In this document: positions 1 through 64,000 of the stretch, in pieces | Numbering within the stretch: position 1 is the stretch's first letter | Layout: each line of letters opens with the position of its first letter | DNA from: Jiangella alba | GTDB lineage: Bacteria; Actinomycetota; Actinomycetes; Jiangellales; Jiangellaceae | Length of the DNA stretch: 64,000 bases | NCBI RefSeq assembly: GCF_900106035.1 | Contig: NZ_FNUC01000004.1 | Span: forward strand, 1,054,001 to 1,118,000 | Direction: 5' to 3' | Program-made: the position numbers and the translations under genes | Notes under the pieces: generated by a model | Told to the model about the DNA's origin: nothing | Database searches by the model: none | The model's input: only the letters and a program-made list of their open reading frames with translations

Positions 1-555
1 CAGCGCCAGCGCGAGTCCGGCCGCACCGGCGTTGATGTGCACCGCGGTGCCGCCGGCGAAGTCGATCGCGAGCAGGCGGTCGGCGATCCAGCCGCCGTCG
101 CCGTCGGCGAACGCGAACACCCAGTGGGCCACCGGGAAGTACACGAGCGTGCCCCAGACCGCGGCGAACAGCAGCCAGGTCCAGAACTTCGCGCGGTCGG
201 CGATCGACCCCGACACCAGCGCGACGGTGATGACCGCGAACATGCCCTGGAAGCCGACGAACAGCATCGACGGGATCGTGCCGGACAGCGCGTCGGGGCT
301 CATCAGGCCGGAGAGGCCGAAGAACTCACCCGGATCGCCCAGCAGGCCGCCGCCGAGGTCGGTGCCGAAGGCCATCGAGTAGCCGTACAGAACCCACAGC
401 ACGCTGATCACGCCGAGCGCGCCGAAGCTCATCATCATCATGTTGACGACGCTCTTCGCCCGGACCATGCCGCCGTAGAACAGCGCGAGGCCGGGGGTCA
501 TCAGCATGACCAGTGCGGTGGACGCGAGAATCCACGCGGTGTCTCCGGTATCCAT
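1..555 (-). CDS. amt: Ammonium transporter Amt (3' part lost at window edge)
   Basis: The product is an inner-membrane ammonium channel of the Amt/MEP/Rh family. The 185 codons present encode the N-terminal half: an opening MDTGDTAWILAS that runs into the first membrane helix, the family signature GLALFYGGMVRAKS around residues 24-37, and further hydrophobic helices containing LWVLYGYSMAFG and VAHWVFAFADGDGG. The frame stays open to base 1, so the gene continues outside the window. The ATG at 555 starts at the normal Amt N-terminus without an obvious signal peptide. No glnK is visible because the downstream side is missing. The identification rests on the signature and helix pattern. Confidence 0.93.
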   Translation of the reverse strand, partial: MDTGDTAWILASTALVMLMTPGLALFYGGMVRAKSVVNMMMMSFGALGVISVLWVLYGYSMAFGTDLGGGLLGDPGEFFGLSGLMSPDALSGTIPSMLFVGFQGMFAVITVALVSGSIADRAKFWTWLLFAAVWGTLVYFPVAHWVFAFADGDGGWIADRLLAIDFAGGTAVHINAGAAGLALAL

Positions 556-711
556 GCGGGCAGCGTGGTCGCGGGGCGTTTCGCCAGGTGGGCGCCTGCC
601 GTTACGAGGCGGTTAATCCGGCAGCGATCAAGACTTCCGCCGGTGACATTCCTGCGGCAGGGTATGGGCGACAGACACGGCGTCGCCGGGTCCTCGATGG
701 GGAGGTCTCCC

Positions 712-2346
<1,635 letters not shown>

Positions 2347-2910
2347 ATGCCGGTCGAGTTCATCGGAGCCAACCCGAGCGCCACCCTCATGCGCGCGGAC
2401 TCCCGTGCCGGATTCGTCTCGCTCTGGGAGGCGGAGTGGAGCGTGCAGGGCTCCGGCCTCGCGCTGCTCGTCTGGGTCGACGGCGACGACGTCGTCCGGC
2501 TGCTCACCCCTGACGCGCCGCTCGGCGGCTGGCTGACCGACACGTTCAGCCGCTGGTTCCCGGAGCTGGAAGGGCTGCCGGAGATCGGCGAGCCGGTCGA
2601 GTGCGACGTGGTCGAGTGGCACGTCGGCTCCGACCACGCCCGCGCGAAGGTGGTCGGCGCCGACGGCACCCGGGTGGTCACCACGATCAGCCGGCCGGTC
2701 GAGACGCGTCCCGGCGAGGCCGAGTCCTGGCAGCTGGGCGGCGTGCCGTGGACGCTGACCAACCTGCTGACGTTCTGCACCGACGCGACCCTCGAGGTCG
2801 ACGGCGCGCGGGTGCTCGGGCGCCCGGAGGTGGGCGGCGCCGACGGCCGGGCCCACTCGTCGGCGGTCATCGCCACCCACGAGACGTGGACCCGGCACGT
2901 TCAGGCCTGA
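2347..2910 (+). CDS. Conserved hypothetical protein next to the acyl-CoA ligase
   Basis: I do not recognise this 187-aa protein. It is soluble, acidic, with no signal peptide or membrane segment, and alternates short hydrophobic strands with charged turns (for example GLALLVWVDGDDVVRLL and VTTISRPVE). It begins immediately after the ligase stop codon, which implies co-transcription and translational coupling, so a role linked to acyl-CoA metabolism is possible but is only inferred from position. Its last ten bases overlap the end of the convergent VOC gene. Confidence 0.75.
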   Translation: MPVEFIGANPSATLMRADSRAGFVSLWEAEWSVQGSGLALLVWVDGDDVVRLLTPDAPLGGWLTDTFSRWFPELEGLPEIGEPVECDVVEWHVGSDHARAKVVGADGTRVVTTISRPVETRPGEAESWQLGGVPWTLTNLLTFCTDATLEVDGARVLGRPEVGGADGRAHSSAVIATHETWTRHVQA

Positions 2911-3272
2911 GCCACCAGGTGCACGACGCCCGCGGGGTTGGCGATCCAGTGCGCCCGCATGGCGTCGGGCAGCGGCTCCAGCTCGTCCCGGGCGGTGGCC
3001 CCGGCCGCGGCCAGCCGCTCCATCGCGGCCGGCAGGTCGTCGGTGGACAGCTCCAGCCAGACGTCGGAGCGGCTGTAGTTCGGCACCTCGTCCAGCCACA
3101 GCACACTCGGGCCGAACTCGACGCGGACGCTGCGGGTCACCCCGGCGGCGATGTCGGTGCCGGTGACGTCCTTCGCGGGCAGGCCCAGCACGTCGCGGTA
3201 GAACGCGACCGTGTCCGGGTACTGCGCCGCCGGGATCTTCATGGCGATGTTCACACTGCCCTCGAACGTCAT
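2901..3272 (-). CDS. VOC-family (glyoxalase/bleomycin-resistance fold) protein
   Basis: This 123-aa cytosolic protein has the vicinal-oxygen-chelate layout: an N-terminal strand with NIAMKIPAAQYPDTVAFYRDVLGLP, then a second half ending HWIANPAGVVHLVAQA. It is a single VOC unit and would dimerise to form a metal site. It is the last gene of a three-gene operon; its ATG overlaps the TGA of the ArsR gene by four bases (3269-3272), so translation is coupled. The substrate is unknown. The pairing with ArsR and SRPBCC proteins is a common actinobacterial arrangement and suggests a small stress or xenobiotic response module. Confidence 0.85.
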   Translation of the reverse strand: MTFEGSVNIAMKIPAAQYPDTVAFYRDVLGLPAKDVTGTDIAAGVTRSVRVEFGPSVLWLDEVPNYSRSDVWLELSTDDLPAAMERLAAAGATARDELEPLPDAMRAHWIANPAGVVHLVAQA

Positions 3273-3598
3273 GCTCCCTCTTCCTCTTCGGCCAGGCGCT
3301 TGATCGTCGCCAGGCGGGTCTCCCATGCGGTGGCCAGCTCACTCAGGTCGCGGGCCGCTTCGGCCAGCCGCTCCGGCCGGGTCCGGTAGCGCACCTCGCG
3401 CCCGGCCCGCCGGCTGCTCACCAGGCCCGCGTCGTCGAGCACGGCGAGGTGCTTGACGACCGCCTGCCGGGTCACCGGCAGCCCTTGGGCCAGCGTGCTG
3501 GCGCTCGCCTCGCCGCGCTCGGCCAGCAGGTCGAGCAACTGCCGGCGGGTCGGCTCGGCCAGCGCCACCAGCACGGCGTCGAGCAGTATCCGGGTCAT
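3269..3598 (-). CDS. ArsR/SmtB-family winged-helix repressor
   Basis: This 109-aa DNA-binding regulator opens with LVALAEPTRRQLLDLLAERGEASASTLAQ, followed by the recognition helix region PVTRQAVVKHLAVLDDAGLV and the wing RAGREVRYRT. I see no clustered cysteines for metal sensing, so a metal ligand is not supported. It belongs to the ArsR group encoded next to SRPBCC/AHSA1 genes. Both ends overlap neighbours by four bases (ATGA at 3595-3598 and 3269-3272). It probably represses its own operon through the two inverted repeats at 4058-4113. Confidence 0.92.
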   Translation of the reverse strand: MTRILLDAVLVALAEPTRRQLLDLLAERGEASASTLAQGLPVTRQAVVKHLAVLDDAGLVSSRRAGREVRYRTRPERLAEAARDLSELATAWETRLATIKRLAEEEEGA

Positions 3599-4038
3599 GC
3601 CGGGGTCGACTCGGCGTAGGCGCGCAGCTCGTCCAGCTCCAGCCGCCAGCCCTCGGTGTTCTGCTCGACGGACGTCGCCTGCCGCTCCGGGCCGCCGGCG
3701 AGGCCGTCGAACCCGCTCTCGACCACCCGCAGCCGGGTGCCGTCGCCGTCGGGCGTGAGCGTGAACACGACCCGGGTCGAGTTGCCGTCGCCCGGCGCGC
3801 CGTCGTCGAGCGCCCACCGGAACGCGAACGTCGTGTGCGGCTCGACGGTCTCGACGACGCCGCGCGAGACGCCGTACTCCTTCCACGTCAGGGTCAGCTC
3901 GCCGCCCGGGCGCAGGTCGATCGTCGCGCCGGCGTCGGCGAACCAAGTGCCGAGGTGCTCGGCGCGGGTGACGATCGCCCAGACCCGCTCGGGTGCGGCG
4001 GCGATGACGATGTCGCGTTCGATGCTGTCGGTGGTCAT
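3595..4038 (-). CDS. SRPBCC / AHSA1-like ligand-binding protein
   Basis: First gene of the SRPBCC-ArsR-VOC operon. The 147-aa product has the AHSA1 pattern: IERDIVIAAAPERVWAIVT at the N terminus, GTWFAD, then the strand WKEYGVSRGVVETVEP and a C-terminal helix EGWRLELDELRAYAE. Such proteins form a helix-grip cavity that binds hydrophobic ligands. The ATG at 4038 fits the family start; an upstream extension would run through the operator region and is rejected. Ligand and partner are unknown. Confidence 0.88.
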   Translation of the reverse strand: MTTDSIERDIVIAAAPERVWAIVTRAEHLGTWFADAGATIDLRPGGELTLTWKEYGVSRGVVETVEPHTTFAFRWALDDGAPGDGNSTRVVFTLTPDGDGTRLRVVESGFDGLAGGPERQATSVEQNTEGWRLELDELRAYAESTPA

Positions 4039-4057
4039 TCCGTGTCTCCTCACTCTT

Positions 4058-4113
4058 TGTGCAACCCCAGAGTTGCACACGGTGTGACCGTTGTGCAACT
4101 CGTGGGTTGCGCG
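4058..4113. promoter_or_regulatory. Two ArsR-type operators in the divergent promoter region
   Basis: Site 1 (4058-4079) is a perfect inverted repeat TGTGCAAC-6 bp-GTTGCACA. Site 2 (4092-4113) is TGTGCAAC-6 bp-GTTGCGCG. The two start 34 bp apart, about three helical turns, on one DNA face. They lie between the start of the SRPBCC-ArsR-VOC operon (4038) and the rhodanese start (4130), so one ArsR protein may control both directions. Dyad length and position match known ArsR operators; binding itself is inferred. Confidence 0.8.
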
Positions 4114-4129
4114 CGATAGCGTGGCGGAC

Positions 4130-4960
4130 ATGAGCGTGCTGATCGACACCGACTCGCTCGGCCGGCGGCTGGCCGCAGGAGAGCGCATCGTCCTGCTCGA
4201 CGTCCGCTGGAAGCTCGGCGACCCGCACGGCTACGACCACTACCTCGCCGGGCACCTGCCCGGCGCCGCCTACGCCGACCTCGAGACCGAGCTGGCCGGC
4301 CCGCCGTCGCCTGCTGCCGGCCGCCACCCGCTGCCGTCGGTGTCCGTGCTGCAGTCGGCCGCGCGGCGCTGGGGCGTGCGCGCCGGCGACACCGTCGTCG
4401 CCTACGACGACCTCGGTGGCATGTCGGCGGCGCGGGCGTGGTGGCTGCTGCGCTGGGCCGGGCTCGCCGATGTGTGGCTGCTCGACGGCGGACTGGCCGC
4501 GTGGACGGCGGCCGGTGGGGCGCTGGAGACCGGGCTCGTGACGCCGCCCGCCGGTGACGTGGTCCTGCGGGCGGGCGCGCTGCCGACGCTGACCGCTTCC
4601 TCCGCGGCCGCCCTGGCCGCCTCGGGCGTGCTGCTGGACGCGCGGGCGAGCGAGCGGTTCCGCGGCGAGACCGAGCCGGTCGACCCGCGGGCCGGGCACA
4701 TCCCCGGCGCCGTCAGCGCCCCGACCACCGACAATCTCGACGCGACCGGCCGTTTCCTGCCGGCTTCGCAGCTGCGGGCCCGCTTCGCCGCCCTCGGTGC
4801 CGACGGCTCCCGCCCCGTCGGCACCTACTGCGGCTCCGGCGTCACGGCGGCGCACGAACTCGCCGCCCTCGCCGTCGCCGGCATCGACGCCACCCTCTAC
4901 CCCGGCTCCTGGTCCCAATGGTCCGCCGACCCCGACCGCCCCGCCGCCACCGGCCCCTGA
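4130..4960 (+). CDS. Sulfurtransferase (two-domain rhodanese)
   Basis: A 276-aa cytosolic sulfurtransferase of the thiosulfate/3-mercaptopyruvate type. It has an inactive N-terminal rhodanese domain (VLLDVRWKLGDPHGYDHYLAGHLPGA) and a catalytic C-terminal domain with the active-site loop TYCGSGVTA, whose nucleophile is Cys234. Length and two-domain layout are typical. The ATG at 4130 lies only 17 bases beyond the second ArsR-like operator and there is no clear Shine-Dalgarno sequence, so the mRNA may be nearly leaderless and repressed by ArsR. Confidence 0.92.
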   Translation: MSVLIDTDSLGRRLAAGERIVLLDVRWKLGDPHGYDHYLAGHLPGAAYADLETELAGPPSPAAGRHPLPSVSVLQSAARRWGVRAGDTVVAYDDLGGMSAARAWWLLRWAGLADVWLLDGGLAAWTAAGGALETGLVTPPAGDVVLRAGALPTLTASSAAALAASGVLLDARASERFRGETEPVDPRAGHIPGAVSAPTTDNLDATGRFLPASQLRARFAALGADGSRPVGTYCGSGVTAAHELAALAVAGIDATLYPGSWSQWSADPDRPAATGP

Positions 4961-4986
4961 CGGCCGACCCAGAGGACCAGGAACCG

Positions 4987-5376
4987 ATGACGCCTCACTC
5001 CTACGCCGCCTTCCCGTCGCTGCATGACGTCTACCTGGAAGACTCGTGGGTCCTGGGCGTCTTCCCCGCCGAGCACGAGGTGACCTTCAGGATCGAGGCC
5101 GTCCTCACCGCCGCGCATCCCCACTACCAGCCGCCGAAGCCGGGCGAGCAGTACTGCTACGCCCTCGCCGATCTCCAGATCCGCAGCACCGCACCCATCG
5201 ACCATCAGCTCAGCGGTGCCCGGCCCGCTGTCGACCGCTCCGGGACGTCCGACCTGGGCAACATCGACACCTTCCGGCCGACCGGGCCATCGACCTGGGA
5301 GCTCCGCGGCGACTGGGGCGCCGTCACCGTGCAGCATCCACACGTCGATCTCGCCCTCCGCGGCACCACTCCCTAG
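4987..5376 (+). CDS. Hypothetical protein (immunity-protein-like size)
   Basis: I do not recognise this 129-aa protein. It is soluble and acidic, rich in aromatic residues and histidines in the first half, with strands such as HEVTFRIEAVL and a closing WGAVTVQHPHVDLALRG. AGGAACCG before the ATG at 4987 gives a usable ribosome site. It follows the rhodanese by 26 bases and may be co-transcribed. Nothing in the sequence gives a function. Confidence 0.65.
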   Translation: MTPHSYAAFPSLHDVYLEDSWVLGVFPAEHEVTFRIEAVLTAAHPHYQPPKPGEQYCYALADLQIRSTAPIDHQLSGARPAVDRSGTSDLGNIDTFRPTGPSTWELRGDWGAVTVQHPHVDLALRGTTP

Positions 5377-5457
5377 CACCACCACGCGACACGGACCGCC
5401 ACCTACAGACCCAGGCCAAACCTCGAGGGTCGGCCGACACAGGACGTCGGTGACGGC

Positions 5458-5781
5458 CTACGCTCGTCCGGCGTTCTGGTCGAACCATGGACGCCCGTCG
5501 TTCTCCCACTCGCGGCGGTAGTCCTCGAAGGACGCCGGCTCCGCCGTGCCCGGGTTGTCGTCGTTGCCGAACTCGAACCCGCAACGCGGGCACACCTCGT
5601 ATGACGGACGGCCCGGCATGTTCTCGTACGGCGGGCTCAGCTCGATGCCCTCTGGTGGCGGCCACGTCGCGTACGGGCGGACGGTCAACCCGGAATGCCC
5701 ACAGACGGGGCAGATGTATCGGAGGCGACCAGCTGTGAGCTGTGGTCGATCGCCAGTCGGCTCTGGGGTCACGCCGCCCAC
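5458..5781 (-). CDS. Small zinc-ribbon protein, CPCC-like
   Basis: A 107-aa protein with two cysteine pairs, CPVCGHSGL near residue 24 and CPRCGFEFG near residue 64, forming a probable zinc ribbon, then an acidic aromatic tail (FEDYRREWENDGRPWFDQ). The spacing and the tail resemble the cysteine-rich CPCC domain found in small bacterial proteins and some immunity proteins. Function is unknown. It lies just upstream of the phosphotransferase gene in the opposite reading sense of transcription (both minus), with only six bases between them, so they may share a transcript. Confidence 0.75.
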   Translation of the reverse strand: MGGVTPEPTGDRPQLTAGRLRYICPVCGHSGLTVRPYATWPPPEGIELSPPYENMPGRPSYEVCPRCGFEFGNDDNPGTAEPASFEDYRREWENDGRPWFDQNAGRA

Positions 5782-5787
5782 CTCACG

Positions 5788-6549
5788 TCAGCCGGCACGA
5801 AGGGCCGCGACGATCGCGGGCTCGCGCGCCGCCAGCTCCACCAGCGCCGCCCGGGTGCGACCCGGCTCGCCGATCGCCGCGAGGTTCAGCAGTCCCGGGT
5901 CGCCACGCCGCTGGCCGGCCTCGATGCGGTCCGCCGCCATCCCCATCCGGACCTGCACGTGCGCCAGCACCGCCGACGGCGCGACATCGCCGTAGGCGGA
6001 GGCCAGCAGGGCGAGCCGGCGCGCGGCGACCGAGACCGGCAGGTCGGCACGACGCAGCGGCACCGACATCCACGCGACGAACGCGAGGTCGTCCAGCGCG
6101 ACGCCCGGGCCGGCCATGTCCCAGTCGACCACGCCGACGACGCGGTCGCCGTCGACGATCCAGTTGTAGGCGGCCGGGTCGTTGTGGCAGACGATCTCCC
6201 CGGGAGCGAGCGCCCGCGTCCCATGTCGCCACGCCACCTCGCCGTCGGGCCGGTATCCGGCGACGGCGTCGTGGAAGCGGCGCAGCCAGCGAGCGCCGTC
6301 CGCCAGCAGCGCGTTGCTGACGACCTCGTCACGGGCAACACCGCGGCCGGCCACCCACCCGAGCACCTCGCGGCGCTGCTCGTCGACCCCGCGCACCGGA
6401 GGGACGCCGTCGAGACCGGCCGCACGCAGCCCGTTCAGCAGCGCGTGGACGGCGGGCGTCCACGCTCCGGTGGGCCGCCGCACGGTGTCGCCGACCCGCA
6501 CGGCGCCGCCCACCCGGCCACCCGGCAACGGCGTCTCGGCCTCGCTCAC
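5788..6549 (-). CDS. Aminoglycoside-phosphotransferase-like kinase (APH family)
   Basis: A 253-aa protein of the APH/choline-kinase fold. The catalytic loop is IVCHNDPAAYNWIVDG (HxDxxxxN type, here HND...N) and the metal-binding segment is VVGVVDWDMAGPG. The N-terminal lobe is short and Gly-poor. These proteins phosphorylate small molecules, but the substrate cannot be told and antibiotic resistance should not be assumed. I prefer GTG at 6549 because the protein then starts SEAETPLPGG as expected for the family; an ATG at 6582 in frame is the alternative. Confidence 0.85.
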   Translation of the reverse strand: MSEAETPLPGGRVGGAVRVGDTVRRPTGAWTPAVHALLNGLRAAGLDGVPPVRGVDEQRREVLGWVAGRGVARDEVVSNALLADGARWLRRFHDAVAGYRPDGEVAWRHGTRALAPGEIVCHNDPAAYNWIVDGDRVVGVVDWDMAGPGVALDDLAFVAWMSVPLRRADLPVSVAARRLALLASAYGDVAPSAVLAHVQVRMGMAADRIEAGQRRGDPGLLNLAAIGEPGRTRAALVELAAREPAIVAALRAG

Positions 6550-6596
6550 CGGCCCGATGCTGCCACACCCCGGACGTGGCACACTTGCACCTGCCT

Positions 6597-6689
6597 GGAG
6601 GGCTGCCGGAGTGGCCGAACGGGGAACTCTTGAAAAGTTCTAGGGCGGGGCCCTCTCCGTCCTCATGGGTTCGAATCCCATGCCCTCCG
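6597..6689 (+). tRNA. tRNA-Ser(TGA)
   Basis: A 93-nt class II tRNA with a long variable arm. The acceptor stem pairs GGAGGGC with GCCCTCC, the anticodon stem pairs GAACT with AGTTC around the loop CTTGAAA, giving anticodon TGA at 6631-6633, and the T arm carries GGGTTCGAATCCC. The CCA end is not encoded. The discriminator base is G, as expected for serine tRNA. Confidence 0.96.
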
Positions 6690-6690
6690 C

Positions 6691-8340
6691 TTGGACCCGC
6701 TGAACGCCGACGCCATCGACCGTGTCGCCGACCTGGTGTCGGGGCTCGGCATCGGCGCGCGCCCGCTGCGTGAGGTGCTGGCCGCGCTCGTCGCCGGCGC
6801 CGCCCCGCTCGACGATCTCGTCCGCCGGGCCGCGGTGCCGCGCCGCCAGGTGGAACGGCTGCTCGACGCGCTGGGCGGCGACCTCGAGACGCACGGCGGA
6901 CGGTTCACGGTGCGCGACGCCGCGCGGGCGGCCTACCGCGACCGGTTCGGGCTGGACGGCCTGACGCCGCCCGAGCTGCCCGGCCCGGTCGACGCGCTGC
7001 CCGGTGGCGACGTCGCCCGCCGGGTCGCGGAGGTCGTCGCCGCCGCACCGGCCGCCGTCCAGGCGCTCGACCACGTGCCCGCGACGCCTGTCACGGCACT
7101 GCGCCGGGCGTTGTGGCTCGACGCCACGTACGACCTCGACGGCGCGACACTGGTCTGCATCGGCGACCACGACCTGACGTCCGTCGCGTTGTGCCTGGTC
7201 AACCCGCGGGTGAACGTCGTCGTCGCGGATCTCGACGAGAACCTGCTGGCGTACGTCGACGAGCAGGCCGCCGCGCTCGGCCTGCCCGTCCGCACCGTCT
7301 GGGCCGACTTCCGGGCCGGGCTGCCGTCCGTCGCACGCGAGGTGGGCGACCTCGTCGTCACCGACCCGCCGTACACCCCCGAGGGCGTCCGGCTGTTCCT
7401 CACCCGCGGCCTCGAGAGCCTGCGCGACCACGCCAACGGCCGGCTGGTGCTGGCCTACGGCCACGGCCGCCACCAGCCGGCGCTGGGACTCAAGGTGCAG
7501 CGCGAGCTGGTCGGCCTGTCGCTCGCCACCGAAGCGATGCTGCCGCACTTCAACCGCTACGACGGCGCCCAGGCCATCGGCAGCGCCAGTGACCTCTACG
7601 TCCTCCAGCCCACGGCGGCCACGTGGAAGGCGCTGCCGCGCACCACCCAGGAGGCCATCTACACGCACGGGCCGCAGTCGCTGGAGAGCGGCCGGCCCGA
7701 CGCGCAGGACGTCATGACGGCGCTGCTCGACGCCGCCGCGGGACCCGAGTCGCTCGACGTCGGCGCCGTCGTCGCGCTCCGGCGACCGCCCGGCGGCATC
7801 GCGCTCGGCGACGTGTTCGCCGGCCGGGCCGCGGCCGCCATCCCGCACGCCCGGACGGCCGCCGTCGCCGTCCACCTCGTCGGCGACCCGAACACCTGGC
7901 TGCTGCGCACCCTGCTGGCGCTCGACATGCGCCGTCTCGCACTGGCCGTCCAGAACACCCACCCGGCGGTCACGTCGCAGGCCGGGCAACAGGAGCTGCA
8001 ACGACTGGTCGGCACGAAGTGGCGGCTGCGGTTCCGGCGCAGCACCCCCGACCCGAAGCACGCCATCGTCGAGGCCGTCGCCGTCGACGCCGCGGACCTC
8101 CCGCCCGCCGACGTCGCGTGGCGGTTCCTGCTCGACACCGCGCACCGGCGCCTCGGCACCGCCTGGCGCGACGCCCTGGTCAAGGCCGGCCGGCGCACCG
8201 GCGGCGAGCCGCTCACCAAGGACGAGGCGCGGCGCATCGTCGACGCGTCCGGGCTGCCGCCGCACGTGCTGGAGTCGCCGCTGGTCGAGCTGCCGATGCA
8301 CCGCATCGCGGCGATCCTCGCCGCCGTCACCGCCAATTGA
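6691..8340 (+). CDS. Bis-aminopropyl-spermidine-synthase-family aminopropyltransferase
   Basis: A methyltransferase-fold protein of the BpsA family, which in archaea makes branched polyamines from decarboxylated S-adenosylmethionine. An N-terminal winged helix (residues 25-80, PRRQVERLLDALGG) is followed by the core with GDHDLTS at 158-164, ADLDENLLAYV and the catalytic DPPYT at 225-229. At 549 aa it is far longer than archaeal BpsA (about 350 aa); residues about 350-549 form an additional domain I cannot name. The TTG at 6691 lies one base after the tRNA discriminator region; GTG at 6736 is an alternative start. Branched-polyamine synthesis in this organism is inferred. Confidence 0.82.
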   Translation: MDPLNADAIDRVADLVSGLGIGARPLREVLAALVAGAAPLDDLVRRAAVPRRQVERLLDALGGDLETHGGRFTVRDAARAAYRDRFGLDGLTPPELPGPVDALPGGDVARRVAEVVAAAPAAVQALDHVPATPVTALRRALWLDATYDLDGATLVCIGDHDLTSVALCLVNPRVNVVVADLDENLLAYVDEQAAALGLPVRTVWADFRAGLPSVAREVGDLVVTDPPYTPEGVRLFLTRGLESLRDHANGRLVLAYGHGRHQPALGLKVQRELVGLSLATEAMLPHFNRYDGAQAIGSASDLYVLQPTAATWKALPRTTQEAIYTHGPQSLESGRPDAQDVMTALLDAAAGPESLDVGAVVALRRPPGGIALGDVFAGRAAAAIPHARTAAVAVHLVGDPNTWLLRTLLALDMRRLALAVQNTHPAVTSQAGQQELQRLVGTKWRLRFRRSTPDPKHAIVEAVAVDAADLPPADVAWRFLLDTAHRRLGTAWRDALVKAGRRTGGEPLTKDEARRIVDASGLPPHVLESPLVELPMHRIAAILAAVTAN

Positions 8341-8433
8341 TCGTTTCCGCCTCCCGCGACGCCGTCCGTCGGGCATCCTGGAGACGGGTGGGAAGCGCCG
8401 CGGGGGCGGCGCACGACGGACAGGCAGGAGACC

Positions 8434-8610
8434 ATGAGCACACGGGTGGCCATCGTCTGCGACCAATGCGGCGACCTGGGGAACCTCGGATCGACGCCAC
8501 ACCATGCGCGCGCGACGCTCTCCGGCTGGAGCCGGCTGCACGGGCTCGACCTCTGCCCGCTGTGCCGCATCATCGCCGAGAACCGCGCCCGCATGGCCTC
8601 CACGGCCTGA
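8434..8610 (+). CDS. Small zinc-binding protein (58 aa)
   Basis: A short gene missed by length filters. AGGAG at 8426-8430 precedes ATG 8434. The protein starts STRVAIVCDQCGDLGNLG and contains a second pair CPLC after GLDL, so CxxC...CxxC can hold one zinc ion. The second half is helical and Arg-rich. I do not recognise a named family; the paired CxxC motifs, start signal and coding-like codon use support it. Confidence 0.7.
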   Translation: MSTRVAIVCDQCGDLGNLGSTPHHARATLSGWSRLHGLDLCPLCRIIAENRARMASTA

Positions 8611-8653
8611 CCTCCACGCGGGCTGACCTGCGCACGCGTGACACACTGGGTCC

Positions 8654-9130
8654 GTGACACGCACGGTCTACGGCCCACCGACCCAGCTCGCGGTCCGCGG
8701 CGTCGGAGTCGGCGCCGCCGGTCTCGGTCTGGTCACCATCGCGCTGACCGTCGTGCTGGCCGTTGACCTGCCCGGCTGGCTGCAGGCCGTCCTGCTGGTG
8801 CTGCTGGCGCTGGCCGCGGCGGTGTCGCTGGTCATCCTGCTGGTCGGGGTGCTGCGGGTGCTCGGACGCGGCACCCGGCTGGTCCTCGACGACGACGGCT
8901 TCGTCAACGCGACGGGGTTCGGCGTGGGGCGGCGGGTGCCGTGGCGCGACGTCCGCAAGGTGCAGACCGACGGCGCCATCGTCTCCGTCGACCTCTCCGG
9001 CGGCCGGCAGAGCCTCATCCGCACCGCGTCCATCGACGTCGAGCCCCGGGTGCTGGCCCGCGAGCTGCGCGGCCGGCTCAACCGCGACCGCGGTTACCGC
9101 CCGCTCTCGGGTCAGGACGATCTCGCCTGA
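8654..9130 (+). CDS. Two-helix membrane protein with PH-like C-terminal domain
   Basis: A 158-aa inner-membrane protein. Two hydrophobic helices (about residues 16-38 and 41-64) are joined by a short turn, then a cytosolic part with strands TRLVLDDDGFVNATGFG, RRVPWRDVRKVQTDG and IVSVDLSGG, as in small bacterial PH-domain (bPH2/YdbS-like) proteins. Start is GTG. Function is unknown; it stands alone between two unrelated genes. Confidence 0.75.
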   Translation: MTRTVYGPPTQLAVRGVGVGAAGLGLVTIALTVVLAVDLPGWLQAVLLVLLALAAAVSLVILLVGVLRVLGRGTRLVLDDDGFVNATGFGVGRRVPWRDVRKVQTDGAIVSVDLSGGRQSLIRTASIDVEPRVLARELRGRLNRDRGYRPLSGQDDLA

Positions 9131-9150
9131 TCCGGGCACACTAGGCAGGA

Positions 9151-10125
9151 GTGCGTAGACCTGTTCCCCTGCTGACGATCGCCGCGCTGGCGATGGCCGG
9201 CTGCGCCGACGACGGTGACGGCGCGGCCGGCGGGCGGCCCACGCCCACGGCTCCGTCCGTGTCAGAGCCCGCGTCGCCCCCGCCGGACGACGCGCCCAGC
9301 CCGTCGGCCACGCCGTCGCCCACTCCTTCACCCACGTTGCCCGGCGGCGGGACGACGATCCTGCCCGAGCACCGCCTGGTCGGCTTCGCCGGCGGCCGCT
9401 CCCCGGCGTTCGGACGGCTCACCCCGGACGGCCTCGACGCCGCCGCTGAGCAGATCGACGCCGTCGCCGCCGGGTACGACGGCGACGGCCGCACCGTCCT
9501 GCCGGTGTTCGAGCTGATCACCGTCATCGCGCACGACTCGCCCGCCGCCGACGGCCTGTACCGCACGCACGAGCCCGACGACGTCATCGCGGCGTACCTC
9601 GACGCGGCCCGGCGGCACGGCGCGCTGCTGCTGCTCAACGTCCAGCCCGGCCGGGCCGGCTTCCTCGACGAGGTGACCCGGCTGGAGCCGTGGCTGACCG
9701 AACCGGACGTCGGGCTGGCGCTGGACCCTGAGTGGGCGGTCGGACCGAACGAGGTCCCCGGAAACGTCTACGGCAGCACCACCGGCGCCGAGCTGGACTC
9801 CGTCGCCGCCTACCTGTCGGCACTGGTCGCCGAGCACGACCTGCCGGAGAAGGTCATGGTGTTCCACCAGGTGCACGCATCGGTCGTCGTGGACGAGGCC
9901 GCGCTGCGGCCGCACCCGGGCGTCGTCACCGTCAAGAGCGTCGACGGCATCGGCAGCCGCGCCGACAAGGAGCGCACCTGGACGACGCTCATGGGCACCA
10001 AGCCGCCGCACGTCGCCGCCGGGTTCAAGCTGTTCTTCGACGAGGACGCCGAGCGCGGGCCGCTCATGACGCCGGCCGAGGTGCTGGCGCTGCTGCCGAC
10101 GCCGGACTACGTGCTGTACGAGTGA
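9151..10125 (+). CDS. Secreted lipoprotein with Pro/Thr/Ser-rich linker
   Basis: A 324-aa exported lipoprotein. The signal peptide ends in the lipobox LAMAGC with Cys18 as the lipidation site. Residues about 20-65 are a Pro/Ser/Thr-rich linker, after which comes a globular domain opening EHRLVGFAGGRSPAFGRL and containing LLLNVQPGRAGF, GLALDPEWAVG and VMVFHQVHAS, reminiscent of a TIM-barrel hydrolase-like surface. It resembles actinobacterial uncharacterised cell-surface lipoproteins; no catalytic assignment is justified. It converges on the LCP gene with one base between stop codons. Confidence 0.82.
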   Translation: MRRPVPLLTIAALAMAGCADDGDGAAGGRPTPTAPSVSEPASPPPDDAPSPSATPSPTPSPTLPGGGTTILPEHRLVGFAGGRSPAFGRLTPDGLDAAAEQIDAVAAGYDGDGRTVLPVFELITVIAHDSPAADGLYRTHEPDDVIAAYLDAARRHGALLLLNVQPGRAGFLDEVTRLEPWLTEPDVGLALDPEWAVGPNEVPGNVYGSTTGAELDSVAAYLSALVAEHDLPEKVMVFHQVHASVVVDEAALRPHPGVVTVKSVDGIGSRADKERTWTTLMGTKPPHVAAGFKLFFDEDAERGPLMTPAEVLALLPTPDYVLYE

Positions 10126-10126
10126 G

Positions 10127-11764
10127 TCAGCAGACCGAGCCGGCGTCGACCGGCTCGTCGGCCGCGGGCTCGTCCGTCGCGCCGTCGGTGGGCTCGTCGG
10201 CCGGCTCCTCGGCCTCACCGGAGGCCTGCTGGACGTCGGCGCCGGACCGCTCGCTGCTGGCGTTCTGACTGGTCGCCTCGGTGGTGTCCTCGTCGGGCGG
10301 CGTCGTCTCACCGGCGTCGGGCGTCGCGGGGGTGCCGGCCAGGATCTCCTGGATGCGCGCGTGCAGCTGGTCGTAGTCGGGGTCGCTGGACGTCGTGCCC
10401 ATGCTGCCGAAGAACTCGTTGTCGAGCGTCAGGCTCTCGAGCGGCTGGGTGCGGACCTTCACCATCAGCTCGATCAGCGCCGGGAACAGGTCGGCCGGCA
10501 CGTCGGAGGTGATGATGTCGCCGGCCGCCGACGCCAGGCTCTGGTACTGGCTGAGCAGCGTGGCCGGGTCGGCCTTGTCGACGATGGCGTTCATGACGCA
10601 GCGCTGCCGCTCCATGCGCTCGTAGTCGTCGCTGCCGCAGCGCGAGCGGGCGAACCAGAGCGCGTGGAAGCCGTCGAGCAGCTGGTCGTCGCCCTCTTCG
10701 ATGTATCCGTTGGCCTGGGTGCAGCTGCCATCGGGGAGGCTCTTGTTGCCCCACGGGATGTCACGCGGCACGTTGACGGTGATGCCGCCGAGCGCGTCGA
10801 CCACGGCCTCGAAGCCGGCGAGGTCGACCATGATGAAGTAGTCGACGTCGATGCCCAGCGCGCCCTCGACCGCCCACTTCGTGGCGTCGGCACCGGGGTC
10901 GCCGACGCCCTCGAACACGTCGGGGTGGTCGCGCGGCACGTTGGCGTAGACGGCGTTGAGCATCCACTCGAGCGGGTCGCCGCTGCCGGTGAAGCCGTTC
11001 GGGTACGCCTCGGCCAGCGGGGTGCCCTCGGGGAACGGGATCTGCGACAGGTTGCGCGGCAGCGAGATCATCGTCGTCGCGCCGGTCTCGGTGTCGATGC
11101 TGGCGACGATCTGGGTGTCCGGACGAAGACCGGTGCGGCCCTCGCCGGCGTCGCCGCCCAGGAAGAGCACGTTCAGTCGCGGCTTGTCGGCCCACGGGTC
11201 GGACACGTCGACGTCGGGCGTGGTGTTGCTGCCGCCGCTGGACGAGATGTTGCCGACGAGGTCGCGCTGCGTGAACGCGTACCGCGAGCCGACCGCCAGC
11301 GGCGCGACCACCACCGACGCACTGAGGACGACGACGAGCGCGCCGGCCAGCCGCTTGCCGGCGGGCAGGCCCTCGGGCTCCAGCGACCGGTGGCTGCCGA
11401 CGGCGATGAGCAGCCAGGCCGCCGCGCCGGCCGCGAGCGCCGTCCCGAGGATCAGCATCATCTGCCGGTCGCCGCCGTACGACGCCAGCTCCGTCGGCGG
11501 GATCAGCACGACGACGGCGAGCGCCAGGATGGCGAGTGCGGCGAGGATGACCAGGACGGTCGTGCCAAGCCGGCGCTTGCCGGCGGCGATGAGCCCGGTG
11601 CCGGGGATCAGCGAGCCGAGAGCGGTGAGCCCGATGAAGCGACCGTAGCGCTGGTTGCGCTGGTCGCGGCGCGTCTGCAGCCGAGAACGTCGAGCTCCTT
11701 GAGCTCGTCGGGCGCGTTGCACCGGCCGGTCACCCCTCCTCGCTCTCACGTCGTCAGCACTCAT
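10127..11764 (-). CDS. LytR-CpsA-Psr (LCP) family cell-wall polymer ligase
   Basis: A 545-aa membrane protein of the LCP family, which transfers lipid-linked glycopolymers to peptidoglycan outside the membrane. A basic cytosolic N terminus (residues 1-40) precedes three to four hydrophobic helices, then the LCP domain with LNVLFLGGDAGEGRTGLRPD, TMISLPRNL, VDLAGFEAVVDALGG and the Arg-rich motif WFARSRCGSDDYERMERQR. The C-terminal about 60 residues are a low-complexity acidic Ala/Glu/Pro/Asp tail. ATG at 11764 is clear. The polymer handled (arabinogalactan, teichuronic or other) is not evident. Confidence 0.93.
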   Translation of the reverse strand: MSADDVRARRGDRPVQRARRAQGARRSRLQTRRDQRNQRYGRFIGLTALGSLIPGTGLIAAGKRRLGTTVLVILAALAILALAVVVLIPPTELASYGGDRQMMLILGTALAAGAAAWLLIAVGSHRSLEPEGLPAGKRLAGALVVVLSASVVVAPLAVGSRYAFTQRDLVGNISSSGGSNTTPDVDVSDPWADKPRLNVLFLGGDAGEGRTGLRPDTQIVASIDTETGATTMISLPRNLSQIPFPEGTPLAEAYPNGFTGSGDPLEWMLNAVYANVPRDHPDVFEGVGDPGADATKWAVEGALGIDVDYFIMVDLAGFEAVVDALGGITVNVPRDIPWGNKSLPDGSCTQANGYIEEGDDQLLDGFHALWFARSRCGSDDYERMERQRCVMNAIVDKADPATLLSQYQSLASAAGDIITSDVPADLFPALIELMVKVRTQPLESLTLDNEFFGSMGTTSSDPDYDQLHARIQEILAGTPATPDAGETTPPDEDTTEATSQNASSERSGADVQQASGEAEEPADEPTDGATDEPAADEPVDAGSVC

Positions 11765-11886
11765 GATCCGCTCTATTCGCCGAAGCCAGGATAATCACAC
11801 CTCGGCCCGGCTCAGCCGGACCTCCGCGCAACCACCTGTGTAACAAGACGCGCGAACCGGCTCATAAGTTGCCATCGTGATCACCG

Positions 11887-12540
11887 TCACGGTTTCAGCA
11901 GCGCCCTGACGTCGGCGTCCTGGACCTGAGTGAAATCGACGTACCACTCACCGACCGCCTGGAACGTCCACGGCCGCTCCAGCACCACCACAGCGTCGGC
12001 CACCCGCTCCAGTTCCTCCACCGTCTCCCTCGGCCCCACCGGCACCGCGACGACCACCTGACCCGGCCGTGGGCGCGCCGTCACCAGCAGCTCCGTCGCC
12101 GCGCGCACCGTCGCCCCCGTCGCGATGCCGTCGTCCACCAGCACCACCGTCCGCCCCTCCAGCCGCGGCGGCGGGCGGTCGCCGCGCAGCAGGCGCTCCT
12201 TCTCCTCCGCCTCCTCCTGCGCCCGGCGGAACACCTGCTCCAGCTCGGCCGGCGGCAGCTGCACGCCGCTCACCACCGCGTCGTTCACCACCCGATGCCC
12301 CGACGCCGTCACCGCCCCCAGCGCCAGCTCCGGCTGCCACGGCACGCCCGCCTTGCGCACCACCAGCAGGTCCAGCTCGCCGTGCAGCGCCGCGGCCACC
12401 GGCGCCGCAACCGCCACGCCCCCGCGCGGCAACCCCAGCACCAGCACCTCCCCGGCGTCGCCGAGCCGCTCCAGGACCGCCGCCCCCAGCCGTTCACCAG
12501 CCTCGCGACGATCCCGCCAGCCCCGCCCGCGCGATCTCAC
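11887..12540 (-). CDS. Phosphoribosyltransferase-domain protein
   Basis: A 217-aa type I PRTase-fold protein. The PRPP-binding signature VVLVDDGIATGATVRAA lies in the second half, and LGLPRGGVAVAAPVA corresponds to the N-terminal flexible loop region. Such stand-alone proteins are annotated as phosphoribosyltransferases, but many are of unknown substrate. Start GTG at 12540. The gene is convergent with nothing; a 122-bp spacer to the LCP start shows no other gene. It lies just left of tRNA-Ser(GCT). Confidence 0.87.
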   Translation of the reverse strand: MRSRGRGWRDRREAGERLGAAVLERLGDAGEVLVLGLPRGGVAVAAPVAAALHGELDLLVVRKAGVPWQPELALGAVTASGHRVVNDAVVSGVQLPPAELEQVFRRAQEEAEEKERLLRGDRPPPRLEGRTVVLVDDGIATGATVRAATELLVTARPRPGQVVVAVPVGPRETVEELERVADAVVVLERPWTFQAVGEWYVDFTQVQDADVRALLKP

Positions 12541-12620
12541 ACCACCCGACTTTGCCGTCTCCGCCGCCGGAACGGTAGCCTTGCGTCGCCCGGTGTTGCA
12601 CCCAGTGCTCCAACGGGCAT

Positions 12621-12711
12621 GGAGGCGTCGCCTAGCCCGGTTTATGGCGCCCGCCTGCTAAGCGGGTTGAGGGCTCAAACCCTCTCGCGGGTTCAAATCC
12701 CGCCGCCTCCG
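12621..12711 (+). tRNA. tRNA-Ser(GCT), integration site of the mobile element
   Basis: A 91-nt class II tRNA. Acceptor GGAGGCG pairs with CGCCTCC, anticodon stem CCCGC pairs with GCGGG around loop CTGCTAA, giving anticodon GCT at 12657-12659; the T arm is CGGGTTCAAATCCCG. The 3' part from 12653 on is the left copy of the attachment repeat, so integration kept the tRNA intact with 3' sequence supplied by the element. Confidence 0.97.
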
Positions 12712-12722
12712 CCCCACCAGCA
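12653..12722 (+). repeat. attL: left 70-bp copy of the attachment repeat
   Basis: The segment covers the tRNA-Ser 3' half from the anticodon arm to 11 bases past the tRNA. It is identical over 70 bases to 27871-27940; the bases just outside (C at 12652 against A at 27870, A at 12723 against C at 27941) differ, which fixes the ends. Confidence 0.96.
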
Positions 12723-12732
12723 AGGATGCCGA

Positions 12733-12758
12733 GGGCCGGTCCGAGACAGGACCGGCCC
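12733..12758 (+). terminator. Element-borne hairpin after tRNA-Ser(GCT)
   Basis: Perfect stem GGGCCGGTCC/GGACCGGCCC with loop GAGACA, 21 bases after the tRNA end. The arms are identical to the chromosomal hairpin at 27951-27975 and sit at the same distance from the tRNA 3' end, although the ten bases before it differ. It probably ends tRNA transcription while the element is integrated. Confidence 0.7.
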
Positions 12759-12770
12759 GAAGCGGCTCCC

Positions 12771-12794
12771 GTCTCAGTTTTCGTCTCAGTTGTC
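12771..12794. other. Left arm-type integrase site (tandem 12-mers)
   Basis: Two tandem 12-mers, GTCTCAGTTTTC and GTCTCAGTTGTC, lie 49 bp inside the left core repeat and directly beyond the int stop codon. The same tandem pair recurs at the right end of the element (27759-27782). Repeats of this kind are the arm sites bound by the N-terminal domain of tyrosine integrases; the role is inferred from position. Confidence 0.7.
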
Positions 12795-14010
12795 ATTCGT
12801 CCGGCCTCCACAGCAGCCCGTCGACCTGCTCAGCAACAGCGCGCCGGATCGAGTCGACGACATGCTGATAGCGAGCGGCCATAGCTGTCGTCGACCATCC
12901 CATGATGGACATGACGGTGCGCTCGGGCACGCCGAGGATCAACAGAGCGGTGGCGGCAGTGTGACGTGCGTCATGCAGCCGACCGTCACGGACACCCGCG
13001 GCCTTCAGCAGCCGCTTCCACTCGTGATAGTCCGTCGACGGCACCAACGCCCGGCCGTCCGGCTTCGCGAACACCCGATCCTCGTCGTGCCAGGCGTCGC
13101 CGGCCTCGCGACGTTCCCGGTCCTGCTGGCGGCGGTGGTCTTCAAGAAGCTTCATCAGCTCAGCCGGAACACCGACCTCTCGACGGCCGGCGCGGGACTT
13201 GGTCTCCTTCGTCTCCGGGTTGACGCGCTTGCGGTTCGGGCAGTCGCCGGCCCTCTTCTTCCCGCACGATCCGCTGCACCCGTGCGCGTATCGCGGCCGA
13301 AGGGCACTTCGCCGAACCCGCAGGGTCCCGGTCTTCAGGTCGACGTGTGACCACTTCAGGCCTAGCGCTTCGCCCTGACGAAGACCCAGCGCGAGCGCGA
13401 TCGCCCACCGCGTACCGTTCCGGCGCTCCATGGCCAGCTTCAGCAGTCGTCGAGTCTCCTCGACCTCGTACGGTTCGACCTCGGGTTCTTCCAGCGATGG
13501 AGCCTTCGCCAGACTCGCCGGGTTCGCTGTCAGGTACCCGCGCTTCAAGGCCACGTTCAGGGCCAGTCGGATCGTCCGGTGCACGTGGTGAGCCGTGCCG
13601 GGCTTGCGGCCCTTCTCGACCTGGATCTTGAGGTAGAGCTTCTCCAGGTGTTCCGGTGCGAGGCGTTCGAGCCGGTGCTTCCCGATGCCGGGGATCAGAT
13701 GGACCTTCACGTCAGTCAGGTAGCCCGCGTGTGTGTTGTGGCCAATGGTCGGCGGAACGGCGATGTTCTCGATCCAGTGCGTGAGCCACTTCTCGACGGT
13801 CCATCGCTGGCCGGCCTTACGAACCTTGCCGGTGTCGCGGTCGCGTTCGAGCTTGCGGACCGCGGCGATGACCTCGGCTTCGGTCTTGCGTTGCACGTGG
13901 CGGCGGTCCGGCGAGCCGTCGTCTTTGATGCCGACGGTGACGCGGCCGTGCCAGTCGCCGTCCTTCCCGAGGTAGATGCTCGATGCGCCGTTGGGTCTGC
14001 GGGTGGCCAT
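12793..14010 (-). CDS. int: Tyrosine site-specific integrase of the AICE
   Basis: A 405-aa tyrosine recombinase that would integrate and excise the element at tRNA-Ser. An N-terminal arm-binding domain (about 10-60), a core-binding SAM-like domain (about 68-165) and a catalytic domain follow in order. Catalytic residues visible are Arg211 in GLRQGE, His346/Arg349 in HDARH, Trp372 in GWS and nucleophile Tyr381 in ARYQHV. A cysteine-rich insertion (Cys245, Cys249, Cys257) may bind zinc, as in some actinobacterial integrases. Its ATG at 14010 shares one base with the xis stop. The gene ends next to the left arm sites. Confidence 0.95.
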   Translation of the reverse strand: MATRRPNGASSIYLGKDGDWHGRVTVGIKDDGSPDRRHVQRKTEAEVIAAVRKLERDRDTGKVRKAGQRWTVEKWLTHWIENIAVPPTIGHNTHAGYLTDVKVHLIPGIGKHRLERLAPEHLEKLYLKIQVEKGRKPGTAHHVHRTIRLALNVALKRGYLTANPASLAKAPSLEEPEVEPYEVEETRRLLKLAMERRNGTRWAIALALGLRQGEALGLKWSHVDLKTGTLRVRRSALRPRYAHGCSGSCGKKRAGDCPNRKRVNPETKETKSRAGRREVGVPAELMKLLEDHRRQQDRERREAGDAWHDEDRVFAKPDGRALVPSTDYHEWKRLLKAAGVRDGRLHDARHTAATALLILGVPERTVMSIMGWSTTAMAARYQHVVDSIRRAVAEQVDGLLWRPDE

Positions 14011-14240
14011 CACGCGACCTGTCCCGCGGCTTCGGCACGGCTCAGCTGGTCGGCGACGTACTCGCGCAGGCACTCCAGCGGCACGCGCCGCAGGTAGCCG
14101 ATCTTGATGGAGCGGATGTCTCCGCCCATGACCAGGGCGTACATGGTGGTCCGTCCGATGCGGAGATAGCGTGCGGCTTCCTCGATGGTCAGGACGTCAC
14201 CGGCTGATCGCAGTTCGATCAGCGTCTCGTCGTCGTTCAT
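14010..14240 (-). CDS. xis: Excisionase / MerR-like helix-turn-helix protein
   Basis: A 76-aa DNA-binding protein with the HTH_17/excisionase pattern DVLTIEEAARYLRIGRTTMY followed by the wing IKIGYLRRVPLECLREYV. Its position immediately before int, overlapping it by one base, is standard for AICE excisionases, which bend attachment-site DNA to direct excision. AAGGAA about nine bases before ATG 14240 supports that start rather than the upstream in-frame ATG at 14258. Confidence 0.9.
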   Translation of the reverse strand: MNDDETLIELRSAGDVLTIEEAARYLRIGRTTMYALVMGGDIRSIKIGYLRRVPLECLREYVADQLSRAEAAGQVA

Positions 14241-14259
14241 GCGGGCTGTTCCTTCCATG

Positions 14260-15807
14260 TCACGCCGCCGGGGCAGCGGCAGGCCTTGCAGTTGCCGAAA
14301 CACCGAGCGCCTGGGGTCCGGCGCGCGTCTTGGCGTCCTCGTACTGGGTTCGCCAGCGGTGTTTCTGCGCGATGGCGTGGGCGATGAGCCGGGCGTAGGT
14401 CGGTGCGTCGAGGTCGCCGGGCTTGGTGGTGGTCCACACGTAGCGGGGCAGGCCGTCGGGCCGAGCGGCGGTTACCGAAAGCTCGTCGTGGTCGTCCATC
14501 TCGATCCCGGCTTCGGCCAGGACGGCGCGGACGACGGAGGCACGGTCCGCGCGGTGGTCGTCGAGGGTCTTCCCGGTCCACCGCCGGGACACGAGGACGC
14601 GGCGGCCGCCGAGGCCGAGGTGGTCCCGGTCGTGCGCCTTGGACCCGCAGCGGCCCGGCTCCATCCCGCCCTTCGCGTCCTTGGGTTGGACGCCGTAGCG
14701 CAGCCAGTTTGCGCACGTCGGCGAGCACGGAAGCCACCGGACTTCGCCTGCGATCCGGTCAATGTGCGCGCGCCTCGCCGCCGACACGGGTGCCTCGCCG
14801 TCGCTGTCGTCGTGGAGCGGGTCAGTGATCGACTTGGTCAGGTACTTGGTGAGGTAGCCGATGACCCGGTCCGCGAGCGGTGTCCCGGCGATGACGCCCT
14901 GGATGTCGACCTGGGTCCCGGCCCGGATGACGTGTGCCGGCGTCGCGTCGGGGTCGTCGTCGATGGCGTCCAGCGCCTCATCCCACGACGGCAAGACCGC
15001 GCCCGTCGTCGGGTCGGCGTAGGCCTGGGCCAGTTCGTCCCACACCGGAAGCTCGTCCGGGCCGGTGTAGACGGGTTCGCCGACGCTGGGCCACCACACC
15101 TGGTGGTACGTCGCCGCCACCACCTGCTTGACCAGCTTGCGCGGGACGGCTCCGCGGATCGCGGCGTGCAAGTGCGGGGCGAGACGGCGTTGGGGTTCGA
15201 CGGTGGCGAAGTACTGCACCGAGTAGCCGGTAGCGCGGCGCAGGTTCTGCCAGAACCGGTCCACCAGCTTCGGGAAGTGCATCGCATCCAGCGCCGCCCG
15301 CCGGTAGTCATACGAGGCCGGGTCGACCGGCACACCCTCACCCGTGACGCGCCCGTACGACGGCAAGGTGAGCGTCACGAACATCGACGGCCGATACGTC
15401 TTCCCATCCGGCGAGGTGAACACCCGCCCAGTCGTCCGGTCCGACACCGCCAACCGCGGCAGGTCCGGCGCGTCCTGACGCCGCCGAGTCGACCGCACCC
15501 GACGCCCGGACTCGTCATCCTCGTCGGCCTGGTCGACGGCGTCGCCCTCTGCGCCGTCAGGGTCGGGTTCGGGCTTGGGTGGGTCCTCGGTGAGGTGCCA
15601 GCCCTCGCGGCACTGCTGAATCCGCAACCGACGAGCCGCGTCCGCACAAGACGGGCACACTTTGGCGCGGGTGGCCCCGCACCGGATCACCACCGTCCGC
15701 GATGCGCCGGTGAGGGTATCGGTGACGTGTTGCAGGATCGGCCGCACGCACACCCGCTCAGAAGCTGCGAGCTCGCGCATGGTCGCGTCGCTTGGCAGGG
15801 CCGTCAT
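14260..15807 (-). CDS. Replication initiator protein, RepSA-like HUH endonuclease
   Basis: A 515-aa initiator of rolling-circle replication for the excised element. Cys pairs CPSC at 51-54 may bind zinc. Motif 1 FVTLTLPS is at 143-150, the metal-binding HUH motif is PHLHAAI (His212, His214) and the catalytic tyrosines lie in GYLTKYLTK (Tyr318, Tyr322). The order and length match the RepSA/pSAM2-type initiators of AICEs. Its ATG overlaps the stop of the translocase gene by four bases, so the two are translationally coupled. All catalytic residues are present. Confidence 0.93.
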   Translation of the reverse strand: MTALPSDATMRELAASERVCVRPILQHVTDTLTGASRTVVIRCGATRAKVCPSCADAARRLRIQQCREGWHLTEDPPKPEPDPDGAEGDAVDQADEDDESGRRVRSTRRRQDAPDLPRLAVSDRTTGRVFTSPDGKTYRPSMFVTLTLPSYGRVTGEGVPVDPASYDYRRAALDAMHFPKLVDRFWQNLRRATGYSVQYFATVEPQRRLAPHLHAAIRGAVPRKLVKQVVAATYHQVWWPSVGEPVYTGPDELPVWDELAQAYADPTTGAVLPSWDEALDAIDDDPDATPAHVIRAGTQVDIQGVIAGTPLADRVIGYLTKYLTKSITDPLHDDSDGEAPVSAARRAHIDRIAGEVRWLPCSPTCANWLRYGVQPKDAKGGMEPGRCGSKAHDRDHLGLGGRRVLVSRRWTGKTLDDHRADRASVVRAVLAEAGIEMDDHDELSVTAARPDGLPRYVWTTTKPGDLDAPTYARLIAHAIAQKHRWRTQYEDAKTRAGPQALGVSATARPAAAPAA

Positions 15808-17216
15808 GCCGATGCCTCCTCGTCCGCGGGCGCCTTGTCGGCGGGCGTGGGGCTGGTGAGGTCGGTCAGGTCGCGGCGGAGGTCTGCGGTGCGGGTGGCG
15901 ATCTGTTCGGCGGTGTGCTCGTCGATGTAGGGAAAGCGGACGCGTTCGAGCTGTCCGCCGGCGTCGGCGACCACGGCGACACCGGGCATGCCGGCGGGTA
16001 TGTCGACCGGCGACACGGCCGAGCCGCGGACGACCGGGCCGAGGATCGCTTCTGCGGCGTCGTCGGACAGCACCCGCCAGGCCGTGCGCACGGAGGCGTT
16101 GTCGCGGATCGCGGTCGGGATCGCATCCGAGGTGGGCTTCTGGGTCAACAGGCGGGTGATGATGCCGGCGGAGCGGCCCTTCTTCACCAGCGCCGACAAC
16201 CGCGCCGTGATCGTGGCCGCTACGGTCTTGGTGTCCTTGTCCATGCCCTTGGCGTCGGTGAACGTCTGCACCTCGTCCACGACCAGGAACACGACCGGGT
16301 GGGCTGGGTCGAGCGGGAGGTTCCAGAAGTTCGCCTGTCCCCGCTGGGTCTTCTGCGTCTTCAGCCGGGCGCGCATCAGCTGGTGCACGGACTCGACCAG
16401 GTCGAGCACGACGTTCAGGTCTTCGTCCTCGTTCGTGTAGGCAGCCGCGCGCGGGGTGTTCCAGGACCAGTCCTCGCCGCCTTTGCCGTCGATGACGACG
16501 TATTGCACGGCCGGGTTCTGGATCAGCCCGCACGCCAACGAGGTCTCACCTGCGGTCTTCCCACTGCCGGGGACTCCACCGCCGACCTCGGCAGCGATGT
16601 TCGCGTAGTCACGGGTCCGCCATGCCCCGTCCTCGCCGACGGCGAACCGCACCGCGCGGAGGTCCGTCACCGGGTCGACGTCGTCCAACACGACACCGTC
16701 AGCGAGCACGTCACGCTCGACCAATGTCAGGTCGACCAGGCCGGGACCGGTCGAGGTGACCCGGACGGCCGGGGCATTGAGGGCGTGGGCGAGTTCCGCG
16801 GCTTGGCACTCGAAGTCGCCGGGCTCCTGCCCGGTGAGCAGCCGCACGTGCAGGACGTCGCCGACCGGACTCTCAGTCACCTGCACGAGCCGGGGTGTCG
16901 CGAACTCGCCGGGGCGACCCGGGAGCGGGCGGTGCAGGCCGCACGACTGCATCACCTCGACCCAGCGCAGCCCGTAGACGGTGCGGAGGCGGTGCCGGGC
17001 GACCAGCCAGCCGACGAACCGCCAGTACGACCAGGGGTGCACCCACCGCCACGCGAGCGCCAGCAGCGGCGGACACACCACCAGGACCAGCAGGCCGGCC
17101 CAGCCGTAGGCAGCGAAGACGAACACGACGAGCGCTGCGGCGGCCAGGGCGCGCTTGAAGCGCCACGCCAGCTGGAGCAGCCAGACACCCGTCACGACTT
17201 TGAGGAGCCACATCAT
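15804..17216 (-). CDS. FtsK/SpoIIIE-type conjugal DNA translocase (TraSA-like)
   Basis: A 470-aa ATPase that moves the element between mycelia as double-stranded DNA. Two or three N-terminal membrane helices span about residues 5-60; the motor has Walker A GGGVPGSGKT at 212-221 and Walker B VVFLVVDEVQ at 308-317, and SAGIITRLLTQKPTSDAIP is the sensor-like segment. The start at ATG 17216 has GGAGG eight bases upstream; GTG 17225 would sit inside that ribosome site. The ATG overlaps the stop of the preceding small gene. No separate mating-pore genes are present, as in AICEs. Confidence 0.93.
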   Translation of the reverse strand: MMWLLKVVTGVWLLQLAWRFKRALAAAALVVFVFAAYGWAGLLVLVVCPPLLALAWRWVHPWSYWRFVGWLVARHRLRTVYGLRWVEVMQSCGLHRPLPGRPGEFATPRLVQVTESPVGDVLHVRLLTGQEPGDFECQAAELAHALNAPAVRVTSTGPGLVDLTLVERDVLADGVVLDDVDPVTDLRAVRFAVGEDGAWRTRDYANIAAEVGGGVPGSGKTAGETSLACGLIQNPAVQYVVIDGKGGEDWSWNTPRAAAYTNEDEDLNVVLDLVESVHQLMRARLKTQKTQRGQANFWNLPLDPAHPVVFLVVDEVQTFTDAKGMDKDTKTVAATITARLSALVKKGRSAGIITRLLTQKPTSDAIPTAIRDNASVRTAWRVLSDDAAEAILGPVVRGSAVSPVDIPAGMPGVAVVADAGGQLERVRFPYIDEHTAEQIATRTADLRRDLTDLTSPTPADKAPADEEASA

Positions 17217-17446
17217 GACGCCCACCTCCCAGCCGGGCTCGGGACGCCCCGTTCAGGCGTCGTCGCGTTCGTTCGATGCATCGAGGTCGCCTCAGAGGTG
17301 CGCGAAGTCGTCAGCGCCACGTGGCGGGCGTGCGCGGCGGCGTGGCAGCCAGGACACAACCGTTCACCGGTAGCCGGGTAGAACCACGCCTGCGCCACGG
17401 TCACGAGGCGCGGGCAGCGCGAGCAGTCCACGAGAGCCGTGATCAC
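17213..17446 (-). CDS. Small double-CxxC protein in the transfer operon
   Basis: A 77-aa protein with CSRC near residue 8 and CPGC near residue 32, a probable zinc ribbon, then a basic, Thr-rich tail. GTG 17446 overlaps the stop of the upstream gene by four bases and its own TGA overlaps the translocase ATG by four bases, so three genes are linked by coupled translation. That linkage is the main evidence for coding. Function unknown. Confidence 0.72.
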   Translation of the reverse strand: MITALVDCSRCPRLVTVAQAWFYPATGERLCPGCHAAAHARHVALTTSRTSEATSMHRTNATTPERGVPSPAGRWAS

Positions 17447-17631
17447 GACGTCGCCTTCGTCCGTCGCCGCGTGCTGGTGCGGGCGGGCCGGCGAGACGGC
17501 TTCGTGCAGCCCTTGCACGGCGTTTCGGGCTCGGGAGCCAGGTGACGCCCACAGGACGGGCAGCGGAACAGGTAGGCCGTCGCGGTGAGGTCGTGCGGGA
17601 GCACACCGAACAGGACCGGGTCGCCGTTCAT
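17443..17631 (-). CDS. Small zinc-ribbon protein (62 aa) in the transfer operon
   Basis: A 62-aa protein with CPSCGRH and CKGC, enough for one zinc site, and a strongly basic C terminus (RRPARTSTRRRTK) that could bind DNA. It starts with ATG at 17631 and overlaps both neighbours by four bases. Similar small Cys-rich proteins accompany transfer genes in actinomycete plasmids, but none has a firm role that I can name. Confidence 0.72.
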   Translation of the reverse strand: MNGDPVLFGVLPHDLTATAYLFRCPSCGRHLAPEPETPCKGCTKPSRRPARTSTRRRTKATS

Positions 17632-17792
17632 GCCCGCTCACCACATCGGTCCGGCTGCGCCATGTCGCGCTCGAACGTGCGGTCCAGGTCGGCGTCGACG
17701 GTCGCGACGACCCACGGGGCGACGATCAGCAGCGCAACCGCCACGGCTGCGTAGACGGCGAGCGGGAGTCGCCACGAGGTAGGTTGGGACAC
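17628..17792 (-). CDS. Small single-helix membrane protein (54 aa), spread-gene-like
   Basis: One hydrophobic helix (PLAVYAAVAVALLIVAPWVV) follows a short N terminus, with a charged cytosolic tail. GTG 17792 has GGAGGGG six bases upstream. The TGA overlaps the next ATG by four bases. Small membrane proteins in this position in AICEs and Streptomyces plasmids are often spread (spd) proteins that help intramycelial spreading; that role is inferred from context only. Confidence 0.68.
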   Translation of the reverse strand: MSQPTSWRLPLAVYAAVAVALLIVAPWVVATVDADLDRTFERDMAQPDRCGERA

Positions 17793-17826
17793 ACCAATCC
17801 CCTCCATTCGGGGGTGTTGATTGGGG

Positions 17827-17873
17827 CCACCGGGGACGGGCGGTTGTCTAGGCCATGAACCCGTCCCCGGTGG
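17827..17873 (-). terminator. 14-bp perfect inverted repeat between transfer genes
   Basis: CCACCGGGGACGGG (17827-17840) and CCCGTCCCCGGTGG (17860-17873) form a perfect stem with a 19-base loop, between the stop of the 177-aa gene and the ribosome site of the membrane gene. There is no T run, so it is a GC-type terminator, attenuator or protein-binding dyad. Confidence 0.6.
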
Positions 17874-17877
17874 GGAC

Positions 17878-18411
17878 TCATCGCGAGAGCGCGGCCACTC
17901 CTTCACCGTTGGTGGCGTCGCTCACCGCGGCCAGCTGCACCACCAGGGCGTCATCAGACGCGGCCGGGTACACCCACGCCGGCAGTTGCGCGTGCACGAC
18001 GGCGAGCCAGTCCGCGAGAACCGCGGCGCCGCGCTGGTCGAACGACACATCCATCGGCGACCACGCCACCCGGCCACCGAGCGTGGCGACCAGGCGGACC
18101 AGGTTCTTCTCACCGCTCGACATGACGCCGTACGCCTGCACCTCGCGAGACGCCTGCGGACCTTGGGCCTGCCACTCCCAGAACGCCGCATCGTCGTCCG
18201 GCGGCGGGTAGCGGTCTTCGTACTCCGCCCACGCCGCCGAGTGCGCCAGATGCCCGTTCACGGCCCCAGCGACGGTGTCCGGCCAGTCCGGGTGCACGTC
18301 GATCCGCCCGGCGATCCGCTCGACCAGCTGCCGCACCCACGGATGCCGCTCGGCCAGCCAGTCCGCCGCCCGATACACATCCGACGGCGCCTGCACTGTC
18401 GCGGCCGCCAT
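17878..18411 (-). CDS. AICE hypothetical protein, 177 aa
   Basis: An unrecognised soluble protein, acidic and Ala/Trp-rich, with a helical N-terminal half (DVYRAADWLAERHPWVRQLVERIAG) and a mixed C-terminal half. No signal or membrane segment. Its ATG shares one base with the stop of the 159-aa gene (TGATG at 18409-18413), so the pair is coupled. Similar genes sit between the regulator and transfer genes in pSAM2-type elements, but I cannot name a function. Confidence 0.78.
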   Translation of the reverse strand: MAAATVQAPSDVYRAADWLAERHPWVRQLVERIAGRIDVHPDWPDTVAGAVNGHLAHSAAWAEYEDRYPPPDDDAAFWEWQAQGPQASREVQAYGVMSSGEKNLVRLVATLGGRVAWSPMDVSFDQRGAAVLADWLAVVHAQLPAWVYPAASDDALVVQLAAVSDATNGEGVAALSR

Positions 18412-18890
18412 CAGCCGACCTTCTTCTCGCCGGCCTTGACCGGCTCCTGCGCCGACCCCTCGGACCGTCCGGCCGGACGCGGAGCCTCACCGCTGCCGGG
18501 TGCTTTGACGCCGGTCGCGCGGTACTCGTACCCGAGGAACTTGAACTCGCCCTGACCCATCACCTTCGGCGACGCCGTCAACCCAACCAGCTCCACCGGG
18601 CGCATCCCCGGCAAGACCTCATCCGGCAACGGCGCCGGCTGGACCTCGGCGGTGAAGATCACCTCGAAGGACGCCCGCTTCGCCTTCTGCTCATCCGGAT
18701 CCGTCACCGTCGCCCGCCACTGCCGCAGCCCCGTCACCTCGTCCATGAGCTGCCGCTGCTCCTTGCCCCGCGCCCTCTCTTCCTGCGACTGGTACTCCAG
18801 ATCCGGTTCGATCTCACCGACCAACACCAGACCCCGCGGGAACGCCTCACCGAACTCCACCGGGAATCGGTGCCCTCGCTGTAGTGCCAT
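18411..18890 (-). CDS. AICE conserved hypothetical protein, 159 aa
   Basis: First gene of the leftward transfer operon, directly facing the GntR regulator. The product opens ALQRGHRFPVEFGEAFPRG, with a central part rich in strands and a C-terminal Pro/Ala/Gly tail. Proteins with this opening recur in Streptomyces integrative elements as unnamed or regulatory proteins. No catalytic motif is visible. Its promoter must overlap operator 1 (18938-18954), so it is probably repressed by the GntR protein. Confidence 0.8.
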   Translation of the reverse strand: MALQRGHRFPVEFGEAFPRGLVLVGEIEPDLEYQSQEERARGKEQRQLMDEVTGLRQWRATVTDPDEQKAKRASFEVIFTAEVQPAPLPDEVLPGMRPVELVGLTASPKVMGQGEFKFLGYEYRATGVKAPGSGEAPRPAGRSEGSAQEPVKAGEKKVG

Positions 18891-18937
18891 GCCCTGCTCC
18901 TTGCTTCCTCTGGGCGGTCACGACCACCCTTGACCGA

Positions 18938-19037
18938 TAGGGGTAGCTCTATAGAACATCTCGTCATCGCAGATGTCAATAGAGGTAGCTCTATAGCCCG
19001 CCTGTCGCGCGGACGATGAGTAGAGGTACCGTTATCG
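18938..19037. promoter_or_regulatory. Three phased operators of the GntR/KorSA-like regulator
   Basis: Site 1 at 18938-18954 is TAGGGGTAGCTCTATAG, site 2 at 18980-18996 is TAGAGGTAGCTCTATAG, and site 3 at 19021-19037 is TAGAGGTACCGTTATCG. Sites 1 and 2 contain the arms TAGAG/CTCTA; site 3 is degenerate. Starts are 42 and 41 bp apart, about four helical turns. They fill the space between the divergent transfer operon and the regulator gene, which fits KorSA-type control of both directions. Confidence 0.82.
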
Positions 19038-19052
19038 GCTGGAGGTGACGCC

Positions 19053-19820
19053 ATGGCCACCGGCTACCGCGAGCTGGCAGACATGCTCCGAGCGGCGATC
19101 TTGCAGGGTGACTATCCCGAGGGCTCGACGCTGCCCAAGCAGGACGAGCTAGCCGCCGAGCACGACGTCAACGTGAAGACGGTCCGTAACGCCGTCTCAC
19201 TTCTGGCTGCGGAAGGACTGGTGACGCCTGTCCGCCGGCGCGGCACCGTCGTTCGCATCCGGCCTCCGATGCAGCGCCTCGGCGCGGAGCGGTACGCCAA
19301 GAGCAAGTGGAAGTTCGGCAACCTCGTCGCCTTCGCTGCCGACCGTGAGGCGTCGGGCCGGCCGTGGAAATGGACCGATCAGACACAGACGGTCCGGCAG
19401 GTCCCTGCCGACCAGGAGACTGCAACCGCCCTGTCCGTGCCGGTCGGGTCGACGGTCTACGAGCGCGCAAGGCTCGTGAAGGACGACGGGACGCCCACCC
19501 ACACTCTCGCCAGCTACTACCGGCCCGAGGACGTCGAGGGAACGCCCATCGTCGACCCGACGCCCGGACCCGCCGGCCGAGGCGGTGGATTCGCCGTCCT
19601 GACATTGCAGGGCCTGGAGCCGCACGAGATCGCCGAGACCTTCTACGCTCGCATGCCCACGCCGGACGAACGCGAGACGCTGGAGCTGCCGGCCGGCGAG
19701 CCGGTCATGATCCTTCAACGCCACACCACCACCGAGAGTGGCAAGGTGGTCGAGTTCGCACGCGGCGTGCACTCGGCGTCGCGGTTCTCCTGGAGCTACA
19801 CGTTCAAGATCCCCGACTAA
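19053..19820 (+). CDS. GntR-family repressor with UTRA domain (KorSA-like)
   Basis: A 255-aa regulator. The winged helix-turn-helix (residues 1-70, YRELADMLRAAILQGDYPEGSTLP...VNVKTVRNAVSLLAAEGLV) is followed by a UTRA effector domain (about 85-250) with YERARLVKDDGTPTHTLASYY. In pSAM2 the equivalent KorSA represses transfer and replication genes to keep the element integrated. ATG 19053 has GGAGG nearby. Three operators lie in its upstream region, and it probably also represses itself. Confidence 0.93.
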   Translation: MATGYRELADMLRAAILQGDYPEGSTLPKQDELAAEHDVNVKTVRNAVSLLAAEGLVTPVRRRGTVVRIRPPMQRLGAERYAKSKWKFGNLVAFAADREASGRPWKWTDQTQTVRQVPADQETATALSVPVGSTVYERARLVKDDGTPTHTLASYYRPEDVEGTPIVDPTPGPAGRGGGFAVLTLQGLEPHEIAETFYARMPTPDERETLELPAGEPVMILQRHTTTESGKVVEFARGVHSASRFSWSYTFKIPD

Positions 19821-19837
19821 GTGGGTAACTGACGACG

Positions 19838-20503
19838 ATGAGCGCTGACCGACCTGGACTGCCCGACCACGTCCTGGCGGACGCGCAAATCCTCTGGGAC
19901 TACCACCAGCTGCACCACGAGCTGCGCCCCACCGACGTCGGCATCGGCCTCGGCAGCCACGACCCCGGAGTGCCCGACCACACCGCCGACCTCTACCACC
20001 GCGGCATGTTCCCGCTCATCGTGTTCACCGGCGCCAACGCCCCCACCACTATCGACCTGTACCCCGACGGCGAAGCCGTCCACTACGCCCGACGAGCCGT
20101 CGAACTCGGCGTCCCGGCCGACGCGATCCTGATCGAGCCACGAGCCACGAACACCGCCGAGAACTTAATCTTCACTCGCCAGCTACTCGCCGAGCACGGC
20201 ATCACGCCACAGGCGGTCACGCTCATCACCCGGCCCTACCAACAGCGCCGCGCCTACGCCACCTGCCGCAAGCAATGGCCCGACGTCGACGTCATCTGCT
20301 CATCCCAACCGCAGACCTTCCGCAACTACCTCGACACCATCAACGACGACGACCGCGTCATCAACATGCTCGTCGGCGACACCCAACGCATCACCCTCTA
20401 CGCCGAACGCGCCTACGCCCTTCCGCAGCCCATACCCGCATCGATCCAGCGCGCGTACGAGCACTTAATTCGCCTAGGATTCGACTCCCGCTTAGTGACC
20501 TAG
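19838..20503 (+). CDS. YdcF/ElyC-like (DUF218) protein
   Basis: A 221-aa cytosolic protein with the DUF218 layout: VGIGLGSHDPGVPDHTADLYHRG, LIVFTGAN, ILIEPRATNTAENLIFTRQLL and TLITRPYQQRRAYAT. Family members bind nucleotide-like ligands; the molecular role is unsettled. There is no membrane anchor here. It follows the regulator by 17 bases in the same direction, so it is probably part of the regulator transcript. YdcF-like genes are frequent companions of KorSA-like regulators in AICEs. Confidence 0.87.
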   Translation: MSADRPGLPDHVLADAQILWDYHQLHHELRPTDVGIGLGSHDPGVPDHTADLYHRGMFPLIVFTGANAPTTIDLYPDGEAVHYARRAVELGVPADAILIEPRATNTAENLIFTRQLLAEHGITPQAVTLITRPYQQRRAYATCRKQWPDVDVICSSQPQTFRNYLDTINDDDRVINMLVGDTQRITLYAERAYALPQPIPASIQRAYEHLIRLGFDSRLVT

Positions 20504-20530
20504 TTACATGCGCCGCAGAGCCTATTCGGC

Positions 20531-22021
20531 CTACCAGTGATCAAGGTCAAACGGATCAGAGTCCGCATCTACAAATTCCATAAACCGCGTAACCAACCGG
20601 CGCCCCACAACGGCGGTCGCTTGCGTGAAGGCAAGGGCGGCGGCCTCGGCGCTAGCGAGCTCCAAGGGGTACGGCCCATCTTCAGCAATCGTCCCCGGGA
20701 TCAACTCCCGGACCCGAATCGCCTGCTCTCCACGACCATAGATCACAGGCAGTCTCACGAAAGAAACTCGATCGCCATCAGCAATAAGATAGATTCCGAG
20801 ATAGACATGCGAGTCTAGGTGTGATCCAGGCGCACTCCGCCAAGCTATCGCCACAAGAGCGGGCGAATTAGCCGCCAGACTGAACGGCTCAACCTTCCGA
20901 TCTTGCAAGAAGTCGACGTCACCCGAGTCGATTAGTTGCGACATTGGGGACCCAGCGCTAGAAACGTCGATACCAAGCTCACCGCCACTTGCCTCGCTGA
21001 GGCGCATCAAATCGCCGTGCAGGAGCTCATCTAGACTGCGGTGCATCATGGTTCCGATATCATCGACGCGCGCCCGCAGTCTCCTCGTTCGATCCGCTTC
21101 GGCACGGCGAGCATCTGCGCTGCGGCGCTCAGCTAAGCGTGAGGCCACGGCCAAAGCCTCGGCAAGGTCCTGTCGATCCTGATGCGCTGGCAGTTCCGAG
21201 GCCCCAGAAAGCATTTTGGAAATAGTATCCAGCTCATGCAGAACGACGGACCAATCGGCGAGCCGGGCGCGAGGATCGGTATCTAACAGCTGCGCGAATA
21301 GCTCATTCAAACCCACTAACAGCGGCACTCCAGTCACGCTCTCGATCCGATATCGCCGTTCAATCTGCGCCTCACGAGCCGGTGGATTCGTGGCCGCGAG
21401 AATCGCCCAGGCGAACTTCGCCCATGCATAGAAGTCAGCAGGTCGCTGATCAATCCCATCGGCGATTCCCGATTCGTTCTCGGGTGCTATGTAAAGCCGT
21501 GAACCAATCGCCTCGGCGGGCGCTGTTAACCGAACGCTCTCCTCGATTTTCAGGCAAAGCCCAAAGTCCGCCAAGAGCGGCTTGCGACCGTCAAGCAGAA
21601 TATTCGATGGCTTTACGTCACGATGCGCGTAGCCTCGCTCGTGCAAGGCACGAAGGGCCGCGGCCACATCGCGGACGAGGTCGATGCCATCTTTTACACC
21701 TAGCGCTTCGGCTTCCGGCCCGACGAATTTCTGCAACGAGCCCTCCGTGTACCACGGCATCACAAACCACGGCCGCTCGATCGCCAGGTCTTGATCGACT
21801 ATGGGCGGCACAGGCAAGGCGTGATCCGCGAGCCTAGCCATCGTCTCGACTTCGCGTCTGAAGCGCTCGCGCCGGGCGGGGTTCTTGAGGCGCTTCAGCG
21901 CGTAGCTACGTCCGGCTTCCCCACGCCTTGAGACCTCATAGACCCACGCCTGGCCAGACTCGTTCAGCGCACCTCCGGCGACTCTCGGCCAGTGCTTTGG
22001 CAGCCCCATGGAAACCCCCAT
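20531..22021 (-). CDS. Cytosolic Ser/Thr protein kinase, second gene of a two-gene cargo unit
   Basis: A 496-aa eukaryotic-type kinase. The ATP lysine is Lys43 in YALKRLKN, catalytic loop YAHRDVKPSNILL has Asp135, DFG lies at 152-154, and YIAPEN replaces APE; the glycine loop is degenerate (NESGQAWVYEV). All catalytic residues needed are present. Unlike PknB types there is no membrane helix or PASTA repeat; residues about 280-330 are charged and coiled-coil-like, and 340-496 form an unknown mixed domain. GAGGA from the upstream gene end serves ATG 22021, three bases after that stop. Codon use and GC are lower than in the backbone. Confidence 0.88.
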   Translation of the reverse strand: MGVSMGLPKHWPRVAGGALNESGQAWVYEVSRRGEAGRSYALKRLKNPARRERFRREVETMARLADHALPVPPIVDQDLAIERPWFVMPWYTEGSLQKFVGPEAEALGVKDGIDLVRDVAAALRALHERGYAHRDVKPSNILLDGRKPLLADFGLCLKIEESVRLTAPAEAIGSRLYIAPENESGIADGIDQRPADFYAWAKFAWAILAATNPPAREAQIERRYRIESVTGVPLLVGLNELFAQLLDTDPRARLADWSVVLHELDTISKMLSGASELPAHQDRQDLAEALAVASRLAERRSADARRAEADRTRRLRARVDDIGTMMHRSLDELLHGDLMRLSEASGGELGIDVSSAGSPMSQLIDSGDVDFLQDRKVEPFSLAANSPALVAIAWRSAPGSHLDSHVYLGIYLIADGDRVSFVRLPVIYGRGEQAIRVRELIPGTIAEDGPYPLELASAEAAALAFTQATAVVGRRLVTRFMEFVDADSDPFDLDHW

Positions 22022-22024
22022 GTG

Positions 22025-22837
22025 TTAGTCCTCTAGTGCGGTCATCTCTCGCACCGAGTAGAATCCCTTCGCGGGATCGAATATAGGTAAGCTGTTCCTC
22101 TCTCCTTGCTGCAAGGGTCGGCCAGCGAAGTGCGGAGTTGATACGCCATTGCAACTCCACATCAACTGGAAAAGCTGTGTATTCAAGTGTTTATATACTT
22201 TCCCAATCTGAGGGACCCCGCCGATACCTGGGTAGCGCTCATCCCCTGTGATCTCGCACAGGATCTCGAATGGCTCCATGTCGATATTATTGCCATCGCG
22301 ATCACGCTCTCGCAGTAGCACCCTTGTTCGCCTAATGGCGTCCACGACCGCTTGCTTATTATCTCCGGAGAAGAAGAATTTCGATTCGTTGGCGCCCAGC
22401 AGTCGGCGGAAGATGAAGCGTCGATTCCCCGCGTCGAACGCCAGCCTCCACGCCTTGAATTTATCGTCTTGCCAATCATAACCCCCGAGCAAGAAGTAGT
22501 TGTCTGGCTTATCTGGGTGGCGCTGACCCACTGGCAAGGAGTGGATGGCGTCATAGGTTTGTTGAAAAACACGCAACGTGTGACCCTTTAACTTGGAAAG
22601 CGGAAGGCGGCGACTGGAGCTAAACGGGTAGTTCTCAATAGCCCTCTGCATCTGCATCAAGAGTGGGTACGCCCATTGAGTGTCACCGGCGAACGCTATC
22701 AATGCATCCGATCGGCCAAGTTGAAAGACCTTCTGTGCGTGATCCAATGCCTGACCACCACTCAATCGACTGTCGGAGGCAATCACCAGCTCGTAATGCG
22801 AGAGTACGCGTCGCAGAAAGACGGTTAGCAGTGTCAC
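22025..22837 (-). CDS. Proteasome-beta/Ntn-hydrolase-like protein, first gene of the kinase unit
   Basis: A 270-aa protein I read as an Ntn-hydrolase candidate. After the initiator (GTG 22837, AAGGAG six bases upstream) residue 2 is Thr, which Met aminopeptidase would expose. VIASDSRLSGG (Asp22) and KVFQLGRSDALIAFAGD (Lys36, Gly51) match the Asp17, Lys33 and Gly47 landmarks of proteasome beta subunits at nearly the right spacing. The C-terminal half (from about 150) is unfamiliar and longer than HslV. The kinase gene follows at once. Peptidase activity is inference; the domain could be inactive and sensory. Confidence 0.62.
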   Translation of the reverse strand: MTLLTVFLRRVLSHYELVIASDSRLSGGQALDHAQKVFQLGRSDALIAFAGDTQWAYPLLMQMQRAIENYPFSSSRRLPLSKLKGHTLRVFQQTYDAIHSLPVGQRHPDKPDNYFLLGGYDWQDDKFKAWRLAFDAGNRRFIFRRLLGANESKFFFSGDNKQAVVDAIRRTRVLLRERDRDGNNIDMEPFEILCEITGDERYPGIGGVPQIGKVYKHLNTQLFQLMWSCNGVSTPHFAGRPLQQGERNSLPIFDPAKGFYSVREMTALED

Positions 22838-23470
22838 AGATGGCTCCTTGAGTTATGCACCCCTCAGACCGCGTAATCTAGCGCAAATACACCGCCAACG
22901 GCTCATCTAGGAATGAACGGTCCCACGGATGCTTCAGGTCCACGTTGGTGCGCGCGTCCGTCCGGGATCGTCCAGCCCTGCTGAGGCGCTGCCGGCGTCA
23001 CCCACCAACGTTCCGCCGCAAGCATTGGTCCCCGGTCCGTGGCATCGCATTCATCGCCCGATACCAGAGTCACTGACGCCATTGCCATGCCTTGCCACGA
23101 AGTCCGCGCCGTGCATTGCCGGACTGAGCTATTGAGGATCAAGCGGCGCGCTACGCGCGCCGTGCCCTCCGGCCGCCGGGCCGGGCATGCGGCCTGGCGG
23201 CCGTTCCGGGCCCCGGCGGCCGGCAGGCACCCGACGTGATCCGCTCGGCCACTCCTGCACCATTGCCGCGGCGGCGTCGTCCTCTTAGCAGCCATTCTTT
23301 TGGCCTCCGCTTCACACGTCAAGGGCGCCTGCGGCGTCACGACGTGATCGCTACGCGACCCTTGACACGCTCCGCTCCAGCCAACGACCTGGCAGCTATG
23401 AGGACGACGCCTCAGGGTGAGCAACGTGCTCGCAGTCGCAGTCCTTGCCGACCAAGCCTGAATCAGTTGA
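22838..23470. other. 633-bp stretch without a convincing gene, with nested inverted repeats
   Basis: It must hold the promoter of the Ntn/kinase unit near its left end. Open frames here lack family features and a ribosome site. I see an 8-bp stem CGGCGCGC-3-GCGCGCCG at 23144-23162 and an outer stem GTCAAGGG/CCCTTGAC (23318-23325, 23359-23366) with the inner dyad TCACGACGTGA at 23337-23347. It may be the remains of a gene or a structured cis site. Confidence 0.5.
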
Positions 23471-23995
23471 TCACACAGGGCCGGACTCGGAGTGCGGAAC
23501 ATGCGGAGGCCATGCAGTCTCGTGATTCAGAACAACAGCTCTTGACACAGCCCGTGAGGGACCGCGATTCAAGCGACGCAACATACCTCGACGATTAGGC
23601 CTCGACTGATAAATGGCTAGCGCGCTGACCGGCCTATTTGCATCCAGGATCTCTTCAATAAACGAACTCGGAAACGTCCATCTAACGGCATCGTACGGTT
23701 CTAGTCTATATGGAAGCTCCGGACCTTGAACCCTATCACCCCAGAAGGAAATCTGGATGGGCGTGGTACCCGGATACTCCCAGTCCAGATCAATTAGCGT
23801 CACTGCGCGACCACCCGAATTCGCTACCGTTACCCGCACCTGGTAATCGGGACTTTTATTCGTCCACATATGATTAATCCCCAGGCTTACTGCGACAGCA
23901 GGACGCTCAGCCCTCGCTCGAATGACCTGCCACCCCAGGCTTGCGACGGCCGTCGCGAGGGCGAAGCTACTCACCACCTCGGCGTAGCTCAACAT
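23471..23995 (-). CDS. Membrane-anchored hypothetical protein of the AICE cargo
   Basis: A 174-aa protein with one N-terminal helix (YAEVVSSFALATAVASLGWQVI) followed by a beta-rich cytosolic or extracellular part (VAVSLGINHMWTNKSPDYQVRVTVANSGGRAVTLIDLDWEY) that looks like an immunoglobulin-like or CARDB-type strand set, and a basic C-terminal tail. No family name is certain. It is isolated from the HTH-ImmA gene by 111 bases and is read in the same direction. Local GC is low, as in the rest of the cargo. Confidence 0.68.
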   Translation of the reverse strand: MLSYAEVVSSFALATAVASLGWQVIRARAERPAVAVSLGINHMWTNKSPDYQVRVTVANSGGRAVTLIDLDWEYPGTTPIQISFWGDRVQGPELPYRLEPYDAVRWTFPSSFIEEILDANRPVSALAIYQSRPNRRGMLRRLNRGPSRAVSRAVVLNHETAWPPHVPHSESGPV

Positions 23996-24106
23996 ACGAA
24001 GTTCCCTGATCTCGATAGCAGCCGCTTAACAGGAACTAGCGGGCGTTGGAGTCTGCTTGCCGGCCTCGACGGGGAGGCGGTTAATGTCATACGACTAGCC
24101 TCATAA

Positions 24107-25210
24107 TCAGGCTCTGCGTCTTGCCTGATTGAAGTCCACGACATTCGATGGAAGCCTTCTTGGGGCTGGCGACTCGAATGGAAGCTCTTCTGAAGTTGCA
24201 TGCTGCGAGAGCACCGCAGTCGCGAGCTCATATGACCATCCAGCAGCCGCTGAGAATGTCTCAATTTGCAACGCGGGGCCATATGCGATCTCCATTAGTT
24301 TACGCAATGACCTTGGCTTTTCGCGCGGCACGTGACCTGGTTCTGCGCGGTTCCAACCACGCGCACTGATTTGGCGATAGAGCCCCGTCGCTCGTTCCTG
24401 ATCAATCACTCCGAGCTCTCGCGCGCGTCGCACCAGACTTTTAATCGAGACGCCCCACCTGGTCTTAAGCATCGCAAGCCCACTCAGCGTCAGTCGCTTC
24501 GGCATCTCACCTGCGAGCGCGTGAAGAGGCGTTAACAATTCAGCTGCGAATAGATCTGCTTCCGCCTCAATGTCTCTTCCCGCCGCCCGGTCCTTGTGCA
24601 ACAGCAAATGTCCAAGTTCGTGGGCCACGCTAAAACGGAGGCGGTCACCAGGGACACCGTCCAAGAGCCCGATTAGGGGTTCCTTCTCGTACCAGGCGCA
24701 GAAAGCATCGAGTGAATTCTCGGCGAGCGGCAAGCCTAGGATCGTAACCCCGGTTCGTTCGATTGCAAGAACAAGATAAGGAAGTGGTTGATTAGGCGTG
24801 AATCCCATTATCTCCCGCATCGCGCGCGCAGCTTCCTGTGGAGACAGTCCGTACGCTGACTCTAGGCGTACCGGAATTGCGCTTCCGTGTGCGCGCATGC
24901 GCTTATGTTCCTCATGAATGAGCCGTGCCCATTGGAGCGCCGAAGCCTTCGACCGTTGGGTGAGTCGGCTACGGGATCTAAGTTGCGGCGAGTGACCTGC
25001 TAATTCAGGCGTTGGGTCGCGAGTAAAGAAATCAACGGTGACGCCCAGCGTTGCCGCCAGGAGTGCAGTTGTCTCGCCGTCAGGCTGGCTTAGGCCCTTT
25101 TCAATCCTCGAAAGCTGCGACTGCGTCAGGTCGGGCATCCTGTCGACGAGCCCAAGTTGTGTTAGGCCGTGCATCTCGCGCAACTGCCTAACTCGCTCGC
25201 CGAAGATCAC
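24107..25210 (-). CDS. XRE-family HTH fused to ImmA/IrrE metallopeptidase
   Basis: A 367-aa two-domain regulator. Residues about 3-62 form an XRE helix-turn-helix (ERVRQLREMHGLTQLGLVDR...LTQSQLSRIEKGLSQPD). The ImmA/IrrE peptidase domain carries zinc motif HELGH at 197-201 and EAEADLFAAELLTP, where a glutamate completes the site. Such proteins sense stress and cleave repressors or act as antitoxins/regulators of neighbouring genes. The GTG at 25210 starts two bases after the stop of the 223-aa gene, with GAGGG as ribosome site, so they form one operon. Confidence 0.92.
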   Translation of the reverse strand: MIFGERVRQLREMHGLTQLGLVDRMPDLTQSQLSRIEKGLSQPDGETTALLAATLGVTVDFFTRDPTPELAGHSPQLRSRSRLTQRSKASALQWARLIHEEHKRMRAHGSAIPVRLESAYGLSPQEAARAMREIMGFTPNQPLPYLVLAIERTGVTILGLPLAENSLDAFCAWYEKEPLIGLLDGVPGDRLRFSVAHELGHLLLHKDRAAGRDIEAEADLFAAELLTPLHALAGEMPKRLTLSGLAMLKTRWGVSIKSLVRRARELGVIDQERATGLYRQISARGWNRAEPGHVPREKPRSLRKLMEIAYGPALQIETFSAAAGWSYELATAVLSQHATSEELPFESPAPRRLPSNVVDFNQARRRA

Positions 25211-25212
25211 TT

Positions 25213-25884
25213 CTATCCCTCTAGCTGGTCGGACTTGTAACTGGGCCGCAACTCGTCAAGGTCGGCCGCACGGAGCATACTCATGCCACGCGAGAGAGGC
25301 CCGGCCCAGTCCACGATGACGCTGTCCCGGCGGTAGTCGCCGCCTAGCGGGCGGACCAGCGTCATGGGGTCGAGAAGGCGACTCTCGTCATCAGTCCAGA
25401 GAAGGAGGTGGTTGTCCGTATGGAAGTCCGACAACGCCGGCATCTGCCGCCAGAAGGCCTGCCGCCGCGCGGAGCGCCCCGGCGGTGGGATCAGATGGCT
25501 GCGCGTGCCTTCCTTGTACGGCGAGCGAAGCACCCTCACGGCCAGGCCGTTGTGGGTGATCAAGATCCCAGAGAGTGAGAGTAGCGGCCGGCCGCTGGAC
25601 TCGTTGGTGGCTGTGATCCCCAGGTTGCCCAGCTCCTTCGACGCAACGCGCCGTGCCGTGTGCGAGAAGTAGTGAGGATCGTCGCCCCGTGCGAAGCCAC
25701 TATCGAGATGCTGTTGCGCGGCGGCTTCGAGACCCTTGGTTAAGGCATCGAAGACGGGCTTGATGATGTTCTGCAGAGCGCGGACGCTGTCGCTGTAGGA
25801 CCCCATCTGCATAATATGCCACGTAATGTCACACGGCTGCTGGTCGGCGCGCCGCGCTGCAGGCACCAGGATGGGCCGCGTCAC
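25213..25884 (-). CDS. Unknown partner of the HTH-ImmA protein
   Basis: A 223-aa soluble protein that I cannot assign. It has a helical N-terminal part (DSVRALQNIIKPVFDALTKGLEAAAQQHLDSG), then a beta-rich part with LLSLSGILITHNGLAVRVLRSPYK and a His/Asp-rich DFHTDNHLLLWTDDESRLLDP. The GTG at 25884 is one possible start; in-frame ATG codons near residue 25 are alternatives. It sits directly before the HTH-ImmA gene, an order seen for toxin or effector genes paired with such regulators. A toxin or defence-effector role is hypothesis only. Confidence 0.72.
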   Translation of the reverse strand: MTRPILVPAARRADQQPCDITWHIMQMGSYSDSVRALQNIIKPVFDALTKGLEAAAQQHLDSGFARGDDPHYFSHTARRVASKELGNLGITATNESSGRPLLSLSGILITHNGLAVRVLRSPYKEGTRSHLIPPPGRSARRQAFWRQMPALSDFHTDNHLLLWTDDESRLLDPMTLVRPLGGDYRRDSVIVDWAGPLSRGMSMLRAADLDELRPSYKSDQLEG

Positions 25885-25904
25885 CGTTAGTACTCAGGCA
25901 CAGG

Positions 25905-26246
25905 TCAGCGCACGGTGATGCTGTGGCCCGGGAAGTCAGCGACGATGCGGATGCGGCCGCCGAGGGCTGCGACGTAGCGGCTGATGGTGTCGACCTCGGT
26001 GCGGGTGAGATCGCCGCGTTCGATCTCGCTGACGCGCTTCTGGCTGACGCCCATGTCGCGAGCGACGTCGGTCTGGGTGCGGTGCTGCTCGCGCCGGATC
26101 TCCGCCAGGCGGTACGCGGCCTCTTCCGCCTCCAGTTCGGCACGGGCCTGAGCAACGGCGGCCTCGTCGAGGTTCAGCTTCGCGCGGGTCTCCGCCCACG
26201 TCGGCCAGCGCGCAGTATCGGTCGTGGTCTCGATCTCCTGAGTCAT
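25905..26246 (-). CDS. HigA-like antitoxin (XRE HTH)
   Basis: A 113-aa protein. An N-terminal helical region (WAETRAKLNLDEAAVAQARAELEAEEAAYRLAEIR) is followed by an XRE helix-turn-helix (RTQTDVARDMGVSQKRVSEIERGDLTRTEVDTISRYVAALGG) and a short basic tail. It lies ten bases after the RelE/HigB-like gene in the same operon. The toxin-first order is that of higBA, and the HTH would neutralise the toxin and repress the promoter. Confidence 0.88.
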   Translation of the reverse strand: MTQEIETTTDTARWPTWAETRAKLNLDEAAVAQARAELEAEEAAYRLAEIRREQHRTQTDVARDMGVSQKRVSEIERGDLTRTEVDTISRYVAALGGRIRIVADFPGHSITVR

Positions 26247-26256
26247 CTCTCGCCCC

Positions 26257-26607
26257 CTATGCCTTGCCCTCGTCGAGCATGGTCAGCCACTCGTCGTATC
26301 GGTCGTCTGCGAGCGGGATGGACGCCTTGTACCAGCGTTCCCACTCACCTCGCTTGTCGCCAGCCACCAGGAGGATGGCGGCGCGCCGTGGATCGAACAC
26401 GAACAAGATCCGTACCGTGCGCGCACGCAGCTCCTTCATGTTGTGGTGCCGGCTGCCCTTGATGCTGTCCACCGTCGGCCTACCCAGCGCCGGCCCGTCC
26501 TCAGCCAGGCGGTCAAGAGCTGCGGCGACAGTCACCGCGGTCGTTCCAGTCAGGCCCTCCAACCATCTGGCGACGTCAGGGTGTTCGTGAATCACCCAGG
26601 CATCCAT
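26257..26607 (-). CDS. RelE/HigB-like toxin (phage-derived Gp49-like)
   Basis: A 116-aa protein with the RelE/HigB pattern: VARWLEGLTGTTAVTVAAALDRLAEDGPALGRPTVDSIKGSRHHNMKELRA then RTVRILFVFDPRRAAILLVAGDKRGEWERWYKASIPLADDRYDEWL. The conserved KELR and FDPRRAAILLVAGDK segments match the Gp49/HigB family, whose members cut ribosome-bound mRNA. ATG 26607 has GAGG eight bases upstream; an in-frame TTG precedes it. Antitoxin gene follows. Confidence 0.9.
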   Translation of the reverse strand: MDAWVIHEHPDVARWLEGLTGTTAVTVAAALDRLAEDGPALGRPTVDSIKGSRHHNMKELRARTVRILFVFDPRRAAILLVAGDKRGEWERWYKASIPLADDRYDEWLTMLDEGKA

Positions 26608-26695
26608 CAATATACCTCACAACTTCTAGTAGGCAGGCGGTATGTCCCGTCAGCTCACGGTCATCGCCAAGCCACCCTTCCGATGGACCGCTCAC

Positions 26696-26754
26696 GGCGG
26701 CCGGCTCGTCGCTCGTCCCGGCATCGGGGAATCTGAGGCAACGAGCCGGCCGCC
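26696..26754 (-). terminator. 14-bp-stem hairpin between two cargo operons
   Basis: GGCGGCCGGCTCGT (26696-26709) and ACGAGCCGGCCGCC (26741-26754) pair perfectly around a 31-base loop. The hairpin lies downstream of the 104-aa gene (stop at 26774) and upstream of the HigB-like gene, so it probably ends the rightmost operon. Confidence 0.65.
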
Positions 26755-26773
26755 CTTGCGGAGCCGCTAGCAG

Positions 26774-27088
26774 TCAGTCACGCCGTTCACGGGTTCCGTC
26801 CAGCTCGGTCGCCCGGTCGGCGGCCTCGGACAGCGCCGCTGCGATGTCGGGCACGCTCGGCGTCGCCAGCAGGTAGCCGGCCGTCGACGCCCATGGGGTA
26901 GTCACAGTCAGCTCGACACACACAGACGCCCGCGGCTGGACGCGTTGAGCAACGTTGACGCCGACCACGCCGGCACCGTTGATCCCGCCCTTGACTGACG
27001 CAAGGTACTTGCGGTGCACCGCGTGCATGCCGGTCTCGTCGCACCACTTCACCGAGCACGCCGCATTGCGGCCGGTCAGCCCGGTCAC
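26774..27088 (-). CDS. AICE hypothetical protein, 104 aa
   Basis: An unrecognised small protein. It begins (GTG 27088) with a Cys-containing segment TGRNAACSVKWCDETGMHAVHRKYLAS that could bind a metal through two Cys and two His, followed by a short strand region and an acidic helix (PDIAAALSEAADRATELDG). The GTG overlaps the stop of the 183-aa gene by four bases. Together the two form the rightmost operon of the element. Role unknown. Confidence 0.68.
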   Translation of the reverse strand: MTGLTGRNAACSVKWCDETGMHAVHRKYLASVKGGINGAGVVGVNVAQRVQPRASVCVELTVTTPWASTAGYLLATPSVPDIAAALSEAADRATELDGTRERRD

Positions 27089-27636
27089 GGCTGGCGCTCC
27101 TGCTCAGCGATGTACAGCTGGCGCACGTCCTCCAGCGACGCGCGCAGTTCGCTCAACCGGTCCGCCAGCTCCGGAACCCCGGAGAACGTCTCCGCATGCT
27201 CCTCGACCAGCCGGACGGAGCGGTCCAGCGTCTCCATGTGAACTTCGAGGGCGAGTGCTCGGCCAGCGGCACGATCGAGCCGGCCGCGGAACCCAATCAC
27301 GAGCCCACCGCGACGCTGGTAGAGCCGGTCCAGACGCTCGATGATCTGCTCGTCAGTCATGCCCGGCAGATACACCCGCGCGTCGGACAGGATCGTGGGT
27401 GTCCAGCCGGCCCGCTGCGCGATGGTGCCGAGGCGATGCATCTCATCGGCCAGCTGGTGCGCCTCGATGGCGGTGATGGCGAAGTGCGCGTACTGCTCGC
27501 TGCCCTCCGGCTTCACGACCACGTCGATGGTCGGGCCTTCCTCGTCATGGAAGACCACGACCTCTCCAACGTCGTGATGGATGAACGGTGCGCGGGTGAT
27601 GATCTCTCGCTTCTTCGGCTTCGGTACAGTGACCAC
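27085..27636 (-). CDS. AICE hypothetical protein, 183 aa
   Basis: An unrecognised soluble protein. After a basic start it has strands FIHHDVGEVVVFHDEEGPTID and a long amphipathic C-terminal helix (HMETLDRSVRLVEEHAETFSG...LADRLSELRASLEDVRQLY) that may form a coiled coil. GTG 27636 has AGGAGA just upstream. It is coupled to the 104-aa gene and starts only 123 bp from the right arm-type integrase site. Confidence 0.72.
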   Translation of the reverse strand: MVTVPKPKKREIITRAPFIHHDVGEVVVFHDEEGPTIDVVVKPEGSEQYAHFAITAIEAHQLADEMHRLGTIAQRAGWTPTILSDARVYLPGMTDEQIIERLDRLYQRRGGLVIGFRGRLDRAAGRALALEVHMETLDRSVRLVEEHAETFSGVPELADRLSELRASLEDVRQLYIAEQERQP

Positions 27637-27758
27637 GGGTCTCTCCTGGGTAGCTCAGGTGGGATCAAGTCCCCGGTCCGGTGTTCACGCACCGGCCGGG
27701 GGCGACTAAGGGATGAGGTCGACCACCCGTAGCGGCGGACCACGCGCCGACCGCGTTC

Positions 27759-27782
27759 GTCTCAGTTTCCGTCTCAGTTGGG
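27759..27782. other. Right arm-type integrase site (tandem 12-mers)
   Basis: GTCTCAGTTTCC and GTCTCAGTTGGG follow one another, matching the pair at 12771-12794 in 20 of 24 or more positions and in the same orientation. They lie 88 bp inside the right core repeat. Confidence 0.7.
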
Positions 27783-27870
27783 GTCGTTCAGCCACGTTCG
27801 GCGGGTATGAGCACCCCACGCTCACCACGGCAGCAGACGCCGATGAACGGCCCCGAACGGGCGGTGGCAA

Positions 27871-27940
27871 GCCTGCTAAGCGGGTTGAGGGCTCAAACCC
27901 TCTCGCGGGTTCAAATCCCGCCGCCTCCGCCCCACCAGCA
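27871..27940 (+). repeat. attR: right 70-bp copy of the attachment repeat
   Basis: This segment repeats the tRNA-Ser 3' half without its 5' half and so is not a tRNA gene. It is the original chromosomal 3' end displaced by integration. All 70 bases equal those at 12653-12722. Confidence 0.96.
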
Positions 27941-27950
27941 CCAACGCAGA

Positions 27951-27975
27951 GGGCCGGTCCCACCAGGACCGGCCC
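27951..27975 (+). terminator. Original tRNA-Ser terminator hairpin
   Basis: Stem GGGCCGGTCC/GGACCGGCCC with loop CACCA, 21 bases after the displaced tRNA 3' end. It would end tRNA transcription in the empty site. Confidence 0.7.
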
Positions 27976-27990
27976 GACGTGCGTCCGGGC

Positions 27991-28431
27991 TCAGGGGCGC
28001 GCGTCCAGCTTCGCGAGCAACGCCGCAGCGATGGCGTCGGTCTCCCGGATCGACAATGTCGGCACGCCGTCCCAGTGTGTTCCGCCTTCAGCAAGGGTCG
28101 CCGCCACGTGAAAGTGGACATGCGGCACTGACTGATGTGCTGGAACCCCGTTGTTCTGCCACACGGCCACGCCCTCGGCGCTGTGCGCACGAGCGACCGC
28201 GGCCGCCCACCGTTGCACGCTCCGCATGAGCGCTTCGGCCACGTGCGTCGGAACGTCGATGATCGTTTCGTGGTGGTCGACCGGGATGACCAGCACGTGG
28301 CCACGCCCTCGCTGTTCACGCGTCACCAGCACCGCGGTCAGAGCGTCTCTGCCGATGATGGTGTAGGGCCTTCGACCAGCCAGGTACTCGCAGAACGCGC
28401 ACGGGTCGTCGATCGGGACCTGGATCGGCAT
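27991..28431 (-). CDS. HIT-family nucleotide hydrolase/transferase
   Basis: A 146-aa HIT protein. CAFCEYL near residue 11 and a His later may hold a structural zinc; GHVLVIPVDHHETIIDVP is the family core and the catalytic triad is SVPHVHFHVAA (HxHxH). Members hydrolyse or transfer nucleoside monophosphates from substrates such as Ap4A or AMP-lysine. ATG 28431 gives the usual N terminus; a longer reading reaches into the promoter of the divergent VOC gene. First chromosomal gene right of the element. Confidence 0.9.
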   Translation of the reverse strand: MPIQVPIDDPCAFCEYLAGRRPYTIIGRDALTAVLVTREQRGRGHVLVIPVDHHETIIDVPTHVAEALMRSVQRWAAAVARAHSAEGVAVWQNNGVPAHQSVPHVHFHVAATLAEGGTHWDGVPTLSIRETDAIAAALLAKLDARP

Positions 28432-28510
28432 CCGCGAACGGTACCGACCATCGCGTACGCCCAGGTGCGGGACCGGCCCGACGAGCGTGGGGGGCTTGTA
28501 GCGTGACGCC

Positions 28511-28879
28511 ATGGCGTGCCGCATGTCGGAACTCATCGTCAAGTGCCGAGACCCGCAGGGGCTGGCGGCGTTCTGGTGCGAGGTGCTCGACTACGTCGTC
28601 CTCGACACCGAGGACGGGGTGGAGATCGGGCCGCGGGAGGGGTTCGGCGGGTTGCAGCCGACCATGATCTTCAGCGCGAGCTCCGATCCCGAGCTGGGTC
28701 CGCTGCGGCTGCACTTCGACGTCAACCCCACGGACCGCGACCAGGACGCGGAGCTGGAGCGGCTGCTGGCCCTCGGGGCACGCCCGGCCGACGTCGGGCA
28801 GACGGGAGAGGAGTCGTGGCATGTGCTGGCCGATCCGGAGGGCAACGAGTTCTGCCTGCTCCGCACCCGGCTGAGCTGA
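28511..28879 (+). CDS. VOC-family protein
   Basis: A 122-aa single-domain VOC protein (glyoxalase-like_6 type): SELIVKCRDPQGLAAFWCEVLDYVV, then LRLHFDVNPTDRDQDAELERLLALGA and HVLADPEGNEFCLL with the typical C-terminal Glu. ATG at 28511. The next gene starts nine bases after its stop. Confidence 0.9.
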   Translation: MACRMSELIVKCRDPQGLAAFWCEVLDYVVLDTEDGVEIGPREGFGGLQPTMIFSASSDPELGPLRLHFDVNPTDRDQDAELERLLALGARPADVGQTGEESWHVLADPEGNEFCLLRTRLS

Positions 28880-28887
28880 GGCCGCAC

Positions 28888-29838
28888 GTGCAGGAGACCG
28901 ATCCGCGGCTGCGGCACTGGCGCACCCGCCTGGCGGCCCGCGCGGAGGAGGCGGCGACGGCGGTGGGTGCGATCCCGGGAGTGGCCGGGGTGGTGCTCGG
29001 CGGCAGCTTCGGGCGCGGCGAGCACTGGCCGCTCAGCGATCTCGACCTCATCGTCGTCGGCGCCGGCCGGCCGGTCGCGGAGCTGGCCGCCGAGGTCGAC
29101 CAGTGCGCGTACCAGCTGAGCGAGATGTGGGGGACCAGCGGCATCTACACGGCCGTCGACGCGGGGCGGCTGACGTTCGACGCGGGCGAGCTGGGGGAAG
29201 ATCCGGCGGGGCGCATGGACGATCACCGCTGGCTGCACGGCCTCGACAAGGTCTACGGCGGCCGCCCGGCCCGCGACGACGACGGCGTCGCGTCGGCGCT
29301 GCTGGAGCTGTCGGCCCGCCGGCGCTTCGACGAGGCCGTCGTCGGCCGCCGGGTGGAGGCGTGGCTCGCGACGGCGCGACGGTCGCTCGCCGACGCCGAG
29401 CGGCGGGCGGACGACGACGCCACCGCCGCCTGGATCGCCGTCCGGCAGGCCGCGACCGCGATCGCCGAGGTCGCGACCGAACGCTGGGGCGAGCGGGCCG
29501 GCTCGCTCGGGCGGTACTGGACGCTCTTCGAGGCCCGCGCCCACCGCCACGGCGACCCCGCGTTCGCCGACCGGCTGCTCACCGCGGCGCACGCGCATCC
29601 CACACCACCCGTGGACGTCCCGGAATGGCTGGCCGACCGCATCGCCCTCTCCTATGAGGCCCGGCAGCTCGTCGGCGAGGACGTCACCCCCGAACAGAAC
29701 GCGCGCGACAACCAGCTCGCCTACGCCGGCCTCTACCATCGCCGCTTCCCGCGCTCGGCGTACACCTGGATGCGCCCACCACCGGACGCGGGCGTCCGCG
29801 CCGCCGTCGGCGCCCTGCGGACCCTGGCCCGATTGTGA
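28888..29838 (+). CDS. Nucleotidyltransferase-fold protein
   Basis: A 316-aa protein with the minimal nucleotidyltransferase signature GGSFGRGEHWPLSDLDL: Gly-Ser followed by an Asp-x-Asp pair for metal. Residues about 120-316 are helical and would cradle the substrate. It may adenylylate a small molecule (aminoglycoside-type) or a protein, but the substrate is not evident and resistance should not be assumed. GTG 28888; probably co-transcribed with the VOC gene. Confidence 0.85.
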   Translation: MQETDPRLRHWRTRLAARAEEAATAVGAIPGVAGVVLGGSFGRGEHWPLSDLDLIVVGAGRPVAELAAEVDQCAYQLSEMWGTSGIYTAVDAGRLTFDAGELGEDPAGRMDDHRWLHGLDKVYGGRPARDDDGVASALLELSARRRFDEAVVGRRVEAWLATARRSLADAERRADDDATAAWIAVRQAATAIAEVATERWGERAGSLGRYWTLFEARAHRHGDPAFADRLLTAAHAHPTPPVDVPEWLADRIALSYEARQLVGEDVTPEQNARDNQLAYAGLYHRRFPRSAYTWMRPPPDAGVRAAVGALRTLARL

Positions 29839-29916
29839 CCGAATCGGACATACGCCCCCATCGGGGATGTTGCTAGGGTCGGATCGCTTCGATGTGCTCA
29901 CGAGAGGTTTCCGCAG

Positions 29917-30690
29917 GTGATCACTTCGTCCAAGCGGTCCGCGGCAGCGGCTGCCCTGATTCTGTCCGCCGGCGTCCTGGCCGGGTGTGGTGGCGGTGAC
30001 GACGACGCCGCGAGCGGTGAGTCGACGCCGACGCCGGCGTGGGATTCGACGCCGGGGGTGCCGGGAAGCGCGGAGGCCACACCGGCCGCCACCGACGACC
30101 CGCAGGCCGCACCCGACGCACCCGAGGCGCCCGAGGCACCCGTCGACGACGGCGGCGAGCCACCGGCCGGTGATCCGGCCGACGGCGGCACCGGCGGCAC
30201 GGACGGGGGCGGCGACGCCGCAGGAGCACCAGCCGACGGCGACACCGGCGGCGGGGAGCAGCCCGACCCCGGCGGCGACGACGGTGACGGCGACGCGCCG
30301 CCGCCGGTCGCCCAGCCGATCGACGCCTGCACGCTGGGCGCCGACGCCATCGCCACGCTGGTCGGACCCGCCCCGGCGCCCGAGGACCTGTCCGACCCGG
30401 CCGAGTTCGGGCCGTCCTGCGGCTGGACCGGCGCCGGCGGCGAGCTGGTGCTCAACGTCTCGACGTTCGACGACTGGGTGGGCGCCGCCGGCGCGCTCGG
30501 CGCCGCCGAGACCGTCGACGGGCTCGGGACGGAGGCGTGGGAGGCGCTCGGCGCGCCGTCGAACCTGCAGGTCGCCTGGCGCCGCGACGACGTCTCGGTG
30601 TCGGTGTCGGCCAGCCTTGCCAGCGGTGGCGCCGAGATCGTCGACGTCGCGCGGGCCATCGACGCCGCGCTGCAGGCCGCGGGCTACTAG
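29917..30690 (+). CDS. Lipoprotein with long acidic linker and DUF3558-like domain
   Basis: A 257-aa exported lipoprotein. Signal peptide with lipobox LAGC (Cys24), then a 110-residue Gly/Asp/Pro/Ala-rich linker, then a compact domain (from about 135) opening PIDACTLGADAIATLVG and SCGWTGAGGELVLNVSTFDDW. The two cysteines may form a disulfide, as in DUF3558 lipoproteins of actinobacteria. GTG 29917. Convergent with the next gene by four bases. Confidence 0.82.
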   Translation: MITSSKRSAAAAALILSAGVLAGCGGGDDDAASGESTPTPAWDSTPGVPGSAEATPAATDDPQAAPDAPEAPEAPVDDGGEPPAGDPADGGTGGTDGGGDAAGAPADGDTGGGEQPDPGGDDGDGDAPPPVAQPIDACTLGADAIATLVGPAPAPEDLSDPAEFGPSCGWTGAGGELVLNVSTFDDWVGAAGALGAAETVDGLGTEAWEALGAPSNLQVAWRRDDVSVSVSASLASGGAEIVDVARAIDAALQAAGY

Positions 30691-31124
30691 CTGATCACGT
30701 AGTCGTCGCCGACGGCGCGCTGCAGCTCGGACTTCGACACGTCCGGCGGCGACGGCGCGGTGAGGTGCCAGCGGTGCCCGTACGGGTCGAACAGCCAGCC
30801 GCCGCGGCCGTGCGGCGAGTCGGTGACCGGACGGTCGACGGTGGCACCGGCCGCGACCGCGCGCTCGAACAGGCCGTCGACGTCGTCGACCTCGAGCACG
30901 AGCGACACGGACGAACGCCCCGGCGTGGGCGCGTACACGCCGCCGTCGGGCCACTCGTCGGCGATCATGACGCGGGCGCCCTGCACGGTGAACTCGGCGT
31001 GCCCGACGGTGCCCGCGGCGGGGTCGGTCCAGCGGCTGGTCTCGACCGCGCCGAACGCCGCCGCGTAGAACTCGAGCGCGGCCGCGGTGTCCTTGGCACA
31101 GAGATACGGGGTGACGGTGGCCAT
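30687..31124 (-). CDS. PhnB-like VOC protein
   Basis: A 145-aa VOC protein: VTPYLCAKDTAAALEFYAAAFGAVE, GHAEFTVQGARVMIADEW, SVSLVLEVDDVDGLFERAVAAGA and a C-terminal WLFDPYGHRWHLTA. This is the PhnB/YnfO-like single-domain group, of uncertain enzymatic role. Stop overlaps the lipoprotein end. Confidence 0.9.
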   Translation of the reverse strand: MATVTPYLCAKDTAAALEFYAAAFGAVETSRWTDPAAGTVGHAEFTVQGARVMIADEWPDGGVYAPTPGRSSVSLVLEVDDVDGLFERAVAAGATVDRPVTDSPHGRGGWLFDPYGHRWHLTAPSPPDVSKSELQRAVGDDYVIS

Positions 31125-31192
31125 GAGTCTCTCCTTCCGGCCCGATCCACGCTAGACCCGCGGCGGCCGCCCCCGCTTGGACGAATGGGACC

Positions 31193-32379
31193 TCACGGCG
31201 CCGCGTACAATCCGAGGTCGACGGCGCGCAGCGCGAGCAGCAGGTCGGCCCGGATCAGCTGCTCCGGACCGGCCAGGTCCAGCAGCGACGACACCCGGCG
31301 CAGCCGGTACGAGACGGTGTTCTCGTGCACCTCCAGTCGCTCGGCCGTCCGCCGCACCGACAGCCCGGTCGCCAGATACGCCCGGACGGTGTCGACGAGC
31401 TGCCCCTGCCCGGCCAGCGGCTGCAACGCCCGGGCCGCCAGCCGGCGCGCGTCCAGCGGGTTGTCGATCAGCATGACGTCCGCGATGACCTGGTCGAACG
31501 GGACGACGACGCGGTCCAGCCCGGCCCGCCGGCCGGCCTCCAGCGCCGCCACGGCCTCACGGCAGGACGCGGCCGCCTCACCCAGCCGGTCCCGCGGCTC
31601 GCCCAGCCCGATGACCGTCCCCGCCGCCATGCCCGGTCGCCGCGCTGCCCGCGACAGCATGTCGCCGAGCCCCGGCAGGTCCGGCAGCACCAGCAGGATC
31701 GTCGCGTCCTTCGAGCCGACCAGGATCCGCGACCGCAGCCGCGGCCGCAGCACGTCGACGATCTCCCGCTGCGCCCGCGCCACCTGCAACGGATCGTCGC
31801 CCGCCCCACCCACCGCCACGGCGCGATGGGGGACCTGCGCGGCAACGCCGATCAACCGGGCCGTTCCTCGACGTGCGCCGGGTCCAGCGGTTCGCCGCCG
31901 GCCAGCCGCGACACCAGGTCGGTCGCGATCTGGTCGAGGTGCGCCGCCGCTTCGCTGCGCGTGCGCCGGTACGCCTCCGTCGACACGGCGACCATGACGT
32001 CGACCGCGCCGGCCAGCAGCCGGGCCAGCCGCGTGTACTCGTCCGGCGGCATCGGCGGGCCGGCGGCGACCAGTTGGTCCAGCAGCCGCCGCTCGGCCGA
32101 GTGCCACGACGCGACGACGCCCTCGATCGGCACGCCCTGGACGGCCCGCCGTTCACCCAGTTGCGCCGCCGGCGTCACCTCGTCCGGCCGCAGGCCGCGG
32201 TTCCCGGCGACCGCGACCAGCAGCGCGCGCAGGTTGGGTGTGACGACGCCGACGAGGTCGTCGAGGTCCATGCGGGCGTCGTCGTAGCCGGGCAGCCGTT
32301 CCCAGACGTCGCCGACGAGCGACTGCGCCACGTCGGGGACGCGGCTGAGGAGGAGCTCGGCCCGTTGTGTCAGATCCAC
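31193..32379 (-). pseudogene. PucR-family regulator split by an apparent frameshift
   Basis: Two frames encode the two halves of one PucR-type regulator. The first (32379-31852) carries an RsbRD-like N-terminal domain (LTQRAELLLSRVPDVAQ, WHSAERRLLDQLVAAG) and stops at TGA 31852-31854. The second carries the GGDEF-like and PucR helix-turn-helix parts (LVDTVRAYLATGLSVRRTAERLEVHENTVSYRLRRV) and ends at 31193. One missing base near 31860 would explain it. A TTG at 31855 overlaps the stop as TTGA, so coupled synthesis of two proteins is a less likely reading. Start GTG 32379 is approximate. It faces the permease operon and probably regulated it. Confidence 0.72.
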
Positions 32380-32479
32380 AAAACGTAGTGTGACAACTTC
32401 CGGAGATACCCCATAGAGCGACGGGCAGATTGTGGACAACATGGCACCCCAGCAGACGTCGGCGACCGGGGAGGCATTC

Positions 32480-33802
32480 GTGAGCACCGAGCGTGACACC
32501 ACAGCCGTCCAGAGCACCGTGGCCGCGGACATGGAGGACCATGCCCTCGAGCCGGTCCCCGCCGACCGGCGCAAACCGCTGATCCAGCTGATCGTCGTCC
32601 AGATGGGCTGGAACATCAGCGTCAGCAGCTTCCTCGTCGGCGGCGTGGTCGGCGGCGGCACCTCGTTCACCGAGGGCCTGCTGGCGATCCTGCTCGGCAA
32701 CGTGCTGCTCGCGGTGGTCGCCAGCCTGGTCGGCATGGTCGGCTTCCGCACCGGCCTGACCAGCTACCTCACGTCGCGTGCGGTGTTCGGAACGCATGGC
32801 GCGGTGGTGGTGTCGCTGTTCCTCGGCGTCGTGGCGATGGGCTTCATCGGCGTGCTGATGGACACCTGGGGGCTGGCGGTGAACCAGCTGATCCCGGAGA
32901 TCCCGAAGTGGGCGTTCATCGTGGCGTTCAGCGGGGCGATCCTCACCACGGCGATCTTCGGGTTCAAGGGCCTGCAGCGGTACTCGGCGATCGCCGTGCC
33001 CGTGCAGGTGGCGATCGCGCTGTTCGCGCTGGTCCGCATCGGCGATCTCGACGGCGGGTTCAGCGACGTCGTCAACTACACGCCGGCCGCGCCGATCGGC
33101 TTCTCGGTGGCCATCGGCGCCGTCATCGCGACGTGGGTCACCGGCGCCGCGCTGGTCGGCGACGTGCAGCGCTACGCCGTCCGCGCCCGCGACGTCGTCA
33201 TCTCCAGCTTCTGCGGTTTCGCCGTCGGCGCCGCGGTCTTCGAGCTCATCGCGACGGTCTCGGCGATGAAGGTCGGCAACAGCAACTTCGTCGTCGTCAT
33301 GCAGGGCCTCGGGCTGCTCGCGCCGGCCGCGGTCATGCTCTTCCTCGCGCTGTGGAACACCGCGGACAACAACATCTACTCGGCGTCGCTGGCGTTCACG
33401 AACGCGTCGAACACACTCGGCCTCAAGGTCGCGAAGCCGGTGTGGACGGTGTTCGCGGTGCTGATCGCGCTGCTCATCGCGTTCGTCGGGCTGGCGGCGG
33501 AGTTCCAGCGCTTCCTCGGCGTCATCTCGGTGGTGGTGCCGCCGTTCGCCGGCGTGCTGATCGCGTACTTCTGGGTCGTGGTCCGGCGCTGGGACGCGAC
33601 CGAGCTGCTGCGCACCGCCCCGTCGGTGCGGTGGGAGGCGCTGGGCTGCTGGGTGGCCGGCGCACTGATCGCCCGGTACACCGACCTGATCATCGCCGAC
33701 GCGATCGAGGGCCTGATCGCCGGATTCGTCCTGTACGCCGTCGTCGGCACCGCGGTCAGCCGATGGCGCGACCCGTCCCCGGCCGCGGAGGTGCGCTCGT
33801 GA
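32480..33802 (+). CDS. NCS1-family nucleobase/cytosine permease
   Basis: A 440-aa membrane transporter with about twelve helices. After a hydrophilic N terminus comes VVQMGWNISVSSFLVGGVVGGG, then FRTGLTSYLTSRAVFGTHG and FLALWNTADNNIYSASLAFTN, all typical of CodB-like NCS1 carriers for purines, pyrimidines or related heterocycles. I start at GTG 32480, which has GGGGAGG five bases upstream; GTG 32432 is possible. It heads an operon of five genes, each overlapping the next, so its substrate is probably what the following enzymes degrade. Confidence 0.9.
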   Translation: MSTERDTTAVQSTVAADMEDHALEPVPADRRKPLIQLIVVQMGWNISVSSFLVGGVVGGGTSFTEGLLAILLGNVLLAVVASLVGMVGFRTGLTSYLTSRAVFGTHGAVVVSLFLGVVAMGFIGVLMDTWGLAVNQLIPEIPKWAFIVAFSGAILTTAIFGFKGLQRYSAIAVPVQVAIALFALVRIGDLDGGFSDVVNYTPAAPIGFSVAIGAVIATWVTGAALVGDVQRYAVRARDVVISSFCGFAVGAAVFELIATVSAMKVGNSNFVVVMQGLGLLAPAAVMLFLALWNTADNNIYSASLAFTNASNTLGLKVAKPVWTVFAVLIALLIAFVGLAAEFQRFLGVISVVVPPFAGVLIAYFWVVVRRWDATELLRTAPSVRWEALGCWVAGALIARYTDLIIADAIEGLIAGFVLYAVVGTAVSRWRDPSPAAEVRS

Positions 33803-34821
33803 GGTTCGGACTCGGCGTCCCGACCGGGACCGAGGGGCTCATGTACCCGGTCCCGTACGCGGACATCGACCAGGCGGTCGAGCTGGCGGTGACGGCGGAA
33901 CGGCTCGGCTTCGAGTCGATCTGGGGCAACGACCACCTGACGACGCAGCGCTACGTCCGCGCCGAGTTCGACCAGGCGCCGCGCTACTACGACCCGTTCG
34001 GCTACCTGAGCTACGTCGCCGCCGTCACGGAGAGCATCCGGCTGGCGACGGCGGTCATGGTGCTGCCGTTCCGGCACCCCGTCGTCGCCGCGAAGCAGGC
34101 CGCCACGCTGGACCAGCTGTCGCACGGACGGGCGGTGCTCGGCGTCGGCATCGGCGCGTACCGCGAGGAGCTGGAGGCGGTCGAGCCGCGCCGCAAGGTG
34201 CACCGCGGCGAGCACGCCGAGGAGGCCATCCCGGCGCTGCGCGCGCTGCTGACCGAGCGGTCGGCGTCGTTCCACGGCACCTGGGTGGAGTTCACCGACG
34301 TCGAGAGCTTCCCGAAGCCGTACCGGGACCGGTGGCTGCCGATCCTGTCCGGCGGCAACTCGCCCGGCTCGCGCTCGCGGGCGGCGCGGTACGGCGACGG
34401 CTGGCTGCCGGCCTGCCTCACGCCCGACGAGGTCCGGGACGCCCTGGCCGGCATCACGGCCGAGGCCGCGGAGCACGGCCGCGAACTTCCCGACGACTTC
34501 GACGTCGCGCTGCAGGTCGCCGTCAGCGTCGCGCCGACCCGCGAGGAGGCCTGGCGCCGGTTCGAGTCGTCGCAGGTCTTCAAGCATCTCGCGTCGCTGT
34601 CGAAGACCACCTTGAAGGACCAGGGCGTCGGCGACCTCGCCGCCCGCAACCTCATCGGCACCCCTGACGACGTCGCCGCGCAGGTCCGCGCCTACCGCGA
34701 CGCCGGGGTGACGACCTTGGCCGGCCTGCTGTTCGCCGTCGACACCGTCGCGGAGACGACCGACGCGATGGCCGGGTTCAGCGAGACGATCATCGCCGCC
34801 GAGACGAAGGGCAGCCGATGA
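33799..34821 (+). CDS. LLM-class (luciferase-like) oxidoreductase 1
   Basis: A 340-aa TIM-barrel flavin- or F420-dependent enzyme: VRFGLGVPTGTEGLMYPV, AERLGFESIWGNDHLT, RLATAVMVLPFRHPVVAAKQAATLDQLSHGRAVLGVGIG, and ILSGGNSPGSRSRAARYGDGWLP. The pattern fits the TIGR03619/F420-type group, though an FMN monooxygenase such as RutA-like cannot be excluded. GTG 33799 overlaps the permease stop by four bases. Confidence 0.9.
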   Translation: MRFGLGVPTGTEGLMYPVPYADIDQAVELAVTAERLGFESIWGNDHLTTQRYVRAEFDQAPRYYDPFGYLSYVAAVTESIRLATAVMVLPFRHPVVAAKQAATLDQLSHGRAVLGVGIGAYREELEAVEPRRKVHRGEHAEEAIPALRALLTERSASFHGTWVEFTDVESFPKPYRDRWLPILSGGNSPGSRSRAARYGDGWLPACLTPDEVRDALAGITAEAAEHGRELPDDFDVALQVAVSVAPTREEAWRRFESSQVFKHLASLSKTTLKDQGVGDLAARNLIGTPDDVAAQVRAYRDAGVTTLAGLLFAVDTVAETTDAMAGFSETIIAAETKGSR

Positions 34822-35999
34822 CGGCCGGCCTCCCCACCAAGCCCGCGATCGACACCGCCGCCCTCGCCCGGGACCGCCTGGCCCGGCTGCGTGCGCGGCT
34901 CGCGGACCAGCCCTACGACGCGGTCGTGCTGACCGAGCCGGAGAGCGTCCTGTACGCGACCGGCTACCGCAGCATGCCCGGTCAGGTGTTCCGCACCCAT
35001 CGGATGGCGGCGCTGGTGACCGCCACCGACCTCTGGCTGGTGGCGCCGGCGGCAGACGTGCCCGCCGGCGCCACCGTCCTGCCCGTCGACCGGATCTCGC
35101 CGTTCGGCCGGTTCTACGTCGAGTCCGGCACGCCCGACCCGGTCACCGAGGTCGCCGACCGGCACGACGGGCTGGCCTCGGCGCTGGCCGCCGCGGTCGC
35201 GACGCTGCCGTCGTCGGCGCGGCTGGCGGTCGAGACCCGCGACGTGCCCGCCGACGTGCTCGCGGCCTGCGGCGACGTGGTCGAGGACGGCGCCGGCCTG
35301 CTGTTCGCCGTCCGGTCGCGCAAGCTCCCCGCCGAGGTGGAGCTGCTGGCCTACGCCGCCCAGCTGGCCGAGGCCGGCATCGACGCCGCGCTGGCCGCGG
35401 CCGGGCCGGGTACCACGGAGGCCGAGCTGGCCGCCGTCGTCGCCGGGACCATGGTGGCCGGCGGCGGCGACCCGCGCTTCGTCGTCGCGCTCACCGGCGA
35501 GCGGTCCGCCCTCGCCGACGCCGTCCCGTCCGGACGCGCCTGGAAGCCGGGCGAGATCGCCCGGTTCGACGTCGGCTGCGTCGTCGACGGCTACTGGTCC
35601 GACATCGGCCGCACCGCCGTGCTCGGCGAGCCGTCGGCCCGGCAGCGCGACGTGTACGCCGCGGTGAAGGCCGGAGAGGACGAGCAGCTGGCGGCCGCGC
35701 GGCCGGGACTGCCCGCGTCGACGCTGTTCGGGATCGGCCTCGACGCGGTCGCGCGCGGCGTCCCCCGGTACCGTCGGCAGCACTGCGGGCACGGCATCGG
35801 GCTGTCGATCTACGAGCCGCCGATCGTCGCGCCCGGCGTCGGCACCGAGCTGGCCGAGGGCATGACGTTCTGTTTCGAGACGCCGTACTACGAGCTGGGA
35901 TGGGGCGGGATGATGGTCGAGGACGCGGTCGTCGTGACCTCCGGCGGCGTGGAGCGGCTCACCCGGTCCGGCCGCGACCTGAGTGTGGTGGCGGCATGA
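34818..35999 (+). CDS. M24-family metallohydrolase (Xaa-Pro/creatinase-like)
   Basis: A 393-aa pita-bread-fold enzyme. A creatinase N domain (about 20-160) precedes the catalytic domain with five metal ligands visible: Asp in RFDVGCVVDGYWSD (two), His in QHCGHGIGLSIYEPP, Glu in FCFETPYYE and Glu in MVEDAVVV. It could be a Xaa-Pro dipeptidase or a creatinase-like C-N hydrolase; the operon with a nucleobase-type permease favours the latter, by inference. ATG 34818 overlaps the previous stop by four bases. Confidence 0.9.
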   Translation: MTAGLPTKPAIDTAALARDRLARLRARLADQPYDAVVLTEPESVLYATGYRSMPGQVFRTHRMAALVTATDLWLVAPAADVPAGATVLPVDRISPFGRFYVESGTPDPVTEVADRHDGLASALAAAVATLPSSARLAVETRDVPADVLAACGDVVEDGAGLLFAVRSRKLPAEVELLAYAAQLAEAGIDAALAAAGPGTTEAELAAVVAGTMVAGGGDPRFVVALTGERSALADAVPSGRAWKPGEIARFDVGCVVDGYWSDIGRTAVLGEPSARQRDVYAAVKAGEDEQLAAARPGLPASTLFGIGLDAVARGVPRYRRQHCGHGIGLSIYEPPIVAPGVGTELAEGMTFCFETPYYELGWGGMMVEDAVVVTSGGVERLTRSGRDLSVVAA

Positions 36000-37228
36000 C
36001 GTACACCCGGACGCTCGCGTGCCTGCGCTGCGCGGCGAGCTACGCCGACCCGTCGCTGGAGCTGGTCGGCCGCGGCTGCCCGGCCTGCGAGGCGGACGGG
36101 GTGCCGGCCAACGTGTTGCCGGTCTACGACCTCGCCGGGCTGAGCGCCGTGCCGGTGTCCGGCGGTGAGCCCGGGCTGTTCCGGTACCGCGCGCTGCTGC
36201 CGCTGGCCGCCGGGACCCCGGCGGTCTCGCTGGCCGAGGGGGCGACCCCGGTCGTCGACCTGCCGGCCGTCGCCGAGCGCCTGGGCGTCGCGTCCGTCGT
36301 CGTCAAGGACGAGACCCGCAACCCGACGTGGTCGTACAAGGACCGGCTGGCGTCGGTCGCCGTCACGAAGGCCGTCGAGCTGGGCATCGACACCGTCGTC
36401 GTCGCGAGCACCGGCAACCATGGCGCCGCCATCGCGGCGTACGCGGCGCGGGCCGGGCTGCGCTGCGTCGTGCTGACGGTGGCCAGCGTGCCGTCGACGA
36501 TGAAGACGCTGATGCAGGCGTACGGCGCGTCGGTGGTCGCGCTGCCCGAGCCGCGGCAGCGGTGGTCGCTGATGCGCGAGCTGGTCGAGAAGTTCGGCTG
36601 GCTGGCGATGTCCGGCCACGCCGACCCGCCCGTCGGGTCCAACCCGTACGGCGTCGACGGCTACAAGACCATCGCCTACGAACTGGCCGACCAGCTCGAC
36701 GCGCCGCCCGACGTCGTCGTGGTGCCCGCCGCGTACGCCGACGGCCTGGTGGGCGTCGCCCGCGGCTTCGCCGACCTCGTCGAGCTGGGCGTGCTGGAGC
36801 GGTCGCCGCGCATGGTGGCGGCCGAGCCGTTCGGACCACACGCCGCCGCGCTGGCCAGCGGGTCCGAGGTCGCCGGGCCGGTGCCGTACCAGCCGTCGGT
36901 CGCGTTCTCGACGGCGTCGCCGGTCGGGACGTTCCAGGGGCTCAGCGCGCTGCGCTCGACCGGCGGCGCCGCGGTCGCGGTCCCGTCCGACGAGGTCATC
37001 CTGGCCGCCCAGCGCGAGCTGGCCGCGTCCGCCGGGCTGTACCAGGAGGCGGCGTCGGCGACGGCGTGGCCGGCCCTGGCGGCGCTGGACCTGGACCCGT
37101 CCGCGTCGGTCGTCGTCATCGGGACGTCCACCGGGCTCAAGGACGTGGGCGCGACGGCGGCCACGCTGCCCGAGGTGCCGGTCATCGAGCCGGCGGTCGA
37201 CGCGCTGCTGGCCGCGATCGGGTCCTGA
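35996..37228 (+). CDS. Threonine-synthase-like PLP-dependent lyase
   Basis: A 410-aa fold-type II PLP enzyme. An N-terminal zinc ribbon (CLRCAASY...GRGCPAC) precedes the catalytic body with PLP lysine in TWSYKDRLA, ASTGNHGAAIAAYAA and GTSTGLKDVG at the phosphate end. It is close to threonine synthase in layout, but its place in a catabolic operon makes a lyase such as an ammonia-lyase on an unusual amino acid more likely (inference). ATG 35996 overlaps the previous stop by four bases. Confidence 0.85.
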   Translation: MTYTRTLACLRCAASYADPSLELVGRGCPACEADGVPANVLPVYDLAGLSAVPVSGGEPGLFRYRALLPLAAGTPAVSLAEGATPVVDLPAVAERLGVASVVVKDETRNPTWSYKDRLASVAVTKAVELGIDTVVVASTGNHGAAIAAYAARAGLRCVVLTVASVPSTMKTLMQAYGASVVALPEPRQRWSLMRELVEKFGWLAMSGHADPPVGSNPYGVDGYKTIAYELADQLDAPPDVVVVPAAYADGLVGVARGFADLVELGVLERSPRMVAAEPFGPHAAALASGSEVAGPVPYQPSVAFSTASPVGTFQGLSALRSTGGAAVAVPSDEVILAAQRELAASAGLYQEAASATAWPALAALDLDPSASVVVIGTSTGLKDVGATAATLPEVPVIEPAVDALLAAIGS

Positions 37229-38196
37229 TGCGGCTGGCGTTCTCGCTCTCGGGGCACCGGCCCAGCCGGTCGGCCGTCGCCGCCGCCGTCGCCGCCGAGG
37301 AGGCCGGGTTCGACGAGGTGTGGGTCACCGAGGACTACGTCGAGCGCGGGGCGTTCGCGCTGGCCGGGGCGATCGCGCAGGCGACATCGTCGGTCCAGGT
37401 CGGTATCGGCGTGGTGAACCCGTGGACCCGCCATCCGGTCGTGCTGGCGATGGAGTTCGCGACGCTGGACGAGCTGAGCGGCGGGCGGGCGCTGGCCGGG
37501 CTCGGCGCCAGCAACGAGCGCTGGATGACCGGCCAGCTGGGCATCCCGTTCGACCGGCCGCTGAGCCGGCTGGCCGAGTCCGTGTCCGTCGTGCGCCGCC
37601 TGCTCGCGGGCGAGCACGTCCGGCATTCCGGGCCCGCGTACACCGTCGATGCCGCGCTGTCGTTCCGGCCGCTGCGCCCGGACCTGCCGATCGTGCTCGG
37701 CGTCAAGGGTCCGCGAGCGCTGGAGCTGGCGGCGGAGTCGGCCGACGGCGTGCTGCTGTCGATCCTCGCCGGGCCGTCGTACATCGAGTCGGTGCGGTCG
37801 GTGGTCGGCCCGTCGATGCGGCTGGCCGGGTACGTCGGGCTGTCGGTCGCCGATTCCGGGGCCGAGGCGCGCGACCGCATCCGGCCGCTGGTCGCCCGGT
37901 TCCTCGGCATCCACGGCGATCACCTGATCACCCGGTCCGCCGGGCTGTCGGCGTCGTCGTGCGCGGAGTTCCGGGCCGGGCTGGTCGCGGGTGCGCCGCG
38001 GGTCGACCTCGTGACGGACGACCTGCTCGACCGGCTGGTCGCCGCCGGGACGCCGGACGAGGTGGCGGCCGCGTTCGCCCGCTTCGCGGCGGCCGGCCTG
38101 GACGTCGCCGTCGTCCGCGACGACCCGGACGTCGCGCCCGAGGAGATCCTGCAGCAGGCCGCCGACGCGATGGCTGGCGGTTCGGTGGGGTCATAG
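37228..38196 (+). CDS. LLM-class (luciferase-like) oxidoreductase 2
   Basis: A 322-aa LLM enzyme: MRLAFSLSGHRPSRSAVAAA, EAGFDEVWVTEDYVERGAFALAGAIAQATSSVQVGIGVVNPWTRHPVVLAMEFATLDELSGGRALAGLG, LPIVLGVKGPRALELAAESADG. It resembles the F420-dependent MER-like group more than LLM 1 does. Its ATG shares one base with the previous stop (TGATG). The last codons form the left arm of the terminator at 38170-38217. Confidence 0.9.
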   Translation: MRLAFSLSGHRPSRSAVAAAVAAEEAGFDEVWVTEDYVERGAFALAGAIAQATSSVQVGIGVVNPWTRHPVVLAMEFATLDELSGGRALAGLGASNERWMTGQLGIPFDRPLSRLAESVSVVRRLLAGEHVRHSGPAYTVDAALSFRPLRPDLPIVLGVKGPRALELAAESADGVLLSILAGPSYIESVRSVVGPSMRLAGYVGLSVADSGAEARDRIRPLVARFLGIHGDHLITRSAGLSASSCAEFRAGLVAGAPRVDLVTDDLLDRLVAAGTPDEVAAAFARFAAAGLDVAVVRDDPDVAPEEILQQAADAMAGGSVGS

Positions 38197-38217
38197 CGCC
38201 ACCGAACCGCCAGCCAT
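38170..38217. terminator. 19-bp perfect hairpin between convergent operons
   Basis: ATGGCTGGCGGTTCGGTGG (38170-38188) and its exact complement (38199-38217) with a 10-base loop. The left arm lies inside the 3' end of LLM 2; the right arm ends six bases before the pckG stop. It can work for both directions, though no clear T run follows. Confidence 0.85.
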
Positions 38218-38223
38218 ACACGA

Positions 38224-40059
38224 CTACATGCCGAGGCGCGCCTTGAGGCCGTCGAGCTCGGCCCACAGCAGCGTCGGCAGCTGGTCGCCGAACTTGTCGA
38301 ACCACTCGGCGATGCCCGGCACCTCGGCCCGCCACTCCTCCGGGTCGACCTCGAGGCACGCGGCCAGCTGCTCCGCCGTCAGGTCCAGGCCCGAGGTGTC
38401 CAGCGACTCCGGCGTCGGCACGTGGCCGATCGGCGTCTCCGTCGCCGCCGCCAGGCCCTCCAGCCGCTCGACGACCCACTTGAGGACGCGGCCGTTCTCG
38501 CCGAAGCCCGGCCAGAGGAAGCCGCCGTCGTCGTCGCGGCGGAACCAGTTCACGTAGAAGATCTTCGGCAGCTTGACGGCGTCGGCGTCCTTGCCCATCG
38601 CGATCCAGTGCGCGAAGTAGTCGCCCGCGTTGTAGCCGATGAACGGCAGCATCGCCATCGGGTCGCGCCGGACGACGCCCACCTTGCCGGCCGCCGCCGC
38701 CGTCGTCTCCGACGAGAGCGTGGAGCCCATGAAGACGCCGTGGGTCCAGTCGCGCGCCTCGGTGACCAGCGGGATCGTGGTCGCGCGCCGTCCGCCGAAG
38801 AGGATCGCCGAGATCGGCACCCCACGCGGGTCGTCGTACTCCGACGCGATGATCGGGCACTGCTCGATGGGCGTGCAGAACCGCGAGTTCGGGTGCGAGC
38901 TGACCTCGTCGCTGTCGGGCGTCCAGTCGCGGCCCTTCCAGTCGGTCAGGTGCGCCGGCGGCTCGTCCGTCATGCCCTCCCACCAGATGTCGCCGTCGTC
39001 GGTGAGCGCGACGTTGGTGAAGACGCTGTTGCCCTTGGCGATGGTGCGCATGGCGTTCGGGTTGGTCTTCCAGCCGGTGCCGGGCGCGACGCCGAACAGG
39101 CCGAACTCCGGGTTGACGGCGTACAGCCGGCCGTCGTCGCCGAAGCGCATCCACGCGATGTCGTCGCCGAGCGTCTCGACCTTCCAGCCAGGGATGGTCG
39201 GCTCCAGCATCGCCAGGTTCGTCTTGCCGCAGGCCGACGGGAACGCGGCCGCGATGTAGTGGACGGCGCCGTGCGGTGCGGTCAGCTTCAGGATCAGCAT
39301 GTGCTCGGCCAGCCAGCCCTCGTCGCGGGCCATGGCGCTGGCGATGCGCAGCGAGTAGCACTTCTTGCCCAGCAGCGAGTTGCCGCCGTAGCCGGAGCCG
39401 TACGACCAGATCATCCGCTCCTCGGGGAACTGGGTGATGAACTTGGTCTCGTTGCACGGCCACGCGACGTCCTGCTGGCCCGGCTCCAGCGGTGCGCCGA
39501 CACTGTGCAGACACGGCACGAACGGCGCGTCGTCGCCCATCGCCTCGAGGACGCGGGCGCCCATGCGCGCCATGATGCGCATCGACACCGTCACGTACGG
39601 CGAGTCCGTCAGCTCGACCCCGAACATCGGGTTCGCCGCCGTCAGCGGGCCCATGCAGAACGGGATGACGTACATCGTGCGGCCGCGCATCGAGCCCTTG
39701 TAGAGCTCGGTCATCTCGGCCTTCATCTCGTTCGGGTCGCGCCAGTTGTTCGTCGGCCCCGCGTCCGCCTCGTTCACCGAGCAGATGAACGTCCGCTCCT
39801 CCACCCGCGCCACATCCGTCGGGTCCGTGCGCGCCCAGAACGAGTTCGGCTTCTTCTCCGGGTTCAGCCTGACGATCGTGCCCGCGTCGACCAGCTCGTC
39901 GGTGAGGGCCGTCCACTCCTCGTCGGAACCGTCGCACCAGTGGATACGGTCCGGCTGGGTCAGCTCCGCGACCTCGCGGACCCAGGCGAGCAAACCTGCG
40001 TGGGACGTGGGCGCGTCGTCGAGATCGTGTGCAGCTCCGGGTTCGGCGAACGTCGTCAT
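38224..40059 (-). CDS. pckG: Phosphoenolpyruvate carboxykinase (GTP)
   Basis: A 611-aa cytosolic enzyme that turns oxaloacetate and GTP into phosphoenolpyruvate, CO2 and GDP, the entry step of gluconeogenesis. The kinase P-loop [13 protein letters not shown] is present, as are the GTP-class segment [33 protein letters not shown] and the guanine-binding WNWFRRD-type [13 protein letters not shown]. Length and all motifs are normal. ATG 40059. Two identical palindromes 212 bp upstream are candidate operators. Confidence 0.97.
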
Positions 40060-40270
40060 GTAGCGGTCACCCTCTTCGTGTTCGGGGCGCGCAGTCGGCC
40101 CTGCGGCGCGTTCCGGGTATGCGGAAGCGACCCGGTCTCAGGCCATTCGGAGACGGGCGGTGTTCCGCGGGGATGCTCAGCACGCTAGGACCGGCATCTC
40201 AGGGACTGGAACCGACGATGGGGTGATCAGGACCACACAGGTGCCCGAAATTCCGGACAAAATGGACAGT

Positions 40271-40313
40271 GGTACGTACCTCACCGTACCGGTCGAGGTT
40301 GATGGTACGTACC
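40271..40313. promoter_or_regulatory. Paired GGTACGTACC palindromes upstream of pckG
   Basis: The 10-bp palindrome GGTACGTACC occurs at 40271-40280 and 40304-40313, 33 bp apart (about three turns), with a related ACCGTACCGGT between. This is a plausible site for a dimeric regulator of pckG or a site bordering the repeat region. The binding protein is not known. Confidence 0.55.
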
Positions 40314-40680
40314 AGAGGGCTGGGTTGGAGACGCAGCAGCCGCGGCGGCCGCGCCACCCGCTGGCGACGACCCGGGGCGTCTGTGTACGGACCGGACGCT
40401 ACGCGTGCACGCACTCGACCCCCGCGACCTCGGGCACGTCCGCGCCCGCCGCGCCGAGATCCGCCCACAACCCGGGCGCCGCGAGCTCCGGGCACGTCCG
40501 CGCGCACGACACCGGGACCCGTCCACGGCTCGGCCCCGCGACATCGGGCATGTCCGGGCCCGCGGCACGGGACCCCGCACACGGCTCGGGCATCCCGGGG
40601 AGCCCACCCACGCACTCGCCACCCAGACCCGTCCACAGCCCGGGCACCGCGACCTCGAGGCACCTCCGGGCCCGCGGCAC

Positions 40681-40749
40681 CGCGACCCCGCAACTCCGCG
40701 ACCCCGCAACTCCGCGACCCCGCAACTCCGCGACCCCGCGACCCCGCGA
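40681..40749. repeat. Short tandem array, 16-bp unit
   Basis: CGCGACCCCGCAACTC occurs three times exactly (40681-40728), then decays into CGCGACCC steps up to 40749. Confidence 0.9.
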
Positions 40750-40839
40750 TGCAGCCCGCCACAGGCACGTCCGGGAACGCCGCGGCCACGGCCCGGCACG
40801 GCAGATCGGCCGCATCCGGCACACGGCGCCGAGACCCGC

Positions 40840-41320
40840 CCACAACCCGAAGCACCGCGAGCTCGAGGCACGTCCGGGCACACGACACCGGGACCAGCAC
40901 GCGGCCCAGCACCCCGGACTGGCTCTCCCGGCACCGGGACCCGCCCATCGCCCAGGCACCCCGGATTGGACGCTCCCGGCACACAGCCGCCCAGGGCCCG
41001 TCCACAACCCGAAGCACCGCGAGCTCGAGGCACGTCCGGGCACACGACACCGGGACCAGCACGCGGCCCAGCACCCCGGACTGGCTCTCCCGGCACCGGG
41101 ACCCGCCCATCGCCCAGGCACCCCGGATTGGACGCTCCCGGCACACAGCGCCCAGGGCCCGTCCACAACCCGAAGCACCGCGAGCTCGAGGCACGTCCGC
41201 GCACGCGACACCGGGACCAGCATGCGGCCCAGCACCCCGGGCTTGCGCTCCCGGCACGGGACCCGCCCATGGTCCGGCACGACCGGTCGGCTGCATCCGG
41301 AGTACGTCGCCGGGACCCCG
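40840..41320. repeat. Tandem repeat with a 161/162-bp unit, three copies
   Basis: Copy 1 starts at 40840, copy 2 at 41002 and copy 3 at 41163. Copies 1 and 2 are almost identical through their whole length except for one extra C near 40988, and copy 3 diverges from about 41199 on. An older, divergent relative lies near 40467. This is recent duplication, prone to slippage and to assembly error. Confidence 0.9.
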
Positions 41321-41485
41321 CACACGGCTCGGGCATCCCGAATTGGGCACGCCCGGGTACGCGGCACCCAGACCCGTCCACAACCCGGGCACCGCGCGTC
41401 AAGGCACGTCTGGGCACTCGGCACCCATGCGGCGCCGCGGACCGCCCGACCCGCAGGCGCCTAGCTCACCGGCCCGTCCCCGGGA

Positions 41486-42685
41486 TCAGACGACCGCGCC
41501 CGCCCGGATGACCGTCCGCCCCTTCTCGTTCCACAGCAGCGACGCATCGGCGAACGGGTCGCCGTCGAACAGGAGGAGGTCGCCGGCGGCGCCGGCGCCG
41601 ATCCGGCCCAGGTCGTCGCGGCCGAGTAGTTGAGCGTTGACCGACGTGGCCGAGCGGAGCGCGTCCAGCACGCCGAGCACCTCGACCTGCAGCCGCAGCC
41701 CGACCAGCTGGTCGTCCTCGAGGTCGCCCATCAGGTCGGTGCCGAAGCCGACCCGGACGCCGGCGGCCCGCGCCAGTTCGATGGCGTGCTTGCCGGAGTC
41801 GAGCACCTCGCGGTTCTTGGCCTTGGAGATCGGGTTCAGCCCGACCGCGTCGCCGCGGCGGTCCATGGCGTCGTACGCGGCCAGCGTCGGCACGAGGAAC
41901 GCGCCGTGGTCGGCCATCAGCCGGGCGGTCGGCTCGTCGAGGAGGTTGCCGTGCTCGATCGAGCGGACTCCGTTGACGACGGAGTGCTCGATCGCCTCCG
42001 GCGAGTACGCGTGCGCCGCGACGTACGAGCCGCGCCGGGCCGCCTCGTCGGTGATCGCGCGGACCTCGTCGACGCTGTACTGCGGCCGGTTGATGGGGTC
42101 GGTCAGCGACACCACGCCGCCCGACGTCATGATCTTGATGGCGTGGGCGCCGCGGCGGAACCGGTCGCGGACGGCCGTGCGCACCGCGTCCACCCCGTCG
42201 ACGACCTCGGTCATGTGGGCGTGCCCGACGCACAGGTCACGGTCGCCGGGACGGGGGTCGCCGTGGCCGCCGGTCTGGGACAGCGCCGGGCCGGTGTAGA
42301 AGTAGCGCGGCGCCGCCACCAGGCCCTCGTCCAGCGCACTGGCCAGACCGGGATCGCCGCCGGCGACGTCGCGGACGGTGGTGAACCCGCGGCGCAGGGC
42401 GTTGTTCAGCCGCCGCGCCGCCTTGAGCGCGACGTAGCTCAGCGGGCTCGAGTCGATGCCGACCATGTCCAGCCCGATGCCGTACGCGTGGCAGTGCGCG
42501 TCGATCAGCCCCGGCACGACCGTCCCGCCCCGCGCGTCGATCGTCGTCGCGGCGCCGTCCTCGGCGGCGGCGGGGTCCACGATCACGCCGTCGACGATGT
42601 GGAGGTCGCCCTCGGTCAGCTCGGCCGAGGAGCCGTCGAAGATGCGGGCGTTCGTGATGGTCAGGCTGGCCGGCTGCTGGCCCAT
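41486..42685 (-). CDS. Metal-dependent amidohydrolase
   Basis: A 399-aa amidohydrolase-superfamily enzyme. The metal site is formed by DAHCHAYG (HxH), a lysine in AIKIMTSGGVVS, His in AHAYSPEAI and EHGN, and Asp in GFGTDLMGD. The N and C strands (DGSSAELTEGDLHIVDG, DLLLFDGDP) form the accessory beta sandwich. It resembles the imidazolonepropionase-like/Xaa-Pro-dipeptidase-like group; substrate unknown. ATG 42685. It ends next to the repeat region. Confidence 0.92.
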   Translation of the reverse strand: MGQQPASLTITNARIFDGSSAELTEGDLHIVDGVIVDPAAAEDGAATTIDARGGTVVPGLIDAHCHAYGIGLDMVGIDSSPLSYVALKAARRLNNALRRGFTTVRDVAGGDPGLASALDEGLVAAPRYFYTGPALSQTGGHGDPRPGDRDLCVGHAHMTEVVDGVDAVRTAVRDRFRRGAHAIKIMTSGGVVSLTDPINRPQYSVDEVRAITDEAARRGSYVAAHAYSPEAIEHSVVNGVRSIEHGNLLDEPTARLMADHGAFLVPTLAAYDAMDRRGDAVGLNPISKAKNREVLDSGKHAIELARAAGVRVGFGTDLMGDLEDDQLVGLRLQVEVLGVLDALRSATSVNAQLLGRDDLGRIGAGAAGDLLLFDGDPFADASLLWNEKGRTVIRAGAVV

Positions 42686-42842
42686 GGGCGGTCACCCTCT
42701 CGTCGTAGTGGTGTCATGTCACACGCTATAGGTGCTGTCTGCGCTGGTCGTCGGCGGCCTGAAAGGGCTTGGCGTGATCCGATTTCGGCCTCGACGCTCG
42801 GACCGGTACACTCGGTCACCGGTTCGCTTACGCGCGAGTCGA

Positions 42843-42915
42843 GCGCCCGTAGCTCAACGGATAGAGCATCTGACTACGGATCAGAAGGTTAGGGGTTCGA
42901 GTCCCTTCGGGCGCG
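42843..42915 (+). tRNA. tRNA-Arg(ACG)
   Basis: A 73-nt class I tRNA. Acceptor GCGCCCG pairs with CGGGCGC, anticodon stem TCTGA with TCAGA around CTACGGA; anticodon ACG at 42876-42878; T arm AGGGGTTCGAGTCCCTT. CCA is not encoded. Confidence 0.97.
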
Positions 42916-42924
42916 CACACTGAG

Positions 42925-42945
42925 CCCCAGGCCATCGGCCTGGGG
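42925..42945 (+). terminator. Terminator of tRNA-Arg
   Basis: CCCCAGGCC/GGCCTGGGG with loop ATC, followed by TTT, ten bases after the tRNA. It also lies just past the convergent LuxR gene end and may serve both. Confidence 0.88.
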
Positions 42946-42965
42946 TTTCGCGCATTCTGGACCGT

Positions 42966-44849
42966 TCAGGCCCGGGCCGGCTGGGCCAGGACGGTGTGGA
43001 ACGACGCGGCGATCGCGGTCCGCGTCCCCAACCCGGTCCGTTCCTTGATCGCCGCGATGTGCTTGTCGACCGTCTTCTCGGTGATCCCGAGCGCCTCGCC
43101 GATGTCCACGTTGCTCGCGCCCGCCGCGATCAGCGCCGCCACCTGGCCCTGCCGCAACGTCAGGTACACCGGCTCGGCCGACGTCCCGGCCGCGGCACCG
43201 AGCGAGACCGGCAGCGACACCGTCGCCAGGTCCTCGCGGCGGGTCAGCCCGAGGGCCCGCAGCGCGCTCGCCACGTACCCCTCGACCGTCCGCACGCCGA
43301 GGAACAGCGCCGCCGCGATCTCCCGGTTGGTGCGGCCGGCGGCGGCGAGCGTCGCGACCTCGAGCTGCCGGGTGCTCAGCAGTCCCTCGGCCGCGGCCAC
43401 CGGCGTCCGGAACAACTGCACCGCCCGGGTCCGGACGGCGGCGACGCGCGCCTCGCTGGCGTAGGCGTCGAGGTTGGCGAGGGCGCCGAGCGCCGCGTCC
43501 CGGCGACCACGGCGGACGGCGTCGGACAGCAGCAGCCAGCGGGTCCGGAAGATCTCGAACCCGTTGCCCAGATCCTCGACGACCGGCGCCTCCTGGACGG
43601 CGACGCCGGACCGCAGCGCTCCCATCCGCTCCCGCACGATGAGCACGTACGGCGACGGCATCATGTGCTCGACGACGCGACGCAGCCGCTCCGCCTCGGC
43701 GTCGTCGCCGTCGGCCACGGCCGCCGCGAAGAGCATCTCGGCGATCAGCGCGCGGTCGGAGTTGGTGAGCACCAGCTCGTCGATGCCGCCGTCGGCGAGC
43801 ACGATCCGCCGGGCGCCATCGGCGTCACCGACGCTGGTCAGGACGATCGCCATCTCCATCAGCACCGAGTGCCCGAGCGACCGCCGTCCCTCCCGCCAGT
43901 CGCCGAGCAGCAGCAGCCGCTCCAGCTCGGACATCGTCGCGCCGCCGTCGGGCAGCCGCTCGCGCGACATCACGGCGAGCACGTGCTGCACCGAGCGCGC
44001 GTGCATCCACCACGACCAGTTGCCGGAGTCCTCGAAGCCGGTCAGCGCCCGCTCGATCAGCCCCGCCGCGTCGGCCACCCGCAGTTGCGTCGTGTAGCTG
44101 CAGCCGGTGGTGTGGTCGAGGAACGGCCCGATCGCGCAGAGCCCGGCCCGCTCCGCCGCGCGCCGGGCGGCGTCGGCCACGGCCAGCGCCTCGACGACCA
44201 GCGAGTGCGCCAGCGACAGCGTCGGCACCCAGTAGAGCAGGTCGATCGCGTCCAGGATCTCGTCCGGCTCGCCACGCTCCAGCAGTTCCAGGAGCCCGAT
44301 CCGGGCCTGCTCCTCGAGCGACAACTGCTCCGCCCAGTCCGCGGCCGTCGGCGCCGCCGTCCAGCCACCGGCCGGCTCGACGCCGTCCATGACGAGGCGA
44401 TGGAACGCGACGGCGACGAGGGCGCGGACGCGGGTCGCGGCGGACCCGCCCGCGGGCGGCGGCCCGGCCACGGGCGGCGGCCCGGCCACGGGCGGCGGCC
44501 CGGCCTCGGGCGCCGCATCGAGGTTCAGCGTGAACGCGCCGAACGCCGGCTCGAACGCCACCCCGAGCTGCTGCTGCACCTCGACGTCGCGGCACAGCGC
44601 CGCGTCGGTGAGCGTCGGCAGGACGGCGGTGAGCCGCTCGTGCGCCGGCCGTTCCCGCCCGCTGAGCTGCTCGTACCGCGCCAGCCGCAGCACGCCGCGG
44701 GCGGACGTCGTCAGCGCAGCCGCCACGTCACCGCGGGTGAGCGCCGGCAGCGACCCGCCCGCGAGCACGGCGCCCTCGCCGTCGACCAGTCCCCGCCTCA
44801 CCGCCGCCGCCGAGAAACCGTGGAAACCCCCATGCCCGGACGGCGGCAT
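42966..44849 (-). CDS. Transcriptional regulator with two C-terminal LuxR HTH domains
   Basis: A 627-aa regulator. The first about 440 residues are helical, TPR/MalT-like without a visible Walker motif, and include an Ala/Gly/Pro repeat (GPPPVA three times near residue 120). Two LuxR-type helix-turn-helices follow: STRQLEVATLAAAGRTNREIAAAL and about 75 residues later LRQGQVAALIAAGASNVDIGEAL. The second has the usual TEKTVDKHIAAIKERTG. ATG 44849 is one possible start. It is divergent from the surface-protein gene 51 bp away and may regulate it. Confidence 0.85.
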   Translation of the reverse strand: MPPSGHGGFHGFSAAAVRRGLVDGEGAVLAGGSLPALTRGDVAAALTTSARGVLRLARYEQLSGRERPAHERLTAVLPTLTDAALCRDVEVQQQLGVAFEPAFGAFTLNLDAAPEAGPPPVAGPPPVAGPPPAGGSAATRVRALVAVAFHRLVMDGVEPAGGWTAAPTAADWAEQLSLEEQARIGLLELLERGEPDEILDAIDLLYWVPTLSLAHSLVVEALAVADAARRAAERAGLCAIGPFLDHTTGCSYTTQLRVADAAGLIERALTGFEDSGNWSWWMHARSVQHVLAVMSRERLPDGGATMSELERLLLLGDWREGRRSLGHSVLMEMAIVLTSVGDADGARRIVLADGGIDELVLTNSDRALIAEMLFAAAVADGDDAEAERLRRVVEHMMPSPYVLIVRERMGALRSGVAVQEAPVVEDLGNGFEIFRTRWLLLSDAVRRGRRDAALGALANLDAYASEARVAAVRTRAVQLFRTPVAAAEGLLSTRQLEVATLAAAGRTNREIAAALFLGVRTVEGYVASALRALGLTRREDLATVSLPVSLGAAAGTSAEPVYLTLRQGQVAALIAAGASNVDIGEALGITEKTVDKHIAAIKERTGLGTRTAIAASFHTVLAQPARA

Positions 44850-44900
44850 GCGTAGGAACCCCACTCGCCCATCCCGTGTCCCCTCCCTACGGTCGAGCCC

Positions 44901-47381
44901 GTGACTTCGACGACCCCTGCCCGCTTCCGGGCCACTGCCACCTGCGCCGTTGCCACGGTGCTCGTCGCGCTGACACTTCCGGCCACACCCGCCCAAGCCC
45001 TCGGCCTGACCTGCCGCTGGACCGGAGCCGGGGGCGATGCTAACTGGTCCACCGCACAGAACTGGGCCGATTGCGCGGGCGGGGCTCCGGGCGACGCCGA
45101 CGGCGTCGTCTTCGGGCCCGGTGCGGCCGGCCAGGAGGCCGTCAACGACCTCGGCGGCACGACGTTCAGCGTGCTGCGGGTCGAGGCGCCCGGCTACGAG
45201 CTGTCCGGCGACGACATCGAGGCGCACTTCTTCACCGTCTCGGCGCCGACGACGCTCGCGACCGGCCTGGAGATCCCGTCCAGCGCGGGCGAGCACCTGC
45301 ACCACGTCACCGCCGATCTCACCATCGAGGCGCCGCACCAGCTGCGGTTCACGCAGGCGGCGAACGCGACGGACATCGTCCAGCTGGAGGACGGCGCCAC
45401 GCTCGCGGCCCGCATCGGCGGCGACGACGAGGCGCTGCGGTTCCGCGGCGACGGGATCGTCGCCCTCCGCGGCTCGACGTACGCGGGGACGATCGGGCTG
45501 GAGGATTCCGTCACGGTGCGATGCGGAGGGACGGACTGCGGCGGCGCGGGCGGCGCCGTCACCGTCGTCGAGGAGGCGACGCTGGAGTTCACCGGCGACA
45601 CCGAGTTCCAGCGGCCCATCACGCTCGGCAACGGCGGGGTCCTCGGGCCGTACTCGCTGGTCGCGGGGCCGCACGCCGTCACGCTCGCCGAGCCGGTGAC
45701 GCTCGGCGCGTACGTGCACGTGCGGGGCGGCACCGGCGGCGATCCGCTGTCGTTCGCCGGCGACCTGCACGTCGGCGACGGTGTGCTCGCCCTCGACGGC
45801 GACGCCGTCGTGCCGCAGTTCGCCAGCCTGACCAGCGACCCGAACGGCGAGGTGCTGGTCGGGACGGCGCACGGCCCGGGGCGCCTGAGCATCGATGAGG
45901 GCCAGTTCGGCCACGAGGGCCTGACGGCGGTCAACGGCGCGGAGTCGCTGCTCGTGGTGAACGACGCGCTCGCCCTGGGGCCGGCGGGGTCGGGCATGAC
46001 GACGGCGTACGACGGCGCGGTCGTGGGCACCGAGGACACGATCACGCTCGACGAGGAACTGCGGGTCGGCGACCAGTCGGTGCTGGCCACGCTCGCGCCC
46101 GGGGCGAGCCTGACGGTGACCGACGTCGCGCTGACGAACGGCGGCGGGCGGGTCGAGACCCGGGCCACGCCGTCGGTCGTCGACCTGGTGTCCGTCGGGG
46201 GCTCCGGTGACCTCGCGTTGGCCAGCGCGGGCATCGACGCGCCGATCATCTTCAGCGACGGCGGGTCCAGCACGTACGACGGACTGACGGTCGCCGAGAG
46301 CGGCGCCGTCTCGCTGCACCGTGACACGTCCGTGCCGGGCGACTTCGAGATTCAGGACGCGCACGTGACGACCGTCCACACCGGCCACGCCGACCTGCAC
46401 GACCTGATCCCGGACAGTGCCGAACTGTCGATCACCGGCGGCGGGATGTTCGTGCTCAACGACAACGAGGCAGTCGGTTCCTTGGCCGGGTCCGGCGCGG
46501 CCGGTTCGGTGCTGCTGGTCGACGCGGCGTCGGCGCTGTCCGTCGTGGGCTCCGCGTCGACGTCGTTCGACGGCGACCTGCGGGGTGCGGGGACGCTGCG
46601 GCACGGCGGCTCCGGCTCGCTGGTGCTGGGCGGCGACTGGACGCAGAACGCCGCCGGGTCGCGGCTGTCTGTGGCCGGCGGTTCGGTGGCGGTCGACGGC
46701 GACCTGGGCCTGACGGCGGCTTCGGTGCAGGGGGTGCTGCGCGGCGCCGGGACGGTGGGGTCGCTGGCGCTTTCCGGCGGGACGGTCGCCCCCGGGGCGT
46801 CGGCCGGCTGTCTCACCGTCAATGACGAGTTCACCGGTGATGGCACGGTGGCGGTCGAGCTCGGTGGGTATTCGGCGTGCGACGGGTTCGACCGGATCGC
46901 CACCTCGTTCCAGACCCTCGGCGACGTCACCTGGGACGTGACGGTGCTCGACGGGTTCGCCCCGGTGGAGGGTGACGAGTTCGCCGTCGTGACGACGTCC
47001 GGGCCGGGCAGTACGGATCTGGCGGCGCAGGAGGTCACGTCCGGCGAGTACACGTTCGACGCGGTGTGGGACGGGACCGACGTACTCCTCCGCGTCACGT
47101 CCGCCCCCGACCTGCCGCCCACGCCGTCCCCGTCGCCGTCGCCCGATCCGACCGACGGCCCGGGCGACGAGTCGGGGTCCGAGTCGGGGAGCGGTTCGGA
47201 TTCCGGTTCGGAGGCTGGGTCGGACGACGGCTCCGGCGTGGGCGACGACGACCCGGGCGAGGGCGACCTGCTGCCGGACACCGGGGTGTGGACGCTGGGT
47301 GGTGTCGCGCTCGCCGGGCTCCTGCTCGCCGCCGGACTGCTGGCCCTGCGTGCGCGCCGCCGCGCCATGGGCGCCGCCTGA
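44901..47381 (+). CDS. LPxTG-type surface protein with beta-helix/autotransporter-like repeats
   Basis: An 826-aa cell-wall protein. The signal peptide ends near AQA-LG (residue 33). Residues about 35-720 are Gly/Asp/Val/Thr-rich repeating strands such as GTLRHGGSGSLVLGGDW and LRGAGTVGSLALSGGTVAPG, as in autotransporter passenger beta-helices. Then comes a Pro/Ser/Asp/Gly spacer, the sortase motif LPDTG at 791-795, a membrane helix and the basic tail RARRR. It should be anchored to peptidoglycan by a class E/A-type sortase. Ligand unknown. GTG 44901. Confidence 0.88.
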   Translation: MTSTTPARFRATATCAVATVLVALTLPATPAQALGLTCRWTGAGGDANWSTAQNWADCAGGAPGDADGVVFGPGAAGQEAVNDLGGTTFSVLRVEAPGYELSGDDIEAHFFTVSAPTTLATGLEIPSSAGEHLHHVTADLTIEAPHQLRFTQAANATDIVQLEDGATLAARIGGDDEALRFRGDGIVALRGSTYAGTIGLEDSVTVRCGGTDCGGAGGAVTVVEEATLEFTGDTEFQRPITLGNGGVLGPYSLVAGPHAVTLAEPVTLGAYVHVRGGTGGDPLSFAGDLHVGDGVLALDGDAVVPQFASLTSDPNGEVLVGTAHGPGRLSIDEGQFGHEGLTAVNGAESLLVVNDALALGPAGSGMTTAYDGAVVGTEDTITLDEELRVGDQSVLATLAPGASLTVTDVALTNGGGRVETRATPSVVDLVSVGGSGDLALASAGIDAPIIFSDGGSSTYDGLTVAESGAVSLHRDTSVPGDFEIQDAHVTTVHTGHADLHDLIPDSAELSITGGGMFVLNDNEAVGSLAGSGAAGSVLLVDAASALSVVGSASTSFDGDLRGAGTLRHGGSGSLVLGGDWTQNAAGSRLSVAGGSVAVDGDLGLTAASVQGVLRGAGTVGSLALSGGTVAPGASAGCLTVNDEFTGDGTVAVELGGYSACDGFDRIATSFQTLGDVTWDVTVLDGFAPVEGDEFAVVTTSGPGSTDLAAQEVTSGEYTFDAVWDGTDVLLRVTSAPDLPPTPSPSPSPDPTDGPGDESGSESGSGSDSGSEAGSDDGSGVGDDDPGEGDLLPDTGVWTLGGVALAGLLLAAGLLALRARRRAMGAA

Positions 47382-47461
47382 CCGTCCCGACTGGCCGGAA
47401 CGGGCGGGCGCTGCCCGACGCCCCGGCCTGGGGCGGCGCAGCGCAGCGCCATGCTCCGAAG

Positions 47462-47493
47462 CGCCGACCCTGCCCCACCCGGCAGGGTCGGCG
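47462..47493 (+). terminator. Hairpin after the surface-protein gene
   Basis: CGCCGACCCTGCC (47462-47474) and GGCAGGGTCGGCG (47481-47493) pair perfectly over 13 bp with a 6-base loop, 80 bp past the stop. The 256 bp after it, up to the NmrA-like gene end, show no gene. Confidence 0.8.
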
Positions 47494-47749
47494 TGCTCGT
47501 GCCAGCACCCGGGGCGGCGTCGCCGTCACCGCCGCCCACGCGATGGCGTCGGCGCATGCGCGTGGGCCTGGCCGCGTGCCAACCCCGCCGGCGTCGCTAC
47601 GCTGCGCGCCGGCGGCGTAGACGAGCGTCAACGCGTCGGACCGGCACCTGCCAGCACCCGAAGTCATCGCGCGGCGTGTCCAGTGGGCGTGCTCAGCGTT
47701 CCAACGTCGGCCGCGCAGCGCGTCCGGCCGACACGTCAGCCCACCCGCG

Positions 47750-48583
47750 TCAGGACCACGCCCCGGCCGCTGCGGCCTCCCGCACGACGTCGCGGAAGTC
47801 GCGCGGCGGGCGGCCGAGGGCGCGTTCCACTCCGTCGGACAGGTGGGCGTCGATGCCGCGGCGGATCGGGCCGATGAGGCTCACGTACTCGTCGGCGTCG
47901 GCGGCGGGCCAGCCGTCGTTCACCAACTCGCGGACGAGGTCGTCATGGTCGACGTGGGTGTAGCGGACGTCGCGGCCAGACGCCGCCGCGATCTCGGCGG
48001 CCGCCTCGGCCATCGTGACCGCGCGCGGGCCGGACAGCTCGTACGTCTGCCCGACGTGGCGGTCCTCGGTCAGCGCTGCCACAGCGACCGCCGCGATGTC
48101 ATCGGCGTCGACGTAGCTCGCGGCGCCGTCGCCGGCGGGCAGCCGCAGCTCACCGGCCAGCACCGAGTCGCGGAAGAAGCCCTCGCTGAAGTTCTGGGCG
48201 AACCAGCCCGGCCGCAGGATCGTCCACTCGACCGCGGCCGGGCGCAGCGCCGCCTCGCCGTCGATGTGCGCATTGCCTTCCATCAGGTGCGGCGGCAGAT
48301 AGTCGGGCACGTCGACGCCGCGGCCGGAGAGCAGCACGATCCGCTCCACCCCGCTCTTGATCGCGACATCGACGAAAGGCCGCGTGACCGGAGCGGCGTC
48401 GTACGGGACCACGAACGCCGAGCGCACGCCGTCCAGCGCGGCCGGCCAGCTGGTCTCGTCGGTCCAGTCGAACGGCGTCGCGCTGGTGCGGCTGGCCGGG
48501 CGGAACGGCACCCGGAGGTCGTCGAGGCGAGCGGCGACCCGGCGGCCGACCTTGCCGGTGGCGCCGGTGAGGAGAATCGTCAT
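47750..48583 (-). CDS. NmrA-like NAD(P)-binding reductase (atypical SDR)
   Basis: A 277-aa Rossmann-fold protein. TILLTGATGKVGRRVAARL is the dinucleotide-binding start, VERIVLLSGRG and TILRPGWFAQNFSE follow the NmrA/QorB-like pattern, and YELSGPRAVTMAEAAAEIA closes the substrate domain. The classical YxxxK catalytic pair is absent, as usual in this group. Divergent, 80 bp away, is an AraC regulator that may control it. Confidence 0.9.
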   Translation of the reverse strand: MTILLTGATGKVGRRVAARLDDLRVPFRPASRTSATPFDWTDETSWPAALDGVRSAFVVPYDAAPVTRPFVDVAIKSGVERIVLLSGRGVDVPDYLPPHLMEGNAHIDGEAALRPAAVEWTILRPGWFAQNFSEGFFRDSVLAGELRLPAGDGAASYVDADDIAAVAVAALTEDRHVGQTYELSGPRAVTMAEAAAEIAAASGRDVRYTHVDHDDLVRELVNDGWPAADADEYVSLIGPIRRGIDAHLSDGVERALGRPPRDFRDVVREAAAAGAWS

Positions 48584-48663
48584 GCCGCCAGCCAACCTCG
48601 CTCTCGGTGGACGCTGAATGGTCCAGACACTCTGATTCATGCGACATCGTCTACGGTGATGGG

Positions 48664-49623
48664 ATGGATCACCTGACCGACCTGCTCGACGACGTGCGGG
48701 CGAGCGGCGCGCTGATCGGGCGGACGGTGCTCGACTCGCGCTGGTCGGTGCGGTTCGCAACAGGCGCCGAGCTGACGTTGCTCGCCGTTCTCGACGGGAC
48801 CGCCTGGCTGCACCCGCTCGACGGCGACCCCGTGCGGGTCGGCACCGGCGACATCGCCGTCGTCCGCGGGCCCGAGCCGTTCACCGTCGCCGCCGGTCCC
48901 GACGCCCGCCCCGACGACGCCATCGCGCTGGCCGACTACTGCGCCAGGAGCGCGCAAGCCGGCGCCGTGGGGCGCACCTGCGACCCGGGCGCCGCCGGCG
49001 AAACGGTCGTGCTGACCGGGACGTACGACGGCGCCACCGGCATCAGCGAGCGGTTGCTCGACGCGCTGCCACGGGTGCTGGTGATCGCCGAGGACGACTG
49101 TGTGTGTCCGATGCTCGACCTCGTGGCCGACGAGATCGCCGCGGACCGGCCGGGCCAGCAGGTCGTGCTCGACCGGCTGCTCGACCTCATGCTGGTCTCG
49201 ACGCTCCGCGGCTGGTTCGAGCGGCCACAGGCATCGGCGCCGCACTGGTACTCGCCGCTGGACGATTCGACGGTCAGCCAGGCACTCCGCCGCCTCCACG
49301 ACGATCCCGGTCACGGGTGGACGGTCGGCTCGCTCGCCGCCGCGACGGGGGTGTCCCGGGCGCTGCTGGCCCGCGACTTCACCGCCCGCGTAGGCGAGTC
49401 GCCGATGAGCTACCTCGCCGGCTGGCGCCTGTCGATCGCCGCCGACCTGCTGCGCGAGACTGATGCGACGGTCGAGAGCATCGCCCGGCAGGTCGGGTAC
49501 GGGAGCGCGTTCGCGCTCAGCGCCGCGTTCAAGCGACGCCGCGGGCTGACGCCGTCGCAGCATCGAGCGATCGCCCGCCCGGCTCCCGAACCGACCCGCC
49601 GCGCGCGCAACGCCGCCGGCTGA
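48664..49623 (+). CDS. AraC-family regulator (cupin-type)
   Basis: A 319-aa regulator. An N-terminal cupin_6-like domain (SRWSVRFATGAELTLLAVLDG, CDPGAAGETVVLTGTY) precedes two AraC helix-turn-helices: WTVGSLAAATGVSRALLARDFTARVGESPMSYL and ATVESIARQVGYGSAFALSAAFKRRRGLTPSQHR. It starts at ATG 48664 in the spacer divergent from the NmrA-like reductase, the usual target arrangement for this group. Confidence 0.92.
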   Translation: MDHLTDLLDDVRASGALIGRTVLDSRWSVRFATGAELTLLAVLDGTAWLHPLDGDPVRVGTGDIAVVRGPEPFTVAAGPDARPDDAIALADYCARSAQAGAVGRTCDPGAAGETVVLTGTYDGATGISERLLDALPRVLVIAEDDCVCPMLDLVADEIAADRPGQQVVLDRLLDLMLVSTLRGWFERPQASAPHWYSPLDDSTVSQALRRLHDDPGHGWTVGSLAAATGVSRALLARDFTARVGESPMSYLAGWRLSIAADLLRETDATVESIARQVGYGSAFALSAAFKRRRGLTPSQHRAIARPAPEPTRRARNAAG

Positions 49624-50007
49624 CGCGCTCTTCGCCGGGCGCCCAGTCGCTGAGGCCGGGCTCGATGCGGTCGAACGGCGTCGTCGTGTCGCCTGCCACG
49701 CCCCGGGCGACCACAGCCCGGGCCCAGGCCGGCGAGGGCCATCCGGCACACCCACCGCTGGCCTGGGTACGGGTCCGGGCACGGCCGGCGGATGGAGTCC
49801 GTCAGCCACCCGCACCACCCCGGCGCACTGGTCTCTCCCAGCGCCAGGCTTCGACCACACGGCGCGCCCGTCGCTGCCGGTACCGGCCTCGTCGACACGG
49901 TGCACCGGTACCGGCGTTGGACCCGGCAGCGCGCGTCCATTTCGTCGTCAGGTCATCGTCATCTCGTCCTTCCTTGTCAACGGTCCACGTCTGGCGGCCT
50001 CCAGGGG
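49624..50007. other. 384-bp gap without a supported gene
   Basis: On the minus strand a short frame (49529-49714) reads TTPFDRIEPGLSDWAPGEERVS, which looks protein-like, but no start, ribosome site or family supports it; it could be the relic of a lost gene. Otherwise I see only GC-rich dyads (CCGGTACCGG twice near 49877 and 49908). Confidence 0.4.
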
Positions 50008-50805
50008 TCAGCGCATCGGCAGCACCTGCCGTGCGGCACAGGCGGTCCGGGTGAGGTCCCGGAAGTCGACCTGTTCACCGCCACCGAAGACGCGGACCGC
50101 GACCCCGGGTGCGGCGAGCCAGAAGAGCTCCCCGACGTCGGTGAAGCCGGGGCCGTCGGGGTGGGCGAACGGCTCGGTGGCCCAGCTGATGGGATCCCGC
50201 TCGAGGTACTCGACCAGGAAGCCCCGCAGCGCCGCCGCATCGGTGAACGCCGGGCTGCGCATGACCGTGACCTGGAGGTCGACCCGGTAGGAGTCGTCGG
50301 GGTACGGGCCGGACTCCCAGACCCGCGACCGGAAACCGACGTCGTCCCACTCGTACTCGAAGTCGGTGACGAGTGGGCCGATGCCCGGCGGCACCCAGCC
50401 GAGCGCGAAACCGTCGAGCAGCTGGCGGTGCCGGGGCGGCGGGGTGGGTCTGCAGTCGACCGTCCAGCCCGGGACGGAGGCCGTCTTCATCGGCGCTCCG
50501 GCGGCCGGCGCCGCGCCCGTCGCCGCCGTGCCCGTCACCGCCACCTCCGTCGCTGCCGCCACGCCCGTCACAGCCTCCGTGACCGTCGCGGCCGCCGCAC
50601 CCCTCACCACCGCCGCGGGTCTCGGTGCGGCCCGAGCCGGCCCGGGCTCCGTCACCACACGCACCGGCGGTTGTCCCGTCGCCGCCCCCGCGGCCAGCGG
50701 ACTCTCCGCCGGCCCAGCCGTGCCCCACACGGGAGCGGCGACCGCTCCTGCGACCACGGCCGCGACCGTCACGCCGCACACGGCGGCACCCTTGATGAGC
50801 TGCAT
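50008..50805 (-). CDS. Secreted hypothetical protein
   Basis: A 265-aa exported protein. A signal peptide (QLIKGAAVCGVTVAAVVAGAVAAPVWG) is followed by an Ala/Val/Thr-rich linker of about 80 residues and a globular C-terminal domain with VDCRPTPPPRHRQLLDGFALGWVPPGIGPLVTDFEYEW and FTDVGELFWLAAPGVAVRVFGGG. Two cysteines (one in the linker end, one in RTACAARQ) could pair. Function unknown. ATG 50805 with AGAGGACG upstream. Confidence 0.75.
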   Translation of the reverse strand: MQLIKGAAVCGVTVAAVVAGAVAAPVWGTAGPAESPLAAGAATGQPPVRVVTEPGPARAAPRPAAVVRGAAAATVTEAVTGVAAATEVAVTGTAATGAAPAAGAPMKTASVPGWTVDCRPTPPPRHRQLLDGFALGWVPPGIGPLVTDFEYEWDDVGFRSRVWESGPYPDDSYRVDLQVTVMRSPAFTDAAALRGFLVEYLERDPISWATEPFAHPDGPGFTDVGELFWLAAPGVAVRVFGGGEQVDFRDLTRTACAARQVLPMR

Positions 50806-50923
50806 GAATAGCGTCCTCTCCGACGAAACCGACGAGGCTTGGCACCTCGGTCCGACCGCTCCCGGCCGGACCCCTTCATCGTTCGCCGAACCGGCCTCCG
50901 CCCGCTCCCGCCGAACCCGGAAT

Positions 50924-50961
50924 TGTGGACAAGTCGGCAGATCGGAGTGGGCTGTGGACAA
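50924..50961. promoter_or_regulatory. Two DnaA-box-like 9-mers upstream of the PP2C gene
   Basis: TGTGGACAA (complement TTGTCCACA, the high-GC form of the DnaA box) occurs at 50924-50932 and 50953-50961, 29 bp apart in the same direction, in a 296-bp spacer without a gene. Two boxes are too few for an origin but could affect nearby transcription. Confidence 0.4.
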
Positions 50962-51101
50962 GGCCCGTCCGCGTGGCGTCTCCACGGTCAGGAACCGGGG
51001 GCGGCTACGATCCGCTGTGATCGACAAGTCTCTGGGGGGAGGCGGCGTGTGGGCGCTCTCCAGGCCCCCGGCGCCTCAATGGGTGCGGGAGTAGGGAATC
51101 G

Positions 51102-52370
51102 ATGCCGCTGACGCTGCGCTATGCCGCGCGTTCCGACGTCGGCCTGGTCCGGGAGGGCAACGAGGATTCCGGCTACGCCGGCCCGTACCTTCTGGCCGTC
51201 GCCGACGGTATGGGCGGCCACGCAGCGGGTGAGGTCGCCAGCCGGGCGGCCATCGACGAACTCGTCAACGCCGATCAGCTGCCCGATGGCGACCCGATCG
51301 ACGTCCTGTCGGCCGCCGTCAGCGCCGCGAACGGCCGCATCGACGACATGGCGCGCGCCGATCCGTCCCGCGCCGGCATGGGCACGACGTCGACGGCGCT
51401 GCTGTGGAACGGCGTGCAGCTGGCGCTCGGGCACATCGGCGACTCCCGCGCTTACCTGCTACGCGACGGGTCGCTGACGCAGATCACCCGCGACCACACG
51501 TTCGTCCAGTCGCTGGTCGACGACGGCCGGATCACGCCCGAGGACGCCCGCGAGCATCCCGCGCGCTCCGTCGTGACGAAGGTGCTGCAAGGGCTGTCGC
51601 CGATCCACCCGGATTACTCGATCATCGACGTGCAGGCCGGCGATCGGCTCCTGATCTGCAGCGACGGCCTTTCCGACGTCGTCACCGACCAGGAGATCGA
51701 GGCGGCGCTGGCCCGCGCCCACACCGTCGACGACGCGGCCGGCCAGCTCGTCGCGATGGCCCTCGACTCCGGCGCGCCCGACAACGTCACCGCGGTCGTC
51801 GGCGAGATCGTCGAGGCCGACGGCACGGACACGGCGACCGAGTCGTACGTCGTCGGATCCGCCGCCGAGAGCCTCGAGGACGCCCAGCCGTCTGAGTCGC
51901 CGCACGATGCCGAGACCATGCGCTACGCGCCCCGTGCCCGACGGCGCCGGCGGCGGCGCTGGCTGCGGCCGGCCATCGCGGTCGCCGCGGTGATGGCGGT
52001 CGGCTGGGCCGGCCTGACGTTCGCCAACGGCTGGGTCCGCGACCAGTACTACGTCGGCGTCAGCAACGGTCAGGTGGCGATCTACCAGGGCGTCCGGCAC
52101 GAGCTCGGCCCCGTGCACCTGTCTGAGCTGTACGCGGTGCCCGGCGGCCTGCCACTCGACGCGTTGCCGACGGTGTATCGCCACGAGGTCGGCGCGACCA
52201 TCGCCGCCAGCGACCTCTCCGACGCCGAGCAGGTGATCGACACGCTGCGGCTGCGCGCCTGCCGGGCGCACCAGCGCGAGGCCTCCGAGACCACCGAGAC
52301 CGACAACGGCGACGGCGACGAATGGCTCGGCGACGAGGTCGGCTTCCCCGGGCTGCTCTGCGCCGGGTAG
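51102..52370 (+). CDS. Membrane-anchored PP2C Ser/Thr protein phosphatase (PstP-like)
   Basis: A 422-aa phosphatase. The PP2C motifs are complete: VREGNEDSGYAGPYLLAVADGMGGHAAGEVAS, LGHIGDSRAYLLRDG, LICSDGLSDVV and GAPDNVTAVVG, with the metal aspartates in place. A basic stretch and one membrane helix (PAIAVAAVMAVGWAGLTFAN, about 288-307) lead to an extracellular domain ending in acidic residues. The layout is that of PstP, which reverses PknA/PknB phosphorylation. Here it stands alone, away from a rodA-pbpA-pkn cluster, so it may be a paralogue. Confidence 0.92.
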   Translation: MPLTLRYAARSDVGLVREGNEDSGYAGPYLLAVADGMGGHAAGEVASRAAIDELVNADQLPDGDPIDVLSAAVSAANGRIDDMARADPSRAGMGTTSTALLWNGVQLALGHIGDSRAYLLRDGSLTQITRDHTFVQSLVDDGRITPEDAREHPARSVVTKVLQGLSPIHPDYSIIDVQAGDRLLICSDGLSDVVTDQEIEAALARAHTVDDAAGQLVAMALDSGAPDNVTAVVGEIVEADGTDTATESYVVGSAAESLEDAQPSESPHDAETMRYAPRARRRRRRRWLRPAIAVAAVMAVGWAGLTFANGWVRDQYYVGVSNGQVAIYQGVRHELGPVHLSELYAVPGGLPLDALPTVYRHEVGATIAASDLSDAEQVIDTLRLRACRAHQREASETTETDNGDGDEWLGDEVGFPGLLCAG

Positions 52371-52447
52371 GCGCGGGTTGCTCGGCCGGGACGCGCGCGG
52401 CTCGCTCGCGCCGTCTGCGGACGGGGCGCGGCGTCCCGCGAGCACCG

Positions 52448-53428
52448 TCAGACGAGCACGACCTTGCCCGTCGTCTGCCGGGACTCGAGGGCGGAGTGGG
52501 CGTCGGCGGCGCGTTCGAGCGGGAACCGGTGCACCAACGGGACCAGCCGGCCGGCGGCGGCTTCGGCGAGCGCCCGCGTCTCCAGTCCGCGCAGGAATCC
52601 GGGCCGCCCGACCTGGTGCCGGCTGATCGGCCACGACGCCGTCAGGGCACGCTCGACGAGGTCGGAGGAGGCGAAGGGGAGGATCTCTCCGGACGACCAC
52701 CCGAACATGACGAGCCGTCCGCCGGCGCCGAGGAGGTCCATGGCCGCGAGTCCGAGCGGGCCGCCGACGCCGTCGAGGAGCAGGGTCGGGGCGAGCGGGC
52801 CGAGGGCGGCGCGGACGTGGTCCGGCCAGGCCGGATCGGTGTAGTCGACGGCGTGCGTGGCGCCGAGGTCGCGGACCTGCCGCACCTTCGCCGGACCCCC
52901 GGCCGCCCCGACGACGACGGCGCCGGCGTTGCGCCCCGCCTGGACGAGGAGGCTGCCCACCCCACCCGCCGCGGCCGTGACCAGAACCACGTCATCGCTG
53001 GTCAGGAAGGCGCGGTCCAGGACACCGACCGTCGTCCGCCCGGTCCCGATCATCGCCACCGCGGCGTCGGCGCCGAGCCCGTCCGGCAGCACGTGCGCCG
53101 ACTCGGCCGCCACGACCGCCAGCCGCGCGTACCCGGCGCTGGCCTGACCGAGGTGCGCCACGACCCGCCGGCCCACCCACGCCGGGTCGACGCCGTCGCC
53201 CACGGAGTCCACGGCGCCGGCGACCTCACGGCCGGGGATCGCCGGCAGCGCCGGCAACGGCAGCGGACCGCCGCCGCCCTGACCCGAGCGCAGCGTCGTG
53301 TCGATCAGGTGCACGCCGCTGGCCTCGACGGCGACGCGCAGCTGGCCGGCCGCCGGCACCGGATCGGGCACCTCCTCGTAGCGCAGGTTCTCGGCCGGGC
53401 CGAACTCGTGCAGACGGATCGCGTGCAT
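52448..53428 (-). CDS. NADPH:quinone-reductase-like medium-chain dehydrogenase
   Basis: A 326-aa zinc-independent MDR enzyme. The GroES-like half opens [22 protein letters not shown], and the Rossmann half has [22 protein letters not shown]-terminal [24 protein letters not shown] is typical of Qor. It reduces quinones or enones with NADPH. The promoter (TTGACC, 19-bp spacer, TAGCGT) contains a SoxR box, so it is very probably a SoxR target induced by redox-active compounds. Confidence 0.92.
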
Positions 53429-53505
53429 CAGGGTCCTCCGCGTCGTGGCGCCGCCGACCGAATCAGCAGGCGCGGCGCCCGTTGGCTTCGCATGCTGTCA
53501 CCGCT

Positions 53506-53536
53506 ACGCTAAAACCTGAATCTAAGTTGAGGTCAA
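53506..53536 (-). promoter_or_regulatory. SoxR-controlled promoter of the quinone reductase
   Basis: On the minus strand TTGACC (53536-53531) and TAGCGT (53511-53506) are 19 bp apart, the long spacer typical of MerR-family activation. The 18-bp dyad CCTGAATCTAAGTTGAGG (53515-53532) fills it and matches the SoxR consensus CCTCAAGTTAACTTGAGG at 14 of 18 positions. soxR starts 22 bp away on the other strand. Confidence 0.85.
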
Positions 53537-53553
53537 GTCGAGGAGCCGCCGCC

Positions 53554-54030
53554 GTGGACACCGTCGCGTGGAACAAGTCCGAGCTGACCGTCGGCGAGCT
53601 GTCCCAACGCAGCGGCGTCGCGGTGTCGGCGCTGCACTTCTACGAGCGGCAGGGCCTGATCACGTCCCGGCGCACCTCGGGCAACCAGCGACGATACAAG
53701 CGTGCGGTGCTGCGACGGGTCGCGCTGATCCGCATCGCCCAGCGAGTCGGTATCCCGCTCGCCGAGATCAACCACGCGTTGGCCTGCCTGCCCGACGGCC
53801 GCACGCCCAATCAGAAGGACTGGGCGGAGCTGTCCTCACAGTGGCAGGCCGACCTCGACGCACGCATCCGGCGGCTGCAGCAACTGCGCGACGACTTCAC
53901 CGACTGCATCGGCTGCGGCTGCCTGTCGCTGCGCAACTGCAGGCTGGCGAACATGCACGACGAGCTGGGGGAGCACGGTCCGGGACCGCGGCGGCTGATC
54001 GAGGACGACGACGGGGTCTGCTGCGACTGA
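53554..54030 (+). CDS. soxR: Redox-sensitive transcriptional activator SoxR
   Basis: A 158-aa MerR-family regulator. The HTH ([26 protein letters not shown]) and dimerisation helix precede the [2Fe-2S] ligands [12 protein letters not shown]. Oxidation of the cluster by redox-active metabolites turns on the target. GTG 53554 has GGAG ten bases upstream; the frame is open 24 codons further but would run through the operator. Divergent target is the quinone reductase, as in other actinomycetes where SoxR has no SoxS. Confidence 0.95.
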
Positions 54031-54092
54031 CCGGCCGGCCGAGGTACGGCGACCCGGCAACCCGGCGACACAGCCGGCCGACGGCCAGGCGG

Positions 54093-56000
54093 TCAGCCGT
54101 CCGACCCTCCCGCACCGGCGATGACCTGCTCGCACGCCAGCAGCAGCACCCCGGCGCTCCACGCGTGCGACAGCGTCAGCACCATGCCCTTCGGCTGGAA
54201 GCACTCGGTCTGGTAGTAGCGCTCGGTGATCATGCCGCGGTACGAGTTCAGCTCACCGTCGGCGGTCGCGAGCAGTTGGCGGAAGCAGTCCAGCGCCTCG
54301 TCGGCGCGCTCGCGATAGTGCGGGTCGCCGGTCGCGGCGGAGAGCTCGGCGAGCTCGCGCGTGCATACCAGCCCGTACGCGTGCAGATGCTGGTTGGACG
54401 GCGACGCCTGGTCGCCGCCGCGGGTGGCGAAGCCGTAGACGCCGAGCGGCGTGCGGGGGGCGAACCGCACGTTGTAGGTGTAACGAAACGTCAGCATCCA
54501 GTCCGCGGCCCGGCGCGCAAGCGAGAGCCAGCGCGGGTCGCTCGTCCGCCGGTGCAGCGCCACGTACGCCATGACCGCCGCGTAGCCGTCCTCCGACGTC
54601 GGCGCGAGGTCGACGTCCTCGGGGGCGCCATGGATGAACTCGCGCTCGACGAACCGCGCGTAGTACTCGCCGGCCCGGACGGCGGCCGCCAGGTACGAGC
54701 CGTCGTCGTCGAGACGAGCGGCCGAGCAGAACGCCGCGATCCAGGTCAGCCCGGACGCGCCGGCCCACGACAGCACCCGTCCGTCGGCGGCGTCATGGAC
54801 GGAGCCGAGGTTGCCGTCGGCGCGCTGCCGGTCGCGGACGACGTCCAGGTTGGACCGCGCCGCGGCCGCCCAGGTCGCACGCTCGTCGACCTCCAGCGCC
54901 CGCAGCAGGAACAGCGTCGCCTCGCCGAGGGTCCGCGCGTGCAGACCGCCCCGGATCGGCGTCCAGCTCTGCGTCCACCCGCCGGCCCGCTCCCACCGTC
55001 CCCAGAACGTGCCGGACGGCGACAGGTTCGCGCAGCAGAAGTCGATGACCCGCGTCGCCGCGTCCACGGCCGGCACCGACCCCGTCCGCCGGCCGTGCGC
55101 CAGCAGCGCGTACGCCCACGGGATGCCGCTCACCCAGCCGACGTGCATGGCCTGACGGTCGACGGGGCGGCCGTCGCCGCCGGTGACCTCGCGGTCGAAG
55201 CCGACGGTCTCCAGCAGCACGCCGGGATCGGGGTCGTAGTGCCAGCGGACCAGTCCCTCGGCGGCGATGTCGGCCGCCTCGGGCACCGTCACCCACGGCG
55301 TGACGGGATGCAGCGGGCGGCTCCGCTCGTGGAGGGCGCGCAGGATCGGCGCGTAGGCATGGCGGTCGGCCGGCAACGTCGCGACGACGGCCCGCAGCTC
55401 GACCCGTCCACCCGGCCCCCAGGTGTACGTCGCCGAGGTCGCGGGCAGCGGCGTCGCGGACCCGTAGTAGGTGACCGGGTCCTCGCGGAACGGGAACACG
55501 ACGTGCACCTCGGCCACGTCGCCGCGATGGGCGAGCCCGACGCCGGTCGGTCCGGCCGGCGAGGTCTCGTCCGTCCCGATCATCGTCCCGCCGGACGCGC
55601 CCCAGGCGAAGGCCGCCGGGGTCGCGGCGCGGTCGGACCGGAACGACCAGTGGTCGCTGACCATGCCGGCCGGGTCGTCGGCGCCGGCCTCGAACCGCGG
55701 GAACCGGCGGTCGCAGTCGGCGGGACGGTTCTCGCCGTAGAACAGGCCGGGGATCAGCCACCACGGCTCGGCCGCGTCGGCGACGGCCGCGACCAGGCGC
55801 AGGTGCCCGGTGAACGGCGCGCTCACGGCCACGGACAGCGTGACGTCGACCAGCCCGGCAGCGCTCGGCGGCCCGGTCGTCACATCGACGGTGAACGGGC
55901 CGGCGACGACCTCGCCCGCAGTTCCGGCCGCCGCCCCCACCACCGTCCCGCCGGCGTCGATTGCCTCCAGCCGCAGGACCGGCGCCGGCTCAGTCGTCAT
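54093..56000 (-). CDS. Glycosidase-like (alpha/alpha)6-barrel protein
   Basis: A 635-aa protein, last in the ROK-SIS-GH38 operon. An N-terminal beta-sandwich region (1-215) precedes a helical barrel (230-620) with WVSGIPWAYALLAHG, FWGRWERAGGWTQSWTP, SWAGASGLTWIAAFC and SEDGYAAVMAYVALHRRTSD. This resembles unsaturated-glucuronyl or mannan-type hydrolases of the alpha/alpha-barrel class. I cannot fix a GH family or catalytic pair. Its ATG lies 11 bases inside the GH38 gene, so they are coupled. Confidence 0.8.
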   Translation of the reverse strand: MTTEPAPVLRLEAIDAGGTVVGAAAGTAGEVVAGPFTVDVTTGPPSAAGLVDVTLSVAVSAPFTGHLRLVAAVADAAEPWWLIPGLFYGENRPADCDRRFPRFEAGADDPAGMVSDHWSFRSDRAATPAAFAWGASGGTMIGTDETSPAGPTGVGLAHRGDVAEVHVVFPFREDPVTYYGSATPLPATSATYTWGPGGRVELRAVVATLPADRHAYAPILRALHERSRPLHPVTPWVTVPEAADIAAEGLVRWHYDPDPGVLLETVGFDREVTGGDGRPVDRQAMHVGWVSGIPWAYALLAHGRRTGSVPAVDAATRVIDFCCANLSPSGTFWGRWERAGGWTQSWTPIRGGLHARTLGEATLFLLRALEVDERATWAAAARSNLDVVRDRQRADGNLGSVHDAADGRVLSWAGASGLTWIAAFCSAARLDDDGSYLAAAVRAGEYYARFVEREFIHGAPEDVDLAPTSEDGYAAVMAYVALHRRTSDPRWLSLARRAADWMLTFRYTYNVRFAPRTPLGVYGFATRGGDQASPSNQHLHAYGLVCTRELAELSAATGDPHYRERADEALDCFRQLLATADGELNSYRGMITERYYQTECFQPKGMVLTLSHAWSAGVLLLACEQVIAGAGGSDG

Positions 56001-58530
56001 CGGACGGCGAACCGGGAACCTCGGCGTCGACCGGCCACTCGAGCAGGTCGACGCCGACGACCGGCGCGGCGGGATCGCGCGGGACCCGGAACGTCCGCAG
56101 TTGGTACGGCCCGAAGTCCGCCTCGACGACCCGTTCGACCAGCGGCAGCGCCAGCCGCGCGGCCGTCACCGCCGTCCCCGTCGTCTCGACGGCGCGGACG
56201 ATGAGGTCGGGCGCGGCCGGGTCGCCGTTCTCGCCGCCCTTGACCGCGGTGATCAGCACCGGTCCGTCGTCGGCCGCAAAGCTCCCGGTGGCGGGCAGCG
56301 AGCCGTCGTGCGAGCTCTCCAGCATCGCCCGCGGCGCCGAGCCGAGCACCGCCGCCCGCCGGGTGAGGCTCGCGGCCCGCCAGTCGCCGGCGTGCGGGAC
56401 CAGCAGGTACGTGAACCGCTGCACGCCCTGGTCCTGGAACGAGTAGAAGCCGTCGGGGTCGAGCAGCCGCGGGTCGTGCCACGAGTAGACCGGGCTGCGG
56501 ACCGCCGTGATGCCGATGGACGGCGACGCCCCGGCCGACGCCGGTGACACGTCGTAGCCGTGCTTGGCGTTGTTCACCACGGCGAGCCCCGCCCCGCCCG
56601 AGCTGAGGTCGACCCACGACTGCCCGGGCTCCTCGGCGCCGTCGACCGGCCGCCGCAGCGTCGCGAACGGGATCTCGTAGGTCGCCTCCGGGTCGGCCAG
56701 CGCGACCGGGAACCGCAGCTTGAGCAGGTGCGCCTGCTCGCGCCAGTCGATCGTGACCCGCACCTCGAGCTCGTCGGCACCCTGACGGAGGATGAACTCC
56801 TCGGTCATGGTGGACCGGCCCCACGACCGCTCCACCCGCAGCCGGGCCCGCTCCGGACCGCTCTCGCGCAGCACGATGCGGGTCGTCTTCATCGCCTCGC
56901 CCGGCCACGCGTAGGTCACGACGCCGTGACCCCAGGTGTCCGTCGGGTCCTCGCTGACCTGGGTGTGCTCGCCCGCGGCGCCGGCGACGAGGTCGACCCC
57001 CGTGCGCTTGTCGAGCAGGCTCGACAGCCAGCCGGTGGACGGGTCCAGCTCGGCGCGCAGCAGGTCGTTCTCGAGGACCGTCTCGGATGCGCTCAGCGTG
57101 CCCGGCGCGGCGCCATCGGCCCACGTCAGGCTGCCGGCGGTCCTGGGAAGCAGCCGATACAGGCGATAGCCCAGCGGCGGCAGGTCGGCCCGGAACACGA
57201 CGGCGCCGCGGCCCTTGTCGTTCGTCGTCGCCACGGACTGGGTTCGCTGCGACGGCACCAGCCCGCCGTCCGCGTCGACCACGTGCACGCCGGTCGGCTG
57301 CACGCCGTACTGCAGCTCGATGTCGGTCGAGACCGGCCACGGGTGCGGGTTGAAGACGAGCACCGGCTGGGTGCCGTCCTCGAACGGGACGGCGACGTCG
57401 CGGGCGATGCGGTTGTGGACGCGGGTGATGATCCGCTTCGCGATGGCGACCGCCTCGCCGAGCTGGTCACGAGCGTCGTCGTAGGCCGGCTCGATCGCGG
57501 ATCCGGGCAGGGTGTCGTGGAACTGGTTGAACAGGAGCTGCTTCCACGCGTGCCCCAGCTCGTCGCGCGGGTAGGCGTCGCCGTGCACGACGGAGCCGAC
57601 GGCGGCCCAGCGCTCCGCCGACAGCAGCGCCGCCTGGGCCCGTCGCACCCACTGCTTGATGCCGGAGTGCGCCGAATAGCAGCCGGACGCGTGATGCTGC
57701 AGGTCGTCGCGCCAGACCCGCAGCCCGGAGGCCCTGCCGCGGGCGATCAGCTCGTCGAAGTAGCGGCGCGGCGACGACATGATCATCCTTCCGTACGAAC
57801 CCCGCTGGTCGTGGCGGTGGATGGACTCGATGTTGGCCTTCGTCGGTCCGCCGCCGTGGTTGCCGACGCCGTAGAAGATCATGACATCGCCGAGCGAGCG
57901 GTCCAGCTGGCCCAGCGACTTCTCCGTCTGGTGCGCGACGTCGCCCGGCGGGCTGCAGTACTCGAACGGGATGCGGTACGCCAGCACGCGGCTGCCGTCC
58001 GGCGCCTCCCACCAGAACGCCGTCCCGTCGAGGTCGCTCTCGTGCGGGCCGGGGCGCAGGAACGTGTAGGAGTCCATCCGCTGGCCGCGCAGGACGGCAG
58101 GCAGCATGGCGTTGTGCCCGAACGGGTCCGCGTTCATGCCGACGGTCGCGATGACGCCGAACTTCTCGTGCAGATAGCGCTGCCCGTACAGGCCCTGGCG
58201 GACGAACGACTCGCCGCCGGGCACGTTGCAGTCGGGCTCGACCCACCAGCCGCCCGTCATGACCCAGCGGCCCTCGGCGACCCGCTCACGGATGCGCTCG
58301 AACAGCTCCGGATCCTGCTCCTCGACCCACGCCAGCAGCACGATCTGATCGCAGGTGAAGACGAAGTCCGGATACTCGTCCATGCGCTGGATCGCCGACC
58401 AGAACGTCGCCCGTGCCTCCTGGTAGCCCTCCTGCCACGGCCACAGCCACACCGGGTCGAGGTGTGCGTTGCCCACCATGTGCAGCGTGCGCCGGCGCAT
58501 GGCCGGCGGCCGGAAGTCGTCGGTGCTCAT
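55990..58530 (-). CDS. Glycoside hydrolase family 38 alpha-mannosidase
   Basis: An 846-aa GH38 enzyme, retaining and zinc-dependent. NAHLDPVWLWPWQEG supplies the zinc ligands His23 and Asp25, and the nucleophile is Asp135 in GMNADPFGHN. A three-helix middle domain and a long C-terminal beta-sandwich (from about 400) follow. No signal peptide, so it is cytosolic and would work on imported mannosides. Overlaps the SIS gene stop by four bases. Confidence 0.93.
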   Translation of the reverse strand: MSTDDFRPPAMRRRTLHMVGNAHLDPVWLWPWQEGYQEARATFWSAIQRMDEYPDFVFTCDQIVLLAWVEEQDPELFERIRERVAEGRWVMTGGWWVEPDCNVPGGESFVRQGLYGQRYLHEKFGVIATVGMNADPFGHNAMLPAVLRGQRMDSYTFLRPGPHESDLDGTAFWWEAPDGSRVLAYRIPFEYCSPPGDVAHQTEKSLGQLDRSLGDVMIFYGVGNHGGGPTKANIESIHRHDQRGSYGRMIMSSPRRYFDELIARGRASGLRVWRDDLQHHASGCYSAHSGIKQWVRRAQAALLSAERWAAVGSVVHGDAYPRDELGHAWKQLLFNQFHDTLPGSAIEPAYDDARDQLGEAVAIAKRIITRVHNRIARDVAVPFEDGTQPVLVFNPHPWPVSTDIELQYGVQPTGVHVVDADGGLVPSQRTQSVATTNDKGRGAVVFRADLPPLGYRLYRLLPRTAGSLTWADGAAPGTLSASETVLENDLLRAELDPSTGWLSSLLDKRTGVDLVAGAAGEHTQVSEDPTDTWGHGVVTYAWPGEAMKTTRIVLRESGPERARLRVERSWGRSTMTEEFILRQGADELEVRVTIDWREQAHLLKLRFPVALADPEATYEIPFATLRRPVDGAEEPGQSWVDLSSGGAGLAVVNNAKHGYDVSPASAGASPSIGITAVRSPVYSWHDPRLLDPDGFYSFQDQGVQRFTYLLVPHAGDWRAASLTRRAAVLGSAPRAMLESSHDGSLPATGSFAADDGPVLITAVKGGENGDPAAPDLIVRAVETTGTAVTAARLALPLVERVVEADFGPYQLRTFRVPRDPAAPVVGVDLLEWPVDAEVPGSPSDDD

Positions 58531-59123
58531 GCGGTCGGCTCCTCCGGTGCGCTCTCGGTGCCGGCGGCCCAGGCGTCGGCGATCTCGCTGATCAGGTGCA
58601 GGGCGAGCGTGTGCATCTCCTGGATGCGCGGCGTCTGGGTGGACGGCGCCAGCAGGACGTGGTCGGCGTACGCGCGGGCGGGTCCGCCGTCACCGCCGCC
58701 GAACAGCACCGTAGTGGCGCCGTTCTTGCGGGCGGCCTCCAGCCCGGCGACGACGTTCGGTGACCGGCCGCTGGTGGTGAACGCCGCGACGACGTCGCCC
58801 GGGCGGGCCAGCGCCTCGATCTGGCGGGCGACGGTGTCGGCGTAGGTGTAGTCGTTGGCGATGCAGGTCATGACGGTGGGGTCGGTGGTGAGCGTGACGG
58901 CCGGCAGCGGCCGGCGGTCGCGGTCGTAGTGACCGATCAGCTCGCCGGTGAAGTGCTGGGCGTCGGCCGCACTCCCGCCGTTGCCGAACGTGTAGAGGAC
59001 TCCGCCGGCGGCGAAGGCGCGGCAGATGAGATCGGCGACGTCGCGGATGCCGGGGAGCAGGGCGCGCATGGCCTCGGCGGCGACGACGTGATCGGCGAGG
59101 TGCCGTTCGAGCTGGTCAGGCAT
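58527..59123 (-). CDS. SIS-domain phosphosugar isomerase (GmhA/SIS_13-like)
   Basis: A 198-aa protein. TFGNGGSAADAQHFTGELIG is the sugar-phosphate-binding hallmark, and AAFTTSGRSPNVVAGLEAARKNG is the second SIS loop. It resembles D-sedoheptulose-7-phosphate isomerase, but in a mannosidase operon it more likely isomerises another sugar phosphate (inference). ATG 59123 lies eight bases inside the ROK gene end. Confidence 0.92.
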   Translation of the reverse strand: MPDQLERHLADHVVAAEAMRALLPGIRDVADLICRAFAAGGVLYTFGNGGSAADAQHFTGELIGHYDRDRRPLPAVTLTTDPTVMTCIANDYTYADTVARQIEALARPGDVVAAFTTSGRSPNVVAGLEAARKNGATTVLFGGGDGGPARAYADHVLLAPSTQTPRIQEMHTLALHLISEIADAWAAGTESAPEEPTA

Positions 59124-60519
59124 GGTCGTCCTCCCGTGCGGCCGACGTTTGCGGAGCGTGCGCCGCGCGGTCACCTGGCGCGTCCGCTGCGTGCGGCGCG
59201 TGCGGCGCGTGCGACCGGTCCGCCGCGTGCGGCCCGTGCGGCGCGTCCAGCCCATGCGGCGCGTCCAGCCCATGCGGCGCGTCCAGCCCATGCGGCGCGT
59301 CCAGCCCGTGCGGCGCGGCCGACGCGGCCGACGCGGCCGGTGCATGCGGCCCGTCCGCTGCGTCGAGTGCGTCCAGTGCGACGACGCCGGCGCCGACGAC
59401 GCAGACGACGTCGCCGAGCCCTGCCAGCACGACGCGCGCCGCCTTCGCCGCGGGCGGCATGGCGTCGCGGGCGACCGCCTCGGCGACCGGGTCGAGCAGC
59501 ATCGCGCCGGCCCGGGTGACGCCGCCGCCGAGCACGACGAGGTCCGGCTCGAACACGTTCACCAGATCGGTCACCGCCTGGCCCAGCACGTCGGTGGTCT
59601 CGGCCCAGATCTCCCGCGCGAACGCGTCGCCGGCCCGTGCCGCCGCGGCGACGTCGGCCGCCGTCAGCGACGTGGCGTCGGCGGGGTGAGGGTCGACGGT
59701 GGGGTGCGGGTCCGCAGGGCCCGGGTCCGCGGAGCGCGGGCCCGAGGGGCCGGGGTCCGCGTCGTGCGGGTCGGCTGGGCGCGGGTCCGCGGGGCGCAGG
59801 TCCGCGGGACGCGGGTCCGCGGGGCGCAGGTCCGCGGGACGCGGGTCCGCGGGGCCCGGGTCGGCAACGCGCAGGGATGAGGTCGCGCCGGCGCGCAGGC
59901 CCTCCGCCGCGCGCTCAGCGATGTTCGTCCCGGACACGTACGCCTCGAGACAGCCGCGGCGCCCGCACGAGCACGTCCGTCCGCCGGGACGGACCATGAG
60001 GTGGCCCAGCTCGCCGCCGTTGCCCGCGGCGCCCCGGTGCAGCCGTCCGTCGATGACCGCGCCTCCGCCGACGCCCGTCGAGATGGTCAGGTAGATCATC
60101 GTGCTCAGGCCGCGGGCCGCGCCGAACCGGTGCTCACCGAGCGCGGCCGCCGTCGCGTCGTTCTCGAGGTACGCCAGCACACCGAACTCCTGCCGCGTCA
60201 GCTCACCCAGCGGCACGTCGATCCAGCCCGGCAGGTGCGGCGGCGAGATGAGCACGCCGGTCGCGCTGTCGAGCGGGCCGCCGCACGAGATCCCGACGGC
60301 GGCGATCGGCTCGTCGAGCGCGGCTGCGGCGACGGCCCGGTGACCGAGGTCGAACAGCCGGCGGATGACCGTGTCCGGGCCCTCCCAGCGCCGCGTCGGC
60401 TCGACGATCAGGCCGTGCACCGCGCCGTCCGGCGTGACCACGCCGACGGCCAGCTTGGTGCCGCCGATGTCCAGCGACAGCACCGCCCGCCCCGATGCGC
60501 GGGAATCCTGCTCGTCCAT
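59116..60519 (-). CDS. ROK-family sugar kinase with two low-complexity repeat insertions
   Basis: A 467-aa ROK kinase, first in its operon. ATP motif LDIGGTKLAVG (Asp17), catalytic region LAYLENDATAAALGEH, and zinc motif GELGHLMVRPGGRTCSCGRRGCLEAY are intact. Between the zinc motif and the C-terminal domain is an insertion of about 55 residues of (A)DPRPADLRP-type repeats, and the C terminus ends in DAPHGL repeats and His/Ala-rich sequence. Normal ROK kinases are 300-320 aa. These repeats are in DNA units of 30 and 18 bp and should be unstable. Substrate may be N-acetylmannosamine, mannose or glucose. Confidence 0.9.
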   Translation of the reverse strand: MDEQDSRASGRAVLSLDIGGTKLAVGVVTPDGAVHGLIVEPTRRWEGPDTVIRRLFDLGHRAVAAAALDEPIAAVGISCGGPLDSATGVLISPPHLPGWIDVPLGELTRQEFGVLAYLENDATAAALGEHRFGAARGLSTMIYLTISTGVGGGAVIDGRLHRGAAGNGGELGHLMVRPGGRTCSCGRRGCLEAYVSGTNIAERAAEGLRAGATSSLRVADPGPADPRPADLRPADPRPADLRPADPRPADPHDADPGPSGPRSADPGPADPHPTVDPHPADATSLTAADVAAAARAGDAFAREIWAETTDVLGQAVTDLVNVFEPDLVVLGGGVTRAGAMLLDPVAEAVARDAMPPAAKAARVVLAGLGDVVCVVGAGVVALDALDAADGPHAPAASAASAAPHGLDAPHGLDAPHGLDAPHGLDAPHGPHAADRSHAPHAPHAADAPGDRAAHAPQTSAAREDDHA

Positions 60520-60576
60520 CCGGTCCGCTTCTCCGTCCCCGTCTCAGGGACGTCGGCCTCGGCGCCCCGCTCCACG

Positions 60577-60647
60577 TGGGATCGATCCCAGGTGGCCTCC
60601 GCATCATGACAAGTGCACCCTGACCGAGTCAAGAGGGATCGTTCCCA
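60577..60647 (-). promoter_or_regulatory. LacI-type operators flanking the ROK operon promoter
   Basis: Operator O1 TGGGATCGATCCCA (60577-60590) is a perfect 14-bp palindrome; O2 AGGGATCGTTCCCA (60634-60647) differs at two positions. Between them on the minus strand lies TTGACT (60632-60627) with a weak -10 (TCATGA) 17 bases on. O2 abuts the -35 and O1 lies downstream of the start, so binding would block or loop the promoter. Confidence 0.85.
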
Positions 60648-60717
60648 CAGGTGCATGGAGCCGGCGGTCTGAACGTGACTGCGTGAGGCCCGGAGGACGG
60701 GCGTCACCCAGGCGCAG

Positions 60718-60977
60718 TGCGGCGCTTCAGCCCGAGAGCGGCGCTCCAACGGGCCGGCGGTGCTCCAGGCGGCGAGCGGCGCTCCAACGGGACCGGCGGT
60801 GCTCCAGGCGGCGAGCGGCGCTCCAACGGACCGAGCGGCGCTTCAGCCCGAGAGCGGCGCTCCAACGGGCCGGCGGTGCTCCAGGCGGCGAGCGGCGCTC
60901 CAACGGGACCGAGCGGCGCTTCAGCCGGAGAGCGGCGCTCCAACGGACCGAGCGGCGCTTCAGCCGGAGAACGGCGG
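60718..60977. repeat. Intergenic tandem array of 19-20-bp units
   Basis: About 13 units starting GCGGCGCTYCA or GCGGTGCTCCA, alternating among three variants (…TTCAGCCCGAGA, …CCAACGGGCCG, …CCAGGCGGCGA). No unique spacers, so not CRISPR. It lies between the lacI stop (61015) and the ROK promoter and contains no credible gene. Confidence 0.9.
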
Positions 60978-61014
60978 AGGGGTGGGCGAGGGCCGCCCGT
61001 CGTGAGGACGGCCT

Positions 61015-62058
61015 TCAGACGGCGCGGGTGGACTGGCGATGCACGATCTGCGTCGGCATCATCACGGTCTCGGGGCCGGCGTCGGGGTCGGCGATGCGCT
61101 CCAGCAGCCGTCGTACCGCCGCGTGGCCCAGGGCGGCCTCGTCCTGCGCGACGGCGGTGAGCCCGGGCGTCACGAGGCTCATCCAGGGCGCGTCGTCGAA
61201 GGAGACGAGGGAGAGGTCGTCGGGGATGCGCAGCCCGAGGTCGTTCGCCGCCCGCCAGACGCCCTCGGCGAGGACGTTGTTGGCGGCGAACACGGCGGTC
61301 GGTCGCGAGGACGGCCGGAGCAGCGCCACCGCCGCGGCGCGGGAGGCGTCGACGTCCCAGCCGGAAGAGACGACGAGGTCGGCGTCCAGCGCGATGCCTG
61401 CCGCCGTCAGCGCCGCCTGGTACCCGGCATGGCGGTCGCGGCCGGTCGTCCACGTGGTCTCGTCGATGAACAGCGCGATGCGCCGGTGTCCGAGGCCGAT
61501 CAGTTCGGCGATGACCTGTGAGGACGCCCGATGGTTGTCGACGACGACGGCGTCGCAGGCGTCGGCGGCGAACTGACGGTCGACCTCGATGACGGGGATG
61601 CGGTGCCGGGACAGGTAGGTGGTGACGTCGGCGGAGACGGGGGTGACGACGACGCCGGCGACGCGGGTGGCGACGAACGTCTCGGCGGCCTCGACCTGGG
61701 CTTCCGCCGAGCCACCGTCCTCGGCGAGGACGAGGCTGTAGCCCTGGGTGCGGGCCGCCTGGCCGACGCCGGCCGCGAGGCGGGCGTAGAACGAGTTGCG
61801 CAGGTCCGAGACGAGCACGCCGAGCGACAGCGAGACCTGCTGCTTGAGGTACCGGGCGGTGGCGTCGGGCACGTAGCGCAGGTCGTCGGCGGCGGCCAGC
61901 ACACGTTCGCGCACGTCGGTGGCGACGTAGCCGCGCCCGGTCAGCGCCCGCGACGCGGTCGAGCGCGAGACCCCCGCGGCGGTGGCGACGTCCTTGATGG
62001 TGGCGCGGCGCTTCAGCTCGGCCGCTGCCGAGCCGTCACCGTTGACCCGACGACCCAC
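61015..62058 (-). CDS. LacI-family transcriptional repressor
   Basis: A 347-aa regulator. The HTH ATIKDVATAAGVSRSTASRALTGRG and hinge (TARYLKQQVS) precede a periplasmic-binding-type sugar domain with SLSLGVLVSDLRNSFYARLA, RIALFIDETTWTTGRD and FAANNVLAEG. GTG 62058 has GGGAGG six bases upstream. Operators of one type at 60577, 60634 and 63899 suggest it controls the ROK operon and the hydrolase/divergent gene pair. Confidence 0.94.
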   Translation of the reverse strand: MGRRVNGDGSAAAELKRRATIKDVATAAGVSRSTASRALTGRGYVATDVRERVLAAADDLRYVPDATARYLKQQVSLSLGVLVSDLRNSFYARLAAGVGQAARTQGYSLVLAEDGGSAEAQVEAAETFVATRVAGVVVTPVSADVTTYLSRHRIPVIEVDRQFAADACDAVVVDNHRASSQVIAELIGLGHRRIALFIDETTWTTGRDRHAGYQAALTAAGIALDADLVVSSGWDVDASRAAAVALLRPSSRPTAVFAANNVLAEGVWRAANDLGLRIPDDLSLVSFDDAPWMSLVTPGLTAVAQDEAALGHAAVRRLLERIADPDAGPETVMMPTQIVHRQSTRAV

Positions 62059-62070
62059 CTTGCGCCTCCC

Positions 62071-63891
62071 TCACGGCTCGACGACGTCGACCAGCGCCTC
62101 GACGTGCTGGCCGAGCCGCAGCTCTCCGACGGTCAGATCGGCCGCGACCGGTGTGCGCCGGCGCGGCGTGCGGCCGGCCGTGACGTCGAACGCGGCGGTG
62201 CCTTCGTCGCCCGCGGCCAGCGTGAGCACCTGCTCCGCCGGGTCCGCGGACCAGCCTAGCGGGATCACCATCCGCACGGTGACCTCGGCCTTCTCGGGCA
62301 GCGGGTTACGGACGACGACGTCCAGCCGTTGTGTGGAGCCCGTCGCCACCCGGCTGCGGTACGGCGTGATGCGCGCGGCCACCCCACCGGCGCCGAAGTC
62401 GACGGACTCCAGCGGCAGCAGCTCTTCGTGCAGCTCGACCAGCTCGTCACCCAGCTCCGTCAGCAGGGCGAGGTACGCGTCGTCGACCCAGCGCGGCTCC
62501 CAGTGGCCGCTCACCATCAGCCCGGGCGCGACCCGGCGGTACAGGGCGGCGCTGCGCTGGTAGTCGCCGACGCGGAACAGGTTGCGGTACTGGTAGTTCA
62601 GCACCTCGCGCCGGCCGCCGGGTACGCCTAGGTGCTCCTGCTGGTCGCCGGTCGCCAGCACCCGCACGCCGTCGACCTCGAACTCGAAGCCGGCGTGGTA
62701 CAGCGTGTGACCAGGCAGGTCGTGCACCGTGATCTCGTACTCGTGCCACCGGAACGACTCGCCGACCGGCAGCGACCGGTCCACCGGGATCGGGTCGTAC
62801 CAGAGGCAGGGCAGATCGTAGTGCTCCGGATGCTCCAGGATCGGCGCGACCGTCGACGGTGCCCAGATCTTCGTGCCCTCGACGTCGCGCAGCAGCGGCA
62901 GCCCGGCGACGTGGTCGTCGTGGTAGTGCGTCGGCAGCGCCACCTCGACCCGCGCGACGCCGTACTGACGGCGCAGCGCCGGCAGCGACGCCAGCCACGG
63001 CCGCCGCGACGCGCGGTCGGTGCCCGACGGCAACCCCGTCGTCATGTCGTAGCCGTAGTCGATGAGCAGCGCGTTCCCGGTCTCCGACAGCAACACGTAC
63101 GAGCACGCGTTGCTGGTGCGGTTGAGCAGCAGGTGCGGGGTGAGCTCCCGGAACGGCGACTCCAGCCGTCCGCGCAGGTCCCACGGGTGCGGACGACGCG
63201 CGTCGACGTAGCGCTGCATCCGCTCGGCCAGCAGCTCCAGCGCCGCCCGCGGATCGGGCATCGGCTCGCCATGCGACGGCAGCAGCAGGTCCAGCGGCTG
63301 GTCGAGCAGCTGGTAGCAGGAGAGGACGGTCATCGCCGGCCCCTCGTTCTCGGTGTACGACCACTGCGTGGCGGCCAGCGACCACACCTTGCCCGGCGCG
63401 TGGATGAGATCGCCGGTGAACGCGATGCCGCCGACGACGTACGTCACAGAGCCGGTCGTGTGCCCCGGCGTCGGCAGCACGCGTACCTCGACGCCGCCGT
63501 AGGTCGCGGTGCGGTACTCCGGCACGACGCCCGCGACCGGGACGGACGACAGCAGCGAGAACTTGTCCTGCCGCAGGTTGTAGTCGTTGACGATCGGGCG
63601 CGACGCCCACAGGTCGTCGACGTGCGCGAACAGGTCCTGCTCGACCGGCGGCGCGTGGACGGCGACGCCGGCGGCCACGGCGCGCGGCAGGCCCTGGCCC
63701 TGATCGCGGTGGTGGTGCGTCATGAGGACGTCGGTGAGCCGCTCGATGCCCATCTCGGCGAGGTGGTCGAGCACGGCGCCGGAGCCGAAGTCGACGGCGA
63801 TCGCGTCGCGTCCGTTCGGCGATCGGACGACGTAGACGTTGCAGGTGTCGCGCACGCGGAACACCCCGGGCGCGATCTCACTCCACGACAT
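62071..63891 (-). CDS. Duplicated metallo-beta-lactamase-fold hydrolase
   Basis: A 606-aa cytosolic protein with two MBL domains. Domain 1 carries THHHRDQG near residue 60 (HxHxDx, with an Arg-Asp variant) and TPGHTTGS; domain 2 carries THYHDDHVAG, a full HxHxDH, and LPGHTLYHAG. A C-terminal beta-sandwich (from about 510) resembles NEW3 or bacterial CARDB. GTP or sugar-ester substrate is unknown. It starts 24 bases after a LacI-type operator; lacI is encoded downstream in the same direction, 12 bases beyond the stop. Confidence 0.85.
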   Translation of the reverse strand: MSWSEIAPGVFRVRDTCNVYVVRSPNGRDAIAVDFGSGAVLDHLAEMGIERLTDVLMTHHHRDQGQGLPRAVAAGVAVHAPPVEQDLFAHVDDLWASRPIVNDYNLRQDKFSLLSSVPVAGVVPEYRTATYGGVEVRVLPTPGHTTGSVTYVVGGIAFTGDLIHAPGKVWSLAATQWSYTENEGPAMTVLSCYQLLDQPLDLLLPSHGEPMPDPRAALELLAERMQRYVDARRPHPWDLRGRLESPFRELTPHLLLNRTSNACSYVLLSETGNALLIDYGYDMTTGLPSGTDRASRRPWLASLPALRRQYGVARVEVALPTHYHDDHVAGLPLLRDVEGTKIWAPSTVAPILEHPEHYDLPCLWYDPIPVDRSLPVGESFRWHEYEITVHDLPGHTLYHAGFEFEVDGVRVLATGDQQEHLGVPGGRREVLNYQYRNLFRVGDYQRSAALYRRVAPGLMVSGHWEPRWVDDAYLALLTELGDELVELHEELLPLESVDFGAGGVAARITPYRSRVATGSTQRLDVVVRNPLPEKAEVTVRMVIPLGWSADPAEQVLTLAAGDEGTAAFDVTAGRTPRRRTPVAADLTVGELRLGQHVEALVDVVEP

Positions 63892-63898
63892 GACCCGA

Positions 63899-63912
63899 TG
63901 GTATCGTTCCCA
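63899..63912. promoter_or_regulatory. Third LacI-type operator
   Basis: TGGTATCGTTCCCA matches the palindrome TGGGATCGATCCCA at 12 of 14 positions. It lies between the hydrolase (start 63891, minus) and a gene starting at 63915 (plus), so it can affect both. Confidence 0.72.
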
Positions 63913-63914
63913 CA

Positions 63915-64000
63915 ATGCTGCTCCCGCGTCCTCACCGCCTCGTGACGGCCAGGATCCCCGAGCGTGACGAGGTCGGCGTCGGGTCCGTCGTCATCGAGGC
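63915..64000 (+). CDS. Start of a gene cut by the window edge
   Basis: An open frame from ATG 63915 (LLPRPHRLVTARIPERDEV...) continues to the last base. There is no strong ribosome site, and the ATG follows the operator by two bases, so a leaderless mRNA is possible. Too little is present to name it; the island suggests a sugar-related protein. Confidence 0.45.
   Translation, partial: MLLPRPHRLVTARIPERDEVGVGSVVIE

Follow-up and report, generated by a model that had tools for sequence, protein, structure and literature searches.

A mobile two-gene cassette encoding a proteasome-like protein and a Ser/Thr kinase in an AICE of Jiangella alba, with a candidate role in defence

What might a proteasome-like protein do when its gene lies directly ahead of that of a Ser/Thr kinase, in the cargo of a mobile element? 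The question was raised by a locus of Jiangella alba (contig NZ_FNUC01000004.1), which we analysed within a stretch of 64,000 nucleotides, here called the window. Both open reading frames were found on the minus strand at the coordinates of the original prediction, separated by an intergenic gap of 3 bases, and the first of them begins, as had been predicted, with GTG-ACA (Met-Thr), behind an AAGGAG element. The features of the operon are as follows.

22025..22837, minus strand: proteasome-like (Ntn-hydrolase) protein of 270 aa with a GTG start; Thr2 is the predicted nucleophile (ORF, profiles, model)
20531..22021, minus strand: Ser/Thr protein kinase, 496 aa, with the kinase domain at about residues 15–275 and a C-terminal part at about 300–496 (ORF, PF00069)
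22838..22852, minus strand: ribosome-binding site of the 270-aa gene, AAGGAG 6 nt ahead of GTG (sequence reading)

The ATG of the kinase gene is preceded by AGAGGA, sited within the last codons of the 270-aa gene. Because the ribosome-binding site of the kinase gene lies inside the end of the first gene, the two genes are, as read from the sequence, probably translationally coupled.

The 270-aa protein matched Pfam Proteasome (PF00227) with 18.6 bits (E 0.0015), below the cut-off of 22.4, and the HslV models with 12.8 and 11.9 bits (E about 0.1) against cut-offs of 137 and 157.75. The residues that had been predicted to resemble proteasome Asp17, Lys33 and Gly47 correspond to Asp22, Lys36 and Gly51, which were invariant in all 23 aligned family members, and Thr2 was present in 22 of the 22 members with an intact N-terminus; the N-terminus of the Synechococcus copy L025, the reading frame of which is broken there, is missing from the alignment. 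An AlphaFold2 model obtained with 17 sequences reached a pLDDT of 86 and a pTM of 0.87, and when it was used in Foldseek and VIA-align all matches listed were proteasome or Anbu chains (VIA-align Z 19.2, rmsd 3.0, approximately 195–199 residues to Anbu 5nyg and the M. jannaschii beta subunit 3h4p). In this model, residue 2 superposes on chain residue 1 of Anbu 5nyw and of the T. acidophilum beta subunit 1pma. Comparison of the family profile with the HslV profile aligned residues 10–78 (E 3e-7) and matched the Asp, Lys and Gly of the two families, and the family profile also detected HslV in many proteobacterial genomes. Conservation, predicted fold and profile similarity to HslV together exclude a chance resemblance, and the fold search upheld the earlier reading as an Ntn hydrolase of proteasome-beta type; judging from the model, the protein almost certainly has a proteasome-type Ntn fold of four alpha-beta-beta-alpha layers. 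Removal of the Met would leave Thr2 as the predicted nucleophile, with Asp22 and Lys36 as putative catalytic partners and Gly51 in the putative oxyanion hole, and the modelled protein is quite likely to be catalytically active.

Two closer assignments were rejected. HslV identity was set aside on scores below the curated cut-offs and on the adjoining gene, which encodes a kinase and not HslU. PrcB (20S beta) identity was set aside on the score below the PF00227 cut-off and the lack of an alpha partner, and the PF00227 pair of the same genome (PrcA/PrcB-type) sits on another contig, C3.

Relatives of the 270-aa protein span at least seven phyla. Scanning genome contigs with the window protein as the sole query gave no match, and the alignment of relatives as query gave homologues in genomes of Comamonas, Synechococcus, Desulfatitalea, Rhizobium, Marinobacter, Fodinibius, an acidobacterium and others; homologues were also present in one genome elsewhere in the phylum and on plasmids, some of them close to rep genes. 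No match was obtained by tblastn of phage records with two family members or by a PHROGs search with the window protein. Members from different phyla are 65–71 % identical, which points to horizontal transfer of the family. Copies disrupted by stop codons, frameshifts or an inserted IS element occur in E. coli, Klebsiella (L006), Rhizobium and Synechococcus (L025), most family copies being intact; since several copies are broken, the family gene is dispensable, and the cross-phylum identities and the broken copies are together consistent with accessory, horizontally moving cargo. The gene is present in 126 of the 5426 complete E. coli genomes; every carrier shares at least 99 % identity with a copy that has an internal stop, and among the 30 matches listed all were fully identical to that copy. 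The stop in the E. coli copy (L011:8001-8813) leaves a 191-aa protein that retains the catalytic residues. A prophage of Paracoccus indicus carries a proteasome-like gene (L012:5001-5840) between its head–tail and tail genes, a typical site for moron genes. A sister proteasome-like family, found by a weak profile match in an actinobacterium (L036:1501-2304) and a rhodobacterium (L052:1117-1932), has proteins that start with MTSIVAW and MTTIAAQ and carry the motif SRITWG.

Fuchs, Alva and Lupas (2021) described 22 new subfamilies of proteasome homologues, all prokaryotic or phage, the genomic contexts of which were uninformative and for which no function was found (PMC8665760). The 270-aa protein probably belongs to one of these, and the PMI-type is, by its distribution, the nearest candidate.

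The surroundings of the two genes agreed with the prediction of low-G+C cargo of an AICE. The host element is a genuine AICE of 15.2 kb, bounded by identical 70-bp repeats at tRNA-Ser(GCT), in which an integrase, tRNA att repeats, a RepSA/Prim-Pol initiator and a KorSA-type regulator were found, together with a TraSA recognized by motif reading only. The G+C content is 55–61 % in the low-G+C cargo part, compared with 70–75 % across most of the window outside the AICE. The parts of the element are listed below.

12653..12722, plus strand: att direct repeat, 3' part of tRNA-Ser(GCT) (direct-repeat comparison)
12793..14073, minus strand: tyrosine integrase of the AICE (PF00589)
14260..15795, minus strand: pSAM2-type RepSA replication initiator, start approximate (PF20199, 2e-96)
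15804..17225, minus strand: putative FtsK/TraSA-type transfer ATPase (P-loop-like motif by reading; no Pfam match)
19053..19820, plus strand: KorSA-type GntR/UTRA repressor, left flank of the cargo slot (Pfam)
19838..20503, plus strand: DUF218 protein, final conserved backbone gene ahead of the cargo slot (Pfam)
20413..23150, no strand assigned: two-gene cassette of hydrolase and kinase (comparison with congeners G400, G404 and G405)
27871..27940, plus strand: att direct repeat at the opposite AICE end, the same 70 bp as 12653..12722

Directly past the cargo slot lies an XRE-ImmA/IrrE metalloprotease regulator (24107–25210), and one has the same position in the G404 element (L097:13425-14585). 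In the same AICE, an HTH gene (25905–26246) adjoins a small gene (26257–26610) that reads as a HigB/Gp49-type toxin, and the two (25905–26610) form a probable toxin–antitoxin pair.

The congeners G404 and G405 possess the same AICE backbone without the cassette: similarity to the window stops at 20409 in G404 and 20422 in G405, and resumes near 23282 and 23117, respectively. Against G400, the DNA identity of the cassette was 97.7 % for the kinase gene and 98.5 % for the hydrolase gene (dS 0.05–0.06), while the AICE genes around it were 86–90 % identical (dS 0.26–0.50); in a sliding comparison, the cassette was approximately 2 % divergent and its flanks showed roughly 4–41 differences per 100 bp. 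The left edge, at approximately 20413, agrees with the end of similarity in G404 and G405 (20409–20422), and the right edge falls at approximately 23150 by the G400 comparison, between about 23117 and 23282. A block of about 98 % identity within an element of 86–90 % identity indicates that both genes moved together, and recently. At the level of DNA comparison, these results establish that the two genes are one cassette, which recently entered, or passed between, elements that share one backbone.

The G404 element has in this slot an ATPase gene and the gene of an MmeI-type IIG restriction–modification enzyme, a protein of about 950 aa that scores 1121 bits in PADLOC. That this slot exchanges cargo such as the MmeI enzyme is the best evidence for reading the pair as a defence cassette, and it strengthens the suggestion of phage defence put forward in the original prediction, which is plausible. 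Family relatives adjoin Gabija (L007, L009), Leo dynamin-like (L004), AbiTii and GmrSD-type genes, a purely descriptive observation from neighbour-family tables (Pfam, PADLOC) that cover the 25 commonest families over the family loci. By association, the cassette is probably defence cargo. Counting against this reading, the slot of G405 (L098:6927-10296) holds two divergently oriented genes of 529 and 569 aa without a Pfam or PADLOC match. These two are another candidate defence cargo, and beyond the slot the G405 element carries a KAP NTPase matching PifA.

The second gene encodes a kinase that matched PF00069 with 71.8 bits (E 8e-20), above the cut-off of 31.7. Its catalytic core is intact (K43, H133-R134-D135 and D152-F153-G154), and its highest 19-residue hydropathy mean was 1.35, so that a membrane helix is not indicated, in line with the complete, cytosolic kinase core that had been predicted. 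The PADLOC PD-T4-6 and Mko profiles, which match many kinases, outscored Pfam Pkinase on this protein (97 versus 72 bits). The PD-T4-6 match covers the kinase domain up to residue 330 and leaves the C-terminal part unmatched. Neither plasmids nor 394 genomes of the class yielded a relative of the C-terminal 196 residues, and exact peptide patterns found no whole-kinase relatives in viral contigs. With too few homologues available, the structure predicted from two sequences was unusable (pLDDT 35).

The original prediction had further implied that the linkage of the two genes would recur in other genomes. In this respect it did not hold: phmmer found no kinase among the neighbouring ORFs of 25 other family loci, with short flanks in L013, L015, L017, L025 and L035, and the pair was found only in the window element and G400. 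All-against-all BLAST of the neighbours of the 25 loci revealed no common non-kinase partner beyond a few defence-like genes. Since no kinase lies beside 25 other members, the hydrolase can do without this kinase in other settings. By the criterion set with the original prediction, the lack of recurrent linkage would weaken the pair, but the block of about 98 % identity indicates that the genes travel together in this lineage. The kinase may well act with the hydrolase. Taken together, the observations and the structural inference of the prediction stood, while its implied conserved kinase linkage did not.

Our main reading, to which we assign a probability of roughly 0.45, is that the AICE cassette defends the cell that carries it, or the element itself, against phages or competing elements; the threonine hydrolase would be the effector, and the kinase would sense or regulate. 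The hydrolase would cleave, or ligate like connectase, specific proteins on infection; as the family gene has no conserved AAA+ neighbour, a dedicated unfoldase is probably not involved. Conjecturally, the kinase would be a sensor or switch that phosphorylates the hydrolase or its substrates via its orphan C-terminal part, and gating of the hydrolase by the kinase is likewise a conjecture. A tentative proposal, which we regard as somewhat unlikely, is a two-component immune system: during phage infection, a kinase bearing an orphan sensor domain would activate a proteasome-type threonine hydrolase, either protease or ligase. If true, this proteasome-like subfamily would gain its first function, and a kinase–proteasome immune unit would be new in bacteria; as the original prediction had supposed, no proteasome-like/kinase defence pair was found among the open-access papers searched.

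Two independent cargo genes would be the nearest alternative, namely a proteasome-like defence protein and a kinase (e.g. PD-T4-6-like, acting by abortive infection) that each work on their own and share operon and slot by chance. That the hydrolase stands alone in 25 other loci with no common partner, that the kinase resembles single-gene defence kinases and that defence genes frequently stack in a single slot would all fit, but the 3-nt spacing, the overlap of the kinase ribosome-binding site with the first gene and the intact block in G400 with low dS in both genes argue for a unit, and we consider independence doubtful. A proteasome fold could also belong to a pseudoenzyme, or to an Ntn enzyme other than a protease, such as an amidase or a connectase-like protein ligase. 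Connectase, a proteasome homologue and monomeric ligase (PMC8665760), sets the precedent; in the family, the third long helix opens with G158-D159 in place of the GSG of HslV, and Asp166 and Ser169 are not clearly kept in the alignment. This reading is unlikely, and the full conservation of Thr2, Asp, Lys and Gly speaks against a pseudoenzyme, an argument that does not touch the ligase option. In a third explanation, the hydrolase would degrade an AICE or host regulator under control of the kinase and so tune excision, transfer or immunity. The cargo adjoins the KorSA-type and DUF218 backbone genes, and relatives have been found close to rep genes of plasmids as well as inside a prophage; however, G404 and G405 keep the same backbone without the cassette, which is thus not needed for maintenance, and G404 uses the slot for a restriction enzyme, making such a maintenance role improbable. 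A toxin–antitoxin-like or self-poisoning pair, with the hydrolase toxic and the kinase restraining it or the reverse, would suit the tight operon and the several disrupted family copies, but it is very improbable for a family that normally lacks a partner and has mostly intact copies.

Under the protective reading of the cassette, a proteasome branch without a function gains a directly testable candidate role in defence: a proteasome-type protein forms one exchangeable package with a kinase, in a slot where a sister element carries a restriction enzyme.

Among known systems, the subfamilies of PMC8665760 share with the 270-aa protein the proteasome beta core, the catalytic Thr, Asp, Lys and Gly, the lack of a propeptide and a broad bacterial, partly phage, distribution, whereas PMI-4 has longer insertions and the main text mentions neither a kinase neighbour nor an AICE slot. 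HslV (ClpQ) aligns over residues 10–78, where its Asp, Lys and Gly fall at matching positions, but it has about 175 aa against 270 in the window protein, which lacks an HslU partner. Anbu and archaeal 20S beta subunits are the best structural matches, although identity is 10–15 % and the 270-aa protein is not paired with alpha subunits. The MmeI type IIG enzyme of G404 occupies the same cargo slot in the same element, but it is an unrelated protein, a slot-mate rather than a homologue. Finally, PD-T4-6 and other single-gene defence Ser/Thr kinases share the cytosolic Ser/Thr kinase domain and gave the best PADLOC scores, whereas the window kinase has a C-terminal part that PD-T4-6-type kinases do not match and stands in an operon with a proteasome-like gene.
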